Shown: in pieces, positions 1 through 50,915 of the stretch
How positions within the stretch are numbered: the first letter of the stretch is position 1
How the letters are laid out: every line of letters begins with the position of its first letter
Source: Natrinema thermotolerans DSM 11552
GTDB lineage: Archaea > Halobacteriota > Halobacteria > Halobacteriales > Natrialbaceae
Direction of reading: 5' to 3'
DNA length: 50,915 nucleotides
Assembly: GCA_000337115.1 (NCBI GenBank)
Contig: AOIR01000064.1
Span: 11,289-62,203, forward strand
Notes under the pieces: generated by a model
The model's database searches: none
The model's input: only the letters and a program-made list of their open reading frames with translations
Told to the model about the DNA's origin: nothing
Program-made: the position numbers and the translations under genes

Positions 1-65
1 TGGGGTACCCACTTGGAACCCAGAGAGTCACGAAGTTTTATGAGAAGGCGGGTTGCCCGCCGGAT

Positions 66-254
66 ATGGCGCTGAACAAACTGCGAAAGATCGATCGCGA
101 TTCGGTCGGCATCACGATGCCAAAAGACGACATGCGCGTCGAGGGCCTTCTCGACGAGGACGGCGAGATCGACGGCGACTATCACATGCACATCCGTCAC
201 GTCGACGACGGTCAGTGGTCCCTCGAGTTAGTCGAGGGGATCGAGGCGAAATGA
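66..254 (+). CDS. AbrB/SpoVT-like small DNA-binding protein
   Basis: A 62-residue acidic protein. The stretch around residues 9-20 (IDRDSVGITMPKDD) matches the swapped-hairpin AbrB fold, in which a basic strand is followed by T-(I/L)-P-K; an acidic C-terminal half ends LELVEGIEAK. Such proteins in haloarchaea are usually transcriptional regulators or antitoxins and are common in proviruses and integrated elements. The ATG at 66 follows a perfect 6-bp hairpin (47-52 with 56-61) by 4 nt. The reading frame is also open upstream to the first base of the window, so a longer protein starting outside the window cannot be excluded. It sits beside HicBA, with genes converging on it from the right. The family call is moderately sure; target unknown. 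Confidence 0.6.
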   Translation: MALNKLRKIDRDSVGITMPKDDMRVEGLLDEDGEIDGDYHMHIRHVDDGQWSLELVEGIEAK

Positions 255-267
255 GCGACCGATGAAC

Positions 268-513
268 TCAGCTGTGTTCGTCGATCCAACGGCACCACTC
301 GTAGAAGTCGGCAGCGCCGCACTGGTCAGCGATGTTCCGAAGGGTTCCGATTCGGATTTCGTCATGTTGTGGAACGTCGACGAGACGGACCTCTCCGGTA
401 TCTTCGTTTTCATACCGGAGTCGAACGTGGCTGCCACGGCGCGAAACCGGCGTATAACCAAACGAGGTCAGCACTTTGACGACCTCGCGGCCGGAGAACG
501 TCGTCCGAACCAT
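268..513 (-). CDS. hicA: HicA-family mRNA interferase toxin
   Basis: An 81-residue protein with the HicA double-stranded-RNA-binding-like fold: an N-terminal helix (SGREVVKVLTSFGY), then the hallmark GSHVRL strand carrying the presumed catalytic His (G-S-H), then a strand ending VDVPQHDEIRIGTLRNI typical of the family. HicA toxins cleave mRNA in a translation-independent way and are neutralised by HicB. The ATG lies 3 nt after the HicB stop codon, so toxin and antitoxin form one short operon read leftwards, with the antitoxin first. Length is normal for the family. The family call is confident; activity is inferred. Confidence 0.85.
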   Translation of the reverse strand: MVRTTFSGREVVKVLTSFGYTPVSRRGSHVRLRYENEDTGEVRLVDVPQHDEIRIGTLRNIADQCGAADFYEWCRWIDEHS

Positions 514-516
514 CCG

Positions 517-792
517 TTACCGCATGAACTCCGGCCGGTCATCTTCGTCGACGTCCGCGAGATCGTCCTCGGTGAGGTCGAACTCTTCCTCGAGGAAAGC
601 ATCGGGATCGTCGATGGGCTCGCCGCCGTCCTCGTGCAGTTCGAGAACTTCGGCCAGCTGGGCGAGCGCCTCGGCGCGGGTATCGCCGCCGCGGGCGAGT
701 CCCGTCTCGAGATCCTTGGCGGTGACGCTCCCATCACTCTCGTAGTAGAACTCGATACCCTCGGAACGGCCGTTGCGCGTTGCACTCGCCAT
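517..792 (-). CDS. hicB: HicB-family antitoxin
   Basis: A 91-residue acidic protein. The N-terminal part (GIEFYYESDGSVTAKDLETGLARGG, read in two pieces) followed by DTRAEALAQLAEVLELHEDGG is the partial RNase-H-like HicB fold that binds and blocks HicA. I start it at the ATG at 790-792 (MASATRNGRSEG) although the frame stays open further upstream; the upstream extension is rich in Pro, His and Arg and does not look like haloarchaeal coding sequence. It is the first gene of the hicBA operon. HicB proteins often repress their own promoter; a 9-bp inverted repeat at 907-946 in the upstream region is a candidate site. Confidence 0.82.
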   Translation of the reverse strand: MASATRNGRSEGIEFYYESDGSVTAKDLETGLARGGDTRAEALAQLAEVLELHEDGGEPIDDPDAFLEEEFDLTEDDLADVDEDDRPEFMR

Positions 793-906
793 GTGCGTAG
801 GAATAGTGGGAATACGACCATAAGCGTTCGTACTGAGACACCCGAAGCGGTGTCCTCGAGTCCGATCCCACGGGGTTGCGCTCAGATGTATACGGGGACC
901 TCGATG

Positions 907-946
907 TATGCACCCTGTCGTGGGCTGTGGACCGCGCGGGTGCATA
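907..946. promoter_or_regulatory. Perfect 9-bp inverted repeat between divergent genes
   Basis: TATGCACCC (907-915) is the exact reverse complement of GGGTGCATA (938-946), with a 22-nt spacer. A third copy of the core GTGCATA occurs near 1058-1064, just before the start at 1078. The repeat lies in the 285-bp space between hicBA (leftward) and the small gene at 1078 (rightward). It could be an operator for HicB or for the small protein at 1078. Nothing else was recognised in 793-1077 apart from these repeats. Confidence 0.4.
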
Positions 947-1077
947 GAATCGGACCCGATCGGACCGGCCCCCGCCGTGATCACGCCGGGAACCCGACCC
1001 CCATTCATAAAGGACCGACCGGTCGCTCACCCGCGAGCGACGCGAACCGACCCCCCGTGCATACCTTCGCTTAAACC

Positions 1078-1335
1078 ATGACCAAGCGCACCAGCCTCAA
1101 ACTCACCGACGAACGACAGCGCAAACTCGAACGCGCGAGCGCGATCGTCGCCGAAGACGATCTTGACGACCCGCCGATGTCCGTCGTCATCGACGCCGCC
1201 CTCGAGAACTTGATCGAACACGAGCAGAACCTGGACGACGCCCGCGGCGAGCTGCCGCCGGAGACGATCCAGCGGTTCAATACCTCGGTCGTCGGACTCA
1301 GGTACCGGACGTCGATCGAAAGCAAGTATCGATAG
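1078..1335 (+). CDS. Small ribbon-helix-helix-like protein, haloarchaeal conserved type
   Basis: An 85-residue protein. The N-terminus (MTKRTSLKLTDERQRKLERA) has the pattern of a ribbon-helix-helix domain: a short strand of alternating polar residues followed by a basic helix, then a second helix (MSVVIDAALENLIEHEQ). Such proteins bind DNA as dimers and are frequent in plasmids, proviruses and toxin-antitoxin loci. The C-terminal 25 residues are less structured and include a short basic tail. It converges with the leftward gene whose stop codon begins directly after it at 1336, with no spacer. I do not know its partner; a regulatory role is an inference from the fold. Confidence 0.6.
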   Translation: MTKRTSLKLTDERQRKLERASAIVAEDDLDDPPMSVVIDAALENLIEHEQNLDDARGELPPETIQRFNTSVVGLRYRTSIESKYR

Positions 1336-2151
1336 TCAGTCGCTGAACTGTGGGCGAATCCCGAGCGACCGAGCGGCGTCGGCCGAGATCGTGACCATTC
1401 GCTCGCCGGAGGTTACCCGCTCGCCGGCTACGTCCTGGATGAGTGCGGCCAGCTCGTCGCGATAGGATTTCGGTCGCTGTTCCTGTATCTGGACCGTTCG
1501 TTTCTCTCGCTGGTGGAGTGCCCGGTTCGCCAGATACGCGAGGACGAACATCTCTTTCGTCTCGTGTGGTGCGTCCTCGAGATACCAGGGAAGGGTGAGG
1601 TCGTCGATCTCCGCTTTCGGTCCGACCGGCGCGCCCAACACGGCGAGAACGCGGCCGAGAACGGTCCCGTCCTCAGTCGGGCGGGCCTCGGTCCCGCGGT
1701 CGTCGGAATCCCGGTGGGCGAGCTGGTAGTCGAGACCCACCGCCTCGAGCGCGTCGACGACGTGGGAGTCCTCGCCAGCGCGGTCCAGGGCGAACGACGG
1801 CATGTAGGTCTCGGTCGCGATCGACCCGCCGGAGAACACGTTTGCGACGAGCGTGTTCAGCGGGGCGAACTCGGGATCGCCGTAGGTCGCCTCGAGCCAC
1901 CCGTGTTTCCGAGCGGTTTCGACGCCGCGGACTGCGTCAGGTTTGCTGTCGCCGTCGACCCACGGCCGGATGCGACCGCGCGGGATCTCGAGGGCGGTCG
2001 AGATCGCGTGCGAGCCCTTGTTCGGGTGTTCGCTCGCGTATCGCATGACGGCTTGGTAGTCGAGCGTCGCCGCCCAGCCGTCCTCGTAGGCACCGCCGTC
2101 GTACGTTCGCGCCAGCGCGCGTTCGTCGGCGAGTCCGTCGCGATCGTTCAT
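1336..2151 (-). CDS. HTH protein of haloarchaeal integrated elements, possible homing-endonuclease-like fold
   Basis: A protein of 271 residues. Residues 30-65 (YQAVMRYASEHPNKGSHAIS followed by TALEIPRGRIRPWVDG) read as a helix-turn-helix. The middle (FAPLNTLVANVFSGGSIA) and the later LGRVLAVLGAPVGPK segment resemble the two-repeat layout of LAGLIDADG-type homing/DNA-binding proteins without clear catalytic acids; this is a weak resemblance. I prefer the ATG at 2149-2151; the TTG at 2161 would add four residues. A near-palindrome overlaps the likely TATA box just upstream (2170-2190), which fits self-regulation. Function unknown; DNA binding is likely. Confidence 0.6.
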   Translation of the reverse strand: MNDRDGLADERALARTYDGGAYEDGWAATLDYQAVMRYASEHPNKGSHAISTALEIPRGRIRPWVDGDSKPDAVRGVETARKHGWLEATYGDPEFAPLNTLVANVFSGGSIATETYMPSFALDRAGEDSHVVDALEAVGLDYQLAHRDSDDRGTEARPTEDGTVLGRVLAVLGAPVGPKAEIDDLTLPWYLEDAPHETKEMFVLAYLANRALHQREKRTVQIQEQRPKSYRDELAALIQDVAGERVTSGERMVTISADAARSLGIRPQFSD

Positions 2152-2169
2152 GGCGGAGAGCAACAGTAG

Positions 2170-2190
2170 AGTGGTATAGTACTTACCACT
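2170..2190. promoter_or_regulatory. Operator-like palindrome over the promoter of the HTH gene at 2151
   Basis: AGTGGTA (2170-2176) and TACCACT (2184-2190) are perfect inverted arms around TAGTACT, which has a partial palindrome of its own. The AT-rich centre lies about 26-30 nt upstream of the ATG at 2151, where the TATA box of a leaderless haloarchaeal transcript is expected. A protein binding here would block TBP, so this is a good candidate operator, perhaps for the adjacent HTH protein. Confidence 0.5.
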
Positions 2191-2241
2191 CCAGGGTGAA
2201 AAAGCAAAACCGAAAGACGGCGTGGGTTCAAGGAGTTACTG

Positions 2242-2322
2242 CAACGGTTCTACACCCCCTTGATTTTCACATTTGAAACCGTTGTCGTCTCAGTAGATAG
2301 TCACGGTCCCTTATCTATAAGT
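2242..2322 (+). promoter_or_regulatory. Upstream region of the pilin pair: 8-bp inverted repeat and TATA-like element
   Basis: CAACGGTT (2242-2249) pairs with AACCGTTG (2277-2284). About 30 nt further on, TTATCTATAAGT (2311-2322) is a plausible TATA element for the first pilin. If used, the transcript would carry a 5' leader of about 120 nt, unlike the leaderless pattern of most genes here. The stretch 2191-2465 shows no convincing gene. Confidence 0.35.
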
Positions 2323-2465
2323 ACTGACGGTGGTCTGTATCAGTCAGCACCGGAAAGAACGGCCGGGAATCGACGCGCAGGAAGGGCGGTACCCAATCCC
2401 CTTGCGCCATCCCGCTGGTTTCAGGCCAACGGGTATAGCGTTTCCGACCGTTCACGGGTGCTGTG

Positions 2466-2858
2466 ATGAAAATGGATCTCAGCGAATACAGAAGCAAGTT
2501 GATCGGAAGCAAAGACGAACGGGCAGTAAGCCCGGTTATCGGGGTCATTCTCATGGTCGCGATAACTGTGATTCTCGCGGCCGTGATCGCAGCCTTTGTC
2601 CTTGACCTTGGTCAGGGTCAAAGTGCAAATCCTCAGGCAGGGTTTGATATTAGTGAAACCTCGTCTGGTGACGTGCAAGTTTCTGTGACTTCAATCCAAA
2701 ATCTAGACAGTATAAGATTTGAGGGATGTTCTAAAGCTTCAGGAGACGACGAAACCTCCCCTGAGGTTGGTCATACATATACTATGAAAAGTAGTTGTAA
2801 TGCTGAAGATCTTACCATTGTAGGAACGTATGATGGAAACGAAGTTGTGATGAACTGA
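2466..2858 (+). CDS. Type IV pilin (archaeal N-terminal domain), first of a tandem pair
   Basis: A 130-residue class III-signal-peptide protein. Basic/acidic residues (GSKDER) precede [16 protein letters not shown], the conserved H-domain of haloarchaeal PilA-type pilins; a PibD-like prepilin peptidase would cut between R19 and A20. The hydrophobic helix forms the filament core, and the C-terminal domain (residues about 60-130) is exposed and carries two cysteines that may form a disulfide. The ATG at 2466 is chosen; a GTG at 2463 is in frame. The first half uses GC-rich codons, whereas the C-terminal domain is AT-rich, unlike almost all neighbours. It ends 4 nt before a second pilin that shares the terminal pattern IVG-x-YDGNEVV-x-N. 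Cargo or surface role unknown. Confidence 0.85.
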
Positions 2859-2862
2859 AATA

Positions 2863-3288
2863 ATGTTCACAGAAAAACTAGTCGGAGACGAATCAGAGCG
2901 TGCTGTTTCGCCAGTTATTGGCGTGATACTGATGGTTGCAATAACTGTGATCTTAGCTGCAGTGATTGCAGCATTCGTCCTTGACCTTGGTCAAGGACAA
3001 AGCGCCAACCCACAGGCGGGATATTCGACATCAGAATACACCAATGATACTGATGACACTAATGTGGAAGTCTCTCTTACATCGGTGGAGAGACTTGATC
3101 GTCTAGAATTCCAGGGTGACTGTACTGATAAGACAGGGGACACTAATTCGGCGGTTCAAGTAGATTCAGGAACCCACTATGTAGCTAGTGGTGACATTAG
3201 TGTTGGATCATCATACCAAACTGGCTGTAGTCCAGATGGGTTCACGATTGTCGGGATTTACGATGGAAACGAAGTTGTCCTGAACTGA
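2863..3288 (+). CDS. Type IV pilin (archaeal N-terminal domain), second of a tandem pair
   Basis: A 141-residue pilin. After a short N-terminus (MFTEKLVGDESER) the H-domain begins at A14. Residues 12-53 are identical to residues 18-59 of the preceding pilin, yet the DNA uses different synonymous codons at about two thirds of these positions. The exposed C-terminal domain is divergent and Thr/Asp-rich (NDTDDTNVEVS), with two Cys near the middle and end, and closes with IVGIYDGNEVVLN. The gene is AT-rich by haloarchaeal standards, which suggests acquisition. It is probably co-transcribed with the first pilin (4-nt gap). The two proteins may be alternative or co-assembling subunits using the host prepilin peptidase and PilB/PilC machinery, none of which is encoded here. 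Confidence 0.85.
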   Translation: MFTEKLVGDESERAVSPVIGVILMVAITVILAAVIAAFVLDLGQGQSANPQAGYSTSEYTNDTDDTNVEVSLTSVERLDRLEFQGDCTDKTGDTNSAVQVDSGTHYVASGDISVGSSYQTGCSPDGFTIVGIYDGNEVVLN

Positions 3289-3393
3289 CTAACAGCCTTC
3301 TATTTTTAATAGGTCTGCATCTTAATCTCTTCAAATAGTCGGTGATAGCTCACTCATCATTAGATATTAGTGTATTATAGGGAATTATCATTT
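3289..3393. other. AT-rich intergenic tract before the Orc1/Cdc6 gene
   Basis: About 105 bp of clearly AT-rich sequence (runs such as ATTTTTAATAGG and TTAGATATTAGTG) between the second pilin and the initiator gene. It holds the likely TATA box of the initiator gene (GATATTAG, 3363-3370, about 27 nt before the ATG). Because Orc1/Cdc6 genes often lie next to the origin they serve, it is a candidate DNA-unwinding element. I saw no canonical haloarchaeal ORB box (TTCCA-x-x-GGAAAC type) in it. Confidence 0.3.
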
Positions 3394-4404
3394 ATGATTA
3401 CGGACGCTCGAGCCCTCCGCCCGTCGTACGTCCCGAGCGATCTCCATCACCGGGACGGAAAAATCGAACAGTTGGCCGGTGCGCTCCGCCCGATCACTGA
3501 CGGCGACACCGGCGAGAACGTGTTGGTTTTCGGTCCGAGCGGAACGGGGAAGACGACGCTCGCACGGTTCGTCGTTCGGGAACTCGAGCGCGAGACGTTC
3601 AATCTCCGCTGGGGCTATCACAACTGCATTTCCGGCTCGTCGAAAGCCGAGGTCCTCTACGGTATCATGCGGGACGCAGGTCTCGGTGCGGACCTCAAGA
3701 AGATGGGGTCGCCGACGAGCGCGTTCATCGATCGGCTCCGCGAGAGCGATCGGCGCGTCGTCGCGATCGTCGATGAGGTCGACGTACTCGAGGACGACAT
3801 GACGCTGCAGGCGCTCATCGACATTCCGAACGTGACGATCGTCGCGATCACTATCGACGAGGACGATCTCTTCGCCCACCTCGATTCCCGCGTTCGAAGC
3901 CGCCTCCGCAGCGCTCAACCGATCACGTTGGACCGGTTCACGCATGGGCAACTGGTCGATATCCTCCAGGCCCGCATTCGGGCCGGGCTGCGGCCGGGAA
4001 CGATTTCGACCGATGCGATCGGCTATATCGCCGATGTCGCTGCCGGCGACGCCCGCGAGGCGATCGGAATCCTCCGAAGCGCCGCGCGAGCCGTTTCGAG
4101 GGACTGCGACCGGTCACAGATCACGATCGATATTGTCGACGAGGTTCGGACGGCCGCCCTGGAAGAAATCCACCTCGAGCGCGTCGAGGACCTCGGGACG
4201 CACAAGCGCCTTCTCTACGATATCATTGAGGCGTCGGGAACGATTCCGGGCTCGGAGCTACACGAGACCTACGAACAGCGGGCACAGAACCCGAAGGCGA
4301 AAAGCACCCGGCGTCGGTATCTCTCCAACCTCGAAGAGAAGTACGGGCTGATCGAATCGAACGGAAGCGGGAGAGGGAAAACCTACGCCGTCCCCGAGTT
4401 TTGA
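3394..4404 (+). CDS. Orc1/Cdc6-family AAA+ replication initiator
   Basis: A 336-residue protein starting MITDARALRPSYVPSDLHHR, the usual N-terminus of haloarchaeal Orc1/Cdc6 proteins. Walker A is GPSGTGKTT (residues 48-56) and Walker B is VVAIVDEVDVL with D127-E128. A sensor-1/arginine-finger region follows (SRVRSRLRS, about 165-173), then the AAA lid, and the last 80 residues form a winged-helix domain (SGTIPGSELHETY). It is shorter than chromosomal-origin Orc1 proteins, as is common for copies on plasmids and integrated elements. The ATG at 3394 fits a leaderless start after GATATTAG; a GTG at 3370 is a weaker alternative. Three direct repeats lie just downstream. It probably starts, or once started, replication of the element. 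Confidence 0.85.
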   Translation: MITDARALRPSYVPSDLHHRDGKIEQLAGALRPITDGDTGENVLVFGPSGTGKTTLARFVVRELERETFNLRWGYHNCISGSSKAEVLYGIMRDAGLGADLKKMGSPTSAFIDRLRESDRRVVAIVDEVDVLEDDMTLQALIDIPNVTIVAITIDEDDLFAHLDSRVRSRLRSAQPITLDRFTHGQLVDILQARIRAGLRPGTISTDAIGYIADVAAGDAREAIGILRSAARAVSRDCDRSQITIDIVDEVRTAALEEIHLERVEDLGTHKRLLYDIIEASGTIPGSELHETYEQRAQNPKAKSTRRRYLSNLEEKYGLIESNGSGRGKTYAVPEF

Positions 4405-4406
4405 GA

Positions 4407-4502
4407 TTTCCGCTCATTCTGTTCGTTTTCCGCTCACCGAAATAGAAGCCTTCTACCGACCAATACCTGGCCCGAGAGCCGATTTCGGCCGTTTTCCGTT
4501 CA
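4407..4502. repeat. Three direct repeats TTTCCG(C/T)TCA downstream of orc1/cdc6
   Basis: TTTCCGCTCA occurs at 4407-4416 and 4427-4436, 20 bp apart (about two helical turns), and TTTCCGTTCA at 4493-4502. All are on the same strand in the 140-bp gap after the initiator gene; the second and third copies are extended to GTTTTCCG. Spaced direct repeats beside an initiator gene resemble iteron-like binding sites. The T-rich parts could instead act in transcription termination. Confidence 0.4.
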
Positions 4503-4545
4503 TCTCCGCTCTGGACTTATTCACGGCTGTGGCCTTCACTCGCCC

Positions 4546-4827
4546 ATGTCCGTTCAATCAGGCCGCACGAGGCCCGACGAACCACGGTTGCGTAGCGAAC
4601 TCGAGGACGGTCGCTCCGTCGACGTCGAGGTCACCGGCTCGCCGGATAACAAGAAGCGGGTCGACGTTCGCGTCGAGCGTGGGCGACACTGGGTTTTCGC
4701 CGTCCAGGACCAGACGGCCGGGTTGATTCTAACGCTGAACGAGAACGGCCAGCGAATCGACGACGAGATCCCCAGCTGGCTCGAGCCGCTGCTCCGACGG
4801 ATCGGACTCGAGGGGATCAAAGCGTGA
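4546..4827 (+). CDS. Conserved-looking haloarchaeal protein of unknown function
   Basis: A 93-residue acidic protein without a motif I recognise. It begins with a polar segment (MSVQSGRTRPDEPRLRSELE) followed by alternating strands (VDVEVTGSPDNKKRVDVRVE, WVFAVQDQTAGLILTL) that suggest a small beta-rich domain, and ends in an amphipathic helix (IPSWLEPLLRRIGLEG). The ATG lies about 26 nt after GACTTATTC, a plausible TATA box, so the start looks sound. It converges with the winged-helix gene to its right, with 5 nt between the stop codons. It lies between the initiator gene and the integrase block, so a role in the element is likely. Confidence 0.6.
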   Translation: MSVQSGRTRPDEPRLRSELEDGRSVDVEVTGSPDNKKRVDVRVERGRHWVFAVQDQTAGLILTLNENGQRIDDEIPSWLEPLLRRIGLEGIKA

Positions 4828-4832
4828 TGGGC

Positions 4833-5096
4833 TCAGTCTTCCGACGGCTCGAGATCGTCGGCGTCGAGTTCCCCGGCGAGATACTGTTTGCCCAGGTCGG
4901 TGATACTGTAGTAGCCGTCTTCGGGACTGTCGACAAGCCCGTATTCGCGGAGAGTCCGAAGACGATCACTCACCGTGACGCGGTGTTTCTCGATGTTCTT
5001 CGCGATCGCCGTCGGCCCCAGCATCAACCCGGTATCGAGTACCTCCAGAATCCGCTCATCGGTGGGATTCTGCATCCAGCTACCGGGCTTTCTCAT
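4833..5096 (-). CDS. Small winged-helix DNA-binding protein
   Basis: An 87-residue protein with N-terminus MRKPGSWM, a signature of a large family of haloarchaeal single-domain winged-helix regulators often found in proviruses. The order is helix 1 (NPTDERILEVLDTG), the HTH (GPTAIAKNIEKHRVTVSDRL), a beta-wing (GLVDSPEDGYYSITDLG) and an acidic tail (LDADDLEPSED). It probably binds DNA as a dimer. It faces leftward, away from the PadR-integrase operon, so the AT-rich interval 5097-5230 with its inverted repeat may be a shared control region. Target and ligand unknown. Confidence 0.75.
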   Translation of the reverse strand: MRKPGSWMQNPTDERILEVLDTGLMLGPTAIAKNIEKHRVTVSDRLRTLREYGLVDSPEDGYYSITDLGKQYLAGELDADDLEPSED

Positions 5097-5147
5097 TACC
5101 CGACAGTGGCGGATCGGATTCTTACGTCCATCGATATATCAGAAATA

Positions 5148-5187
5148 GGCTACAGTATCGAAGTGTTTAGATTACGGTATAGTAGCC
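5148..5187. promoter_or_regulatory. Imperfect inverted repeat in the divergent promoter region
   Basis: GGCTACAGTATCG (5148-5160) and CGGTATAGTAGCC (5175-5187) are inverted copies; the outer 6 bp are perfect and 10 of 13 positions match. The repeat lies between the leftward winged-helix gene and the rightward PadR gene, in AT-rich DNA with possible TATA elements on both strands (for example AGATTTATTACGG just to the right). Confidence 0.4.
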
Positions 5188-5237
5188 AGATTTATTACGG
5201 TAGGCTCTCGAGTGATCGACTAACGCGAGTTTCACGT

Positions 5238-5301
5238 GGACCCGACTGTCCGTTGGGTCCGTACGAAAACTGCGGGCCGGTGTTGGTGGCACCGGGTCCG
5301 C
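5238..5301 (+). other. Two GC-rich hairpins in the leader of the PadR-integrase operon
   Basis: GGACCC (5238-5243) pairs perfectly with GGGTCC (5255-5260). A second, longer hairpin is formed by GCGGGCCGGTG (5272-5282) and CACCGGGTCCGC (5290-5301), with one bulged base and a 7-nt loop. If transcription starts near 5215, after the TATA-like AGATTTATTACGG, both hairpins lie in a leader of about 115 nt ahead of the ATG at 5331. They could regulate translation, belong to a small RNA, or be part of a recombination site. Confidence 0.35.
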
Positions 5302-5330
5302 GCGGCTCGCGTAGAGATGGTACGCAAGCC

Positions 5331-5756
5331 ATGTACGGTGACAATTCGCGGGGACTTGAAAGCCCCGACACGACAGACGCATCGACCCTTCCTGACCAGC
5401 GACTCGTGGCCGACGGCGGCACGGTTTGGGGAGATCTCACTGGGTTCCAGCGCGACGCCCTGGAAGCGATCGCTCACCTCGAGCGCGACGACGAGACCTG
5501 CTACGGCCTCGCGATCAAGCGCCGGCTCGAGCCCCAGTACGGCAAAGTAAATCACGGACGGCTGTACCCGAACCTCGATACGCTCGTCGAGCGCGGGCTC
5601 GTCGAGAAGTCCGCGCTCGACAAGCGGACGAACGAATACGTCCTCACCGACGATGGGCGTGGGCTGCTACGCCAGCGCCTCGAGCGACTCGCCGACGCGT
5701 GCGAACTCGAGGTCGCCGCGACCGACGGCTCCGGGGACGGTGATCACGATGAGTGA
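5331..5756 (+). CDS. PadR-type winged-helix transcriptional regulator
   Basis: A 141-residue protein. After about 35 polar residues, LTGFQRDALEAIAHLERDDE and CYGLAIKRRLEPQYGKVNHG, followed by RLYPNLDTLVERGLVEK, are the PadR-like winged helix (YGLAI...GRLYPNLDTL is the recognition-helix signature). A wing (NEYVLTDDGRGLL) and a C-terminal helix (QRLERLADACELE) follow. PadR proteins are usually repressors; their C-terminal helix sets dimerisation. The ATG at 5331 is chosen; the open frame upstream to 4824 crosses a leftward gene and is not coding. The stop overlaps the next start by 8 nt (ATGAGTGA), so it heads an operon with the coiled-coil protein and the integrase and may control excision. 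Confidence 0.75.
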   Translation: MYGDNSRGLESPDTTDASTLPDQRLVADGGTVWGDLTGFQRDALEAIAHLERDDETCYGLAIKRRLEPQYGKVNHGRLYPNLDTLVERGLVEKSALDKRTNEYVLTDDGRGLLRQRLERLADACELEVAATDGSGDGDHDE

Positions 5757-6084
5757 CGAGTTTCTCGCCCTGGAGGCACAGCTCGAAGTCCTCGAGCGCC
5801 AGGCCGACGCAGTCGAACGACAGACCGCGGCGCTCGAGGCGATCGCGACGGAGATGCGGTATCAGAACGCGGCGCTGGTCGAGATGATCGCGTGTCTCGA
5901 CGACCTCTCGGTGCGCGTCGACGATCACCACTGTCCGGACCACCCGCCACACGATCGGTCCGGACCCGCACTGCAGACGTGGCTACAGGATCGCCTCTTC
6001 GAGCGCGACCAGCTCGAGGACGATCACCCGCAGTTCCGCTGGGGGAGTCCCGAGAACTGGAGCGGTGGTGATCGGAGTGAGTGA
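5749..6084 (+). CDS. Small coiled-coil protein upstream of the integrase
   Basis: A 111-residue protein of unknown function. Residues 3-40 (FLALEAQLEVLERQADAVER and QTAALEAIATEMR) form clear heptads, so an N-terminal coiled coil is expected. A His/Cys-bearing middle follows (DDHHCPDHPPHD), which might bind metal, and then an acidic, Trp-containing tail (PQFRWGSPENWSGG). It overlaps the PadR gene by ATGAGTGA and the integrase by GTGAGTGA, so the three are probably translationally coupled. Its position next to the recombinase suggests an accessory role, for example as a directionality factor, but nothing in the sequence proves this. Confidence 0.6.
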   Translation: MSDEFLALEAQLEVLERQADAVERQTAALEAIATEMRYQNAALVEMIACLDDLSVRVDDHHCPDHPPHDRSGPALQTWLQDRLFERDQLEDDHPQFRWGSPENWSGGDRSE

Positions 6085-7087
6085 CGACCTGCAACCGCTG
6101 TCCCCGGAGGAGGGCGTCGATCGGTTCCTCCGTCACCACCGCCCCAGTGTCCGCGATACGTCGTTCCGGAACGCGAAGCACCGGCTGTCGGTGTTTCTCG
6201 AGTGGTGCGACGAGCGGGACATCGAGAACCTGAACGACCTCGACGGTCGCGAACTCGCGGATTTCGTCGATTGGCGACGAGCCGATGTCGCGCCGATCAC
6301 CCTGCAGAAGCAACTGAGTAGCGTCCGTCAGGCACTCCGGTGGTGGGCCGATATCGAGGCCGTCGACGAAGGGCTCGCGGAGAAGCTTCACTCTCCGGAC
6401 CTCCCCGACGGGGCGAAGTCCAAGGACGTCTTTTTGGACGCTCAGCGGGCGAAGACGGCACTCGAGTACTTCGACCGGCATCACTACGGCTCGCGGGATC
6501 ATGCGCTGATCGCGCTTCTCTGGCGGACGGGGATGCGCCGAAGCGCCGCACAGTCGATCGACGTGGACGACCTCGAGCCGGACGACCACGCTGTTCGTGT
6601 GGAACACCGGCCGGATTCCGGGACGACGCTAAAGAACGGTGACGACGGGAACCGTTGGGTCTATCTCGGGCCGAAGTGGTTCGCCGTTCTGACTGCGTAC
6701 CGGGATAACCCGGACCGGCCGCGAGTCACCGACGACCACGGTCGTCAGCCGTTATTTACGACCCAACAGGGAACGCGACCGACGGGCGATACCATCTACA
6801 AGTGGGTCGTCCGGGCGCTGCACCCCTGCACGTACGGTGAGTGTCCGCACGACGAGACGCCGCGCTCGTGCGACGCTCGAGGGAGTGACGGCCACCCTGC
6901 ACAGTGCCCGTCGGCGCGATCGCCCCACGCGATCCGCCGGGGAGCGATCACGCACCACCTCAATCAGGAAACGACGCCGGAGATCGTCAGCGAGCGCATG
7001 GACGTGTCGCTCGAGGTTCTGTACGAACACTACGACGCCCGCACCGAGCGCGAGAAGATGGAAGTCCGACGAGAGAACCTGCCGTAA
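6077..7087 (+). CDS. Tyrosine recombinase/integrase (XerC/D-like, haloarchaeal)
   Basis: A 336-residue integrase starting MSDDLQPLSPEEGVDRFLRH. Residues 10-105 form the SAM-like core-binding domain. The catalytic domain shows box-I Arg in WRTGMRRSAA (R154), H284-x-x-R287 in SPHAIRRG, and the nucleophile in EHYDART (Y319). A Cys-bearing insertion (C251, C256, C265, C277) before the HxxR box is a possible zinc knuckle. I start it at GTG 6077, which overlaps the stop of the preceding gene as GTGAGTGA; two upstream GTGs would add a few residues. It would integrate and excise the element and is the last gene on this side, so an attachment site is expected shortly downstream. All catalytic residues are present, so it looks functional. 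Confidence 0.9.
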   Translation: MSDDLQPLSPEEGVDRFLRHHRPSVRDTSFRNAKHRLSVFLEWCDERDIENLNDLDGRELADFVDWRRADVAPITLQKQLSSVRQALRWWADIEAVDEGLAEKLHSPDLPDGAKSKDVFLDAQRAKTALEYFDRHHYGSRDHALIALLWRTGMRRSAAQSIDVDDLEPDDHAVRVEHRPDSGTTLKNGDDGNRWVYLGPKWFAVLTAYRDNPDRPRVTDDHGRQPLFTTQQGTRPTGDTIYKWVVRALHPCTYGECPHDETPRSCDARGSDGHPAQCPSARSPHAIRRGAITHHLNQETTPEIVSERMDVSLEVLYEHYDARTEREKMEVRRENLP

Positions 7088-7310
7088 CCTATCACAATCA
7101 TGAGAAAGACGAGCCAAACCCTACGACTCGACCGAACCTGTACATCCCCGCGAGTCCATCCCCCCCCCTGTTTTGATATTTAGAACTACCCGCTGAGTTG
7201 CATCGTTAGCGCTCGAGCCATGATATCGTCCTGTTGGCCGTCGTTACTGTCCCCGACCCGGGACGGAATGGAGAGACTACCAAATAGGGTGCCCCGTCTG
7301 TCGTCGATCA
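7088..7310. other. Intergenic region after the integrase, expected att-site region
   Basis: No gene is recognisable in these 223 bp. They include a run of nine C (7160-7168) followed by TGTTTTGATATTTAG, a local change to AT-rich sequence. Integrases usually lie beside one end of their element, so the junction with core DNA probably falls here. I found no tRNA 3' end and no obvious copy of a repeat elsewhere in the window; the left attachment site should lie outside it. A TATA-like element for the gene at 7311 was not clear. Confidence 0.35.
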
Positions 7311-8423
7311 ATGGCACAAGGGACCGGCGGCGAAGCGCGCTCGAGACTCCGTCGCGTCGGGGCGGTGCTGTCCGAACACGTCAGCCCCACGGTCGATGCG
7401 GACTCGAGCCTCGAGATCGAAGTCGTCGATTCGGTCGCGGAGGTCGGTCGAGAACGCTGGAACGGATTGGTCGAGCGCTCGAGTCGGGGGAGCGTCTTTC
7501 ATCGCTACGAGTGGCTCGCGGCGGTCGAGTCGGGGCTTGGGTATCCGGCCAAACACCTCGTGGTTCGGAAAGACGGGAACACGATCGGCTGCATGCCGAA
7601 CGTCGTCGTTGGGATCGAGAAGACGCCGTTCAAGCGGCTTTCGTCGGCCTATCCTGGCTTCGGCGGACCGCTGTTGCCGACGGACACGACGGACGCGCTC
7701 GAGCGGGTACTCGATGCGGTGCCGTCGCGCTGTGGCGGACGGACGATCGTCCACCAGATTCGGGGACTGGACGCGGGGTATCTGCGGTACAACGATCCGC
7801 TGCAGGAGCGGGGGTATCGCCCGTATCGGCGCGAGTGTCGGTTCCTGCTGGATCTGACGCGGGGCCACGACGCGATCCGCGCGGGCATGAGTCGGACCCG
7901 GCGACGGGGGATCGAACGTGGCGAGGACGGCGACTACGAAATCGTCGCGGAGGACATCACCCGCGGGAACCTCCGGCGGTTCCACCGCGCGTACGAACGG
8001 GTCATGGACCGCGTCGGTGCGGAGACCTACCCGTTCTCCTTTTTCGATGCGCTCCGGCCGATGGCCGACCGGCTCCTCCTGTTGACGATCCGGATCGACG
8101 GCGAGTACGCCGGCGGAATGCTCGAGGTCCTCGACGACGAGCGGGACGCAGTTCATGGCTTTTTCGCGGCTGTGCCGCGGGAGTACTTCGACGATCACGC
8201 GTCGGAACTGCTCTACGATCGGGTGTTCCAGTGGGGAATCGACCACGGCTACGAGACCTACGACTTCGGGAGTACGACCGCGGACTTCGCGGACGGCGTC
8301 TTCCGGTTCAAGGAGAGTTTCGGCGGACGGGCCGTCCCGGTCCTCGTCTGGGAGCGGGGCTGTAGTCCCCTCTGGCGACTGGTGAAGATCGGCCGGTCGC
8401 TGTACTGGCCGTACTACACCTGA
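7311..8423 (+). CDS. FemAB/CelD-like GNAT-fold acyltransferase
   Basis: A 370-residue protein. The order VFHRYEWLAAVESGLGYPAK, then LPNVVV-like and YPGFGGPLL strands, then a second GNAT half (residues about 190-340) with MSRTRRRGIERGED and YDFGSTTADFADGVFRFKESFGG, is characteristic of FemAB/lipid II:glycine transferase-like and CelD/BcsL-type acetyltransferases. The C-terminal FKESFGG segment is the usual end of the catalytic domain. In archaea these proteins often lie in surface-polysaccharide or glycosylation loci and may acylate amino sugars; no such neighbours are seen here. The N-terminal 40 residues are polar and not conserved. The substrate is unknown. Confidence 0.65.
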   Translation: MAQGTGGEARSRLRRVGAVLSEHVSPTVDADSSLEIEVVDSVAEVGRERWNGLVERSSRGSVFHRYEWLAAVESGLGYPAKHLVVRKDGNTIGCMPNVVVGIEKTPFKRLSSAYPGFGGPLLPTDTTDALERVLDAVPSRCGGRTIVHQIRGLDAGYLRYNDPLQERGYRPYRRECRFLLDLTRGHDAIRAGMSRTRRRGIERGEDGDYEIVAEDITRGNLRRFHRAYERVMDRVGAETYPFSFFDALRPMADRLLLLTIRIDGEYAGGMLEVLDDERDAVHGFFAAVPREYFDDHASELLYDRVFQWGIDHGYETYDFGSTTADFADGVFRFKESFGGRAVPVLVWERGCSPLWRLVKIGRSLYWPYYT

Positions 8424-8572
8424 ACCGGAGTCCGAAAGCGCACCCGATTCGGTCTGCGGGGACTCCTATCATGGGGCGCTTCCCGTCGGTCGTTTAGCCC
8501 GCTTGTTTTGTCGTTCAAATAATCCATTCGAACGCATAACTGTTATTTATGATGGATTCGTAATCCAACAGC

Positions 8573-9295
8573 ATGCGATACGTGACATACGTTATCACGC
8601 CACCACGGGGGTACTTCGATCGGGGTGCGGAGCGTCTCCGGGAACTTGGGGTCACATTCGATGCCGTTCGGAACGTCGAGCAACTCAACGACGGGACGAT
8701 CATGACACAGAAAGTGCTGCGGGGGGATCGGGCCGTCGCTGAGCGGGCACTCGAAGAGACGGGGCCGACGGTCGTCGACTACCAGTTGACCGACGCCGGC
8801 GATAGGTCGATCCTTCAACTCCACTACGAGCCGAGCGACCTCACGCGGGAGTTACGGGCGATACACGACCGGCACGCGGTGTTGCTCGATTACCCGCTCG
8901 AGTACACCGGGCCGGCAAACCGGAGCCTCCGCGTCTCGGAGATCGGCCGCGAGGACGCACTCCGTCGTCTCATCGAGGAGACGCGGGCGATCGTCGACGT
9001 CGAAATCGAGCGACTCGGCAGCTACGATCCGTCCGCCGAACGGCCCTTTACCGAACTGACCGATCGCCAGCGGGAGGTGTTACGCGTCGCCGTTGAGGAG
9101 GGATACTACGAAGAGCCCCGGCAGGTCACCTACGGGGATATCGCCGCCCGGCTGGACTGTTCTGCGGGAACGGTCGGCCAACACCTCCGCCGGATCGAAG
9201 CCCGGCTCATGTCGTCGCTCATCAGCGGCGACGCCGAACGGGCGGCCGAGACCGACGGGCACCCCGATCCTCCGGCGACTGGCCCGTCCCGATAG
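8573..9295 (+). CDS. Bat-like HTH-10 transcriptional regulator
   Basis: A 240-residue protein. The C-terminal domain TDRQREVLRVAVEEGYYEEP followed by VTYGDIAARLDCSAGTVGQH is the haloarchaeal HTH_10 (bacterio-opsin activator-type) domain; the N-terminal 150 residues form the usual associated ligand-sensing-like region. Such proteins control metabolic or stress genes in haloarchaea. The ATG is about 26 nt after GTTATTTATG, supporting a leaderless start. The tail after the HTH (GDAERAAETDGHPDPPATGP) is disordered. Target genes are unknown; its neighbours are transcribed from separate promoters. Confidence 0.8.
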   Translation: MRYVTYVITPPRGYFDRGAERLRELGVTFDAVRNVEQLNDGTIMTQKVLRGDRAVAERALEETGPTVVDYQLTDAGDRSILQLHYEPSDLTRELRAIHDRHAVLLDYPLEYTGPANRSLRVSEIGREDALRRLIEETRAIVDVEIERLGSYDPSAERPFTELTDRQREVLRVAVEEGYYEEPRQVTYGDIAARLDCSAGTVGQHLRRIEARLMSSLISGDAERAAETDGHPDPPATGPSR

Positions 9296-9399
9296 CCGAC
9301 CGTCGCGCTCGAGCGGGGACGGTCGTCCGTGGGTCGGTCCGGTTGCCGAAGTCGAGCGCCACCGAACGTGGCCGGCGAGCCGGTCGGCGCGGTGCCGCG

Positions 9400-10257
9400 T
9401 CACCCGCCAGTATCAGCGGGTCTCCCGTCTCGGACAGCGGCCATCGTTACGGCCAGCGTCGAGCCGACGAGAGCCGTACTCAGCGCCGTTCCCACGACCG
9501 GAACGAGTCCCAACAGCCACGCCGCGAGGCCGAAACAGACGACGAGCGCGAGCAGCCGCCAGCCGATCCCGCGGGTCGCGCGAGCGCTCCGGGCGAGCGC
9601 GGTGACCGGCCCCGATCCGGTGACGACGAACGCGGGCGCGGGGAAGAACCGCACGAACGCGGCGAAGAGGGGGACCGCGAGTATCACGCCGACGACGAGC
9701 CCGACGTCGCCGATGGAGCCGACCGCCCGCCCGACCGCATCGAACAGGACGATCAGTCCGAGATACGCCAGCCATCGCCGTCCCCACTGTCGCCAGCTCC
9801 AGCCGTCGTCGCTCTCGAGCGTTCGCGCGATGGTCGCGGTTCCGGCGGCCGCGACGACAGCCATCGCGAGCGCCTCGAGGCCGACCGCCCAGGCGAGGTA
9901 GGGGAGTTTCAGGTCGATGAGCGCCCCGAGCGAGCGGGCCGTGTCCGGGACGCCGGTCGGGTAGCCGGCGTATTCGATCCCGATCGAGACGTCGTCGCCG
10001 GTGGCCAGCGTCGGAATCGGGTCCCACCGCCGGAGCCGGTCGAGGAGCGCGAGGACGAGCCCGGCCACGGTAAACGGCACCAGCAGCGCCGGATCGCGCC
10101 GGAGACGCGGTATCGCGCCGGCGATCCCGGTCGGCGGCGTGTCGGCATTGTCGCTATCGGTCTCAGAGGCCGCCTCGTCGGTCGGTGCCGGTGTCGCCGA
10201 GTCGTCGCTGATGGTCGGCTCCCGTTCCCGTCCGTCGTCGCCCTCGTCGTCACTCAT
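9400..10257 (-). CDS. Multi-pass membrane protein of unknown function
   Basis: A 285-residue membrane protein. The first 45 residues are acidic and Thr/Ser-rich and probably disordered, followed by about five to six hydrophobic segments (LLVPFTVAGLVLALL; YLAWAVGLEALAMAVVAAAG; AYLGLIVLFDAVGRAVG; LVVGVILAVPLFAAFV; LLALVVCFGLAAWLLG; the final STALVGSTLAVTMAAV). The layout resembles DUF7544/DUF4013-like archaeal membrane proteins; I do not assign a family. The start overlaps the stop of the PQQ-propeller gene by 8 nt (ATGAGTGA), so it is translated in one operon with a secreted propeller protein and may form a membrane complex with it. Confidence 0.7.
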   Translation of the reverse strand: MSDDEGDDGREREPTISDDSATPAPTDEAASETDSDNADTPPTGIAGAIPRLRRDPALLVPFTVAGLVLALLDRLRRWDPIPTLATGDDVSIGIEYAGYPTGVPDTARSLGALIDLKLPYLAWAVGLEALAMAVVAAAGTATIARTLESDDGWSWRQWGRRWLAYLGLIVLFDAVGRAVGSIGDVGLVVGVILAVPLFAAFVRFFPAPAFVVTGSGPVTALARSARATRGIGWRLLALVVCFGLAAWLLGLVPVVGTALSTALVGSTLAVTMAAVRDGRPADTGG

Positions 10258-11452
10258 GATCTCCCTCCAGCGCGAGGACGCGGTCGCCGTCGACGACGTA
10301 GAGAACGCCGTCGCCGACCGCCGGTTGCGAGAAGAACCAGTCAGTTTCGCGGGTGAACCGCCGGTCACCCGTCGCTGCGTCGAGGATCATGAGGTCGTAG
10401 CCGCCGGTCACGTAGACGACGCCGTCCGCGACGACGGGGGCCGCTTCCCGGGTGAACGCCAGCGTCCACTCCTCGGCCCCCGTCTCGAGGTCGCGTGCGT
10501 GTAGCGACTCGGTTCCGTCGGCGAAGAACACCCGGCCGTCGGCGACGGCGGCCGCGCCGCCGGTCGCATTGCCCGCGAGATCCCGCGACCAGCGAACGTC
10601 GCCGTTCGCCTCGTAGACTGTGAGGCCGCCTCGAGTCGGGACGACGACCCCGTCGGCCGTCGCCGTCGGCGGGAGTACCATCGCTTCGTCGAGTTCGTCC
10701 TCCCACACGACGTCGCCCGTTTCGGCGTCGAGAGCCCGGACCTGAGACGGCCAGCCGGTGACGAAGACGGTCCCGTCTTTCACTGCCGGCCGTCGTACGG
10801 TCACGCTGAACTCGTCGCCGGCGTCGAGCCGTCGCCGCCACTGCTCGCTGCCGTCGGTGGCCCCGAGCGCGACGATCTCGCCGCGGTCGGGGGCGGCGAC
10901 GTACACCGTCCCGTCCGCGGGGACCGGCGGCGGGCTCTCGAGCGCGTTCACGGGCGGTGACGAGGGGGACGGCCCCGGCCCGCGCCACCGGTTCGCACCG
11001 AACTGGACGCCGAACGCCCGGAGGCCGCCGCCGGCGTTCAGCCCGGCGATGCCGTTGTCCGTACTGACCGTCAGCGTTCCGGTCCGGTAGATCGAGGGGG
11101 AGACGTAGGCGGGGCTGGAACGAAACGTGCTGTCGTACGAGAACCGCTCGTCGCCGCCCGCGGCGTCGAACGCGATGAGGTTCTCGTTGCCAGCATAGAC
11201 CGTCCCGTCGACGACCACGGGCGGCGTGACCGCGAAGCCGCCGGTGTCCGCGAGTCGCCCCTCCCATGCGAGCCGCAGGTCGTCTTTCGGGCCCACCGCG
11301 TCGGGGCTGTGGCCGGTTCCGGCGGCATCGTAGCGGGCCATCGGCCAGTCGATCGTCGCGGCGTCGGCTCGATCGTCAACGGCCGTGTAGCCGCCGAAGA
11401 GGCCGCCGACCCCGAGAACGCCGCTCGCGAGCGCCTGTCGTCTGGAGGGCAT
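10250..11452 (-). CDS. Secreted PQQ-type beta-propeller repeat protein
   Basis: A 400-residue protein with a Tat-like signal (SRRQALASGVLGVGGLFG) and six to seven repeats of the WD-like PQQ pattern, each carrying GTVY/GVVY strands, for example DGTVYAGNENLIAFDAAGG, DGTVYVAAPDRGEIVALGA and DGVLYVVDGDRVLALEG. Such propellers bind PQQ in dehydrogenases, but the large haloarchaeal family mostly lacks the enzyme domain and probably serves in protein binding (BamB-like) at the cell surface. It is the promoter-proximal gene of an operon with the membrane protein at 9400. A second, lipoprotein-type paralog lies at 24450. An inverted repeat between the TATA box and the start may control it. Confidence 0.8.
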   Translation of the reverse strand: MPSRRQALASGVLGVGGLFGGYTAVDDRADAATIDWPMARYDAAGTGHSPDAVGPKDDLRLAWEGRLADTGGFAVTPPVVVDGTVYAGNENLIAFDAAGGDERFSYDSTFRSSPAYVSPSIYRTGTLTVSTDNGIAGLNAGGGLRAFGVQFGANRWRGPGPSPSSPPVNALESPPPVPADGTVYVAAPDRGEIVALGATDGSEQWRRRLDAGDEFSVTVRRPAVKDGTVFVTGWPSQVRALDAETGDVVWEDELDEAMVLPPTATADGVVVPTRGGLTVYEANGDVRWSRDLAGNATGGAAAVADGRVFFADGTESLHARDLETGAEEWTLAFTREAAPVVADGVVYVTGGYDLMILDAATGDRRFTRETDWFFSQPAVGDGVLYVVDGDRVLALEGDHE

Positions 11453-11457
11453 TCCAC

Positions 11458-11473
11458 TGAACCTGTAAGTTCA
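11458..11473. promoter_or_regulatory. Short palindrome between TATA box and start of the PQQ-propeller gene
   Basis: TGAAC (11458-11462) and GTTCA (11469-11473) are inverted around CTGTAA. The palindrome sits 5-20 nt upstream of the ATG at 11452, and the AT-rich AATAAATAAATAC next to it (read leftward) is the likely TATA region. The position is right for a repressor site overlapping the transcription start. Confidence 0.3.
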
Positions 11474-11624
11474 ATAAATAAATACGTTCACATTTCGATC
11501 CGATCGGACCACGGAGCCGGGCCGCGGTTTCGGACTCGTCGGAGAACGCGTCGAGTCCCATCGGTGGCCGCTTCGAAATCCTTTTAGGCGCTACACGGGG
11601 ATAGTAGGGTAACTGAGTGATATC

Positions 11625-11945
11625 ATGGACGTCGACATCATCTCCGAAACGGAGAACCCCATGTTGCATCGGACCGACGTGACCTTCGAACTCTCCCACG
11701 AGGACGCGACTCCCGAGCGACTGCAGGTTCGGGACAGTCTGGCCGCGAAGCTGAACAAGGACGCCGACGAGGTCGTCATCCGCAAGCTCGACACCAAGTT
11801 CGGGATGCGCAAGACCGTCGGGCAGGCCAAGGTCTACGAGACCGCAGACGACGCCCGTGACGTCGAGCAAGACCACATGCTCGAGCGGAACAAGATCGGT
11901 GCCGACGAGGAGGCCGACGCTGAGGCAGAACCGGAGGAAGCCTAA
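11625..11945 (+). CDS. rps24e: 30S ribosomal protein S24e
   Basis: A 106-residue protein with the S24e signature: MDVDIISETENPMLHRTDVT at the start, then HEDATPERLQVRDSLAAKL, and the KFGMRKTVGQAKVYE segment near residue 67. It is an archaeal/eukaryotic-specific small-subunit protein. The acidic tail (EEADAEAEPEEA) is typical of haloarchaea. Its stop codon abuts the rps27ae start, and kae1/bud32 follows, a conserved euryarchaeal gene order. Length is normal. Confidence 0.97.
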   Translation: MDVDIISETENPMLHRTDVTFELSHEDATPERLQVRDSLAAKLNKDADEVVIRKLDTKFGMRKTVGQAKVYETADDARDVEQDHMLERNKIGADEEADAEAEPEEA

Positions 11946-12080
11946 ATGGCTCGCTACGAACTCTACAACGACGATGGGAGTACGGAGCGCGAACAGTGCC
12001 CCCGCTGCGGTGACGTGTTCCTCGCTGACCACGGCGACCGCAAGCACTGCGGGAAGTGCAGTTACACCGAGTGGGAGTAA
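11946..12080 (+). CDS. rps27ae: 30S ribosomal protein S27ae
   Basis: A 44-residue zinc-ribbon protein, [17 protein letters not shown] then [21 protein letters not shown] then SYTEWE. The four cysteines (C-x2-C and C-x2-C) bind zinc. It lacks the N-terminal ubiquitin of eukaryotic S27a, as in all archaea. The ATG follows the S24e stop codon without a gap, so translation is coupled. Confidence 0.97.
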
Positions 12081-12082
12081 GG

Positions 12083-12112
12083 CGATGTGCCGAGCGACCG
12101 CGAGGCACATCG
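12083..12112. terminator. Perfect 9-bp hairpin after rps27ae
   Basis: CGATGTGCC (12083-12091) is the exact reverse complement of GGCACATCG (12104-12112), with a 12-nt loop. It starts 3 nt after the rps27ae stop codon. There is no T-run behind it, so it may be an mRNA 3'-end stabiliser or processing signal rather than a classic terminator. Confidence 0.35.
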
Positions 12113-12204
12113 AAACGCGAGCGGGACGTGAAACGACCCGCGAGCGCGCGGTCACCCGACCGTAGCGGGATGTCTCGACCGCCGATGACTACCCGTTTTC
12201 AGCC

Positions 12205-13896
12205 GTGACTGACACCCGCATCCTCGGCATCGAGGGCACCGCCTGGGCCGCCAGCGCGGCCGTCTTCGACGCCGCACGCGACGACGTGTTCATCGAGAGC
12301 GACGCCTATCAGCCCGAGAGCGGCGGCATCCACCCTCGCGAGGCCGCCGAACACATGCACGAGGCCGTCCCCCGTGTCGTCGAACGCGCCCTCGAGTACG
12401 CCCGCGAGACCCACGACGGCCCCGCGAGCGAACCGCCGGTCGACGCGGTCGCCTTCTCTCGCGGGCCCGGCCTGGGCCCCTGTCTGCGGGTCGTCGGCAC
12501 CGCTGCCCGCGCGCTGAGCCAGGCGCTTTCGGTGCCGTTGGTCGGCGTCAATCACATGGTGGCCCACCTCGAGATCGGTCGCCACACCTCCGGCTTCGAC
12601 GCCCCGGTCTGTCTGAACGCCAGCGGCGCGAACGCGCACCTGCTGGCCTACCGCAACGGGCGCTATCGGGTCCTCGGCGAGACGATGGACACCGGCGTCG
12701 GCAACGCCATCGACAAGTTCACGCGCCACGTCGGCTGGTCCCACCCCGGCGGGCCGAAGGTCGAGGAGGCGGCGACGGAGGGCGACTACGTCGACCTGCC
12801 CTACGTCGTCAAGGGGATGGATTTCTCCTTTTCGGGCATCATGAGCGCCGCCAAGCAGGCCTACGACGACGGCGTCCCCGTCGAGGACGTCTGCTTCTCC
12901 CTGCAGGAGAATATCTTCGGCATGCTGACCGAAGTCTCCGAACGCGCCCTCTCGCTGACCGGCAGCGACGAACTCGTGTTAGGCGGCGGCGTCGGCCAGA
13001 ACGACCGCCTGCGCGAGATGCTCGGAGAGATGTGCGCCCAGCGCGGGGCCGAGTTCCATGCACCCGAGCCGCGGTTCCTGCGGGACAACGCCGGGATGAT
13101 CGCCGTGCTTGGCGCGAAGATGTACGACGCCGGCGATACCCTCGCGCTCGAGGACTCCCGCGTCGATCCGGATTTCCGGCCGGATCAGGTACCCGTCACG
13201 TGGCGCGCGAGGTCCGAGAGAAGCGAGGACCTCGGAACGGCGAGCGGTGACGGAAGGAACCGCGAGCAGACGGACGAACCGGACCTCGCAGTGGGGCGTG
13301 CGGACGGCGACACGCAGGTCCGCGGTGCCGAGGCGCTGGTCGACCTCGAGCCCGAACGCGGCCGCGTGACCAAGCGCCGCGAGGCGAAGACCTACCGCCA
13401 CCCCCAACTCGACGACCGGCTCCGTCGCGAGCGGACGACCCTCGAGGCCCGCCTGACGAGTCTGGCCCGCCGCGAGGGGGTGCCGACGCCGGTGCTGTCG
13501 GACGTCGATCCCCGCGAGGCGCGGCTGGAACTCGAGTACGTCGGCGAACGTGACCTCCGCGCGGCGCTGACGGCTGCGGGCGTTCGTGATGTCGGCCGGC
13601 ACCTCGCGCGACTCCACCGGGCAGGGTTCGTCCACGGCGATCCGACGACGAGAAACGTCAGGGTCGACGGGGACCGAACGTACCTCATCGACTTCGGGCT
13701 CGGCTACCACACCGACCACGTCGAGGACTACGCGATGGATCTCCACGTCTTCGATCAGAGCCTCGTCGGGACCGCCGACGACCCCGAACCGCTGCGCGAG
13801 GCGGTCCGTGCGGGGTATCGCGAGGTCGGCGAGGAGCGCGTCCTCGAGCGGTTGCGGGACGTCGAGGGCCGGGGCCGGTACCAGTCGGACGCGTAG
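12205..13896 (+). CDS. Bifunctional Kae1-Bud32, tRNA threonylcarbamoyladenosine synthase and kinase
   Basis: A 563-residue fusion. Residues 1-330 are Kae1/TsaD (ASKHA fold; ILGIEGTAWAASAAVFD; metal-binding H117-x3-H121 in VNHMVAHLEIG; GGGVGQNDRLREML), which transfers threonylcarbamoyl to A37 of ANN-decoding tRNAs. After an acidic linker of about 40 residues, residues 370-563 are Bud32, an atypical small kinase/ATPase with H477-G-D479 and D496-F-G; it keeps KEOPS active. The fused form is known from several euryarchaea. The GTG at 12205 is the only start that keeps the Kae1 N-terminus intact. Other KEOPS subunits (Cgi121, Pcc1) are not in the window. Confidence 0.95.
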   Translation: MTDTRILGIEGTAWAASAAVFDAARDDVFIESDAYQPESGGIHPREAAEHMHEAVPRVVERALEYARETHDGPASEPPVDAVAFSRGPGLGPCLRVVGTAARALSQALSVPLVGVNHMVAHLEIGRHTSGFDAPVCLNASGANAHLLAYRNGRYRVLGETMDTGVGNAIDKFTRHVGWSHPGGPKVEEAATEGDYVDLPYVVKGMDFSFSGIMSAAKQAYDDGVPVEDVCFSLQENIFGMLTEVSERALSLTGSDELVLGGGVGQNDRLREMLGEMCAQRGAEFHAPEPRFLRDNAGMIAVLGAKMYDAGDTLALEDSRVDPDFRPDQVPVTWRARSERSEDLGTASGDGRNREQTDEPDLAVGRADGDTQVRGAEALVDLEPERGRVTKRREAKTYRHPQLDDRLRRERTTLEARLTSLARREGVPTPVLSDVDPREARLELEYVGERDLRAALTAAGVRDVGRHLARLHRAGFVHGDPTTRNVRVDGDRTYLIDFGLGYHTDHVEDYAMDLHVFDQSLVGTADDPEPLREAVRAGYREVGEERVLERLRDVEGRGRYQSDA

Positions 13897-13985
13897 CGAC
13901 CGGCAATCACACCACTGCCGTCTCCCGGTCTCGGTGACGGGGTCAGCACACAATCCCTTTATCCGGGGACGACGTATCACCGAGC

Positions 13986-14270
13986 ATGGCAGACAAGTCG
14001 ACGTCCGGTGAGATCCTCGGGGTACCGTACAACTTCGAACGACCGAGCATCAGTCGCATGCTCTCGTCGTACTGGCAGCCCGGCGAGGGGATGCTCGTCG
14101 AGAAACCCTTCGGGGTCGGCTACACCCTCAACCTCGCCAACTGGCGCTCGTGGATCGTCGTTGCCGTCGCCGGTGCGCTGCTCTGGCAGCAGGAACAGGG
14201 CGCGTCCGGGGACGACGAGGAGTCGGTCGACGAGCCCGTCGAGGTCATCGTCGACGACACCGACGACTGA
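13986..14270 (+). CDS. DUF5808-type small protein with one membrane segment
   Basis: A 94-residue protein starting MADKSTSGEILGVPYNFERP, with the conserved SRMLSSYWQPGEGMLVEKP block that I recognise as a haloarchaeal domain of unknown function (DUF5808-like). A single hydrophobic stretch (SWIVVAVAGALLW, about residues 55-67) is followed by an acidic tail (DDEESVDEPVEVIVDDTDD). The ATG is about 26 nt after CCTTTATCC, a likely TATA box. It converges with the NuoCD gene; a large palindrome starts at its stop codon. Function unknown. Confidence 0.7.
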   Translation: MADKSTSGEILGVPYNFERPSISRMLSSYWQPGEGMLVEKPFGVGYTLNLANWRSWIVVAVAGALLWQQEQGASGDDEESVDEPVEVIVDDTDD

Positions 14271-14350
14271 GACGGTTTGCTGTACCGATTTACCGGTGCG
14301 ACCCAGACCGTGTCGCGGTCGCACCGGAAATGACGTACAGCAGACCGTCT
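14270..14350. repeat. Nested palindrome of 81 bp between convergent genes
   Basis: Outer arms AGACGGTTTGCTGTA (14270-14284) and TACAGCAGACCGTCT (14336-14350) pair over 15 bp with one G-U. Inner arms CCGGTGCGACC (14293-14303) and GGTCGCACCGG (14317-14327) pair perfectly over 11 bp. The two stems are separated by 8-nt internal-loop strands, and the end loop is 13 nt. The element begins at the last base of the DUF5808 stop codon and ends 60 bp before the NuoCD stop. It may be a bidirectional terminator, a repeated intergenic palindromic element, or a structured RNA. Confidence 0.6.
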
Positions 14351-14409
14351 GACCGGCGCGAACCGTCCTTTTCGCGGCCGCTCCGAGCGACGAGCGACTG
14401 CGCCGTCGC

Positions 14410-16080
14410 TCAGCGATCGACTTCGCCCATGATGCAGTCGAGGCTCCCGATCGCCGCGATGAGGTCGGCGACGTACTCGCCGCGGGCGATCTCGGGCAGC
14501 GCCGAGAGGTTCGAGAAACACGGGCTGCGGATCTTGAACCGCGCCGGCGTCTCGGTCCCGTCCGACCGGATGTAGATCCCGAGTTCGCCTTTCGCCCCTT
14601 CGACGGCGCGGTAGCTCTCGGCGTCGGTTTCGGGCTTGAGCGTCCGCGGGACGTTGCTCTGGACGGTGCGTTCGTCCGCGGGCCAGTCCGCGAGCAGGTC
14701 GAGACACTGATCGACGATCTTCGCCGACTCCTCGATCTCACCCAGTCGGACGAGCAGTCGGGCGAAGTTGTCGCCGTCGGGTTCGGTGACCACGTCCCAT
14801 TCGAGGTTCGGATAGTAGCCGTAGGGGTCGTCTCGCCGGAGGTCGTAGTCGATGCCGGAGCCGCGGGCGACGGGGCCGGTACAGCCGTACTGTTTGGCCA
14901 CCTCGGGTTCCAAGACGCCGGTGTCGACGCAGCGGCGCTGGAAGATCTCGTTGGTCACGAGCAGCTCGTGGTACTCCTCGAGTTTCGCCGGGAAGCCGTC
15001 GAGGACGTCCCGAACGTTCGCGATGAACTCCCCGCGGGGTTCAGGCAGGTCCCAGGCGACCCCGCCCACTCGGAAGTAGTTAAACATCATCCGTTGGCCG
15101 GTCAGCGCCTCGAGACAGTCCAAGACGAGTTCGCGATCCCGGATCGCGTATTGGAAGGCGGCACAGAACTCGCCGACGATGTCCAGCGCGTAGGTGCCGA
15201 TGGCGATGAAATGCGAGGCCAGCCGCGAGAGTTCGGCCCCCATCGTCCGGATCACCTGCGCGTACTCCGGGACGTCGATGTCCGCGAGGGACTCGATCGT
15301 GCGGGCGTAGGCCCACTCGTTGCACAGTCCCGAGGACACCCAGTCCCAGCGGTCCGGGTACGGCATGATCTGATGGCGGTACGTACTCTCCTGGCACATC
15401 TGTTCCTCACATCGGTGGATGTAGCCGATGTCGGGATCGACGTCGACGACCGTCTCACCGTCCAGCACGGCCTTCACGTGGAGGACGCCGTGGGTCGAGG
15501 GGTGGTGGGGACCGATGTTGAGAAACATCGTTTCCGAGGTGGTGTCGTGTTCGTCGCCCGCGATCGGGTTCGCGTGTTCCGAGAGGGTGACGATCTGGGA
15601 TTGCTCCGCATCGTAGTCCAGCGAGAGGGGATGTCCCTGCCACGTCTCCGGCAGGAGGATTCGCCGCAGGTCGGGGTGGGCCTCGTACTCGATCCCGATC
15701 AGGTCGTAAGCCTCGCGCTCGTGCCAGTTGGCCGTCTCGAAGACCGGCGTCGCCGACTCGCTTCTCGGCTCGCCGGTCGGCGTCGGCACCACGACGCTTA
15801 CCTCCCGCGTCGGGTCCGCGTAGGACTTCAAGTGATAGATCGTCTCGAACCGGTCCGGATACTGCTGGGCCGTCACACAGGAACAGTGATCGAACCCGGC
15901 CTCGTCGCGAAGCGTCGCCAGCACCGCCTGTACCTCGTCGGGCCGGATCACGACCGCCGGCGCGTTTTCGTGGTCGTCCTGCCCGAGGACCGCGTCCCCT
16001 AGTAGGGCCTCGAGCGTCTCCTCCCCGTCCGCGTCGCCCCGTTTTACCGGCCGCGACTCGAGCGTCGAGTCCGCTGTCAT
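14410..16080 (-). CDS. Fused NuoC-NuoD-type subunit of complex I, stand-alone copy
   Basis: A 556-residue fusion. Residues about 60-180 are the 30-kDa NuoC domain (CSCVTAQQYPDRFETIYHL; WHEREAYDLIGIEYEAHPDL). Residues 190-556 are the 49-kDa NuoD domain: NIGPHHPSTHGVLHV with the quinone-site H-P-x-T-H-G, then DIGYIHRCEEQMCQESTYRH, and GPVARGSGIDYDLRRDDPYG. In haloarchaea nuoCD normally sits in a nuo/fpo operon between nuoB and nuoH; here it stands alone, with a DUF5808 gene on one side and a Bat-like regulator on the other. It could be a second copy or a displaced one. Its promoter region is shared with the regulator. The family call is secure; assembly into complex I is inferred. Confidence 0.88.
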   Translation of the reverse strand: MTADSTLESRPVKRGDADGEETLEALLGDAVLGQDDHENAPAVVIRPDEVQAVLATLRDEAGFDHCSCVTAQQYPDRFETIYHLKSYADPTREVSVVVPTPTGEPRSESATPVFETANWHEREAYDLIGIEYEAHPDLRRILLPETWQGHPLSLDYDAEQSQIVTLSEHANPIAGDEHDTTSETMFLNIGPHHPSTHGVLHVKAVLDGETVVDVDPDIGYIHRCEEQMCQESTYRHQIMPYPDRWDWVSSGLCNEWAYARTIESLADIDVPEYAQVIRTMGAELSRLASHFIAIGTYALDIVGEFCAAFQYAIRDRELVLDCLEALTGQRMMFNYFRVGGVAWDLPEPRGEFIANVRDVLDGFPAKLEEYHELLVTNEIFQRRCVDTGVLEPEVAKQYGCTGPVARGSGIDYDLRRDDPYGYYPNLEWDVVTEPDGDNFARLLVRLGEIEESAKIVDQCLDLLADWPADERTVQSNVPRTLKPETDAESYRAVEGAKGELGIYIRSDGTETPARFKIRSPCFSNLSALPEIARGEYVADLIAAIGSLDCIMGEVDR

Positions 16081-16132
16081 GGCCGGCCGTTCGGCCGCTC
16101 GAGGCGAGTCGGTTCTGCGTCACGGACTAGGC

Positions 16133-16142
16133 TATTTATATA
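16133..16142. promoter_or_regulatory. TATA box between nuoCD-type gene and Bat-like regulator
   Basis: TATTTATATA (16133-16142) is the only AT-rich element in the 82-bp divergent region. Its centre is 26 nt before the GTG at 16163, which fits a leaderless transcript rightward. Read on the other strand (TATATAAATA) it could also drive the leftward NuoCD gene, with a leader of about 30 nt. A shared element would link the two genes' expression. Confidence 0.55.
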
Positions 16143-16162
16143 CGCGGAACGGACTGTCGGCC

Positions 16163-16816
16163 GTGAAGACCGTTCGGCTCACGCTGCGGTTCGACGCCGA
16201 GACGATCCACCCGATGCACCGGTTCGTCGCCGAGAGCGACGCGTTCGAGTCCTATCGGCTGGTCCACGGCAACTTCGCTGGCGAGAACGACGACAACGTC
16301 TTTATCTTTCACGTCGTCGGTGACGCCGACGTCTACGAGGCCGCGCTCGCCGAGACCGACCGCGTCGACGACTACGAACTCACGCGGACCGGCGATCGAA
16401 CCTTTACCGTCTACGTCCGCGATCTGCCGGCCGACGTCGACGCGAGGCTCCTCGAGGGCCTCACCGCCGGCAGTCTCGTCGTCCTGCCGCCGCTTGAGTA
16501 CCGGTCGGACTGGACGGTCCGGTTCTCCGTTGTCGGCGAATCGGCCGATCTCCGGGCGGCACTCGAGGAGATGCCCGACGGCATCGAGACGACCGTCGAC
16601 CGCGTCGGCGAGTACGACGGGGCCGACGCGGCGGTCGGCGCACTGACCGCCCGCCAGCGGGAGACGCTCCGGGTCGCTCGCGAGTTGGGGTACTTCGAGG
16701 TCCCACGCGCGGCGGGCGTCGAGGACGTCGCCGCCGAACTCGACTGTGCGCCCGGGACGGCCGCCGAACACCTCCGGAAGGCGGAGGAAACTGTGATGGA
16801 CGCTCTCGATCTGTAG
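16163..16816 (+). CDS. Bat-like HTH-10 transcriptional regulator
   Basis: A 217-residue protein (start VKTVRLTLRFDAETIHPMHR read as Met at the GTG). The N-terminal 150 residues are the associated sensor region (VLPPLEYRSDWTVRFSVVGE), and the C-terminal LTARQRETLRVARELGYFEV followed by GVEDVAAELDCAPGTAAEHL is the HTH_10 domain. The track-length frame extends upstream to 16079, but the TATA box at 16133 would then lie inside the gene, so GTG 16163 is preferred. It is divergent from the NuoCD-type gene and may regulate it. It is a paralog of the regulator at 8573. Confidence 0.8.
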   Translation: MKTVRLTLRFDAETIHPMHRFVAESDAFESYRLVHGNFAGENDDNVFIFHVVGDADVYEAALAETDRVDDYELTRTGDRTFTVYVRDLPADVDARLLEGLTAGSLVVLPPLEYRSDWTVRFSVVGESADLRAALEEMPDGIETTVDRVGEYDGADAAVGALTARQRETLRVARELGYFEVPRAAGVEDVAAELDCAPGTAAEHLRKAEETVMDALDL

Positions 16817-16839
16817 CCGACGCGTCGCGGTTCCGATCC

Positions 16840-17166
16840 CTACTCCGTATACGCCTCGAGCGGCGGTGTGAACGCGTCGATGACGCGACACGGCTCGAGG
16901 GCACGCACACCGTGGATCGTCCCCGGCGGGACGGCGTAGGAATCGCCCGCCTCGACGATCCGCGAGTACTCCCCGCGGAGTTCGAGTCGCCCCTCGATGA
17001 CGAACGTCGCCTGCGTCGCCTCCTCGTGGGCGTGTGGTTCGCCTTCCGCGCCCTCCTCGAGTGCGTAGTGAACCAGCACGAGATCGTCGGTCGACGACAG
17101 TACGCGCCGCTGCCCGCCCTCGAGGTCGTCGATCCGTTCGGGGTCGTCCCACTCGGTGATGTCCAT
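16840..17166 (-). CDS. Small single-domain cupin
   Basis: A 108-residue cupin. Motif 1 is GEPHAHEEATQATFVIEG, with H-A-H as metal ligands and Gln at the place where Glu is common; motif 2 is GDSYAVPPGTIHG with the last His. Such small cupins bind a divalent metal and act as sugar isomerases, dioxygenases or sensors; the sequence alone does not say which. It starts with ATG (MDITEWDDPERID) and is divergent from the ITPase gene. The stops of this gene and the regulator at 16816 converge with a 23-bp gap. Confidence 0.85.
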   Translation of the reverse strand: MDITEWDDPERIDDLEGGQRRVLSSTDDLVLVHYALEEGAEGEPHAHEEATQATFVIEGRLELRGEYSRIVEAGDSYAVPPGTIHGVRALEPCRVIDAFTPPLEAYTE

Positions 17167-17279
17167 GATGTGTCATCCAGGCACCATATGATGGGTCTTT
17201 CGGGGCCGGAAGACCGGCTCCCGAACCGTCGGACGGGGCAACCGACGCCTATTTTCGGCCCGCGGCCCCCCGCTCGGAT

Positions 17280-17831
17280 ATGACCGTTCGATTCGTTACC
17301 GGCAACGCGGGCAAGGCGCGCGAGGCGCGGGACTATCTCTCGGGCATCGAGCCCGTCGAGCAGATCGAGTACGACTACACCGAGATTCAAAGCGACTCGC
17401 TCGAGGAAATCGCGGCCCACGGGGCCCGGGAGGCCTTCGACGAACTCGGGGGCAAGGAGCCGGTACTGGTCGACGACGCCGGCCTCTTCGTCGACGCGCT
17501 CGGCGGGTTCCCCGGCCCGTACTCTGCGTACGTCGAGGACACCGTCGGCGTCGAGCGGCTCTGGCGGCTCGCGAGCGAGGAGGAGAACCGCCGCGCGCAC
17601 TTCCGGACCGTCCTCGCGTACGCGGACGAGGACGGGACGGAGACGTTCGAGGGATCGGTCGCTGGGACGCTCGTCGCGCCCCGCGGCGAGGGCGGGTTCG
17701 GCTACGATCCCATCTTCGAGTACAACGGACAGACGTTGGCCGAACTGAGTACCGAGGAGAAGAACGCGATCTCTCACCGCGGGCGTGCGCTGGCGGCGTT
17801 CACCGAGTGGTACGCCGACCACGACGCGTAA
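17280..17831 (+). CDS. Non-canonical purine NTP pyrophosphatase (ITPase, RdgB/HAM1)
   Basis: A 183-residue house-cleaning enzyme that hydrolyses dITP, ITP and XTP to the monophosphates and prevents their use in DNA and RNA. It has the T-G-N-x-G-K phosphate loop (FVTGNAGKAREAR), the catalytic acid region VDDAGLFVDALGGFPGPYSA, GFGYDPIF and the closing SHRGRA. Length is normal. The ATG follows CCTATTTTCG by about 26 nt. It converges with the IMPDH/GMPR-type gene, also purine-related, though the two have separate promoters. Confidence 0.95.
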   Translation: MTVRFVTGNAGKAREARDYLSGIEPVEQIEYDYTEIQSDSLEEIAAHGAREAFDELGGKEPVLVDDAGLFVDALGGFPGPYSAYVEDTVGVERLWRLASEEENRRAHFRTVLAYADEDGTETFEGSVAGTLVAPRGEGGFGYDPIFEYNGQTLAELSTEEKNAISHRGRALAAFTEWYADHDA

Positions 17832-17873
17832 CGGGCGTGGCTCCCGTGGCTCGGCGATCAGTACGCTCGGTCG

Positions 17874-19010
17874 TCAGTCGTCGCTTTCTGCCGGCGGACT
17901 CGAGCCGTCGTCGGCCACGAGGTCCGCCTCGGTGACGGTCTCGGATTCGCTCTCGACACTGACGCCCTCCCAGTCGTGGTCCGTGTGGTACCCCTCGCGG
18001 TCCTTCGCGCTGGGCGCGACGCGGATGAACTCGGCACCGTCCCGGGCGGCCGGGATGGTGTGTCCGCCGCAGTAGGAGAGTCCGGATCGGATGCCGGCGC
18101 AGAACTCCTCGACGACGTCGGCGACCGGCCCCTTATAGGGGGTCAGGGCCTCGACGCCCTCGTCGGCGTCGACGTCGACGTCTTTGTCGTCGCGGTCCTC
18201 GGCGGCCGCGGTGGTCGCCATCCCCCGCGAGCGCTTGTATCGGGTGCCGTCGACCTCGACGACAGCGCCGGGCGCTTCCTCGGTGCCGGCCAGCAGGCTC
18301 CCGACCATCACGGTGTCGGCCCCGGCCATCAGCGCCTTGACCGCGTCGCCGGAGGTACGGATCCCGCCGTCGGCACAGATCGTCACGTCCAGGTCCTCGG
18401 CGGCGCTTGCACAGTCGTCGACGGCCGTCAACTGCGGGACACCGGCCCCGGCGACCTTTCGGGTCGTACAGTGCGAACCGGGACCGATCCCGACCTTCAC
18501 ACAGTCCGCGCCGGCTGCGGCGAGATCCTCGACCCCGGCGGGCGTCGCGACGTTCCCGGCGACGAGATCCGTCTCCGGGAACGCTTCGCTCAGTTGCTCG
18601 ACGGCCTCGAGCGTCCGCTCCAAGTGGCCGTGGGCCACGTCGACGACGATCGCGTCGACGCCGGCATCGACGATCGCGTCGCTTCGTTCGACGTAGTCCT
18701 CGTTGATCCCGACGGCGGCGGCCACCTGCTCGTCGGCGTCTTTCACTCGTTCGACCTGCTCGGCCTGTTCGGCTACCGTGAGAAACCGGTGCAACACGCC
18801 GAGGCCGCCGGCCCGTGAGAGTTCGATCGCCAGCTCGGCCTCCGTGACGGTGTCCATCGCGGCCGCGACCAGCGGCGTCTCGAGGTCGACGGTCGGCGTG
18901 AACGGCGTCTCGAGGTCGACGGTACTGCGGCTGTCGACGGGCGAGCGCTGCGGGACGAGGAGAACGTCCCCGTAGCTCAGTCCGGTCCGGAGATCACGTA
19001 GATTGGTCAT
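17874..19010 (-). CDS. IMP dehydrogenase/GMP reductase family protein without CBS domains
   Basis: A 378-residue TIM-barrel enzyme. It has [17 protein letters not shown] at the N-terminus, the VDVAHGH and AGNVATPAG phosphate-side strands, the catalytic loop [11 protein letters not shown] with C181, and the flap-like [10 protein letters not shown] segment. True IMPDHs carry two CBS domains inserted after about residue 90; here that insertion is missing, as in GMP reductases and short haloarchaeal paralogs. It therefore more likely interconverts GMP and IMP for salvage, but either direction is possible. The start is uncertain: ATG 19010 gives the conserved length, and ATG 19019 would add three residues. 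The C-terminus is an acidic tail. Confidence 0.85.
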
Positions 19011-19081
19011 TCCCCTCATAAATCAGGGGCTCCCACCGCATAAGTCACACGTTCTTCGTGTAGCGGTCCCGTCGCCGGCGG

Positions 19082-19555
19082 TTACGCTCGCGGGTCCCGG
19101 TCCGGCCCGGGGTACTCGCCATCCTCGACGGCCGCGTACAGACTCTCGGGATCGAACAGGCGCGCGAACGCGTCCGGCGGCCGGACGCTCACCGAGACGC
19201 GGGGCTGGAGCGTCAGGCCGGCCTCTGCCGATCGTAGCCGCTCGTCGTAGGAGAGCAGGTGCGCCGCCTCGCCCCGATAGGCCGACGCCAGCGCAGGATG
19301 ATCGCCCTCGGGCTGGTCGACCGCGACCCGCTCGGCCTCGAGGCGCTCGCGGTGATCGGCGGCGAGGTCGGCGTCGGCGAGTGCCGTCACCAGCTCCTCG
19401 GTCGCCGCGAGCAGCGGGTCGCTCGCGACCAGTTCGACCCACGAGTGCCGGCGGACGTGATCGAGCGCCTCGCGGGCCGATCCGCCGACCAGCAGGTCCG
19501 CCGCGAGGACGTCGGCGTCCGCGACGATGCGGGCGGGATCGGGCTCCTCAGGCAT
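19082..19555 (-). CDS. PIN-like domain protein, haloarchaeal conserved type
   Basis: A 157-residue protein starting MPEEPDPARIVADADVLAAD. The VADADVLAADLLVGG strand-helix and the later YRGEAAHLLSYDERL segment match the layout of PIN-type nucleases, where acidic residues bind Mg2+; not all catalytic acids are clear. The frame extends upstream to 19756, but the extension is Ser/Arg-rich and non-coding in character. The ATG at 19553-19555 overlaps the stop of a 35-residue gene by 8 nt (ATGCCTGA), the usual coupling in this window and reminiscent of toxin-antitoxin pairs. Function unproven. Confidence 0.65.
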   Translation of the reverse strand: MPEEPDPARIVADADVLAADLLVGGSAREALDHVRRHSWVELVASDPLLAATEELVTALADADLAADHRERLEAERVAVDQPEGDHPALASAYRGEAAHLLSYDERLRSAEAGLTLQPRVSVSVRPPDAFARLFDPESLYAAVEDGEYPGPDRDPRA

Positions 19556-19655
19556 CGTCCTCCTCCCGGATCGCCGTGCGTTCCGCTCGGATCGACTCGA
19601 TATCCCCGTCGTACTCCGCGCCGCGATCGAACAGGTCGGCCCAGCTCGGTGGCAT
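19548..19655 (-). CDS. 35-residue protein coupled to the PIN-like gene
   Basis: This short ORF reads MPPSWADLFDRGAEYDGDI then ESIRAERTAIREEDDA. The W-x-DLF-x-R-x-x-EYD-x-D-I-E-x-I-R pattern is that of a compact two-helix acidic peptide. Its stop overlaps the PIN-like start (ATGCCTGA), and third codon positions are G/C-rich as in real genes of this genome. It could be an antitoxin-like partner or a folding partner of the PIN-like protein. It is too short for most gene callers. Confidence 0.6.
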   Translation of the reverse strand: MPPSWADLFDRGAEYDGDIESIRAERTAIREEDDA

Positions 19656-19703
19656 CGGTGACGGTTGGCGCTACGGGATGAAAGGTCGTCCGGCTCCCGA
19701 CGA

Positions 19704-20807
19704 TTATTCCATACGGGAGAGCAGCCAGAACGCGACGGCCCCGGCGACGAAGGCAACGCCGACGTTGACGACCGCGCCGACGGCTCCGACCCCCACTACG
19801 AGCGCGAGCGACCGGCGGTCCGAGACGGGGTCGAACGCCGCTCGAGCCAGCTGACCACCGACGACGACCAGCAGGACGCCAAGCAGGGCCATCGGGAACG
19901 CCGCGAGGGCAGCCCCGGCGGCGACCAGCGCGAGTGCGAGGTAGCCGACGCCGAGCAGGACGTTTGCGCCGCCGGTCCGCGCGCCGAAGGCGTACTTGCC
20001 GGCCAGCCCGCCGCTGCCGTGACACATCGGCACGCCGCCCAGCGGGACCGCCGCCAGACAGGTCACGCCCATGCTCCGTGAGAGCGCGTCGGCCGAGACC
20101 TCGCGGTCGTAGAGGTCGCCACAGAGCAGGGCGGTCGCGATGGCGGCGTTCCCGATCGTCATGCCCAACTGGGCGACGGTCCCCTCGATGGCGGCCGCGG
20201 ACAACGCTGGCCGCCCGGCAGGGAAGACCGCGAGCGCGGGCGCGGTCGGCGTCGGAACGCCCGCCGTCGCGACGGCCGCGACCGCGCCGAGCCCGAGGAC
20301 GACTAGTGCGCTCGTCCGGGCGTGGCCGACCAGCGCCAGCAGGCCGACGACGGCGAGCCCGGCCGCCGCTATGGGCGGGTTCCCGACCGAGAGATCGACC
20401 GCCGCCTCGAGCAGGAGCAGCGCGACGGCGAACTGGACGCCGCGGATGACGGGCTCGCCGACGATCCGCTGGAGCCGACCGACGAGCCCGAGCCGGCCGA
20501 CGACGAGCAAGACCCCGCCGGCGAGCAGTCCGGCGGCGGCCAGTTCGGCGTAGGAAAGCGCGCCGACGATCGCCAGCCCGACCAGGGCCTTCATCGGCTC
20601 GACGGAGATCGGCAGGCCGTAGTGGAGTCCCCAGACGATCTGGAAGACGCCAAAGCCAAGCAGGACGTGGGGCAGCGAGACGCTCGTCGTCGCGCCGAGT
20701 GCGACCAGCAGCGGCAACACCGTAACCGAATCCCCTAGCGCACCCGTGAGTTCGCCCGCGGAGAACTCGAGGTCGCGATCGGCCCGCGACTCGACGGAGC
20801 ACGCCAT
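19704..20807 (-). CDS. MOT1-type molybdate/sulfate transporter
   Basis: A 367-residue protein with 10-12 hydrophobic segments. The two MOT1 signatures are present: GLPISVEPMKALVG near residue 64 and PMCHGSGGLAGKYAFGARTG near residue 260. Such SulP-related carriers import molybdate; haloarchaea need molybdenum for nitrate reductase and aldehyde oxidoreductases, none of which is encoded nearby. Start MACSVESRADRDLEFSAGE. A perfect 6-bp hairpin immediately upstream of the ATG may control expression. Confidence 0.82.
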   Translation of the reverse strand: MACSVESRADRDLEFSAGELTGALGDSVTVLPLLVALGATTSVSLPHVLLGFGVFQIVWGLHYGLPISVEPMKALVGLAIVGALSYAELAAAGLLAGGVLLVVGRLGLVGRLQRIVGEPVIRGVQFAVALLLLEAAVDLSVGNPPIAAAGLAVVGLLALVGHARTSALVVLGLGAVAAVATAGVPTPTAPALAVFPAGRPALSAAAIEGTVAQLGMTIGNAAIATALLCGDLYDREVSADALSRSMGVTCLAAVPLGGVPMCHGSGGLAGKYAFGARTGGANVLLGVGYLALALVAAGAALAAFPMALLGVLLVVVGGQLARAAFDPVSDRRSLALVVGVGAVGAVVNVGVAFVAGAVAFWLLSRME

Positions 20808-20809
20808 CT

Positions 20810-20829
20810 GTCCCCCGTAATTCGGGGAC
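20810..20829. promoter_or_regulatory. Hairpin/palindrome directly before the MOT1-type gene
   Basis: GTCCCC (20810-20815) and GGGGAC (20824-20829) are perfect inverted arms around an 8-nt loop, ending 2 nt from the start codon of the leftward transporter gene. In the mRNA this would form a GC-rich stem next to the ATG; as DNA it could be an operator. The rest of 20830-20957 contains no recognisable feature. Confidence 0.4.
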
Positions 20830-20957
20830 GGACTTGACTCTTGCCTGTAACTACACTCCCTTTCGGGTCGGCGTAAGCGTAATCTATAGTGGTTATCGAA
20901 CGGCGGGTCGGGACGCTCCCTCGAGCCGCGGGTCGGCGGTCGGCAGTCGGGGCGTCG

Positions 20958-22583
20958 CTATCGAGACGCGGTGCCGCCGTCGCTGATCGTCTCCGGCGTC
21001 GCGTCGGCCGTCGAGACGGCCTCCGGGTCGACGTCGTCGGCGGTCCGTGGCTCCGGCAGGTCGTAGCCGCTCTCGGTGTCGTAGGCGACGAGCTGTGCGT
21101 TCAACTCGCCGGCCTGCTCGGTCAGGACGGTCGCGCTGCGGGCCACGTGGGAGAGTGCCTCCGCCTGGGCCGACGCCCGGCGGGCCGCTCGCGCCGAGGT
21201 CGACGCCGTCGCCGCGCTCGTCTCGGCGGCGTCCTCGACCAGCACGACGACCTGCTGAGTCGCCGACGCCTGCTCTTGGGTCGCCGCGGAGATCTCCTGG
21301 ACGCCGTCGTTGGTCTCCTCGGCGAGCCCGGCGACCTCCTCGAGCGCGGTCGCGGCGTCCTCGACGTCGGCGACGCTGTCCTCGATTCGGCCGCGGCTGG
21401 TCCGGACCTCGTCGGCGGCGGCCATCGCCCGCTCTTTGAGTCCCTCGAGGCGCTCCTCGACGGTCTGGACCGAGTCGTAGACCTCCTCGGAGAGGGTCTG
21501 AATCTCGTCGGCAACCGCGCCGAAGCCCTCGCCGCCGGCCTCGCCCGAACGAGTCGCCTCGATGTTGGCGTTCAGCGCCAGCATGTTGGTCTGTTCGGCG
21601 ATCTCGCTGATCGACTCGATCAGCTCGTCGATCCGCTCGGCTTCGGCCTCGAGCCCCTCGATCTCCTCGAGGGTCCGTTCGGTCTCGGTGTCGATCACGG
21701 CCATGCCGGTGATCGCGTCGCCCGCGGCCTCGCTTCCCTGCCGGCCGACGCGTGCGGTCCGGTCGGCGGTGTCGGCGACCTCGGAGGCGGTCGCGGCGAT
21801 CTCCTCGACCGTCGTCGAGAAGTTCTCCATCTCGGCCGTAACGGTTCGTAATTGTTCGTTCTGTTCCCTGTTGTCCGCGACGACCTCGGTCAGCGCCTCG
21901 CTCGTGCGTTCGCCTTCCGCCTGTACCGCCTCCATGCTGGTCGTGAGTTCGCGACTGTAGGTGACGACCTCGCCGGAAAAGGACTTCAGCGTCCCGAAGG
22001 TGTCCTCGATCTCCGCGAGCATCGCGTTGGAGTTGTCGGCTAACTCGTCGAGCGATTCGTGCGTGCCCGGCCGCTCGAACCGCCGGGTGAGATCGCCCGC
22101 GGCGACCGCCCGCGTCGTCTCCGCGTGGCCCCCGACCGTCCGCTCGAGTTCGTCCAGCGACCGGTCCGTCCGGTCGCGTTCGGCCAACTGCTCCCGGATC
22201 CCCGCCAGCGACGACTCGAGGGCCGCGAACTCGTCGTCGCGGTCGCCGTCGAAGGGGTCGTCGTACTCGCCGGCCTCGAGGTGCGTCACCCGCTCGGTCA
22301 GGTCGGCGATCCCCTCGCGCAGTCGGTCGCGCTGGCGTGGCGCGGTCCGGGCGGGCGAGGCGGCAGCGAGCCCGGCCGCGGTAGCGCCCGTCGCGACGAC
22401 GCCGGCGACGCCAGCCCCGAAAACGGCCGCGGTCGGTCCCCCGAGCGCGACCGCCGCGACGGCGACGACGACCAGTCCGACCACGGCGACCGCGAGGGCG
22501 AAGCCGGCCGGCCGGTCCGACTGTATCGCCCCGGGGATCGGCGACGAGGCGTCCGCGCCGGCCGCCTCGAGCGAGTCAGTCAT
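20958..22583 (-). CDS. Methyl-accepting chemotaxis transducer
   Basis: A 541-residue transducer. Residues about 25-75 contain two membrane helices (FALAVAVVGLVVVAVAAVAL; VFGAGVAGVVATGATAAGLA) with almost no external domain between them. A HAMP-like/coiled-coil region follows (LTERVTHLEAGEYDDPFDGD; VAAGDLTRRFERPG), then the long antiparallel signalling hairpin whose tip reads ISEIAEQTNMLALNANIEAT followed by GEGFGAVADEI; this region contacts CheW/CheA. Ala/Glu-rich flanks are the likely methylation helices. The ATG at 22581-22583 overlaps the stop of the H-NOX gene by 8 nt (ATGACTGA). Lacking its own sensor domain, it probably receives its signal from the H-NOX protein. Confidence 0.9.
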   Translation of the reverse strand: MTDSLEAAGADASSPIPGAIQSDRPAGFALAVAVVGLVVVAVAAVALGGPTAAVFGAGVAGVVATGATAAGLAAASPARTAPRQRDRLREGIADLTERVTHLEAGEYDDPFDGDRDDEFAALESSLAGIREQLAERDRTDRSLDELERTVGGHAETTRAVAAGDLTRRFERPGTHESLDELADNSNAMLAEIEDTFGTLKSFSGEVVTYSRELTTSMEAVQAEGERTSEALTEVVADNREQNEQLRTVTAEMENFSTTVEEIAATASEVADTADRTARVGRQGSEAAGDAITGMAVIDTETERTLEEIEGLEAEAERIDELIESISEIAEQTNMLALNANIEATRSGEAGGEGFGAVADEIQTLSEEVYDSVQTVEERLEGLKERAMAAADEVRTSRGRIEDSVADVEDAATALEEVAGLAEETNDGVQEISAATQEQASATQQVVVLVEDAAETSAATASTSARAARRASAQAEALSHVARSATVLTEQAGELNAQLVAYDTESGYDLPEPRTADDVDPEAVSTADATPETISDGGTASR

Positions 22584-23166
22584 TCGCCTCCCCGCTGTGT
22601 GCGCCGGCCGTGTCCGCCTCGGCGGGTACTCGCCGCCGAATGTCGAAGACGCAGGCGTCGTCGCCCTCGTGCATACAGGTCCGCTCCTCGGCGACGAGGT
22701 CCTCGTCGAAGCGGTCGGCGACGCCCTGGATCGCGCCGCGAGCCACGTCACAGAGGTTCCGGTCCGAATCGTAGGTGATCCGGACCCGGTTCTCGTCGAC
22801 CCGCTCCGACCGAATGCGCGGGGTCGTCAGCGTCGTCATGTCCCGGGTCCGCAGTGAGGTATGGAACCGCTGGATGTTCGCGATGAGTTCGAGCCCCTCC
22901 CAGTCGTCGTCGATGTGGAGGTCGTAGGTCTCGAGCAACGCGGGGACGACCCACCGCCCGTACTGGGTGAGGATCGTCCGCGGGCTCTGATCCGTGAGGT
23001 CGCCAGCAGTACGGGCGATCTCGTAGACGTCGCCGTCCGGATAGACCGTGACCGGGACGTAGACCTTCTCCTCGATGTCAGCCTCGTCCTGAATCGCTAG
23101 CCAGGCGTCCTCGCCGTAGGTATCGACGACGAACGACTGGAGCGTCTGCAGGATTATGCCGTGCAT
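22576..23166 (-). CDS. H-NOX (heme NO/O2-binding) sensor protein
   Basis: A 196-residue haem sensor starting MHGIILQTLQSFVVDTYGED, the classical H-NOX N-terminus. The proximal haem ligand is H102 (IQRFHTSLRTR), and the propionate-binding Y-x-S-x-R motif is Y132-D-S134-D-R136. A C-terminal extension (residues 160-196) has two Cys (C164, C172) before an acidic tail; these residues are close to those of zinc/redox variants, but that is speculative. It would bind NO, or O2 if a distal H-bond donor exists. It is first in a two-gene operon with a methyl-accepting transducer, so gas-dependent taxis is the obvious role. Confidence 0.9.
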   Translation of the reverse strand: MHGIILQTLQSFVVDTYGEDAWLAIQDEADIEEKVYVPVTVYPDGDVYEIARTAGDLTDQSPRTILTQYGRWVVPALLETYDLHIDDDWEGLELIANIQRFHTSLRTRDMTTLTTPRIRSERVDENRVRITYDSDRNLCDVARGAIQGVADRFDEDLVAEERTCMHEGDDACVFDIRRRVPAEADTAGAHSGEAND

Positions 23167-23414
23167 TCCGCCTCCCCCCGTCCCGCGTCCCCGACGACGG
23201 TCGCTCCGAACACATCTGATTTCACGATTAGTAACCCTTCTTATGAACGTACTCGGTTAGGTTTTCACCCTGCACTGTTGGGTACCGGAATCGGGCGTGA
23301 GAGTCACCCGCTCGGCTCGAATCGGCGAGGCCGGCCGAGGTCGATGCCGCCGCCTGATTCCGATTACGAGCGGGAATCAGTACGTATAAGTCGACTGATT
23401 AATATCGATCAACC

Positions 23415-24449
23415 GTGAGCGACCTCGGAAAAATCGATCGCGCGTTCTTCGACCGCCACATCGCGCCGAACCTCGGTGCCGACCGCGACGACGTCGCCGT
23501 CGGGCCGACCCACGGCATCGACTTCGGCGTCCTCGATATCGACGACCGCGCGCTGGTCACCGCCACCGATCCCCTCTCGATCCTGCCTGCCTTGGGCCTC
23601 GAGCGGGCCGCACGGTTCGCCCTCGATCTCGTCCTCGCGGACGTGGCCGTCAGCGGCGTCCCCCCGTCACATCTCTCGATCTGTTTCACCCTGCCCGAAT
23701 CGATGACCGACGACGAGTTCGCGACGGTCTGGGAGACGATCCACGCCGAGTGTGCGGACCTCGGCGTCGCCGTCGTGACCGGCCACACGGCGCGATACGC
23801 CGACCCGTCCCACCCGTGGGTCGGCGCGGCCACCGCGATGGGCGTCGGCGACCACGGCGACATCGTTCGGCCCGACGGGGCCCGTCCCGGCGACCGGCTC
23901 CTCCTGACGAACGGCCCCGCCGTCGAGGCCGTCGGCCTGCTGAGTACCCTCTTCGGCGAGGAGATCGACTGTCCCGCCGAGACGATCTCGGCCGCTCAGG
24001 ACCGCCTCGAGGAGGTCTACGCCGTTCGGGACGCCCTCACGGCGGCCGCCGCGGGGCCGGTCCGGGCGATGCACGACGTGACCGAGGGCGGCCTCGCGGG
24101 CGCGTTGAACGAGATGGCCGACGGGGCCGACGCCCGGTTCGCGATCGACCGCGACGCCGTCCCGCTGCGCCCCGGCGTCCGCGAGGTCTGTTCGGCGCTC
24201 GAGATCGATCCCTGGGCGGCGACAAGCTGTGGCTCGCTACTGATCGCGGTCGACCCCGACGGCGTCGCCGACGTCCGCGAGGCGCTCGCGGATCGGGGGA
24301 CGCCGGTCGCCGAGATCGGCCGGGTCGAGGCGCTCGAGGACGACGGCGGCGAGGTGCTGGTCGACGGGGACCGGCTCGCGCACCCGAACGCCGATCCCTC
24401 GTGGGACGCCTACGCGGAGTTGGCCGCCGCGGCGAGCGACGGCTCGTAA
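23415..24449 (+). CDS. AIR synthase-like (PurM/HypE/ThiL superfamily) protein
   Basis: A 344-residue protein of the PurM ATP-binding superfamily. The N-terminal half has DDVAVGPTHGIDFGVLDIDD, FALDLVLADVAVSGVPPSHL and VVTGHTARYADPSHPW; the C-terminal half has RAMHDVTEGGLAGALNEMAD and the ATSCGSLLIAV strand. The HDVTEGG motif is the Mg-ATP site of HypE and AIR synthase-related proteins. The HypE C-terminal Cys tail is absent, and no hydrogenase genes are near, so the substrate is unknown. The GTG at 23415 lies about 27 nt after GTATAAG, fitting a leaderless start. Its TAA abuts the stop of the convergent PQQ-propeller gene with no spacer. Confidence 0.85.
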   Translation: MSDLGKIDRAFFDRHIAPNLGADRDDVAVGPTHGIDFGVLDIDDRALVTATDPLSILPALGLERAARFALDLVLADVAVSGVPPSHLSICFTLPESMTDDEFATVWETIHAECADLGVAVVTGHTARYADPSHPWVGAATAMGVGDHGDIVRPDGARPGDRLLLTNGPAVEAVGLLSTLFGEEIDCPAETISAAQDRLEEVYAVRDALTAAAAGPVRAMHDVTEGGLAGALNEMADGADARFAIDRDAVPLRPGVREVCSALEIDPWAATSCGSLLIAVDPDGVADVREALADRGTPVAEIGRVEALEDDGGEVLVDGDRLAHPNADPSWDAYAELAAAASDGS

Positions 24450-25652
24450 TCACGAGAGAACGATCAACTCGGCGGTTTCCGTCTCGGTTCCGAAGACGTT
24501 CGTTGTCACGAACAGCTTCGAGTCGGCCGCGGTGACGAAGCCGACCGCGCCGGTGGGTTCGTACTCGAACCGGAGGTGGCGGGTTCGGTACGATCGAACC
24601 CCGATCCCACCCTCGATGTCGATCGCGCGGAGCCGATCGCCGCCGACGTACACCGTGTCGCCGACGACGATCGGCGGATTGTGCGCGCTCTCGTCGAGAT
24701 CGAGCCGCCAGCGAACGCTCCCGTCGGCCAGGTTGAGCGCGAACACCCGCGGTCCCGAGCGCGCGAGCAGTGTCTCGTGGGCGATAGCGATGCCGTCGTT
24801 GCCGAACCCGCCGATCTCGGTCTCCCACGCCCGCGCTCCGTCCGGTTCGAAGTACACGACCGTCCCGTCGCCGCCGACGACGGCGATGCCCCACTCGGAC
24901 CCGCTCTGGTCCAGTGACCGCACCGCCGGACCGCTCCGAATGCCGGCCTCGACGGTTCGCCGCCACTGGACGGTCCCCCACTCGTCGACGGCGTACAACT
25001 CGCCGCCGTCGGTCGCGACGTAGACGTAGTCAGTGTACTTCGCGAGCGAGTGCTCCGGGGTCCCCAGTAGCTCCTGTTCCCACAGGCGTTCGCCGGTTCC
25101 GGCGTCGAGTGCGTGCAGAGAGTTGCCGCCGGCCGTGAAGACGCGGCCGTTCTCCCCGTCGTCGGTGACCAGTAGCGACCCCTGTCCGATGGTCGCCTCG
25201 AACGTCTCGCTCCACTCGACCGCGCCGCTCTCGAGGTCGCGAGCGGTCACCGTGTCCACTTCCGGGACGTACGCCAGCCCCTCGTACACGGTCGGTGCCC
25301 CGCGGTAGGTGTTGGCCTCGTTGTTCGGGTCGATCGACCAGCGCCGGTCCCCGCTCGTCCGATCGAACGCGACCACGTCGGTTCCGATCGTCGCGAGGAC
25401 GGTCCCGTCGACCACGACCGGGTCGGCGGTCGCGTACGCCGACTCGAGATCGACGCGCCAGTCGACGGTAGGGTCCTCGCGCGGCGCGACGCCGTCGGGG
25501 ATCGCTCTCGAGTTCCGCCGATCCGCGCCGCCCGTCGGCCACGCGTACGATTCGTCCGTCCCGGGATCGACCGACAGACCGCCGAGACAGCCCGCGGCGG
25601 TCGCGATACCGGTCGCACCGAGGGCGGCCATTACTTCGCGTCTGGAGGGCAT
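24450..25652 (-). CDS. PQQ-type beta-propeller lipoprotein
   Basis: A 400-residue protein starting MPSRREVMAALGATGIATAA followed by GCLGG: a twin-Arg-like signal with a lipobox whose Cys would be lipidated. Seven propeller repeats follow (for example DGTVLATIGTDVVAFDRTSG, GDTVYVGGDRLRAIDI). No dehydrogenase active site is visible, so a surface binding or BamB-like scaffold role is likely. The frame extends upstream to 25877, but the TATA-like CATAAAATAC at about 25690 and the signal peptide place the start at 25652. It is a paralog of the propeller at 10250. Confidence 0.82.
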   Translation of the reverse strand: MPSRREVMAALGATGIATAAGCLGGLSVDPGTDESYAWPTGGADRRNSRAIPDGVAPREDPTVDWRVDLESAYATADPVVVDGTVLATIGTDVVAFDRTSGDRRWSIDPNNEANTYRGAPTVYEGLAYVPEVDTVTARDLESGAVEWSETFEATIGQGSLLVTDDGENGRVFTAGGNSLHALDAGTGERLWEQELLGTPEHSLAKYTDYVYVATDGGELYAVDEWGTVQWRRTVEAGIRSGPAVRSLDQSGSEWGIAVVGGDGTVVYFEPDGARAWETEIGGFGNDGIAIAHETLLARSGPRVFALNLADGSVRWRLDLDESAHNPPIVVGDTVYVGGDRLRAIDIEGGIGVRSYRTRHLRFEYEPTGAVGFVTAADSKLFVTTNVFGTETETAELIVLS

Positions 25653-25722
25653 TCGATGATCGTTGGCGAGGCTAGACGAATGTATTTTATGGAACGGATG
25701 ATCGAACGCTCCGCCCCGCTGC

Positions 25723-26076
25723 TCAGACCTCGCGCAAGCCGAGGCTGTACTCGAGGGCGGTGTCGACCTCGGCCATCCGGTCGTCCGGTACCGATCCGAC
25801 GACGTCCGTGATCCTGTCGTCGATCGAGACGGTTCGAACCTGACTACAGAGCGCGACCGAGTCCTCGCGGAGGGCACACTCGTCGGCTGGAATCAGCACT
25901 TCGAAGGGATACCGCTCGTCCCCGTAGGACGTGGTGAAGGGGACGACGATCGTCGTCGGGGCGTTCTCGTTACCGACGTCGTTCTGGACGACGAGATAGG
26001 GTCTGGTCCCCCGCTGTTCGGAGCCGCGTGTCGGATCGAGTTCGACGACGACGATGTCGCCGCGGCGGACGTGCAT
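25723..26076 (-). CDS. MazF/PemK-family mRNA interferase toxin
   Basis: A 117-residue toxin. VRRGDIVVVELDPTRGSEQR followed by GTRPYLVVQND and TIVVPFTTS is the MazF/PemK SH3-like barrel with its catalytic Arg loop (RGSEQRGTRP). It cleaves mRNA at short sequence motifs. I start it at ATG 26076; GTG 26082 would add two residues and overlap the antitoxin stop as GTGA. It lies directly downstream of the AbrB/MazE-type antitoxin in one operon. Confidence 0.9.
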   Translation of the reverse strand: MHVRRGDIVVVELDPTRGSEQRGTRPYLVVQNDVGNENAPTTIVVPFTTSYGDERYPFEVLIPADECALREDSVALCSQVRTVSIDDRITDVVGSVPDDRMAEVDTALEYSLGLREV

Positions 26077-26078
26077 CG

Positions 26079-26351
26079 TCACTCCTCCCAGTCGGGTGCG
26101 TCGCCGAGGGAGGCGTTCGCTTCACGCGAGGCCCCGTCCATCTCGGCCGCGAGGTCGCGGTGGTGTTCGGCGCGGCGTCGATACCCCTCCGCGAGGTCCG
26201 CCCGCGACGTCGGTTTCTCGATGACGATCTTGTCGTCCTCCTCGCGGATCGTCACCTCGTCGCCGCCGTGGATATCGAACGCCTCTCGAAGCCGCTTCGG
26301 CAGCGTTACCTGCCCGCGATCGCCGACTTTCCGCGTTTCGTGCTCGCTCAT
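26079..26351 (-). CDS. AbrB/MazE-type antitoxin
   Basis: A 90-residue antitoxin. Residues 5-50 (TRKVGDRGQVTLPKRLREAF, then DEVTIREEDDKIVIEK) are a classical swapped-hairpin AbrB/MazE DNA-binding domain. The C-terminal part (SRADLAEGYRRRAEHHRDLA) is a basic helix that would wrap around the MazF toxin; haloarchaeal MazE proteins end with such an acidic/basic tail. It is first in the operon with the MazF gene, which follows within a few bases, and likely represses its own promoter in 26352-26517. Confidence 0.88.
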   Translation of the reverse strand: MSEHETRKVGDRGQVTLPKRLREAFDIHGGDEVTIREEDDKIVIEKPTSRADLAEGYRRRAEHHRDLAAEMDGASREANASLGDAPDWEE

Positions 26352-26517
26352 ACGTATTCATATCATATCCATACCCATAACGCTGCCGTCCGGACTGCGT
26401 GTCGCCGTTCGAAACCGACCTCGACGGGACCTGCCGGTCCCCGATCCGCCGACGGGTCCGCCTCGAGCGACCGCGGGCAAGGCGTACCCGTCTCGAGGTC
26501 GTATCCCGCCGTGACCG

Positions 26518-26715
26518 ATGAGCGACCTCGAACGGGAGAAGGCGGCGATCGTCGACGAACTCGAGGGGGAACGATACACGCACAAGGCACTCAGAGAGCG
26601 GGTCGCGGACCGACACGACTGCAGCGAGGCGGCCGTCAGTCGCGCGATCTCGGCGCTCCACGACGCGGGCGTGATCGAACACAAACAGGGATTTTTCGAA
26701 CTCACCGACGACTGA
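26518..26715 (+). CDS. Small winged-helix protein
   Basis: A 65-residue single-domain winged helix: LEREKAAIVDELEGERYTHK, then an HTH with the recognition helix in CSEAAVSRAISALHDAGVIE, then a wing (HKQGFFELTDD). Such tiny proteins probably bind DNA as dimers. It is divergent from the MazE-MazF operon, so it could share control with it, although no operator was recognised. The ATG start is the only one giving a full domain. Target unknown. Confidence 0.7.
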   Translation: MSDLEREKAAIVDELEGERYTHKALRERVADRHDCSEAAVSRAISALHDAGVIEHKQGFFELTDD

Positions 26716-26826
26716 CGGCGGGCGGTTCTCGACGACCGGACGTCCTCGAGGCGTCGATCACACCGCGGACGACTCTCAGCGTCGCTGACCATCACCGCTT
26801 AGTATAAGCCGGGAATACGGTTTCGT

Positions 26827-28188
26827 ATGCGAACACCAGCACCCGAGAGCCGGCCGGTCGCGCTGACGATCGCTGGCAGCGACTCCGGCGGCGGCGCGGG
26901 GATCCAGGCCGACCTCGCGACGATGGCCGCCCACGGCGTCTTCGGCACGTCGGCGATCACCGCCGTTACCGCACAAAATACCCGCGGCGTCGAGTCTTCG
27001 CACGTCCTCCCGACCGCGGAGATCGAGGCCCAACTCGAGGCCGTCACCGACGACTTCGCGGTCGGCGCGGCCAAGACCGGGATGCTCGCGACGACCGAGG
27101 TCATCGAGACCGTCGCCGAGTACGCACAGGAGTTCGAGTTCCCGCTGGTCGTCGACCCCGTGATGGTCGCGACCTCGGGCGATCGCCTGCTCGAGCCCGA
27201 GGCCGAACGGGCCTACGAGGAACTGCTGAGTACGGCGACGGTCGCGACGCCCAACGCCGACGAGGCCGAAGTGCTGACGGACATCGCCGTCACCGACGAG
27301 GAACGGGCCCGCGAGGCCGGCGAGGCGATCCTCGAGACGGGCGTCGACGCGGTCCTCGTGAAGGGCGGGCACGTCCCCGGCGAGCGGGTCCGGGACGTGC
27401 TGGTCACCGCGGAGACGGTCCGGACGTTCGAACACCCCCGCGTCGGGACCGAGGCCACCCACGGCTCGGGCTGTGCGCTGGCCGCCGCGATCGCGGCCCG
27501 ACTGGCCACGGGTGAACCGCTCGAGCCGGCCGTCGAGGGGGCGACGGACTTCCTTGCCCGCGCGGTTCGGTACCCCTACGATGTGGGCGAGGGTCACGGC
27601 GCGGTCAACCACATGCACCCGCTGCGAAACGACGCCGCCCGGGAACCCACCGCCGAGGAAGTGCAGGCGATCGTCGACCGGCTCGTCGCGGCCGACGTTG
27701 CCGCGCTGGTCCCCGAAGTGGGAATGAACGTCGTCGGTGCGACCCCCTACGCCGAATCCGTCGCCGAGACCGCCGCCGTCGAGGGCCGGATCACGCGGAC
27801 CCTCTCGGGGGTTCGACCCAACCGCGGGGTCCGGTTCGGGGCCTCGAGCCACATGGCTCGCTTCCTGCTGTCCGCGCGGGAGTTCGTCCCCGACCTGCGC
27901 TTTGCCGTGAACTGCCGGTTCGACGCCGACGTCGAGGCCGCACTCGAGGCCCTCGCCTGGCCGATCGCCGAGTACGATCGCGGCGATCAGCCGGCCGAGA
28001 TCAGGGAGACGGAGGGGAGTACGATGGGATGGGGTGCCCGGCAGGCGTTCGCGGACCGCGAGGAGCCCCCCGTCGCCGTCGTCGATCGCGGCGAGGTCGG
28101 CAAGGAGGCGCTCGTGAAGATCGTCGCGGCCGACCCCGAAACGCTCGCCGACCGGACGCTGGCGCTCGAGCGCGAGGTGACCCGATGA
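26827..28188 (+). CDS. thiDN: Bifunctional HMP/HMP-P kinase and thiamine-phosphate synthase, ThiD-ThiN
   Basis: A 453-residue fusion. Residues 1-265 are ThiD, a ribokinase-fold kinase: [20 protein letters not shown] at the start, VKGGHVPGE in the middle, and the catalytic [19 protein letters not shown] anion hole. It phosphorylates hydroxymethylpyrimidine twice. Residues about 275-453 are ThiN ([35 protein letters not shown]), the archaeal thiamine-phosphate synthase that replaces ThiE. The ATG is about 26 nt after GTATAAG. Its TGA overlaps the start of the F420-type oxidoreductase as ATGA. Confidence 0.95.
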
Positions 28189-29177
28189 GCCCCGCCGACG
28201 GCGACGCGACCGCCCTCGAGACCGGCGTCATCCTCCCCCAGTACGGGACCGGGATCGACACGGTTCGGGAGACCGCACTCGAGGCCGAGCGGCTGGGCTA
28301 CGATGCGGTCTGGCTCGAGGATCACTTCCAGTCGTGGATCGGTGACCCCCGGCGAGCGACCCACGAGTGCTGGACGACGCTCAGCGCACTCGCGGAGGCC
28401 ACCGACGAGATTCGGCTAGGGACGCTCGTGACCAGTCAGTCGTACCGCCATCCCGCCCTGCTGGCGAAGATGGCGGCGGGGGTCGACCAAGTGAGCGACG
28501 GCCGGCTCGAGCTGGGGCTGGGCGGGGGCTGGTACGAGGCCGAGTACGACCGCTTCGGCTACGAGTTCCGCGAACCGCCCGCCGAACGGCTCCGACGGCT
28601 GGCCGAGACCATCGAAATCCTGCAGGGGCTGTGGACCAACGAGACCTACAGTCACGAGGGCCGACACCTCGAGGTCGACCTCGAGGACGCCTTCTGTGAA
28701 CCACAGCCGGTCCAGGAGCCCCACCCGCCGATCTGGATCGGCGGCGGTGGCGAGCAGTTCACGCTGCGGTACGCCGCCGAACTGGCCGATGGCTGGAACT
28801 ACGGGACCCTCGATCCCGCGGGCTTTGCCGACAAGCTCGACGTGTTGCGGGATCACTGCGAGAGCGAGGCCCGGTACGACGAGATACGCAAGTCCGCCGA
28901 GCTGTTCGTCTTCGTCGGGGAAACGACCGTGGACGCCGAGGCGAAGCGCGAGTCGTTCCGCGACGAGTTCCTGCCCGCCGACGGCCCGAGCGAGCCCCGG
29001 GAGTTCTTCCTGTCGGGCTACCTCGAGACGGCACCCACCGGGACGCCGGCCGAAATCCGAGAGCGGCTCGCCGACTACGCCGACGCCGGCATCGAGGAGG
29101 TCATGCTCGCGGTTCCGGACGCGGCCGACGGCGGGGACGAGAGCCTGGCGCTGCTGGCCGACGAACTCGTCGACTGA
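28185..29177 (+). CDS. LLM-class F420-dependent oxidoreductase
   Basis: A 330-residue luciferase-like TIM barrel. The N-terminus [20 protein letters not shown] is followed by [31 protein letters not shown]-type strands (here [11 protein letters not shown]), [20 protein letters not shown] and [20 protein letters not shown]. This pattern is typical of haloarchaeal enzymes that use reduced coenzyme F420. Substrate unknown. The ATGA overlap with thiDN implies co-translation, so a link to thiamine metabolism is possible but is not a known connection. A start at 28029 would run inside thiDN and is rejected. Confidence 0.9.
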
Positions 29178-29251
29178 CTTCCCGAGGGCCGGCGTCTCGG
29201 TGTCCCGAACGCGACAGCAGAGCTATACGACAGGGTGACGACATCGTACGT

Positions 29252-30673
29252 ATGAGCGATTCGTCGCCGGTCGCGGGGACCAACGTCGACGGGGAGTCAC
29301 CGCAACTCGAGCCGACGGTCGAGACCGACGAGGCGACGATCACCGACGACGCCGAACTCGAGCGGACGCTCGGGCTCACCGGCGGCCTCGCCATCGGGAT
29401 CGGGACGATGATCGGGGCCGGCATCTTCGTCTTTCCGGGACTCGCCGCCGGGCAGGCGGGCCCTGCCGCGGCGGGCTCGTTCGCGATCGGCGCGCTCGTC
29501 GCTCTGCTGGTCGCCTTGCCGACGTCGGAACTCGCGACGGCAATGCCGAAAAGCGGGGGCGGCTACTACTACATCTCCCGCGGTCTGGGGACGCTCGCCG
29601 GGACCGTCGTCGGACTGTCGCTGTGGTTCGGGCTGGTGTTCGCGACGGCGTTTTACCTCGTCGGCTTCGGCTACTACGCAGTCGATACGCTCGCCGAACT
29701 CGGGGTCGCGGTCGGCGACGGACTCGTCATCCCGCTGGCGCTGCTGTTCGGCGCGGGTTTTACCGTGTTGAACGTCACCGGGACGGAAAACGCGGCGAAG
29801 CTCCAGAACGGGATCGTCGCGTTGCTGCTGTCGATTCTGGTCGTCTTCCTCGGGTACGGTGGCCTCGACGCCATGGGGCTCATCGGCGACCCGTCCGCGC
29901 CCGAACAGTTCGCGCCCTTCGGCACGATGCCGATACTGACGACCGCGGCGCTCGTGTTCACCTCGTATCTCGGCTTCGCACAGGTCGCGACCGTTGCCGG
30001 GGAGATGAAAGACCCCGGCCGGAACCTGCCGCTGGCGATGGTCGGCTCCGTCCTCATCGTCGGCGTCCTCTACGTGGCGACGATCTTCGTCGCGACGAGC
30101 GCCTTCGGGAGCGAACGACTCGCCGAGTTCGGCGAGACGGCCATGGTCGAGGTCGGCCGCCACTACCTCGGCGCGGCCGGTGCCGTCGCGATCGTCTTCG
30201 GCGGGCTGCTCGCGACCATGTCGAGCGCGAACGCGTCGATTCTCAGCACGTCTCGAGCCATCTACGCCGTCTCGAAGGACGCCCTGTTGCCGCGGCGGGC
30301 GAGCCACATCAACCTCCGCTACGGCACGCCACACGTCGCGCTGGGGTTGGCAGGCGGGCCGATCCTCGTGTTGGTCGCGACCGGCCGCGTGGAACTGCTC
30401 GCGGAGGTCGCTTCCTTTCTGCATCTGGTCATGTACGGGCTGATCTGCGTGGCCCTGCTCGCACTGCGCCGGAACGAACCGGAGTGGTACGATCCGGACT
30501 TCCGTACGCCCGGCTATCCCGTCGTTCCGATACTCGGCGCGCTCGCCAGCTTCGCCCTGATCGGCTTCATGCAACGCGCGTCACAGCTCATCGGCATCGC
30601 AATTATGGTCGCAGCCGCCGGGTGGTACGCCTACTACGCCCGCGACGTTACGCTCAGGGGGGCGCTCCAATGA
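29252..30673 (+). CDS. APC-superfamily amino acid permease
   Basis: A 473-residue secondary transporter with about 12 membrane helices. Helix 1 carries the APC motif [14 protein letters not shown], whose unwound part binds the substrate; [20 protein letters not shown] after helix 2 is equally diagnostic. The first 45 residues are acidic and cytosolic. The C-terminus ends at the last helix, without the Usp domain that some haloarchaeal relatives have fused on. Instead a separate universal stress protein gene overlaps its stop codon (ATGA). The ATG is about 27 nt after CTATACG. Confidence 0.92.
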
Positions 30674-31362
30674 CCCGCGTCCTCGTCCCGCTGGCGATCC
30701 TCGAGGGCGAGACGGTCCCGGCCGGCCTGCCGACGCTGCTCGCCCTGGCGGACGTGACGGTACTCGGCTATCACGTCCTGCCCGAACAGACGCCGCCGGA
30801 CCAGGCGCGCCTCCAGTACGAGGACCGGGCGACCGCCGCCCTCGACGACCTCGTCGCCGAGTTCGAAGCGGCCGGCGGCGCGGCCGATCATCGTCTCGTG
30901 TTCACTCACGACCGGGAGCAGACGATCGACCGGGTCGCCGCGGAAACGGGAGCGGACGCCTACGCCATCACTGGCGTGACCGGACCGGTCGATCGCCTCC
31001 TCGTGGCGCTCTCGGACGCCGCCGCCGTCGACCGCATCGGTTCCTTCGCCGCCGACCTGGTCGCCGGCCGCGAGATCGACGTCACGCTCTTTCTCGCGAC
31101 CGACGACGAGCCCGGCGGCCGCGAATCGCTCGAGGCGGCCGCCGAAGCCCTCGCCGCGGCCGGTATCGATGTCGAGACCGAACTCGCGGTTGACGACGCG
31201 CCGTTCGAGGCGCTTGTCGACGCCGCGGCGGACCACGACGCCATCGTCATGGGCGAGCAAGCACCGTCGCTCCGGTCGTTCCTGCTGGGCGAGGACGCCG
31301 AGCGGGTCGCCGCCGAGTCGGTCGGTCCGGTACTCATCGTCCGGAGTTCCGACGGCGCGTGA
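30670..31362 (+). CDS. Universal stress protein coupled to the permease
   Basis: A 230-residue protein starting [20 protein letters not shown]. It has two Usp-type halves; the C-terminal half ends with [20 protein letters not shown] and [10 protein letters not shown], where the nucleotide-binding G-x2-G-x9-G(S/T) motif is only partly kept. It overlaps the permease stop by ATGA. In other haloarchaea such domains are fused to APC permeases, so it probably modulates transport in response to nucleotide or energy state. A paralog converges from the right. Confidence 0.85.
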
Positions 31363-31391
31363 TCACCGCGTGTGGGTGTTCCACACGGTCG

Positions 31392-32156
31392 CTACTCCTC
31401 GTTTTCGCCGCCGTGTTCCGTGTCCTCTGCCGTCGTCTCGAGGTACTCGCCGCGAATCACGAGGACCGGATCGACCGTCTCCCGTGCCAGCCGTTCGACG
31501 CGATCCCGGAAGACGTACCGGCGGATCGACGGTCGACTCTCGCCAAGGACGAGGAGGTCGTGATCCGCCGCGGCATCGAGGATCGCCGCCGTAGGCGAGT
31601 CGTCGACGACGACCGTGCTGTCGATCCGCCCGTCGTCGAGGCCAGCGGCCACCAGTTCCGACCGCGCCGTCTCGAGCAGTTCCGCGCCCGCGTCTCGCTC
31701 TCCCTCGTCGGTCGCGACGTGAAAGAGGGTGACCGTGAGCGTCGTCTCGGCGAGGACCGTACGGAGTAGTCGGGCGATGTGGTCGACGTTGACGTCGCTC
31801 CGAATCGCGACGAGAACCGTCTCGAGGACGGGCGCTGGGTTGAGGACCAGGACGGCGTCGCACGATTCCTCGACGGCGACGCGTTCGAACGTCTTCAGTC
31901 GGGAGTGGGTAAACGCCAGTCGCGACGCGACGTCGCAGCCGGCGTCCTCGAACACCGTCCGTCGCTCCGCGAGTTCGGCCTGCATGCGATCGCCGTACTG
32001 ATCGCGTGCCTGCTCCGTACCGGTCTGGTCCGGGAGTTCGCGATAGCCCAGCAGGACGACCGGGATCGACGCGAACGCGTCGACAAGCGTCCGCGGAACG
32101 CTCTCTCCCTCGAGGACGTCGACCGGGATCAACACGCGATGGGCGCGGTCTGACAT
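31392..32156 (-). CDS. Universal stress protein, convergent paralog
   Basis: A 254-residue protein (MSDRAHRVLIPVDVLEGESV) clearly similar over its length to the Usp at 30670: both have LEGE near residue 15, a FTH-R or FTHD-R segment near residue 80, and DHDLLVLGESRPS or [13 protein letters not shown] near residue 200. The ATP motif is again incomplete. It is transcribed toward its paralog with a 29-bp gap, so the pair may be an inverted duplication. The acidic tail (TTAEDTEHGGENEE) is normal for haloarchaea. Its own transporter partner is not obvious. Confidence 0.85.
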   Translation of the reverse strand: MSDRAHRVLIPVDVLEGESVPRTLVDAFASIPVVLLGYRELPDQTGTEQARDQYGDRMQAELAERRTVFEDAGCDVASRLAFTHSRLKTFERVAVEESCDAVLVLNPAPVLETVLVAIRSDVNVDHIARLLRTVLAETTLTVTLFHVATDEGERDAGAELLETARSELVAAGLDDGRIDSTVVVDDSPTAAILDAAADHDLLVLGESRPSIRRYVFRDRVERLARETVDPVLVIRGEYLETTAEDTEHGGENEE

Positions 32157-32275
32157 GACTGACGAGTGACTCTCCCACGGGCAGCGTAATATATCCCGGC
32201 CGACGACAGCCCCCTCGAGCCCCGTTTCGGCGGACGGCCGCGCGTTTTTGTAGCTCGGCCACTTAAACCAGCACC

Positions 32276-33409
32276 GTGACGGCGCGAGAAAACAGCGTGA
32301 CGACGAACGGAACGGACACCGTGGCCGCGTTCAGTGAGGGAGCCGGTGCGCCGCCCGGCGATGACGCGGTGGGGACTGACCGAGGGTTCGACCGGGAGCG
32401 GCCACCGACCGAGACGCGCCCGGACAGCCGCGAGCCGTCGGCGACGGATAGTCGCGACGTCGCCGTCTCCGTCGACGGACTCTCGAAGCGGTTCGGCGCC
32501 GGCGAGACGGCGGTCACCGCGGTCGACGACGTGAGCGTCGACATCGAGACCGGCTCGATCGTGGGCCTGTTGGGACCGAACGGTGCCGGTAAGACGACGC
32601 TCATCAAGTCGATTCTCGGGATGGTCGTGCCGGACGCGGGCAGCGTCCGGATCCGTGGCATCGACCTCCGGGAACGACCGCGGGCGGCCTACAGCGCCGT
32701 CGATGCCATGCTCGAGGGGGCGCGAAACGACTACTGGCGGCTGACCGTTCGGGAGAACCTGCGGTACTTCGCTACGATCAGCGGCGTCGATCCGAACTCG
32801 GTCCGCGACCGCCACGACCGGCTGCTGGCCCAGCTCGACCTCGAGGCGAAGGCCGACGTTCCGGTCCGCGACCTTTCCCGAGGGATGAAACAGAAGGTGT
32901 CGCTGGCGAGCGTCCTCGCCGGTGGTGCCGAGGTCGTCTTTCTCGACGAACCGACGCTCGGGTTGGACATCGAGAGCTCCCGGACGCTCCAGCGGGAACT
33001 GCGACGCCTCGCCGCGGAGGAGGACCTCACCGTCGTCCTCAGCAGCCACGATATGGACGTCGTCGAGACGGTCTGTGACCGCGTCCTCATCATGTCCGAC
33101 GGAGCGATCATCGCGGACGATACCGTCGACGCCTTGCTGTCCGACACGGATCGCCACTGCGTTCGGATCACGAGCGCCGACATCGACGCCGCGCTCGTCT
33201 CGCGACTGCGACGGCGCTTCGACGCGATCGAGGCCGAGCGACGCGACGCCGGCCACCGGATCGAGGTCGTGACCGACAGCGACGGCCTCTACGAGCTGCT
33301 GGCACGGCTCCGCGACGCCGGCGTGACCCTCGAGCGCGTCCGGACGGTCGAGCCGGACCTCGAGGACGTCTTCGTCGAGCTGACGAGCGGCGATCGAGGT
33401 GGGCGATGA
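32276..33409 (+). CDS. ABC transporter ATP-binding protein
   Basis: A 377-residue ATPase. After about 60 polar, low-complexity residues the nucleotide-binding domain runs from residue 62: Walker A GPNGAGKTTLIKS, signature LSRGMKQKVSLASV, Walker B VVFLDEPTLGLD, switch His in SSHDMDVVE. The C-terminal 80 residues (VRITSADIDAALVSRL...LEDVFVELTSGD) are the domain typical of ABC-2/CcmA-type exporters. The GTG at 32276 follows CGTTTTTGTAGC by about 27 nt, so the unusual disordered N-terminus is likely real. It overlaps the permease gene (ATGA). Confidence 0.9.
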   Translation: MTARENSVTTNGTDTVAAFSEGAGAPPGDDAVGTDRGFDRERPPTETRPDSREPSATDSRDVAVSVDGLSKRFGAGETAVTAVDDVSVDIETGSIVGLLGPNGAGKTTLIKSILGMVVPDAGSVRIRGIDLRERPRAAYSAVDAMLEGARNDYWRLTVRENLRYFATISGVDPNSVRDRHDRLLAQLDLEAKADVPVRDLSRGMKQKVSLASVLAGGAEVVFLDEPTLGLDIESSRTLQRELRRLAAEEDLTVVLSSHDMDVVETVCDRVLIMSDGAIIADDTVDALLSDTDRHCVRITSADIDAALVSRLRRRFDAIEAERRDAGHRIEVVTDSDGLYELLARLRDAGVTLERVRTVEPDLEDVFVELTSGDRGGR

Positions 33410-34224
33410 GCGCGGGCGCGGGTCGGCAGGACGGGACCGACCGGCCGCGGCCGGCCGGCTACCGCCACCTCGCGCGGGCCGTCCTCTATCGCGAGTACCT
33501 GGTTTTCGTTCGCTATCCCGCGAACGCTATCGGCGGGCTCATCGCCTCGGTGTTTTTCTTCGGGCTACTGTTCTACGGCGGCCGGGCGATCGCCGGACAG
33601 GCCTTGACCGACTCGATCGAGGGGATCATCGTCGGCTACTTCCTGTGGTCGCTCTCGGTCGGGGCGTACTCCTCGATCGCGAACGATATCGGGAGCGAAG
33701 TCCAGTGGGGGACCCTCGAGCGCCACGTCATGTCGCCGTTTGGCTTCGCCCCCGTGGCGCTGTTGAAGGGCCTCGCCAAGATCGTCCGGTCGTTCGTCAC
33801 CTCGTCGGTGCTGCTGGCGGTGATGCTGCTCATCACCGGGCGGAGCCTCGAGTTGAACGTCCTGACGATCGTCGTCGTCGCGACGCTCAGCATCGTCTCG
33901 GTGCTGGGCCTCGGACTGGCCGCCGGCGGCGTGACCGTCCTCTACAAGCGGGTCGGCAACTGGCTCAACCTGCTCCAGTTCGGCTTTATCGTGCTGATCT
34001 CCGCGCCCGCGTTCGATCTCGGCTGGCTGCGATTCTTCCCGCTCGCCCAGGGCAGCGCGCTCCTCCAGCGGACGATGATCCACGACGTCCGCCTCTGGGA
34101 GTTCCCTGCGGTCGATCTCGCGATCCTGCTCGGGGTCGCCGTCGGCTACGTCGCGCTCGGCTACGCGATCTTCCAGTACGCGACCCGTCGGGCGAGACGG
34201 CTCGGCGTCCTCGGGGACTACTGA
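33406..34224 (+). CDS. ABC-2-type transporter permease
   Basis: A 272-residue membrane protein with six helices (ANAIGGLIASVFFFGLLFYG; GIIVGYFLWSLSVGAYSSIA; SSVLLAVMLLITG; IVVVATLSIVSVLGLGLAAG; LLQFGFIVLISAPAFDL; AILLGVAVGYVALGYAIF). IGSEVQWGTLERHVMSP is the conserved cytoplasmic loop of ABC-2 permeases. With the preceding ATPase it forms a two-component exporter, probably as a dimer. Substrate unknown (drug, lipid or polysaccharide are all possible). Confidence 0.88.
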   Translation: MSAGAGRQDGTDRPRPAGYRHLARAVLYREYLVFVRYPANAIGGLIASVFFFGLLFYGGRAIAGQALTDSIEGIIVGYFLWSLSVGAYSSIANDIGSEVQWGTLERHVMSPFGFAPVALLKGLAKIVRSFVTSSVLLAVMLLITGRSLELNVLTIVVVATLSIVSVLGLGLAAGGVTVLYKRVGNWLNLLQFGFIVLISAPAFDLGWLRFFPLAQGSALLQRTMIHDVRLWEFPAVDLAILLGVAVGYVALGYAIFQYATRRARRLGVLGDY

Positions 34225-34308
34225 CCCGCTTTCAGCCCGCCGGACCGACGGCGTCCGGAACCGTCGCCCCCCGCCAGACTCTCCCCCGTAGCACCCGTTC
34301 GATTCCGT

Positions 34309-34554
34309 ATGGCCCACGACAGGATCCACGCGCGGAAACCGACACACGACCTCGAGCGATGGTCCGTCGGGACGATCGCCGCCATCGACCAACGGGACTG
34401 TCACGCCGTTTTCGAGGTAACCGCCGAGGGCGGCGAGTCGATCGAACTCGTCGTGACGGTCGCCATCCGGGATCTCGTCCTCCGGCGACTCGATCTCGCG
34501 GCCGACGAGTCGCCGATCGGTGCCCGCGTCTGGTACCGCACCCGCGGCGGCTGA
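34309..34554 (+). CDS. Small haloarchaeal protein of unknown function
   Basis: An 81-residue protein (MAHDRIHARKPTHDLERWSV). A short basic N-terminus is followed by five or six strands (GTIAAIDQRDCHAVFEVTAE; ESIELVVTVAIRDLVLRRLD), suggesting a small beta-barrel such as an OB-like fold, and it ends VWYRTRGG. It looks conserved in character (good third-position GC, clean start) but I cannot assign a family. It lies between the ABC exporter and the CsaA-like gene, all rightward, with 84- and 48-bp gaps. Confidence 0.6.
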   Translation: MAHDRIHARKPTHDLERWSVGTIAAIDQRDCHAVFEVTAEGGESIELVVTVAIRDLVLRRLDLAADESPIGARVWYRTRGG

Positions 34555-34602
34555 CGGTCGCGGACCGATACCTAGTTTTCGGTGGCGACGGTACCGTGGG
34601 GC

Positions 34603-34926
34603 ATGGTCGAGAGCCCGTTCGACGTGACGATCGAGGTTGGCGAGGTACTCGAGGCCGAACCGTTCCCCGAAGCCGAGAAACCCGAGATGACCAAGCTGTG
34701 GATCGACCTCGGCGACGAGGAGATCCAGTCCGCGGCGCAGTTGGACCACCATCACGACGCCGCCGACCTCGAGGGCCGGCAGGTGCTGTGCGCGACGAAC
34801 CTCGGCTCCGTGCGGATCGCGGGGTTCAAATCGGAGGCGCTGACCGTCGGCGTTCCCAGTGAGGAGGGGTATCCCGTGCTGGTCTCGCCGGACGAGGACG
34901 TGCCGCTGGGCGGGTTGTTATACTGA
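34603..34926 (+). CDS. CsaA-like tRNA-binding OB-fold protein
   Basis: A 107-residue OB-fold protein of the MetRS C-terminal/CsaA/Trbp111 family: FDVTIEVGEVLEAEPFPEAE then KPEMTKLWIDLGDEEIQSAA, QVLCATNLGSVRIAGFKSEA and VPLGGLLY. Members bind tRNA in a structure-specific way, or act as chaperones (CsaA). The ATG at 34603 gives the family N-terminus; GTG 34582 would add seven residues and the start would then lie too close to the TATA-like CCTAGTTTTC. Length is normal. Confidence 0.88.
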   Translation: MVESPFDVTIEVGEVLEAEPFPEAEKPEMTKLWIDLGDEEIQSAAQLDHHHDAADLEGRQVLCATNLGSVRIAGFKSEALTVGVPSEEGYPVLVSPDEDVPLGGLLY

Positions 34927-35013
34927 ATCCGGTCGGAACCTGAATGCTTAGTCCGCGACTTAGACGAAAGTAAAAAACTCTTTATAACACCCGTTGCGTG
35001 GTTCAGACGAGCA

Positions 35014-35736
35014 ATGGGCCAGAACGAATCGGACTCCGATTCGAAACCGAAGTCCGAATCTGGCAACGACAGCCACCCTGTCGACGGTTCTAGATCGACA
35101 GCACGTCCCAACGGTTCTGAACCGGGCGAGCAGCAAACCCCGGCCGAGAAAGTCGATATCGCAGCTCTCGAGATAGTTCGAAAGGAGTCCCGTGAGGTAC
35201 TCGACGAACAGATATCGCTGTTGGGTGATATCGATGACAAGGCTATGCGGACGGTCCGAACTGCGGTTCTCTTTATCGGCCTCGTTATCTCTGCGATTCA
35301 GATCAGTGGTGATTCGATAACGACCGAGGAGATCGGAACGTGGCCGTTCAGACTAACGACCAGTGGCGTCGTGTTTTTGCTCGCTTCCATCGTGGCGGGT
35401 ATCTGGACGTATTCCGTCTCGGATCCGAGTTTCGGCGTGAGTAGTGACCATCGAAAAGACGTCGTTGCGGGCGGGTATACGGAGCGTGAGTGGCTCCTTT
35501 TTCAACTAAACGAATACGACGAGTGGACCGAATCGATGCGGGAGACGAATCAGACTAACGTCGTCGGGCTACATACGACGCTTTTCTCGTTAGTCGCGGG
35601 CGTACTTTGCCTCCTGTTCTCGGCCGTTTTAACGCTGGACGGTAGTCCGGACGAGTTCTTCTACCCGACGCTGTTCACGACTCTCCTCGTACTTGGGATT
35701 GCCACAGTTTTATGGGTAGCGAGAAGGAAAGGATAG
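35014..35736 (+). CDS. Four-helix membrane protein of unknown function
   Basis: A 240-residue protein. Residues 1-45 are polar and disordered. Residues 48-80 form an amphipathic helix (IAALEIVRKESREVLDEQIS) leading to D74-D-K-A just before the first membrane helix (82-98). A second helix (114-133) follows, then a soluble loop with YTEREWLLFQLNEYDEW, then two more helices (187-207, 216-236). The 2+2 helix layout with D-x-K-A before helix 1 resembles PycTM-type and related membrane effectors of antiviral signalling, but no cyclase is nearby and the match is by pattern only. The gene is clearly lower in GC than its neighbours, suggesting transfer. TATA box TTTATAA at 34981-34987. Confidence 0.65.
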   Translation: MGQNESDSDSKPKSESGNDSHPVDGSRSTARPNGSEPGEQQTPAEKVDIAALEIVRKESREVLDEQISLLGDIDDKAMRTVRTAVLFIGLVISAIQISGDSITTEEIGTWPFRLTTSGVVFLLASIVAGIWTYSVSDPSFGVSSDHRKDVVAGGYTEREWLLFQLNEYDEWTESMRETNQTNVVGLHTTLFSLVAGVLCLLFSAVLTLDGSPDEFFYPTLFTTLLVLGIATVLWVARRKG

Positions 35737-35742
35737 GTGAAC

Positions 35743-35862
35743 ATGGGCCGCTCACCGAAGACTAACCGCGAACTCGAACCGGAGCAGGGGCACAAGGGAC
35801 CGGGAGTGCTGTCTGCCGTTCGGACTCGAGCGAATAACTTCATCAGCGGCCTCAGAAAGTAG
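35743..35862 (+). CDS. Possible 39-residue protein after the four-helix gene
   Basis: A short ORF reading MGRSPKTNRELEPEQGHKG then PGVLSAVRTRANNFISGLRK. It starts 6 nt after the stop of the four-helix gene, in the same frame, and is preceded by AGGTGA, similar to an archaeal ribosome-binding site but only 2 nt from the ATG; a GTG at 35737 is an alternative. The C-terminal half is a basic amphipathic helix. It may be a real small partner or the product of stop readthrough. Unrecognised. Confidence 0.4.
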   Translation: MGRSPKTNRELEPEQGHKGPGVLSAVRTRANNFISGLRK

Positions 35863-36000
35863 CCCGCGCCGTTTTTTACGTACTTGACGGAGCATCGGGG
35901 TATCATACCGGATCGATGTCCGTCCTCGTCCCCGTCGCTGCCCGGCCACGTTCACCGCGGATCCCGCAGGGTTTTTGCGGTGGAGGGACAGTCACCGGAT

Positions 36001-38670
36001 ATGACCGAGGCGACGGGGATCGTCGGCGAGTTCTTCTCGCTCAAGGAAGACACCGACGCCGACCTCCTGACGATGCAGTGTGGCGATTTCTACGAGTTCT
36101 TCGGGGAGGACGCCGAACTCGTCAGCGAGGAACTCGACCTCAAAGTCTCACAGAAGTCCTCGCACGGTTCCTCCTATCCGATGGCCGGCGTGCCGATCGA
36201 CGACCTGACGCCCTATCTCAAGGCCCTGGTCGAACGCGGCTACCGCGTCGCCGTCGCCGACCAGTACGAGACCGATTCCGGCCACGCCCGGGAAATCGTC
36301 CGCGTCGTGACGCCCGGGACCCTACTCGAGACGAGCGACGCCGACGCCCAGTACATGGCGGCGGTCGTCGACGGGGGCGAGGTCGGCGGGGCGAGCAGTG
36401 ACGGCTACGGCCTCGCGTTCGCCGACGTGACGACCGGCCGCTTTCTCGTCGCCGACGCCGCCGACGCCGACGAGGCGCTGACGGAACTCTACCGATTCGA
36501 TCCAGTCGAGGTCCTGCCCGGCCCCGAGGTGCGGACGGACGACGACCTGCTCGAGAAACTGCGCGAGCGGTTGGACGCGACGCTGACCCTCCACGAGACC
36601 GACGCGTTCGCACCCAAACGCGGTGCCCACACTGTCCGTGAGCAGTTCGGAACCGAGACCGTCGACCGACTGTCAGTCGGCGAGCAGACGCTCGCGGCCG
36701 CCGGTGCGGTGCTTTCCTACGTCGAGGAGACCGGCGCGGGCGTGCTGGCCTCGATGACCCGCATCCAGGCCCACCACGGCGACGACCACGTCACCCTGGA
36801 CGCGACCACCCAGCGCAACCTCGAGTTGACCGAGACGATGCAAGGCGAGCGCGACGGCTCGCTGTTCGCGACGATCGACCACACCGAGACCAGCGCCGGC
36901 GGCCGCCTGCTCAAAGAATGGCTCCAGCGGCCCAGACGGTCGCTCGAGACGCTTGAGGAACGCCAGGCGAGCGTCGACGCGCTCTCGACGGCGGCGCTGG
37001 CCCGCGACGAGATCCAGGACCGGCTCGACGACGCCTACGACCTCGCGCGCCTCGCCTCGAAGGCCAGCCACGGCAGCGCCGACGCCCGGGATCTGGTTGC
37101 CGTCCGCGAGACGCTGGCCGTTCTCCCGGCCGTGGCCGAGACGATCGAGTCGACGCCGGCACTGGCCGACTCCCCCCTCTCGGCGATCGTCGACCGGCCG
37201 GATCGAGCGGCCGCGCGGGAACTGCGCGAGACCCTCGAGGAAGCCGTCGCCGAGGACCCCCCATCGACGGTGACGCAGGGCGAACTCCTCCGGAAGGGGT
37301 ACGACGCGGAACTCGACGAGGTGATCGAGCGCCACGAGGAAGTCAGGGAGTGGCTCGATACTCTCGCCGAGCGAGAGAAGCGCCAACACGGCCTCTCACA
37401 CGTCACCGTCGACCGGAACAAGACCGACGGCTACTACATTCAGGTCGGCAAATCGGCCGCGGACGGCGTTCCCGACCACTACGAGCAGATCAAGACGCTG
37501 AAAAACTCCAAGCGGTTCACGACCGAGGAACTCGAGGAGAAAGAGCGCGATATCCTCCGACTCGAGGACCGACGCGGCGAACTGGAGTACGAACTCTTCG
37601 CAGAACTCCGCGACGAGGTGGCCGAGCGGGCGGCACTGCTGCAGGACGTCGGCCGGGCCTTAGCGACGATCGACGCGCTGGCGAGCCTGGCGACCCACGC
37701 CGCCGAGAACCGCTGGGTGCGGCCGGAACTGCATCGGGGCGATGACCTGACGATCGAGCAGGGCCGCCACCCGGTCGTCGAGCAGACGACGGAGTTCGTG
37801 CCCAACGACGTCCGGATGGACGAAGACCGCGGCTTTCTGGTCGTCACCGGGCCTAACATGTCCGGCAAGTCGACGTACATGCGCCAAGTCGCGTGTATCG
37901 TCCTGCTGGCCCAGATCGGGAGCTTCGTTCCGGCCGAGGCGGCCGAGATCGGCGTCGTCGACGGGATCTTCACTCGCGTCGGCGCGCTCGACGAACTCGC
38001 CCAGGGCCGGTCGACGTTCATGGTCGAGATGAGCGAACTCTCGAACATCCTCCACACCGCGACCGAGGAGTCGCTGGTCATCTTGGACGAGGTGGGGCGG
38101 GGCACCGCGACCTACGACGGTATCTCGATCGCCTGGGCCGCCACGGAGTACCTGCACAACGAAGTGAAAGCGAAGACCCTCTTTGCGACCCACTACCACG
38201 AACTGACCGGCCTCGCGGAGAACCTCCCCCGCGTCGCCAACGTCCACGTCGCGGCCGACGAACGCGACGGCGAGGTCACCTTCCTCCGGACGGTCCGAGA
38301 CGGCCCCACGGACCGCAGCTACGGCGTCCACGTCGCCGACCTCGCCGGCGTTCCGGACCCCGTCGTCGACCGCTCGAGGGAAGTCCTCGAGCGCCTACGC
38401 GAGGAGAAAGCAATCGAGGCGAAAGGCGGGGCCTCGAGCGAGCCGGTGCAGGCGGTCTTCGATCTGGGCAGCGGGACGATGCAGACCGAGTCCCAAGACC
38501 GGTCGCAGGCGGCGTCGACCGACGGCGGCCCGGCGGGCGAGTCGGCGGCCCCGATCGACCCCGAAACCGAGGCCGTCCTCGCGGACCTCGAGTCGATCGA
38601 CGTCAACACGACGCCGCCGATCGAACTCGTCTCGCGGGTCCAGGAGCTACAGGAGCGACTCGAGGAGTGA
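36001..38670 (+). CDS. mutS: DNA mismatch repair protein MutS
   Basis: An 889-residue MutS1. Domain I has F30-Y-E32, the Phe-x-Glu mismatch wedge (MQCGDFYEFFGEDAELV); a connector, a lever (residues about 260-540 with helical and clamp regions) and the ATPase follow. Walker A is G617-P-N-M-S-G-K-S, Walker B LVILDEVGRGTATYDG, and ATHYHELTGLAE is the switch region. The C-terminus has a disordered linker and a short dimerisation helix (PPIELVSRVQELQERLEE). Start ATG 36001; the open frame to 35884 has no family match. mutL lies 2.7 kb downstream on the same strand. It is known that in haloarchaea MutS-MutL may be partly redundant with EndoMS. Confidence 0.96.
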   Translation: MTEATGIVGEFFSLKEDTDADLLTMQCGDFYEFFGEDAELVSEELDLKVSQKSSHGSSYPMAGVPIDDLTPYLKALVERGYRVAVADQYETDSGHAREIVRVVTPGTLLETSDADAQYMAAVVDGGEVGGASSDGYGLAFADVTTGRFLVADAADADEALTELYRFDPVEVLPGPEVRTDDDLLEKLRERLDATLTLHETDAFAPKRGAHTVREQFGTETVDRLSVGEQTLAAAGAVLSYVEETGAGVLASMTRIQAHHGDDHVTLDATTQRNLELTETMQGERDGSLFATIDHTETSAGGRLLKEWLQRPRRSLETLEERQASVDALSTAALARDEIQDRLDDAYDLARLASKASHGSADARDLVAVRETLAVLPAVAETIESTPALADSPLSAIVDRPDRAAARELRETLEEAVAEDPPSTVTQGELLRKGYDAELDEVIERHEEVREWLDTLAEREKRQHGLSHVTVDRNKTDGYYIQVGKSAADGVPDHYEQIKTLKNSKRFTTEELEEKERDILRLEDRRGELEYELFAELRDEVAERAALLQDVGRALATIDALASLATHAAENRWVRPELHRGDDLTIEQGRHPVVEQTTEFVPNDVRMDEDRGFLVVTGPNMSGKSTYMRQVACIVLLAQIGSFVPAEAAEIGVVDGIFTRVGALDELAQGRSTFMVEMSELSNILHTATEESLVILDEVGRGTATYDGISIAWAATEYLHNEVKAKTLFATHYHELTGLAENLPRVANVHVAADERDGEVTFLRTVRDGPTDRSYGVHVADLAGVPDPVVDRSREVLERLREEKAIEAKGGASSEPVQAVFDLGSGTMQTESQDRSQAASTDGGPAGESAAPIDPETEAVLADLESIDVNTTPPIELVSRVQELQERLEE

Positions 38671-38671
38671 C

Positions 38672-38950
38672 CTAGCCGCCGACGCCGCGTTCGATGTCGG
38701 AGAGCGAGAGGTAGCGATCGGTGTTCGGATGGGTTCCGAAAACGGAGCGGCTGAATCGACAGGTGGACATGCGCACTTATCGAAGAAGTCGGAGTGTTAG
38801 CAGAGCCACCATCGGACCGAGGAACAAAATCAAACCGACCCCAATAAGTAACAACTCACGCGGGAGAATAAGGTAAAGCAGCAGTACAAGGTTGCTAAGC
38901 AAAAGTACGATAATCAGATTAAGGCGGAAGATAATCGGTCTATTATTCAT
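38672..38950 (-). pseudogene. Probable remnant of an M48/HtpX-like membrane protease
   Basis: Read leftward from the ATG at 38950, 57 residues (MNNRPIIFRLNLIIVLLLSN and two hydrophobic helices ending LLTLRLLR) end at TAA 38777-38779. In the same frame, after two codons, a 32-residue stretch follows: MSTCRFSRSVFGTHPNTDRY then LSLSDIERGVGG. F-x-THPNTD-R is close to the F-(S/R)-THP-x-T-x-x-R-(I/V) C-terminal end of M48/HtpX metalloproteases, whose N-termini carry two membrane helices. The whole catalytic middle with HExxH is missing. So this looks like an internally deleted gene, although the 57-residue helix-hairpin protein may still be made. An alternative is two unrelated small genes. Confidence 0.4.
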
Positions 38951-39059
38951 TGTACGACTATTTTAAGCATCCCATGATATATATATATATTGTCTGTATC
39001 ACTTTCGTGCCCTGAATTGGATTGTTCTCCGGCTCCAGCGGAGGAACACGAACCGGAAA
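38951..39059. other. AT-rich intergenic stretch with (AT)7 run
   Basis: Holds an ATATATATATATAT run (38977-38990), about 28-40 nt upstream of the leftward ATG at 38950, which may serve as its TATA region. No gene was recognised between the run and the stop of the small membrane-protein gene at 39060. Confidence 0.4.
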
Positions 39060-39266
39060 CTACTGGTGGCGGTCCCGTTCGAACGCCTCGAGCGCGTCCG
39101 TGTACGATCGCAGGACCGATAGGAGCAGCGCGAGCAGCAGTAGCGGGGTGGCGTACACGAGCTGGGTGTACGGATCCGGGGGCGACACGACCGCCGAGAC
39201 GAGGACCGCGATCGCACCCAAGACGGCCAGGGTTCGGGCGAATCGACGGTGCGGAGACGGACTCAT
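39060..39266 (-). CDS. Small two-helix membrane protein
   Basis: A 68-residue protein starting MSPSPHRRFARTLAVLGAIA. A basic N-terminus is followed by a first membrane helix (TLAVLGAIAVLVSAVV), a short loop (SPPDPYTQLVY), a second helix (ATPLLLLALLLSVL) and a charged C-terminus (ALEAFERDRHQ). The frame extends upstream to 39371, but TTTATATC, about 30 nt before the ATG at 39266, favours the short form. Unknown function; it belongs to the set of small membrane proteins behind mutS. Confidence 0.5.
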   Translation of the reverse strand: MSPSPHRRFARTLAVLGAIAVLVSAVVSPPDPYTQLVYATPLLLLALLLSVLRSYTDALEAFERDRHQ

Positions 39267-39382
39267 ATCGACGGGTTCCGGACCGAAGATATAAATTTCA
39301 CTAGGGGTCGGCGGAACGTGCAGCACGGCGAGACCGTCGGCGATCGGTAGAACTTTGAGATACTGGGGCACTCGGTAGCACG

Positions 39383-40183
39383 ATGCACGAAGCAGACTTC
39401 GACGTGGCGGGGAAGACCGCCATCGTCACCGGCGCGAGCCAGGGAATCGGCGAATCGATCGCGAAGACGCTGGCCGCAGGCGGCGCGGACGTCGCCATCT
39501 GTTCGCGTTCGATGGATCGGGTCGGCCCGGTCGCCGAGGAGATCAACGACAGCGAGGCCGACGGCGAGGCGCTCGCGGTCGAGTGCAACGTCCGCGAGCG
39601 CGAGCAGGTTCAAAATCTCGTCGACGAGACGGTCGCGGAGTTCGGCGACGTCGACATCCTGATCAACAACGCCGGCGGCGAGTTCGTCGCCCCCTTCGAG
39701 GACATCTCCGCGAACGGCTGGGAGACCATCGTCGACCTCAATCTCAACAGCACCGTCCACTGCACGCAACTCGCCGGCGAGGTCATGCGTGAGGGCGACG
39801 GCGGGGTCATCATCAACATGTCCAGCGTCAACGGACAGCACGCCGCGCCCGGCGAGAGCCACTACGGCGCGTCCAAGGCCGCGATCATCCGCCTGACCGA
39901 GACGCTGGCCGTCGAGTGGGCCGAGTACGGCATCCGCGTCAACTGCATCGCGCCCGGCCTGATCCAGACGCCCGGCGTCGCCGAGACGCTCGGTATCGAC
40001 AGCGAGGACATGCCGCCCCGCGAGGAGACCGACCGCCGCATCGGCTACGGCGAGGACATCGCCGACGTCGCGCAGTTCCTCGCCAGCCCCGCCGCCGCCT
40101 TCATGAACGGCGAGACCGTGACGGTGAAAGGCGTCCCGCGAGCCGGCAACTCGATGTCGCAGGATCTGGGCCTCGAGGACTGA
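39383..40183 (+). CDS. Short-chain dehydrogenase/reductase
   Basis: A 266-residue classical SDR. The cofactor site is TGASQGIGESIA near residue 17, and NNAGG supports the fold. The catalytic set is N (NLNSTVH region), S in NMSSVNGQHAAPG, and Y-G-A-S-K. Ser-Arg (SRSMDR) after the second strand suggests NADP preference. The sequence fits 3-oxoacyl-ACP reductase/glucose 1-dehydrogenase-type members; substrate unknown. The closing segment (AGNSMSQDLGLED) lacks the Rossmann-typical final -DGG- strand. Confidence 0.9.
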   Translation: MHEADFDVAGKTAIVTGASQGIGESIAKTLAAGGADVAICSRSMDRVGPVAEEINDSEADGEALAVECNVREREQVQNLVDETVAEFGDVDILINNAGGEFVAPFEDISANGWETIVDLNLNSTVHCTQLAGEVMREGDGGVIINMSSVNGQHAAPGESHYGASKAAIIRLTETLAVEWAEYGIRVNCIAPGLIQTPGVAETLGIDSEDMPPREETDRRIGYGEDIADVAQFLASPAAAFMNGETVTVKGVPRAGNSMSQDLGLED

Positions 40184-40308
40184 CGGCGTCGGGAACTCCG
40201 TCTCGCTTTCCCTCTGTCCAGGTGTCAGCCGCCGGCGGATCGATCCGGGGCGCCCCGCGGTAGCACGGACGGGTAACGAATATGTCGACCGGCTACCAAG
40301 TGTAGCCG

Positions 40309-41211
40309 ATGGCGACTCCTGGGAACCCCGGCATCGACGTGGTTGCGGCCGTTGGCCTGTACGTCGCGGCGGTCGCAGTCGGCCTCGTCGCGCTCGGTGG
40401 AGTCGCCGCGGGGGCCTCGAGCGACGCTCTCGTCGCGCTGGTTCCGACCGCGTTCACCGCCGGCTTGCTCTGTGGGGCCATCGTCGCGCGTGTCACCGCC
40501 GACGCCGCGATCCGATTCGGTGCCTCGCGGTTGCGGACCGTCGCTTGTTGGGCGCCCACGTCGCTCGTCGCGGGCGGTGTCGGCGTCCGCTCCGTGACCG
40601 ACACAGGCGCACGGGACTGGCAGCTGCTACTGCTCGGTATCGCGTCGGGTGCGGTCGTCCTCTCGGGCTGGCTGTTGTCGCGGACGACGCGCGACGCCTA
40701 CGTCGGTGCGGTGATCGACGATCGCGACGACATGCTCGTCGACTGGACGTGGTATCAATCCGGGACCCACGCGTTCCTGATCGCCATCGGCCTCGCCCTG
40801 TTCGGGGTCGGAACGGCGGCCTCGCTCGTCGCCGGCACGTCCTCGTACCGGTTCCTCCTCCCATCGATCGTCTTCATCGTCCTCGGGTGGGCACCGACGC
40901 TCTCGATCCCGAACCCGGGCGGCGACGACCTGACGCTGTTCTCGGTCTCCGGGCTCGAAGGTGCCCGCGCCGATGTCCGCGCCTATCCCGACGGCATCGT
41001 CATCGAACCTCGTCACATTCCGTCGTACAGGCGGTTCGTCCCGTGGGACCGGATCGTCGACGTGCGAACGACCGCGGATCGACTCGTCCTCGAGCGCCGG
41101 TGGCGACCGGCCGTTCGCTGTGATCGGTCGGCGATCGAGGACGCCGAGGTCGTTCGCGACGCGATCGAGCGGGCGCGGCGGGGGACGGCCGATTCCCAAA
41201 CCACAATTTAA
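40309..41211 (+). CDS. Membrane protein with C-terminal PH-like domain
   Basis: A 300-residue protein. Five to six hydrophobic segments lie in residues 8-200 (AVGLYVAAVAVGLVALGGVA; LLLLGIASGAVVLSGWLL; FLIAIGLALFGVGTAASLVA; LLPSIVFIVLGW). The last 90 residues (ARADVRAYPDGIVIEPRHIP followed by FVPWDRIVDVRTTADRLVLE) are a bacterial-PH-like strand pattern, common after membrane domains. The TAA lies inside the TATA-like AATTTAAC of the following leader ORF/mutL. Function unknown. Confidence 0.65.
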   Translation: MATPGNPGIDVVAAVGLYVAAVAVGLVALGGVAAGASSDALVALVPTAFTAGLLCGAIVARVTADAAIRFGASRLRTVACWAPTSLVAGGVGVRSVTDTGARDWQLLLLGIASGAVVLSGWLLSRTTRDAYVGAVIDDRDDMLVDWTWYQSGTHAFLIAIGLALFGVGTAASLVAGTSSYRFLLPSIVFIVLGWAPTLSIPNPGGDDLTLFSVSGLEGARADVRAYPDGIVIEPRHIPSYRRFVPWDRIVDVRTTADRLVLERRWRPAVRCDRSAIEDAEVVRDAIERARRGTADSQTTI

Positions 41212-41236
41212 CGCCGCTCGAACGCGAGCCAAAACC

Positions 41237-41350
41237 ATGAACGGACCGCGGACGAGGACCGATGGGAGCGCACCGGGATCCCCATCGAGTGCGCACGACG
41301 GGGACGAACGCCGACGGTACCGACGCCGCCGTACTCGAATCCAGCAATGA
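41237..41350 (+). CDS. Possible 37-residue leader ORF of mutL
   Basis: ATG 41237 is 28 nt after the centre of AATTTAAC, the position expected for a leaderless transcript, and the ORF (MNGPRTRTDGSAPGSPSSAH then DGDERRRYRRRRTRIQQ) ends with TGA overlapping the mutL ATG as ATGA. Composition is basic and low-complexity, unlike haloarchaeal proteins, so the peptide itself is probably not important; its translation may drive reinitiation on mutL. Confidence 0.4.
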   Translation: MNGPRTRTDGSAPGSPSSAHDGDERRRYRRRRTRIQQ

Positions 41351-43551
41351 CTACCGACCCACCCCAGGACGACACCGAGATCCACCAGTTAGACGAGGAC
41401 ACCGTCGCCCGGATCGCCGCCGGCGAGGTCGTCGAGCGACCAGCCAGCGCGGTGAAGGAACTCGTCGAGAACAGCTTAGACGCCGACGCCGACAGCGTCG
41501 ACGTCACCGTCGAGGCGGGCGGCACCGAACTGATCCGGGTCGTCGACGACGGCCGCGGAATGAGCGAGGTCGACCTTCGGGCGGCCGTCCGCGAACACAC
41601 GACCAGCAAGATCGACGGCCTCGAGGACTTAGAGTCGGGCGTCGCGACGCTGGGATTCCGCGGTGAGGCCCTCCACACGATCGGTTCGGTCTCGCGAATG
41701 ACCATCCGCTCGCGGCCCCGCGGGAGCGAGGTTGCGGGGACGGAACTCGTCTACGAGGGCGGCGACGTGACCAGTGTCGAGCCGACGGGCTGTCCCGCTG
41801 GAACCACCGTCGAAATCGAGGACCTCTTCTACAACACGCCCGCCCGCCGGAAGTTCCTCAAGACGACCGCGACGGAGTTTTCCCACGTCAATCGCGTCGT
41901 CACCCGCTACGCGCTCGCGAACCCGGACGTGGCCGTCTCGCTGACCCACGACGGCCGCGAGGTGTTCTCGACGACCGGCCAGGGTGACCTCCAGGCCGCC
42001 ATCCTGGCCGTCTACGGCCGCGAGGTCGCCTCCTCGATGATCCCCGTCGAGGCCGACGGCGACGACCTCCCGCCGGGCCCCCTCGAGTCCGTCTCGGGGC
42101 TCGTCTCCCATCCGGAGACCAACCGCTCGAGTCGGGACTACCTCGCGACCTACGTCAACGGCCGCGCCGTCACCGCCGACGCCGTCCGCGAGGGACTCAT
42201 GGGTGCCTACGGGACGCAACTGGGCGGCGACCGCTACCCGTTCGTCACCCTCTTCCTCGAGGTGCCCGGCGGGGCGGTCGACGTCAACGTCCACCCGCGC
42301 AAGCGGGAGGTCCGTTTCGACGACGACGATGCGGTCCGCCGGCAGGTCGACGCCGCGGTCGAATCGGCCCTGCTCGATCACGGCCTGCTTCGCTCGCGTG
42401 CCCCGCGCGGTCGGTCGGCCCCCGGCGAGGCGCGGGTCCGGCCCGACGCACGCGGAACCGGAGCCGGGACCGATCCGGCCGCTGCCGGTGGCGAACCCGC
42501 GACGCTCGAGGACGGCGTCGAAACGGCGTCGTCGGCGGCGACCGACTCGAGCGGGACCGAACGCGACGGTGACGACGATCCTGTCGAGCGGTCATCGACC
42601 GACGGGGCTGCGAACGCGAGAACGGAAACGGACGCCGGCGACCCCGTCGCCGATTCGAACGGCGCGGCCGGCGATCGGGCCGCGAGCGCCAACTCGGACT
42701 CGAGCGGGTCGACCGCCCCGACTGCCGTCGATTCCGCCACCCACACGGAACCCGACGCCGGTGGTTCTACGGCCGACTCGAGCGAGACGGAGGGGGAGTC
42801 CGATCGGGCGGCCACCATAGGAGCCTCGAGCGGGTCCGGGACGAATCGGGACCGCGACCACGATGCCGACCGCAAGTTCGACGCCGCGACCGAGCAGCGG
42901 ACCCTGACCGGCGAGGCCGCGACGGGCGAGGAAACGGCGTTCGACTCGCTGCCCGCCTTGCGGGTGCTGGGACAGCTCCACGACACCTATCTGGTCTGTG
43001 AGACCGACGACGGGCTCGTCCTGATCGATCAACACGCCGCCGACGAGCGGGTCAACTACGAGCGCCTGCAGGCGGCCTTCGCCGACGACGCCACCGCGCA
43101 GGCGCTGGCCGACCCCGTCGAACTCGAGCTGACCGCCGCCGAGGCCGAGGCCTTCGCGCAGTACAGCGAGGCGCTCTCGCGACTGGGATTTTACGCCGAC
43201 CGGACCGACGACCGTACCGTCGCCGTGACGACCGTCCCCGCCGTCCTCGAGAAGACCCTCGAGCCCGATCGCCTGCGGGACGTGTTGGCCTCGTTCGTCG
43301 CGGGCGACCGTGAGGCGGGGGCCGAGACGGTCGACGCGCTGGCCGACGAGTTCCTCGGCGATCTCGCGTGCTATCCGTCGATCACCGGGAACACGTCGCT
43401 GACTGAGGGCTCGGTCGTCGACCTGCTCGAGGCGTTGGACGACTGCGAGAACCCCTATTCCTGCCCGCACGGCCGGCCGGTGATCGTCCGCTTCGACGAG
43501 GCCGAGATCGAGGATCGGTTCGAGCGGGACTATCCGGGCCACGGCGGCTGA
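41347..43551 (+). CDS. mutL: DNA mismatch repair protein MutL
   Basis: A 734-residue MutL. The N-terminal GHKL ATPase has IAAGEVVERPASAVKELVEN and SLDADADS, DDGRGM and GFRGEALHTIGSVS. Residues about 350-520 are a Thr/Ser/Asp/Ala-rich disordered linker. The C-terminal domain contains the endonuclease motif D561-Q-H-A-x2-E-x4-E (DQHAADERVNYE) and C706-P-H-G-R-P, as in nicking MutL proteins of organisms lacking MutH. It probably makes the strand nick after MutS recognition. It may be translated by reinitiation after a leader ORF. Confidence 0.96.
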   Translation: MTTDPPQDDTEIHQLDEDTVARIAAGEVVERPASAVKELVENSLDADADSVDVTVEAGGTELIRVVDDGRGMSEVDLRAAVREHTTSKIDGLEDLESGVATLGFRGEALHTIGSVSRMTIRSRPRGSEVAGTELVYEGGDVTSVEPTGCPAGTTVEIEDLFYNTPARRKFLKTTATEFSHVNRVVTRYALANPDVAVSLTHDGREVFSTTGQGDLQAAILAVYGREVASSMIPVEADGDDLPPGPLESVSGLVSHPETNRSSRDYLATYVNGRAVTADAVREGLMGAYGTQLGGDRYPFVTLFLEVPGGAVDVNVHPRKREVRFDDDDAVRRQVDAAVESALLDHGLLRSRAPRGRSAPGEARVRPDARGTGAGTDPAAAGGEPATLEDGVETASSAATDSSGTERDGDDDPVERSSTDGAANARTETDAGDPVADSNGAAGDRAASANSDSSGSTAPTAVDSATHTEPDAGGSTADSSETEGESDRAATIGASSGSGTNRDRDHDADRKFDAATEQRTLTGEAATGEETAFDSLPALRVLGQLHDTYLVCETDDGLVLIDQHAADERVNYERLQAAFADDATAQALADPVELELTAAEAEAFAQYSEALSRLGFYADRTDDRTVAVTTVPAVLEKTLEPDRLRDVLASFVAGDREAGAETVDALADEFLGDLACYPSITGNTSLTEGSVVDLLEALDDCENPYSCPHGRPVIVRFDEAEIEDRFERDYPGHGG

Positions 43552-43560
43552 CGGAGAGGG

Positions 43561-44856
43561 TTAGCCGTCCGACGGTGCCCCCGGTGCGGCGTCGGCGAGC
43601 GGCGACGCGAGGAGGTACCCGACGGCGGTGACCGTGAGGAAACCGCCACCGAGCGCGGCGACGGCACCGGTCGGGGCCGCCCGGTCCGCGACGACGCCGG
43701 CCAGAGGCAGCAACGGCGCACGGACGAGCGCATTGCCCATCGAAACCCCGCTCAGGACGGTCGCCCGGCCGGCGTCGGGTATCCGGTCGTTGAGGAACTG
43801 TGCGACGAGCGGCTTCGAGAGCGCCTCGCTACCTTTCATACCGACGAAGACCGGAACCGAGAGCAACGGGACGGCAAGCGGTAGGAGAAACGACGCGGCG
43901 ACACAGACCGGGAGCCACCGGAGCGCGTGCCGGAGTCCGACCCGCCGACGGACGGCCTCGGCGTAGTAGCTGCCGACGGCGGCCACGGCCGCGAACCCCG
44001 CGTAGACGAACCCGAGCAGCGCCGCCGGTCGGATTGCGATCCCGGCGACGGCGACGTTTTCGAGCGCCCCACCGACCTGTGCGCGGAGAACGTCGACCGT
44101 GATCGGCTGGACGTACGTGTCGGCCGCGTGTACGATGCCGAAAAACAGCGCGGCGTAGGCGACGACCGCCCGAATCGAGGGGGCCGCGAGTCGCGCGGCG
44201 GGTACGGAGAGCGATTCGAAGACGCCGAGCCGCTCGTCCGTCTTCCCGGAGTTCGCGGCCGCCCCCTCGAACTGCGCATTTCGCGGCATGGCGACGACCA
44301 CCAGCACGCCGACCGCGTTGAGCAACGCCGAGGCGACGAAGGGAGCGGTCGGGTGGACGACGTAGAGGAAGCCCCCGCCGATCATCGTGACGGCCGACGT
44401 CCACTGGTGGACGGCCCCGCCCCGGCCCCGTACGCGTGTGAACCGTCGCGATTCGGACGGTTCGTTCTCCGCTCTGTCGCCGCCGAGTGCGTCGTAGAGC
44501 CACGCATCGGCGGTCCCGCTCTGGAGCGCCATCGAGAGCGCCCAGAGTGCGTACAGTACCGCGAACTCGAGGAAGGCGTCGGCGACGACGAATCCCGCCG
44601 TCGAGGCGGCCATCGAGAGCATCCCTGCTCCAAGAACGAGCCGACGGCCGTACCGGTCGGCGACGTAGCCCGTCGGGACCTCAAGCGAGACGACGAGAAC
44701 TGCCGAGATGGCACTCAGCGTCCCAATCTGGGCGTAGGTGAGGTCGTTCCACAACAGAAAGAGGGTAAACACCGGCCAGATGAATCCGACCGAGTCGGCC
44801 ATCCGGTACAGGTAGTAGGGGATAGCGACCGAGCGCCCTCCGCGAACTCGCGACAT
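43561..44856 (-). CDS. MFS transporter
   Basis: A 431-residue major facilitator with 12 helices; ALQSGTADAWLYDALGG and the VADRYGRRLVLGAGML loop (motif A, G-x-x-x-D-R-x-G-R-R) are diagnostic. The nearest character is that of the multidrug/unknown-substrate MFS proteins often found in haloarchaea. It is divergent from a zinc-ribbon winged-helix regulator (126-bp gap), which could control it. A start at 44856 (MSRVRGGRSVAIPYYLYRM) gives the proper first helix. Its stop lies 9 bp from mutL's. Confidence 0.85.
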   Translation of the reverse strand: MSRVRGGRSVAIPYYLYRMADSVGFIWPVFTLFLLWNDLTYAQIGTLSAISAVLVVSLEVPTGYVADRYGRRLVLGAGMLSMAASTAGFVVADAFLEFAVLYALWALSMALQSGTADAWLYDALGGDRAENEPSESRRFTRVRGRGGAVHQWTSAVTMIGGGFLYVVHPTAPFVASALLNAVGVLVVVAMPRNAQFEGAAANSGKTDERLGVFESLSVPAARLAAPSIRAVVAYAALFFGIVHAADTYVQPITVDVLRAQVGGALENVAVAGIAIRPAALLGFVYAGFAAVAAVGSYYAEAVRRRVGLRHALRWLPVCVAASFLLPLAVPLLSVPVFVGMKGSEALSKPLVAQFLNDRIPDAGRATVLSGVSMGNALVRAPLLPLAGVVADRAAPTGAVAALGGGFLTVTAVGYLLASPLADAAPGAPSDG

Positions 44857-44982
44857 CGTCGTCCCATACCTACTGCCGAGCCCGGAAATACGCTCGCGAA
44901 CGCGAGTTTTAGTTGGAGATTTAACACTCCTGTGGGCGCCACGGCGGCAGGATTATTGCAGCGTCGGGACGACGTTCGAGGC

Positions 44983-45924
44983 ATGGATCGCGAGCGGACG
45001 GAGCCGGCGCCTGACGATCTCGTTCCCGCCGACGCCTTCTCCCTGCTCGGACACGACCGCCGAGTCGACATTCTGCGGGCGCTTCTCGAGGCGAGTCGCA
45101 CGGGGGACGAGTACCCCGCGTCGTTCTCGACGCTGCGCGAGCAGGTGGGTGCCGAAGTGAGCGCGCAGTTCAACTACCACCTCGGGGAGCTGACGGGTCA
45201 CTTCGTCAGGCGGACGGACGACGGATACGAACTCCGGTACGCGGGCTGGGCCGTGGCGACCTCGATCCTCGAGGGGACGTACAACCGACGGGCCGCGTTC
45301 GGCCCCGAAGGGATCGCCGGCCGCTGTCCGCACTGCGGGGCGGAGACACTCGTCGCGTCGTACCGCGAGGAGTGGCTTACCATCGAGTGCGGCGCCTGCG
45401 ATGACCGACTCGTCAGGTACCCGTTCCCACCGGGTGGGCTCGAGTCCCGCTCGTTACCGGACGTCCTCGAGGCGTTCGATCGGCGCGTTCGGTCCCACGT
45501 GGCGCTCGCCCGTGACGGGGTCTGTCCGGCCTGTACGGGGCCGATGGCGGTCACGGTTCCGTCGCTGGTCGACGGTGACGCCAGTACCGACTCCGACGGC
45601 GACGACGCGGCCCCCGAGGACGATCCGATCGCGACGTTCCGCTGTCGCCGGTGTGGCAATCGCCTTCGACCGGAACCGGGGCTGGTCCTCCTCGAACACG
45701 AACGCGTCGTTCGGTTCGCCGCCGAACGCGGCCGCTCGCTTTCGGCGACGCCGTTCTGGGAACTCGAGTGGTGCGTCTCCGGAGACGCCGCGTCGGTAAC
45801 GGCGACGGAGCCGTGGCGGTGTACGGTCTCGATCCCCGTCGGGGACGAGTCGTTGCTGATCACCGTCGACGACGAGTTCGCGGTTCAGTCCGCGACAGTC
45901 GAGAGCGCCGAACCTGACCGGTAG
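44983..45924 (+). CDS. Winged-helix regulator with two zinc-ribbon-like motifs
   Basis: A 313-residue protein. Residues 15-90 (FSLLGHDRRVDILRALLEAS, then SAQFNYHLGELTGHFV) are an ArsR-like winged helix. A zinc-ribbon follows with CPHC and CGAC (residues about 112-137), and a second with CPAC and CRRC (residues about 181-227, with an acidic disordered insert between). The C-terminal 90 residues are a beta-rich domain (FWELEWCVSGDAASVTATEP; PVGDESLLITVDDEF). This architecture is typical of haloarchaeal transcription factors. The ATG 44983 is supported by the protein start MDRERTEPAPDD; the frame upstream runs across the divergent MFS gene and is not coding. It is likely to regulate one or both flanking MFS genes. 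Confidence 0.8.
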   Translation: MDRERTEPAPDDLVPADAFSLLGHDRRVDILRALLEASRTGDEYPASFSTLREQVGAEVSAQFNYHLGELTGHFVRRTDDGYELRYAGWAVATSILEGTYNRRAAFGPEGIAGRCPHCGAETLVASYREEWLTIECGACDDRLVRYPFPPGGLESRSLPDVLEAFDRRVRSHVALARDGVCPACTGPMAVTVPSLVDGDASTDSDGDDAAPEDDPIATFRCRRCGNRLRPEPGLVLLEHERVVRFAAERGRSLSATPFWELEWCVSGDAASVTATEPWRCTVSIPVGDESLLITVDDEFAVQSATVESAEPDR

Positions 45925-45938
45925 CGGTACGCTCGGCT

Positions 45939-47333
45939 TTATTTTCCGGCGACGCCTCGACCGCCGTCGTCGCCGTCCGTCTTCCCGTCGGCCCGCTCCT
46001 CCGAGTCGGGGTCGGGGTTCTCGCCGCTCGAGGCGGGCGCGTCGGTGAGAGTCATCGTACGCCGCTTCTCGCGGTAGTAGAGCCAGCCCGTACAGACGAA
46101 CGCGATCGCGCCGGCGACGGTGGCGATCCCGAACGCGATCCGGTAGCCGGTCTCCGTGTAGACGCGGACGCCGCCGACGAGATCGCCGGTCCAGTAGGCG
46201 TCGAGCGCTCGCCCCATCAGGGTCGGGAAGATCGCCGCGCCGGTGAAGGCCGCGGCGTTCGTCGCCCCCGTCGAAATCCCGCTCGCGCTGCTTGGGTGGC
46301 GTTCCTGAACGACCGAGTACCCCAGCACGAACGCGCCGAGCATGATCCCCGCGAGCAGAAACACCGCGCCGACGACCGGGAGCGGCGGGTTCCCGACGAC
46401 CGCGAGCAGGGCGAGACAGGCGGTGTAACACGCCCCGCCGACGACCATCAGTTCGATCCGGCGCTCGAGGCGGTCAGCCAGCCAGCCGACGGTGGGTGGC
46501 CCGAGCATCAGCCCGAGCCCGCCAAGCAGGGTCAGCGTGGAGGCTCTGGTCACCGTCACGTCGTAAGTCTGGACGACGTAGGGGACGCCCCAGAGTCCGA
46601 ACAGGGTGATGTTCACGCCGGTCGAACAGAACAGCATGACGCTGATGACCCAGAGCCAGCGGTCCCGGAGGACGGCGGCGAGATGCGATTTGAGCTGCGC
46701 GTTGGTCAAGATTTCCTGCCCGGGGACGCCCTCGAGCGGCTCGAAGCCTGCGGCGCTCGGGGAGTTTCGGACGAGGGCGAAGGCGACGCCGGTCATCGCG
46801 AGGCCGAGGACGCCGAGCCCGGCGACCGTCGATCGCCAGCCGAACCGCCCGACGGCGAGCGCGAGCGGCGTCGTCGCGAAGACGCCGCCAAAGCCCGCGA
46901 CGGCGAAGGTCGCGCCGCTCATCGTCGCGAACTCGTCGGTGCGGTACCAGTTCGCACAGAACCGGAGGACGCAGACGAAGATCACGCTCCCCCCGAGGCC
47001 GATCAGTCCGCGGGCCAGCGTCGCCGCGAGATAGCCCTCAGCGACGGAAAACCAGACGACGCCGACGTTCATCACGATCGCGCCGCCGGTGGCCGTCAGT
47101 CGGGGCCCGATCCGGTCGGCCAGCAGGCCCGACGGGATCTGCATCGCCGCGTAGACCCAGAAGAAGACGGCGTGGAGCGTCCCCAGTTGTGCCCCGGTCG
47201 TCCCGAAGGCGGCCATCAGATCCTCCGAGAGGACCGCCGTCGAGAGCCGGCTGACGTTGACCAGCAAGAAGAGGACGCTCAGGATCGCCCACAGGAGCCA
47301 CCGACGCCGAAGCGGATCGTGCCAGAATCGCAT
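45939..47333 (-). CDS. MFS transporter
   Basis: A 464-residue major facilitator. Twelve helices are visible, with motif A-like SGLLADRIGPRLTATGGAIV and GWLADRLERRIELMV in the two halves. The first helix LLWAILSVLFLLVNVSRLST resembles nitrate/organic anion and OFA-type transporters; the substrate is not known. The C-terminal 45 residues are acidic and disordered. It converges with the regulator at 44983 (14-bp gap). It is not closely related to the MFS gene at 43561. Confidence 0.85.
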   Translation of the reverse strand: MRFWHDPLRRRWLLWAILSVLFLLVNVSRLSTAVLSEDLMAAFGTTGAQLGTLHAVFFWVYAAMQIPSGLLADRIGPRLTATGGAIVMNVGVVWFSVAEGYLAATLARGLIGLGGSVIFVCVLRFCANWYRTDEFATMSGATFAVAGFGGVFATTPLALAVGRFGWRSTVAGLGVLGLAMTGVAFALVRNSPSAAGFEPLEGVPGQEILTNAQLKSHLAAVLRDRWLWVISVMLFCSTGVNITLFGLWGVPYVVQTYDVTVTRASTLTLLGGLGLMLGPPTVGWLADRLERRIELMVVGGACYTACLALLAVVGNPPLPVVGAVFLLAGIMLGAFVLGYSVVQERHPSSASGISTGATNAAAFTGAAIFPTLMGRALDAYWTGDLVGGVRVYTETGYRIAFGIATVAGAIAFVCTGWLYYREKRRTMTLTDAPASSGENPDPDSEERADGKTDGDDGGRGVAGK

Positions 47334-47463
47334 TACGCTGGAACTCCTCCGCGGAGCGTGGAAAAAGTTAACAAACCGGAAACGCAGCCCGTGTTGACGA
47401 ACCGCTCATCGGTACCGGCCCGAAGCCGCCACCGGTAGGTACCTCGAGTCCGCAGTCGAATCC

Positions 47464-48519
47464 ATGACGACTCCGCGCGAACTCGACGGCGCGAACGCCG
47501 GCGGCCAGTTCGTCCGGACCGCGCTCGCGCTGTCGGTCCGCACGAACGAGCCGGTCCGCCTCGAGAACGTCCGCGGCGACCGGCCGACGCCCGGGCTTCG
47601 CCACCAGCATCTGGCGGTCCTCGAGACGCTGGCCGAGGTCTGTGACGCCGACGTTTCGGGCGCGGAACTCGGCGCGGAGACCGTTGCGTTCGACCCCGGA
47701 CTCGAGGGACATGGCGGACTCGAGGGCGGCGAGTACGCCGTCGACATCGGAACCGCCGGCAGCGCGACGCTGCTTTGCAATGCACTCTTGCCGCTGGCGA
47801 CGGTCCTCGAGTCGCCGCTATCGGTCACGGTCACCGGCGGGACGGACGTGGCGTGGTCGCCCCCGCTGGACTACCTGCGATACGTGAAACTCCCGCTCGT
47901 CCGGCGGTTCGGCCTCGAGGCGACCTGCGACATCGACCGTCGCGGGTTCTACCCCGAGGGCGGCGGCGAGGTTACGCTTCGGCTCGAGCCGTCCGCTCTC
48001 GAGCCGATCGCCCTCGACGGGCGGGGTTCGCTCGAGGCCCTGCAGCTCTACTCGACCGAGTCGGAATCGCTTGCCGACCGCGACGTCGCCCACCGGCAGG
48101 CCGAGGGAGCGCTCGAACGGCTCGATTCGGACGCCCCCGAACTCGCAACGCGGCGCGAAACCGCCGTGGACAGTCCGTCCCCGGGCTCCGCGATCGTGAT
48201 TCGCATCGATCACGGGACCGGGATCGCCGGCGTCTCCGCCCTCGGCGAACGCGGGAAACCGGCCGAGCGGGTCGGCGAGGAGGCCGCCGACGCCGCGAAC
48301 CGCTTCCTCGCAGGGGCGGCCCCCGTCGATCGACACATGGCCGACCAACTGCTTGGCTTCCTCGCGCTCGCGGGCGGCCGACTGCGGATCCCGGCCGTGA
48401 CCGACCACGTCGAAACCCGGTGTGAGCTGCTCGAGGCGTTCGGGGCCGAGATCGACCTCGAGGACGACGGCGAGACGACGCTCGCCTCGGTCTCGTCGCC
48501 GTTGAACGGGATTCCGTAG
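47464..48519 (+). CDS. rtcA: RNA 3'-terminal phosphate cyclase
   Basis: A 351-residue RtcA, which adenylates and cyclises RNA 3'-phosphates to 2',3'-cyclic phosphates. It begins with GANAGGQFVRTALALSVRTN, followed by RGDRPTPGLRHQHLAVLETL, the GSATLLCNALLP segment and the GRRGFYPEGGGEVTLRLEP-like strand (here RRGFYPEGGGEVTL). The C-terminal RHMADQLLGFLALAGG holds the His that is adenylated. Length is normal. No rtcB is in the window. The ATG at 47464 is the family start. Confidence 0.93.
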   Translation: MTTPRELDGANAGGQFVRTALALSVRTNEPVRLENVRGDRPTPGLRHQHLAVLETLAEVCDADVSGAELGAETVAFDPGLEGHGGLEGGEYAVDIGTAGSATLLCNALLPLATVLESPLSVTVTGGTDVAWSPPLDYLRYVKLPLVRRFGLEATCDIDRRGFYPEGGGEVTLRLEPSALEPIALDGRGSLEALQLYSTESESLADRDVAHRQAEGALERLDSDAPELATRRETAVDSPSPGSAIVIRIDHGTGIAGVSALGERGKPAERVGEEAADAANRFLAGAAPVDRHMADQLLGFLALAGGRLRIPAVTDHVETRCELLEAFGAEIDLEDDGETTLASVSSPLNGIP

Positions 48520-48534
48520 CGCGTGGCTCCGGGG

Positions 48535-48783
48535 TCACGGCCGTTCTCGGTTCAACAGCCCCGTTAGCACGACCAGCAGGGAAATGACGAGAATACCCGC
48601 TCCCGTGACCGCGAGTGCGAACTGCGGAGCCGCAGGATCGAACTCCGGGGCCGCGAGCAGTAGCGTTCTCAGGTAGGACATCAGTCGATTCCACACGACG
48701 GTGGCGATGACCACCGTGATCGCGAGTCCCAGAAAGAGAAGTTGGTAGTCGAACCACGTTTTGAGTCCGTCTGACGACACCAT
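48535..48783 (-). CDS. Small two-helix membrane protein
   Basis: An 82-residue protein with two hydrophobic helices: YQLLFLGLAITVVIATVVW and FALAVTGAGILVISLLVVL, separated by about 20 residues (RLMSYLRTLLLAAPEFDPAA). I start it at ATG 48783 (MVSSDGLKTWFDY); the alternative ATG 48834 would lie upstream of the TATA-like TTATAAC and is unlikely. No family is recognised. It is divergent from the kdgK leader ORF with a gap of about 190 bp. Confidence 0.55.
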   Translation of the reverse strand: MVSSDGLKTWFDYQLLFLGLAITVVIATVVWNRLMSYLRTLLLAAPEFDPAAPQFALAVTGAGILVISLLVVLTGLLNRERP

Positions 48784-48944
48784 CCGGAGACATGTTCGAA
48801 TAGCAACGTTATAATCGTTCGGCCGACGCGACATTTGGTAGCGTAAAGCGTCAGTCGATTCCCGCGCCACCGAAGGTGATTCGCGGTCCGAGCGAAACCC
48901 TCCCCTCGGTTCAGCGTGATTCTGGGTTGACAGACCGCCACAAC

Positions 48945-48950
48945 TTATAT
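48945..48950 (+). promoter_or_regulatory. TATA box of the kdgK transcript
   Basis: TTATAT in CAACTTATATCAACG. Its centre is 26 nt before the ATG at 48974, so transcription should begin on that ATG, not at the kdgK GTG. No other TATA candidate is seen before 49027. Confidence 0.5.
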
Positions 48951-48973
48951 CAACGCCGTTCGTTAGCTGGAGT

Positions 48974-49030
48974 ATGACCGAGGGACACACCGACCGTCGC
49001 GGCCGTACAACTCGGGGGGCCGACCGGTGA
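48974..49030 (+). CDS. Possible 18-residue leader ORF of kdgK
   Basis: ATG 48974 starts MTEGHTDRRGRTTRGADR, and the TGA overlaps the kdgK start as GTGA. The TATA box fits a leaderless mRNA beginning on this ATG. So the ribosome would first read this short ORF and reinitiate at kdgK. The peptide itself has no clear function. Confidence 0.4.
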   Translation: MTEGHTDRRGRTTRGADR

Positions 49031-49980
49031 GCGACATCGTCACCTTCGGTGAGACGATGCTCCGACTCTCGCCGCCGGGGAACGAGCGCCTCGAGAACGC
49101 CGACGAGTTCGAGGTCCGGGCCGCCGGGGCCGAGAGCAACGTCGCCATCGCGGCCGACCGGCTCGGCGCGTCGGCGACCTGGCTGTCGAAGGTGCCCGAG
49201 ACGCCGCTGGGTCGCCGGGTCGTCAGTGAACTCCGGGGCCACGGCATCGAGACCGATGTGACCTGGAGCCACCGGGGCCGACAGGGAACCTACTACCTCG
49301 AACACGCCGGTAAACCCCGCGGGACGAACGTGATCTACGATCGGGAGAACACGGCGGTCTCGACGGCGAAGGTCCGCGATATCGACGTCGACAAGATTCA
49401 GAACGCGCGGGTCTTTTTCACGACCGGGATCACGCCGGCGCTCTCCTCGACGCTGCGGGACACGACGCTCAAGTTGCTCAAAGCGGCCCGAAAGGGCGGG
49501 ACGACCACCGCCTTCGACTTCAACTACCGTCGCAAGCTCTGGTCGCCCGACGAGGCTCGAGAGACACTGACCAAGCTGTTCCCCGGCATCGACGTCCTCG
49601 TGATCGCCGCCCGCGACGCGCGGACGGTCCTCGGATTCGAGGGCGACCCGCGACAGTTGGCACACAAACTCGGCTCGCAATACGATTTCACGACCGTCGT
49701 CGTTACCCGCGGTGAAGAGGGCGCAGTCGGCTGGCACGACAGCGTCGTCCACGATCACGCGGCCTACGAGACCGACACCGTCGATCCCATCGGCACCGGC
49801 GACGCCTTCACGGGTGCGTTCATCGCCCGTCGACTCGACGGCGACAACGTCCCGACCGCCCTCGAGTACGCCGCCGCGACGGCCGCACTCAAGCGGACTA
49901 TCCCCGGTGACGTTGCGCTGGTCACCGCCGACGAGGTCGAGGCCGTCGTCAAAGAGCAGGATAGGGACATCTCGCGGTAA
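49027..49980 (+). CDS. kdgK: 2-keto-3-deoxygluconate kinase (PfkB/ribokinase family)
   Basis: A 317-residue PfkB-fold kinase. Hallmarks are IVTFGETMLRLSPPG at the start, the AAGAESNVAIAADRLGASAT segment, and DPIGTGDAFTGAFIARRL with the catalytic Asp in the G-T-G-D anion hole. The sequence matches haloarchaeal KDG/KDPGal kinases of the semi-phosphorylative Entner-Doudoroff pathway, which turn 2-keto-3-deoxygluconate into KDPG. No KDPG aldolase or gluconate dehydratase is next to it. GTG start at 49027 is needed for the family N-terminus; see the leader ORF. Confidence 0.88.
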   Translation: MSDIVTFGETMLRLSPPGNERLENADEFEVRAAGAESNVAIAADRLGASATWLSKVPETPLGRRVVSELRGHGIETDVTWSHRGRQGTYYLEHAGKPRGTNVIYDRENTAVSTAKVRDIDVDKIQNARVFFTTGITPALSSTLRDTTLKLLKAARKGGTTTAFDFNYRRKLWSPDEARETLTKLFPGIDVLVIAARDARTVLGFEGDPRQLAHKLGSQYDFTTVVVTRGEEGAVGWHDSVVHDHAAYETDTVDPIGTGDAFTGAFIARRLDGDNVPTALEYAAATAALKRTIPGDVALVTADEVEAVVKEQDRDISR

Positions 49981-50154
49981 CCGGCCGGCGCCGGTTCCGG
50001 TCCGGCCGTCTCGAGACGGGCGCGGTCCGTGCCCCCGCTCGAGCCGTCGCCGGGCGGTAACTGTTCTGCCGGGCCGAAGTCACGGCACGGCGACCGTAAC
50101 GAACGGCTGGGGGTCGGGCCCCGCTTTTTATCGCCCGCTGTGCTACCTCCGGCC
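49981..50154. other. Intergenic region between kdgK and the GNAT gene
   Basis: GC-rich, no gene recognised. CTTTTTATCG (around 50124-50132) is a likely TATA box; it is about 27 nt before the GTG at 50155, so that gene should be leaderless. Confidence 0.45.
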
Positions 50155-50703
50155 GTGAGCCGAACCGTTCGTCCGGCGACGGTCGACGACGTCTGGGCCG
50201 TCCACGGGATCGCACGCGAGAGTTGGCACGCCGCCTACGACGACATCCTCGGCCCCCAGCGGGTCGATACCGTCGTCGACGAGTGGTACGCGCTCGGCGA
50301 CCTCGAGTCGTCGATCGCGGCGGCGACGGACCGTGAGGATGCTGCCTTTCTCGTGGCCGAAGGATCGACCGACGACGGCGAGGACGGGACCGGGACGGGC
50401 GCGGACTGTCACGGGTTCGCCCACGCGGTCCCGTGGCCGGAGGACACCTCCGTGGCGTTTCTCGCCCGCCTCTATGTCCACCCGGCCGTCTGGAGCGAGG
50501 GCGTCGGCACCGCCCTGCTCGAGGCGCTCGAAACCGCCCTCGAGAGGACCGCCGACCGGCTCCGACTGGCGGTGCTTGCAGCCAACGACGTCGGCATTGC
50601 CTTCTACGAATCGCGGGGGTTCGACCGCGTCGGAACGCGCCCCTCGGATCTGGGCGAGGGGCTCGAGGAACACGTCTACGAACGGCGGTTCGACGCCGAC
50701 TGA
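50155..50703 (+). CDS. GNAT-family N-acetyltransferase
   Basis: A 182-residue GNAT protein. VRPATVDDVWAVHGIARESW and AAYDDIL at the start are typical of the YjcF/TTHA-type family. FLARLYVHPAVWSEGVGTAL holds the acetyl-CoA-binding Q/R-x-x-G-x-G/A-like loop (here WSEGVGTALL), and AANDVGIAFYESRGFDRVG is the closing strand-helix. A Gly/Asp-rich loop (TDDGEDGTGTGADC) is an insertion. The acceptor substrate is not known. GTG start supported by TATA spacing. Confidence 0.82.
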   Translation: MSRTVRPATVDDVWAVHGIARESWHAAYDDILGPQRVDTVVDEWYALGDLESSIAAATDREDAAFLVAEGSTDDGEDGTGTGADCHGFAHAVPWPEDTSVAFLARLYVHPAVWSEGVGTALLEALETALERTADRLRLAVLAANDVGIAFYESRGFDRVGTRPSDLGEGLEEHVYERRFDAD

Positions 50704-50769
50704 GCCGGTCGTTCGCGCCACCGCAACTCGTCCCCACTGAACGGGAGAAAACTGGACGGTTTCCGGCTG

Positions 50770-50915
50770 CTACAGTGTCTTCTCCGCTTCCTCGTCGTCG
50801 ACCACTTCGATCCCGCGGTTATTGACCGCCATCGGATCGAGGCCGACCTCCTGCAGGAAGTCCTTGTACTCGCGCTCGCACTGTTCGGCGTCTTTCTGCT
50901 TGTCGCTGGCCCGAT
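50770..50915 (-). CDS. C-terminal end of a gene cut by the window edge
   Basis: The TAG at 50770-50772 closes a leftward frame open to the window edge. The visible residues read RASDKQKDAEQCEREYKDFL then QEVGLDPMAVNNRGIEVVDD and EEAEKTL. The E/K-rich segment predicts helix. I do not recognise the family; the start lies beyond the window. Confidence 0.6.
   Translation of the reverse strand, partial: RASDKQKDAEQCEREYKDFLQEVGLDPMAVNNRGIEVVDDEEAEKTL

Follow-up and report, generated by a model that had tools for sequence, protein, structure and literature searches.

A split H-NOX/chemoreceptor pair of predicted NO-sensing type in Natrinema thermotolerans and other haloarchaea

In haloarchaea, the sensory rhodopsins and their Htr partners represent an arrangement in which sensor and dedicated transducer are separate proteins, often encoded by overlapping genes. 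For H-NOX (haem-NO-binding) proteins, the connection to an MCP described in the excerpts of two publications is a fusion, found in anaerobic bacteria (PMC8738867, PMC12329717). According to the same excerpts, a distal tyrosine is needed for O2 binding, and H-NOX proteins without it are NO sensors. The zinc-site ligands of H-NOX are given as C139, C164, C172 and H161 in the excerpted part of PMC7108781. The earlier note on this DNA had assumed that stand-alone H-NOX proteins acting on bacterial transducers were known; this was not confirmed, since the MCP partners in the excerpts of PMC8738867 and PMC12329717 are described as fusions. Two bacterial relatives (L156 and L157) contain no MCP within about 5 kb, and thus no split bacterial pair at these two loci. 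For archaeal H-NOX, no paper was found in a search of the open-licence literature.

The window, that is, the whole 50,915-nucleotide stretch of N. thermotolerans DNA that was analysed, contains an H-NOX gene (positions 22576..23166, minus strand) encoding a protein of 196 aa, identified by Pfam, PDB matches and alignment. Pfam HNOB (PF07700) matches residues 2-159 with 115 bits (cut-off 25.5), covering positions 1-161 of the 163 in the profile, and V4R matches with 37 bits (cut-off 31). The nearest solved structures among the PDB matches are the H-NOX proteins of Shewanella and Nostoc. The haem-ligand residues H102, P116 and Y132-x-S134-x-R136 are intact; H102 and the Y-x-S-x-R motif had already been pointed out in the earlier note, and both are present in the alignment. 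Position 141, equivalent to Tyr140 of O2-binding H-NOX, is occupied by V; this equivalence was set by the offset from R136 (five residues after the Arg of YxSxR) and is consistent with the Nostoc alignment.

In the alignment, three cysteines (C139, C164 and C172) carry the same numbers as the zinc ligands of Shewanella H-NOX, and residue 161 is Glu where His161 is the fourth zinc ligand in Shewanella. The V4R-like C-terminal part, delimited by alignment with 2kii/4u9b, lies at 22666..22752 (minus strand), corresponding to about residues 139-167 with C139 and C164 inside and C172 just beyond. The stretch bearing C164 and C172 matches Shewanella H-NOX column by column and is how the H-NOX/V4R fold normally ends, so that only approximately the last 18 residues are lineage-specific. 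Because the cysteines sit at the Shewanella zinc-ligand numbers, the supposed two-cysteine C-terminal extension is an ordinary domain end carrying the predicted zinc site, its three cysteines being found in all 45 haloarchaeal proteins that retain the haem-ligand histidine. The C-terminal cysteines as an additional feature were consequently ruled out, their columns being those of the zinc site in the Shewanella alignment and in the excerpted part of PMC7108781.

The adjoining gene (20958..22583, minus strand) encodes a sensorless MCP-type transducer of 541 aa, as judged from Pfam, a helix scan and alignment. It matches MCPsignal with 101 bits, and a Kyte-Doolittle scan places membrane helices at residues 29-47 and 52-70 with almost no outer loop between them. 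HAMP scores 18 bits, below the cut-off of 25, and is weak in the other pair transducers tested as well. The end of the H-NOX gene and the start of the transducer gene share 8 bases (22576..22583, minus strand): the transducer ATG (22583) lies within the last codons of H-NOX, whose TGA stop ends at 22576. The overlap and the helix scan confirm the description in the earlier note of an H-NOX gene with an overlapping transducer having two helices and hardly any outer domain.

Both features recur among the 31 H-NOX/transducer pairs found in Halobacteria. Overlaps of 8 or 4 bases occur in 24 of them when scored with the start codon nearest to the H-NOX stop. Two close helices were detected in 27 of the transducers and one, by threshold, in a single case; the other three (L069, L071 and L073) have no helices and appear soluble. 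An outer sensor domain is present in none of the 31. Transducers that have no outer domain and in some cases no membrane part are what would be expected if the signal is cytosolic. When the 391 genomes were searched with a profile built from the first 230 residues of the transducer, 28 places scored above 165 bits, 12 of these places having contributed to the profile; all 28 lie beside H-NOX, and the next best match scored 159 bits.

PF07700 matches were found in 85 of the 391 Halobacteria genomes, and about 5 kb on each side of every match was collected, resulting in 115 loci and 120 H-NOX ORF rows, of which four fragments (three from L145, one from L146) were excluded from the counts. His102 is kept in 45 of these proteins and lost in 71. 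A tree of 44 His-type (the partial L144 excluded) and 71 His-less archaeal proteins with two bacterial ones separated the two sets by one branch with 100/100 support. P116, YxSxR and C139/C164/C172 are present in all 45 His-type proteins. At position 161, 42 proteins have E, two have H and one has Q; position 141 is V, L, F, W or I and never Tyr, and positions 9 and 74 are mainly apolar as well.

A same-strand adjacent transducer was recorded, in a list set by hand, at 31 of 42 His-type loci versus none of 71 His-less ones (Fisher p = 7.5e-19, a value that ignores shared descent). For this count the partial L144 was entered as His-type without MCP, the contig-end loci L054 and L057, which are not judgeable, as "no MCP", and L032 as adjacent, its transducer beginning 619 bases downstream; at the His-less loci L070, L085 and L097, scored as non-adjacent, an MCP lies 1.5-3.5 kb off with other genes between. 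The 11 His-type loci without adjacent MCP therefore comprise two at a contig edge, one fragment and eight true exceptions. At these eight complete loci (L033, L035, L047, L048, L055, L056, L063 and L074) no MCP was found within about 5 kb, so not every haem-type H-NOX signals through an adjacent MCP. The co-occurrence of the two genes across Halobacteria, which the earlier note had made a point on which its proposal could fall, was thus borne out. At three loci (L032, L034 and L060) tandem H-NOX genes precede one transducer, the second copies forming their own branch, which suggests a heteromeric sensor.

Within Natrinema the comparison can be made at the site itself. The pair is flanked by a gene for a MOT1-type molybdate transporter (19704..20807, minus strand; Pfam MFS_MOT1, 140 bits), outside the module, and, on the opposite side of the insertion site, by one for an AIR-synthase-related protein (23415..24449, plus strand; Pfam AIRS/AIRS_C). 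These are 2607 bases apart in this genome, with the pair between them. Haem-type H-NOX is absent from eight Natrinema genomes, none of which has a transducer match of this rank. Five of the eight (G321, G117, G302, G375 and G091) have an empty site with the flanking genes 207-518 bases apart, and in the remaining three the orthologue of the AIR-synthase-like gene is likewise missing. Judged from these genomes, the H-NOX/transducer pair comes and goes as a single unit within the genus, and strains with the empty site are natural controls. Elsewhere in the window, overlapping small ORFs on the minus strand (25723-26082 and 26079-26351) resemble a toxin of the PemK/MazF type paired with an antitoxin similar to AbrB.

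In other haloarchaea the pair is located inside chemotaxis operons. The gene order is CheA-CheC-HNOX-HNOX-MCP-CheW-CheC-CheD at L034 (G383), HNOX-MCP-CheY-CheA at L072 (G182), and HNOX-MCP-CheW-CheY followed by a gene for an Hpt protein at L059 (G077), where a truncated globin gene is divergent from H-NOX. This truncated haemoglobin (PF01152; L059:4459-4821) occurs also in the clusters L051, L057 and L062, all from one haloarchaeal genus, and is plausibly an NO-handling neighbour of the H-NOX-MCP operon. A wider search found H-NOX in 14 genomes of the phylum outside Halobacteria, three of them below or near the threshold, and at six of ten such loci examined an MCP lies within the stretch. One of these, in a non-haloarchaeal archaeon (L180, G612:C49), is a complete operon with the order MCP-CheW-CheY-CheX-CheB-HNOX-CheA, and its H-NOX keeps the His and lacks the Cys. 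At L180 and five similar non-haloarchaeal loci, the H-NOX near an MCP has no C-terminal Cys. The presence of H-NOX in che operons of haloarchaea and at L180 means that the link between H-NOX and chemotaxis recurs in two archaeal lineages.

CheA was detected in 30 of the 31 pair genomes versus 314 of 391 overall (p 0.016, ignoring phylogeny). The only pair genome missing a CheA match, G182, yet has a CheA-like gene beside the pair; G276 is borderline (7e-4). Copper nitrite reductase (NirK) is not significantly commoner in pair genomes, 20 of 31 having a match at E<1e-80 while 208 of all 391 genomes exceed the cut-off (p 0.26), and an NO source of the cell's own is therefore no general partner of the pair.

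That H-NOX is the input of the transducer, which the earlier note considered likely, is well supported at the level of sequence, because the genes are adjacent and translationally overlapping, are present or absent jointly, and are placed in che operons elsewhere. As ligand, NO or O2 had been proposed. The NO part of this proposal stands as a prediction and the O2 part does not: the distal pocket has no O2-stabilising Tyr, for which reason NO rather than O2 is predicted, and the zinc-site cysteines are of the NO-sensing class, further pointing to NO. In the probable scheme, a NO-type H-NOX drives this transducer: the cytosolic protein would bind haem through His102 and most likely sense NO, NO binding would change its conformation, and the altered H-NOX may shift the signalling state of the transducer by direct contact. 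The transducer, having no outer sensor domain, would act as the adaptor that connects H-NOX to the kinase CheA and may modulate this kinase. The sign of the response, like its output, is a matter of prediction here.

Other readings of the same data deserve consideration. H-NOX might sense redox through its Cys3 zinc site, instead of NO through haem, and relay this to the transducer, as the invariance of C139/C164/C172 in 45 of 45 His-type proteins and the persistence of the three cysteines in 59 of 71 His-less proteins, which have no haem ligand, would allow; the excerpted part of PMC7108781 moreover describes a haem-free Vibrio cholerae H-NOX that is activated by oxidation at the zinc site. 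However, His102, P116 and YxSxR are invariant in all MCP-paired proteins, although they would be needless for redox sensing alone, and the L180 protein sits inside a che operon without the cysteines; redox sensing is accordingly regarded as unlikely. An O2 sensor for aerotaxis would have the same type of partner as the H-NOX-MCP fusions with which anaerobic bacteria bind O2, and haloarchaea are likely to use O2 as a cue, but the Tyr that O2 binding requires according to the excerpts of PMC8738867 and PMC12329717 is replaced by V, L, F, W or I in 45 of 45 proteins, and positions 9 and 74 offer mainly apolar side chains. O2 was rejected as ligand on the absence of Tyr at position 141 among the 45 His-type proteins, and a role in aerotaxis is highly improbable.

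The transducer may also be constitutive or otherwise stimulated, H-NOX being merely a co-transcribed neighbour. Adjacency alone does not prove contact, and the eight His-type H-NOX genes without an MCP neighbour would agree with such independence; nevertheless, the two genes are gained and lost together, the transducer family occurs only with H-NOX, and the pair recurs in different che operons, which makes mere neighbourhood very unlikely. The NO-driven transducer is thus the preferred reading.

Regarding the output, this genome (G000) contains CheA (G000:C41:30514-30696), CheB, CheR, CheC and CheY as well as four MCP matches, and neither archaellin (PF01917) nor ArlD/E (PF04659) was found in it by profile search at 99.25% completeness. 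Taxis had been suggested for the pair; in spite of CheA and the four MCPs, this genome lends no support to taxis by swimming, and archaellum-driven swimming is probably not the output, because no archaellum genes were found. ArlD/E is present in eight of 21 Natrinema genomes and does not track the pair: it occurs in three of nine genomes with haem-type H-NOX adjoining the flank genes (G033 being cut by a contig end) and in three of seven without, five further genomes being unscored for the pair. The che cluster of this genome (CheY, CheB, CheA, CheC, CheC, CheR; G000:C41, L159, L163) adjoins a cluster of type IV pilus-like appearance, comprising a secretion-type ATPase, a T2SSF platform protein and small membrane proteins. 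Type IV pili or another CheA-dependent output are more likely in this organism, pili being a guess from this adjacency.

The second H-NOX of this genome (G000:C33:75995-76471; L116:5039-5653) belongs to the His-less clade, a monophyletic, fully supported set of 71 haloarchaeal proteins (loci L068-L143). Residue 102 is Y in 40 of these, A in ten, V and T in eight each, R in two, and I, S and L in one each. In most loci the gene stands between genes that, named from sequence reading, are presumably PRPP-synthetase-like and IleRS-like, a housekeeping neighbourhood. According to the excerpted part of PMC7108781, conservation of the proximal His is absolute across the 598 sequences collected with the Vibrio protein, a rule from which the His-less clade departs. 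Signalling by H-NOX without haem has so far been known from the Vibrio protein, which is easily haem-free, and this sister clade provides a natural test case for it. As a doubtful but possible overall picture, the H-NOX proteins of haloarchaea may fall into two lines: one, of haem type, would sense NO and act through its dedicated sensorless transducer on CheA, directing surface behaviour (type IV pili) and not swimming in archaellum-free strains; the other, an anciently split clade that lost the haem ligand and kept Cys3, would sense redox state or metal without haem.

If the proposed scheme is true, the pair would give archaea a defined route from NO to a chemoreceptor, and the separation of sensor and transducer into two proteins would allow signalling from H-NOX to MCP to be reconstituted in vitro from its components. 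Compared with known systems, the split, NO-type, zinc-site H-NOX/MCP pair in archaea is a variant of the known bacterial fusion. It shares with the Tar4-type fusions of the obligate anaerobes Caldanaerobacter and Thermoanaerobacter an MCP signalling domain with H-NOX as its input and a membrane-bound transducer; unlike them, it consists of two separate archaeal proteins, has the zinc-site Cys, and is without the distal Tyr, so that NO rather than O2 is predicted. Like the stand-alone H-NOX of Shewanella and Vibrio, encoded with HnoK or a diguanylate cyclase, it is a separate protein in an operon with its effector and has Cys139/164/172 at identical numbering, 2kii and 4u9b being its closest solved structures, but it is partnered by a chemoreceptor, where those proteins act with a histidine kinase or an enzyme of c-di-GMP metabolism, and the fourth ligand position of its predicted zinc site is Glu in 42 of 45 proteins, in place of His or Gln. 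A parallel in organisation within haloarchaea is with the sensory rhodopsin-Htr pairs, which likewise combine a separate sensor with its own transducer, often in overlapping genes, the sensor being a membrane photoreceptor there and a soluble haem protein here.
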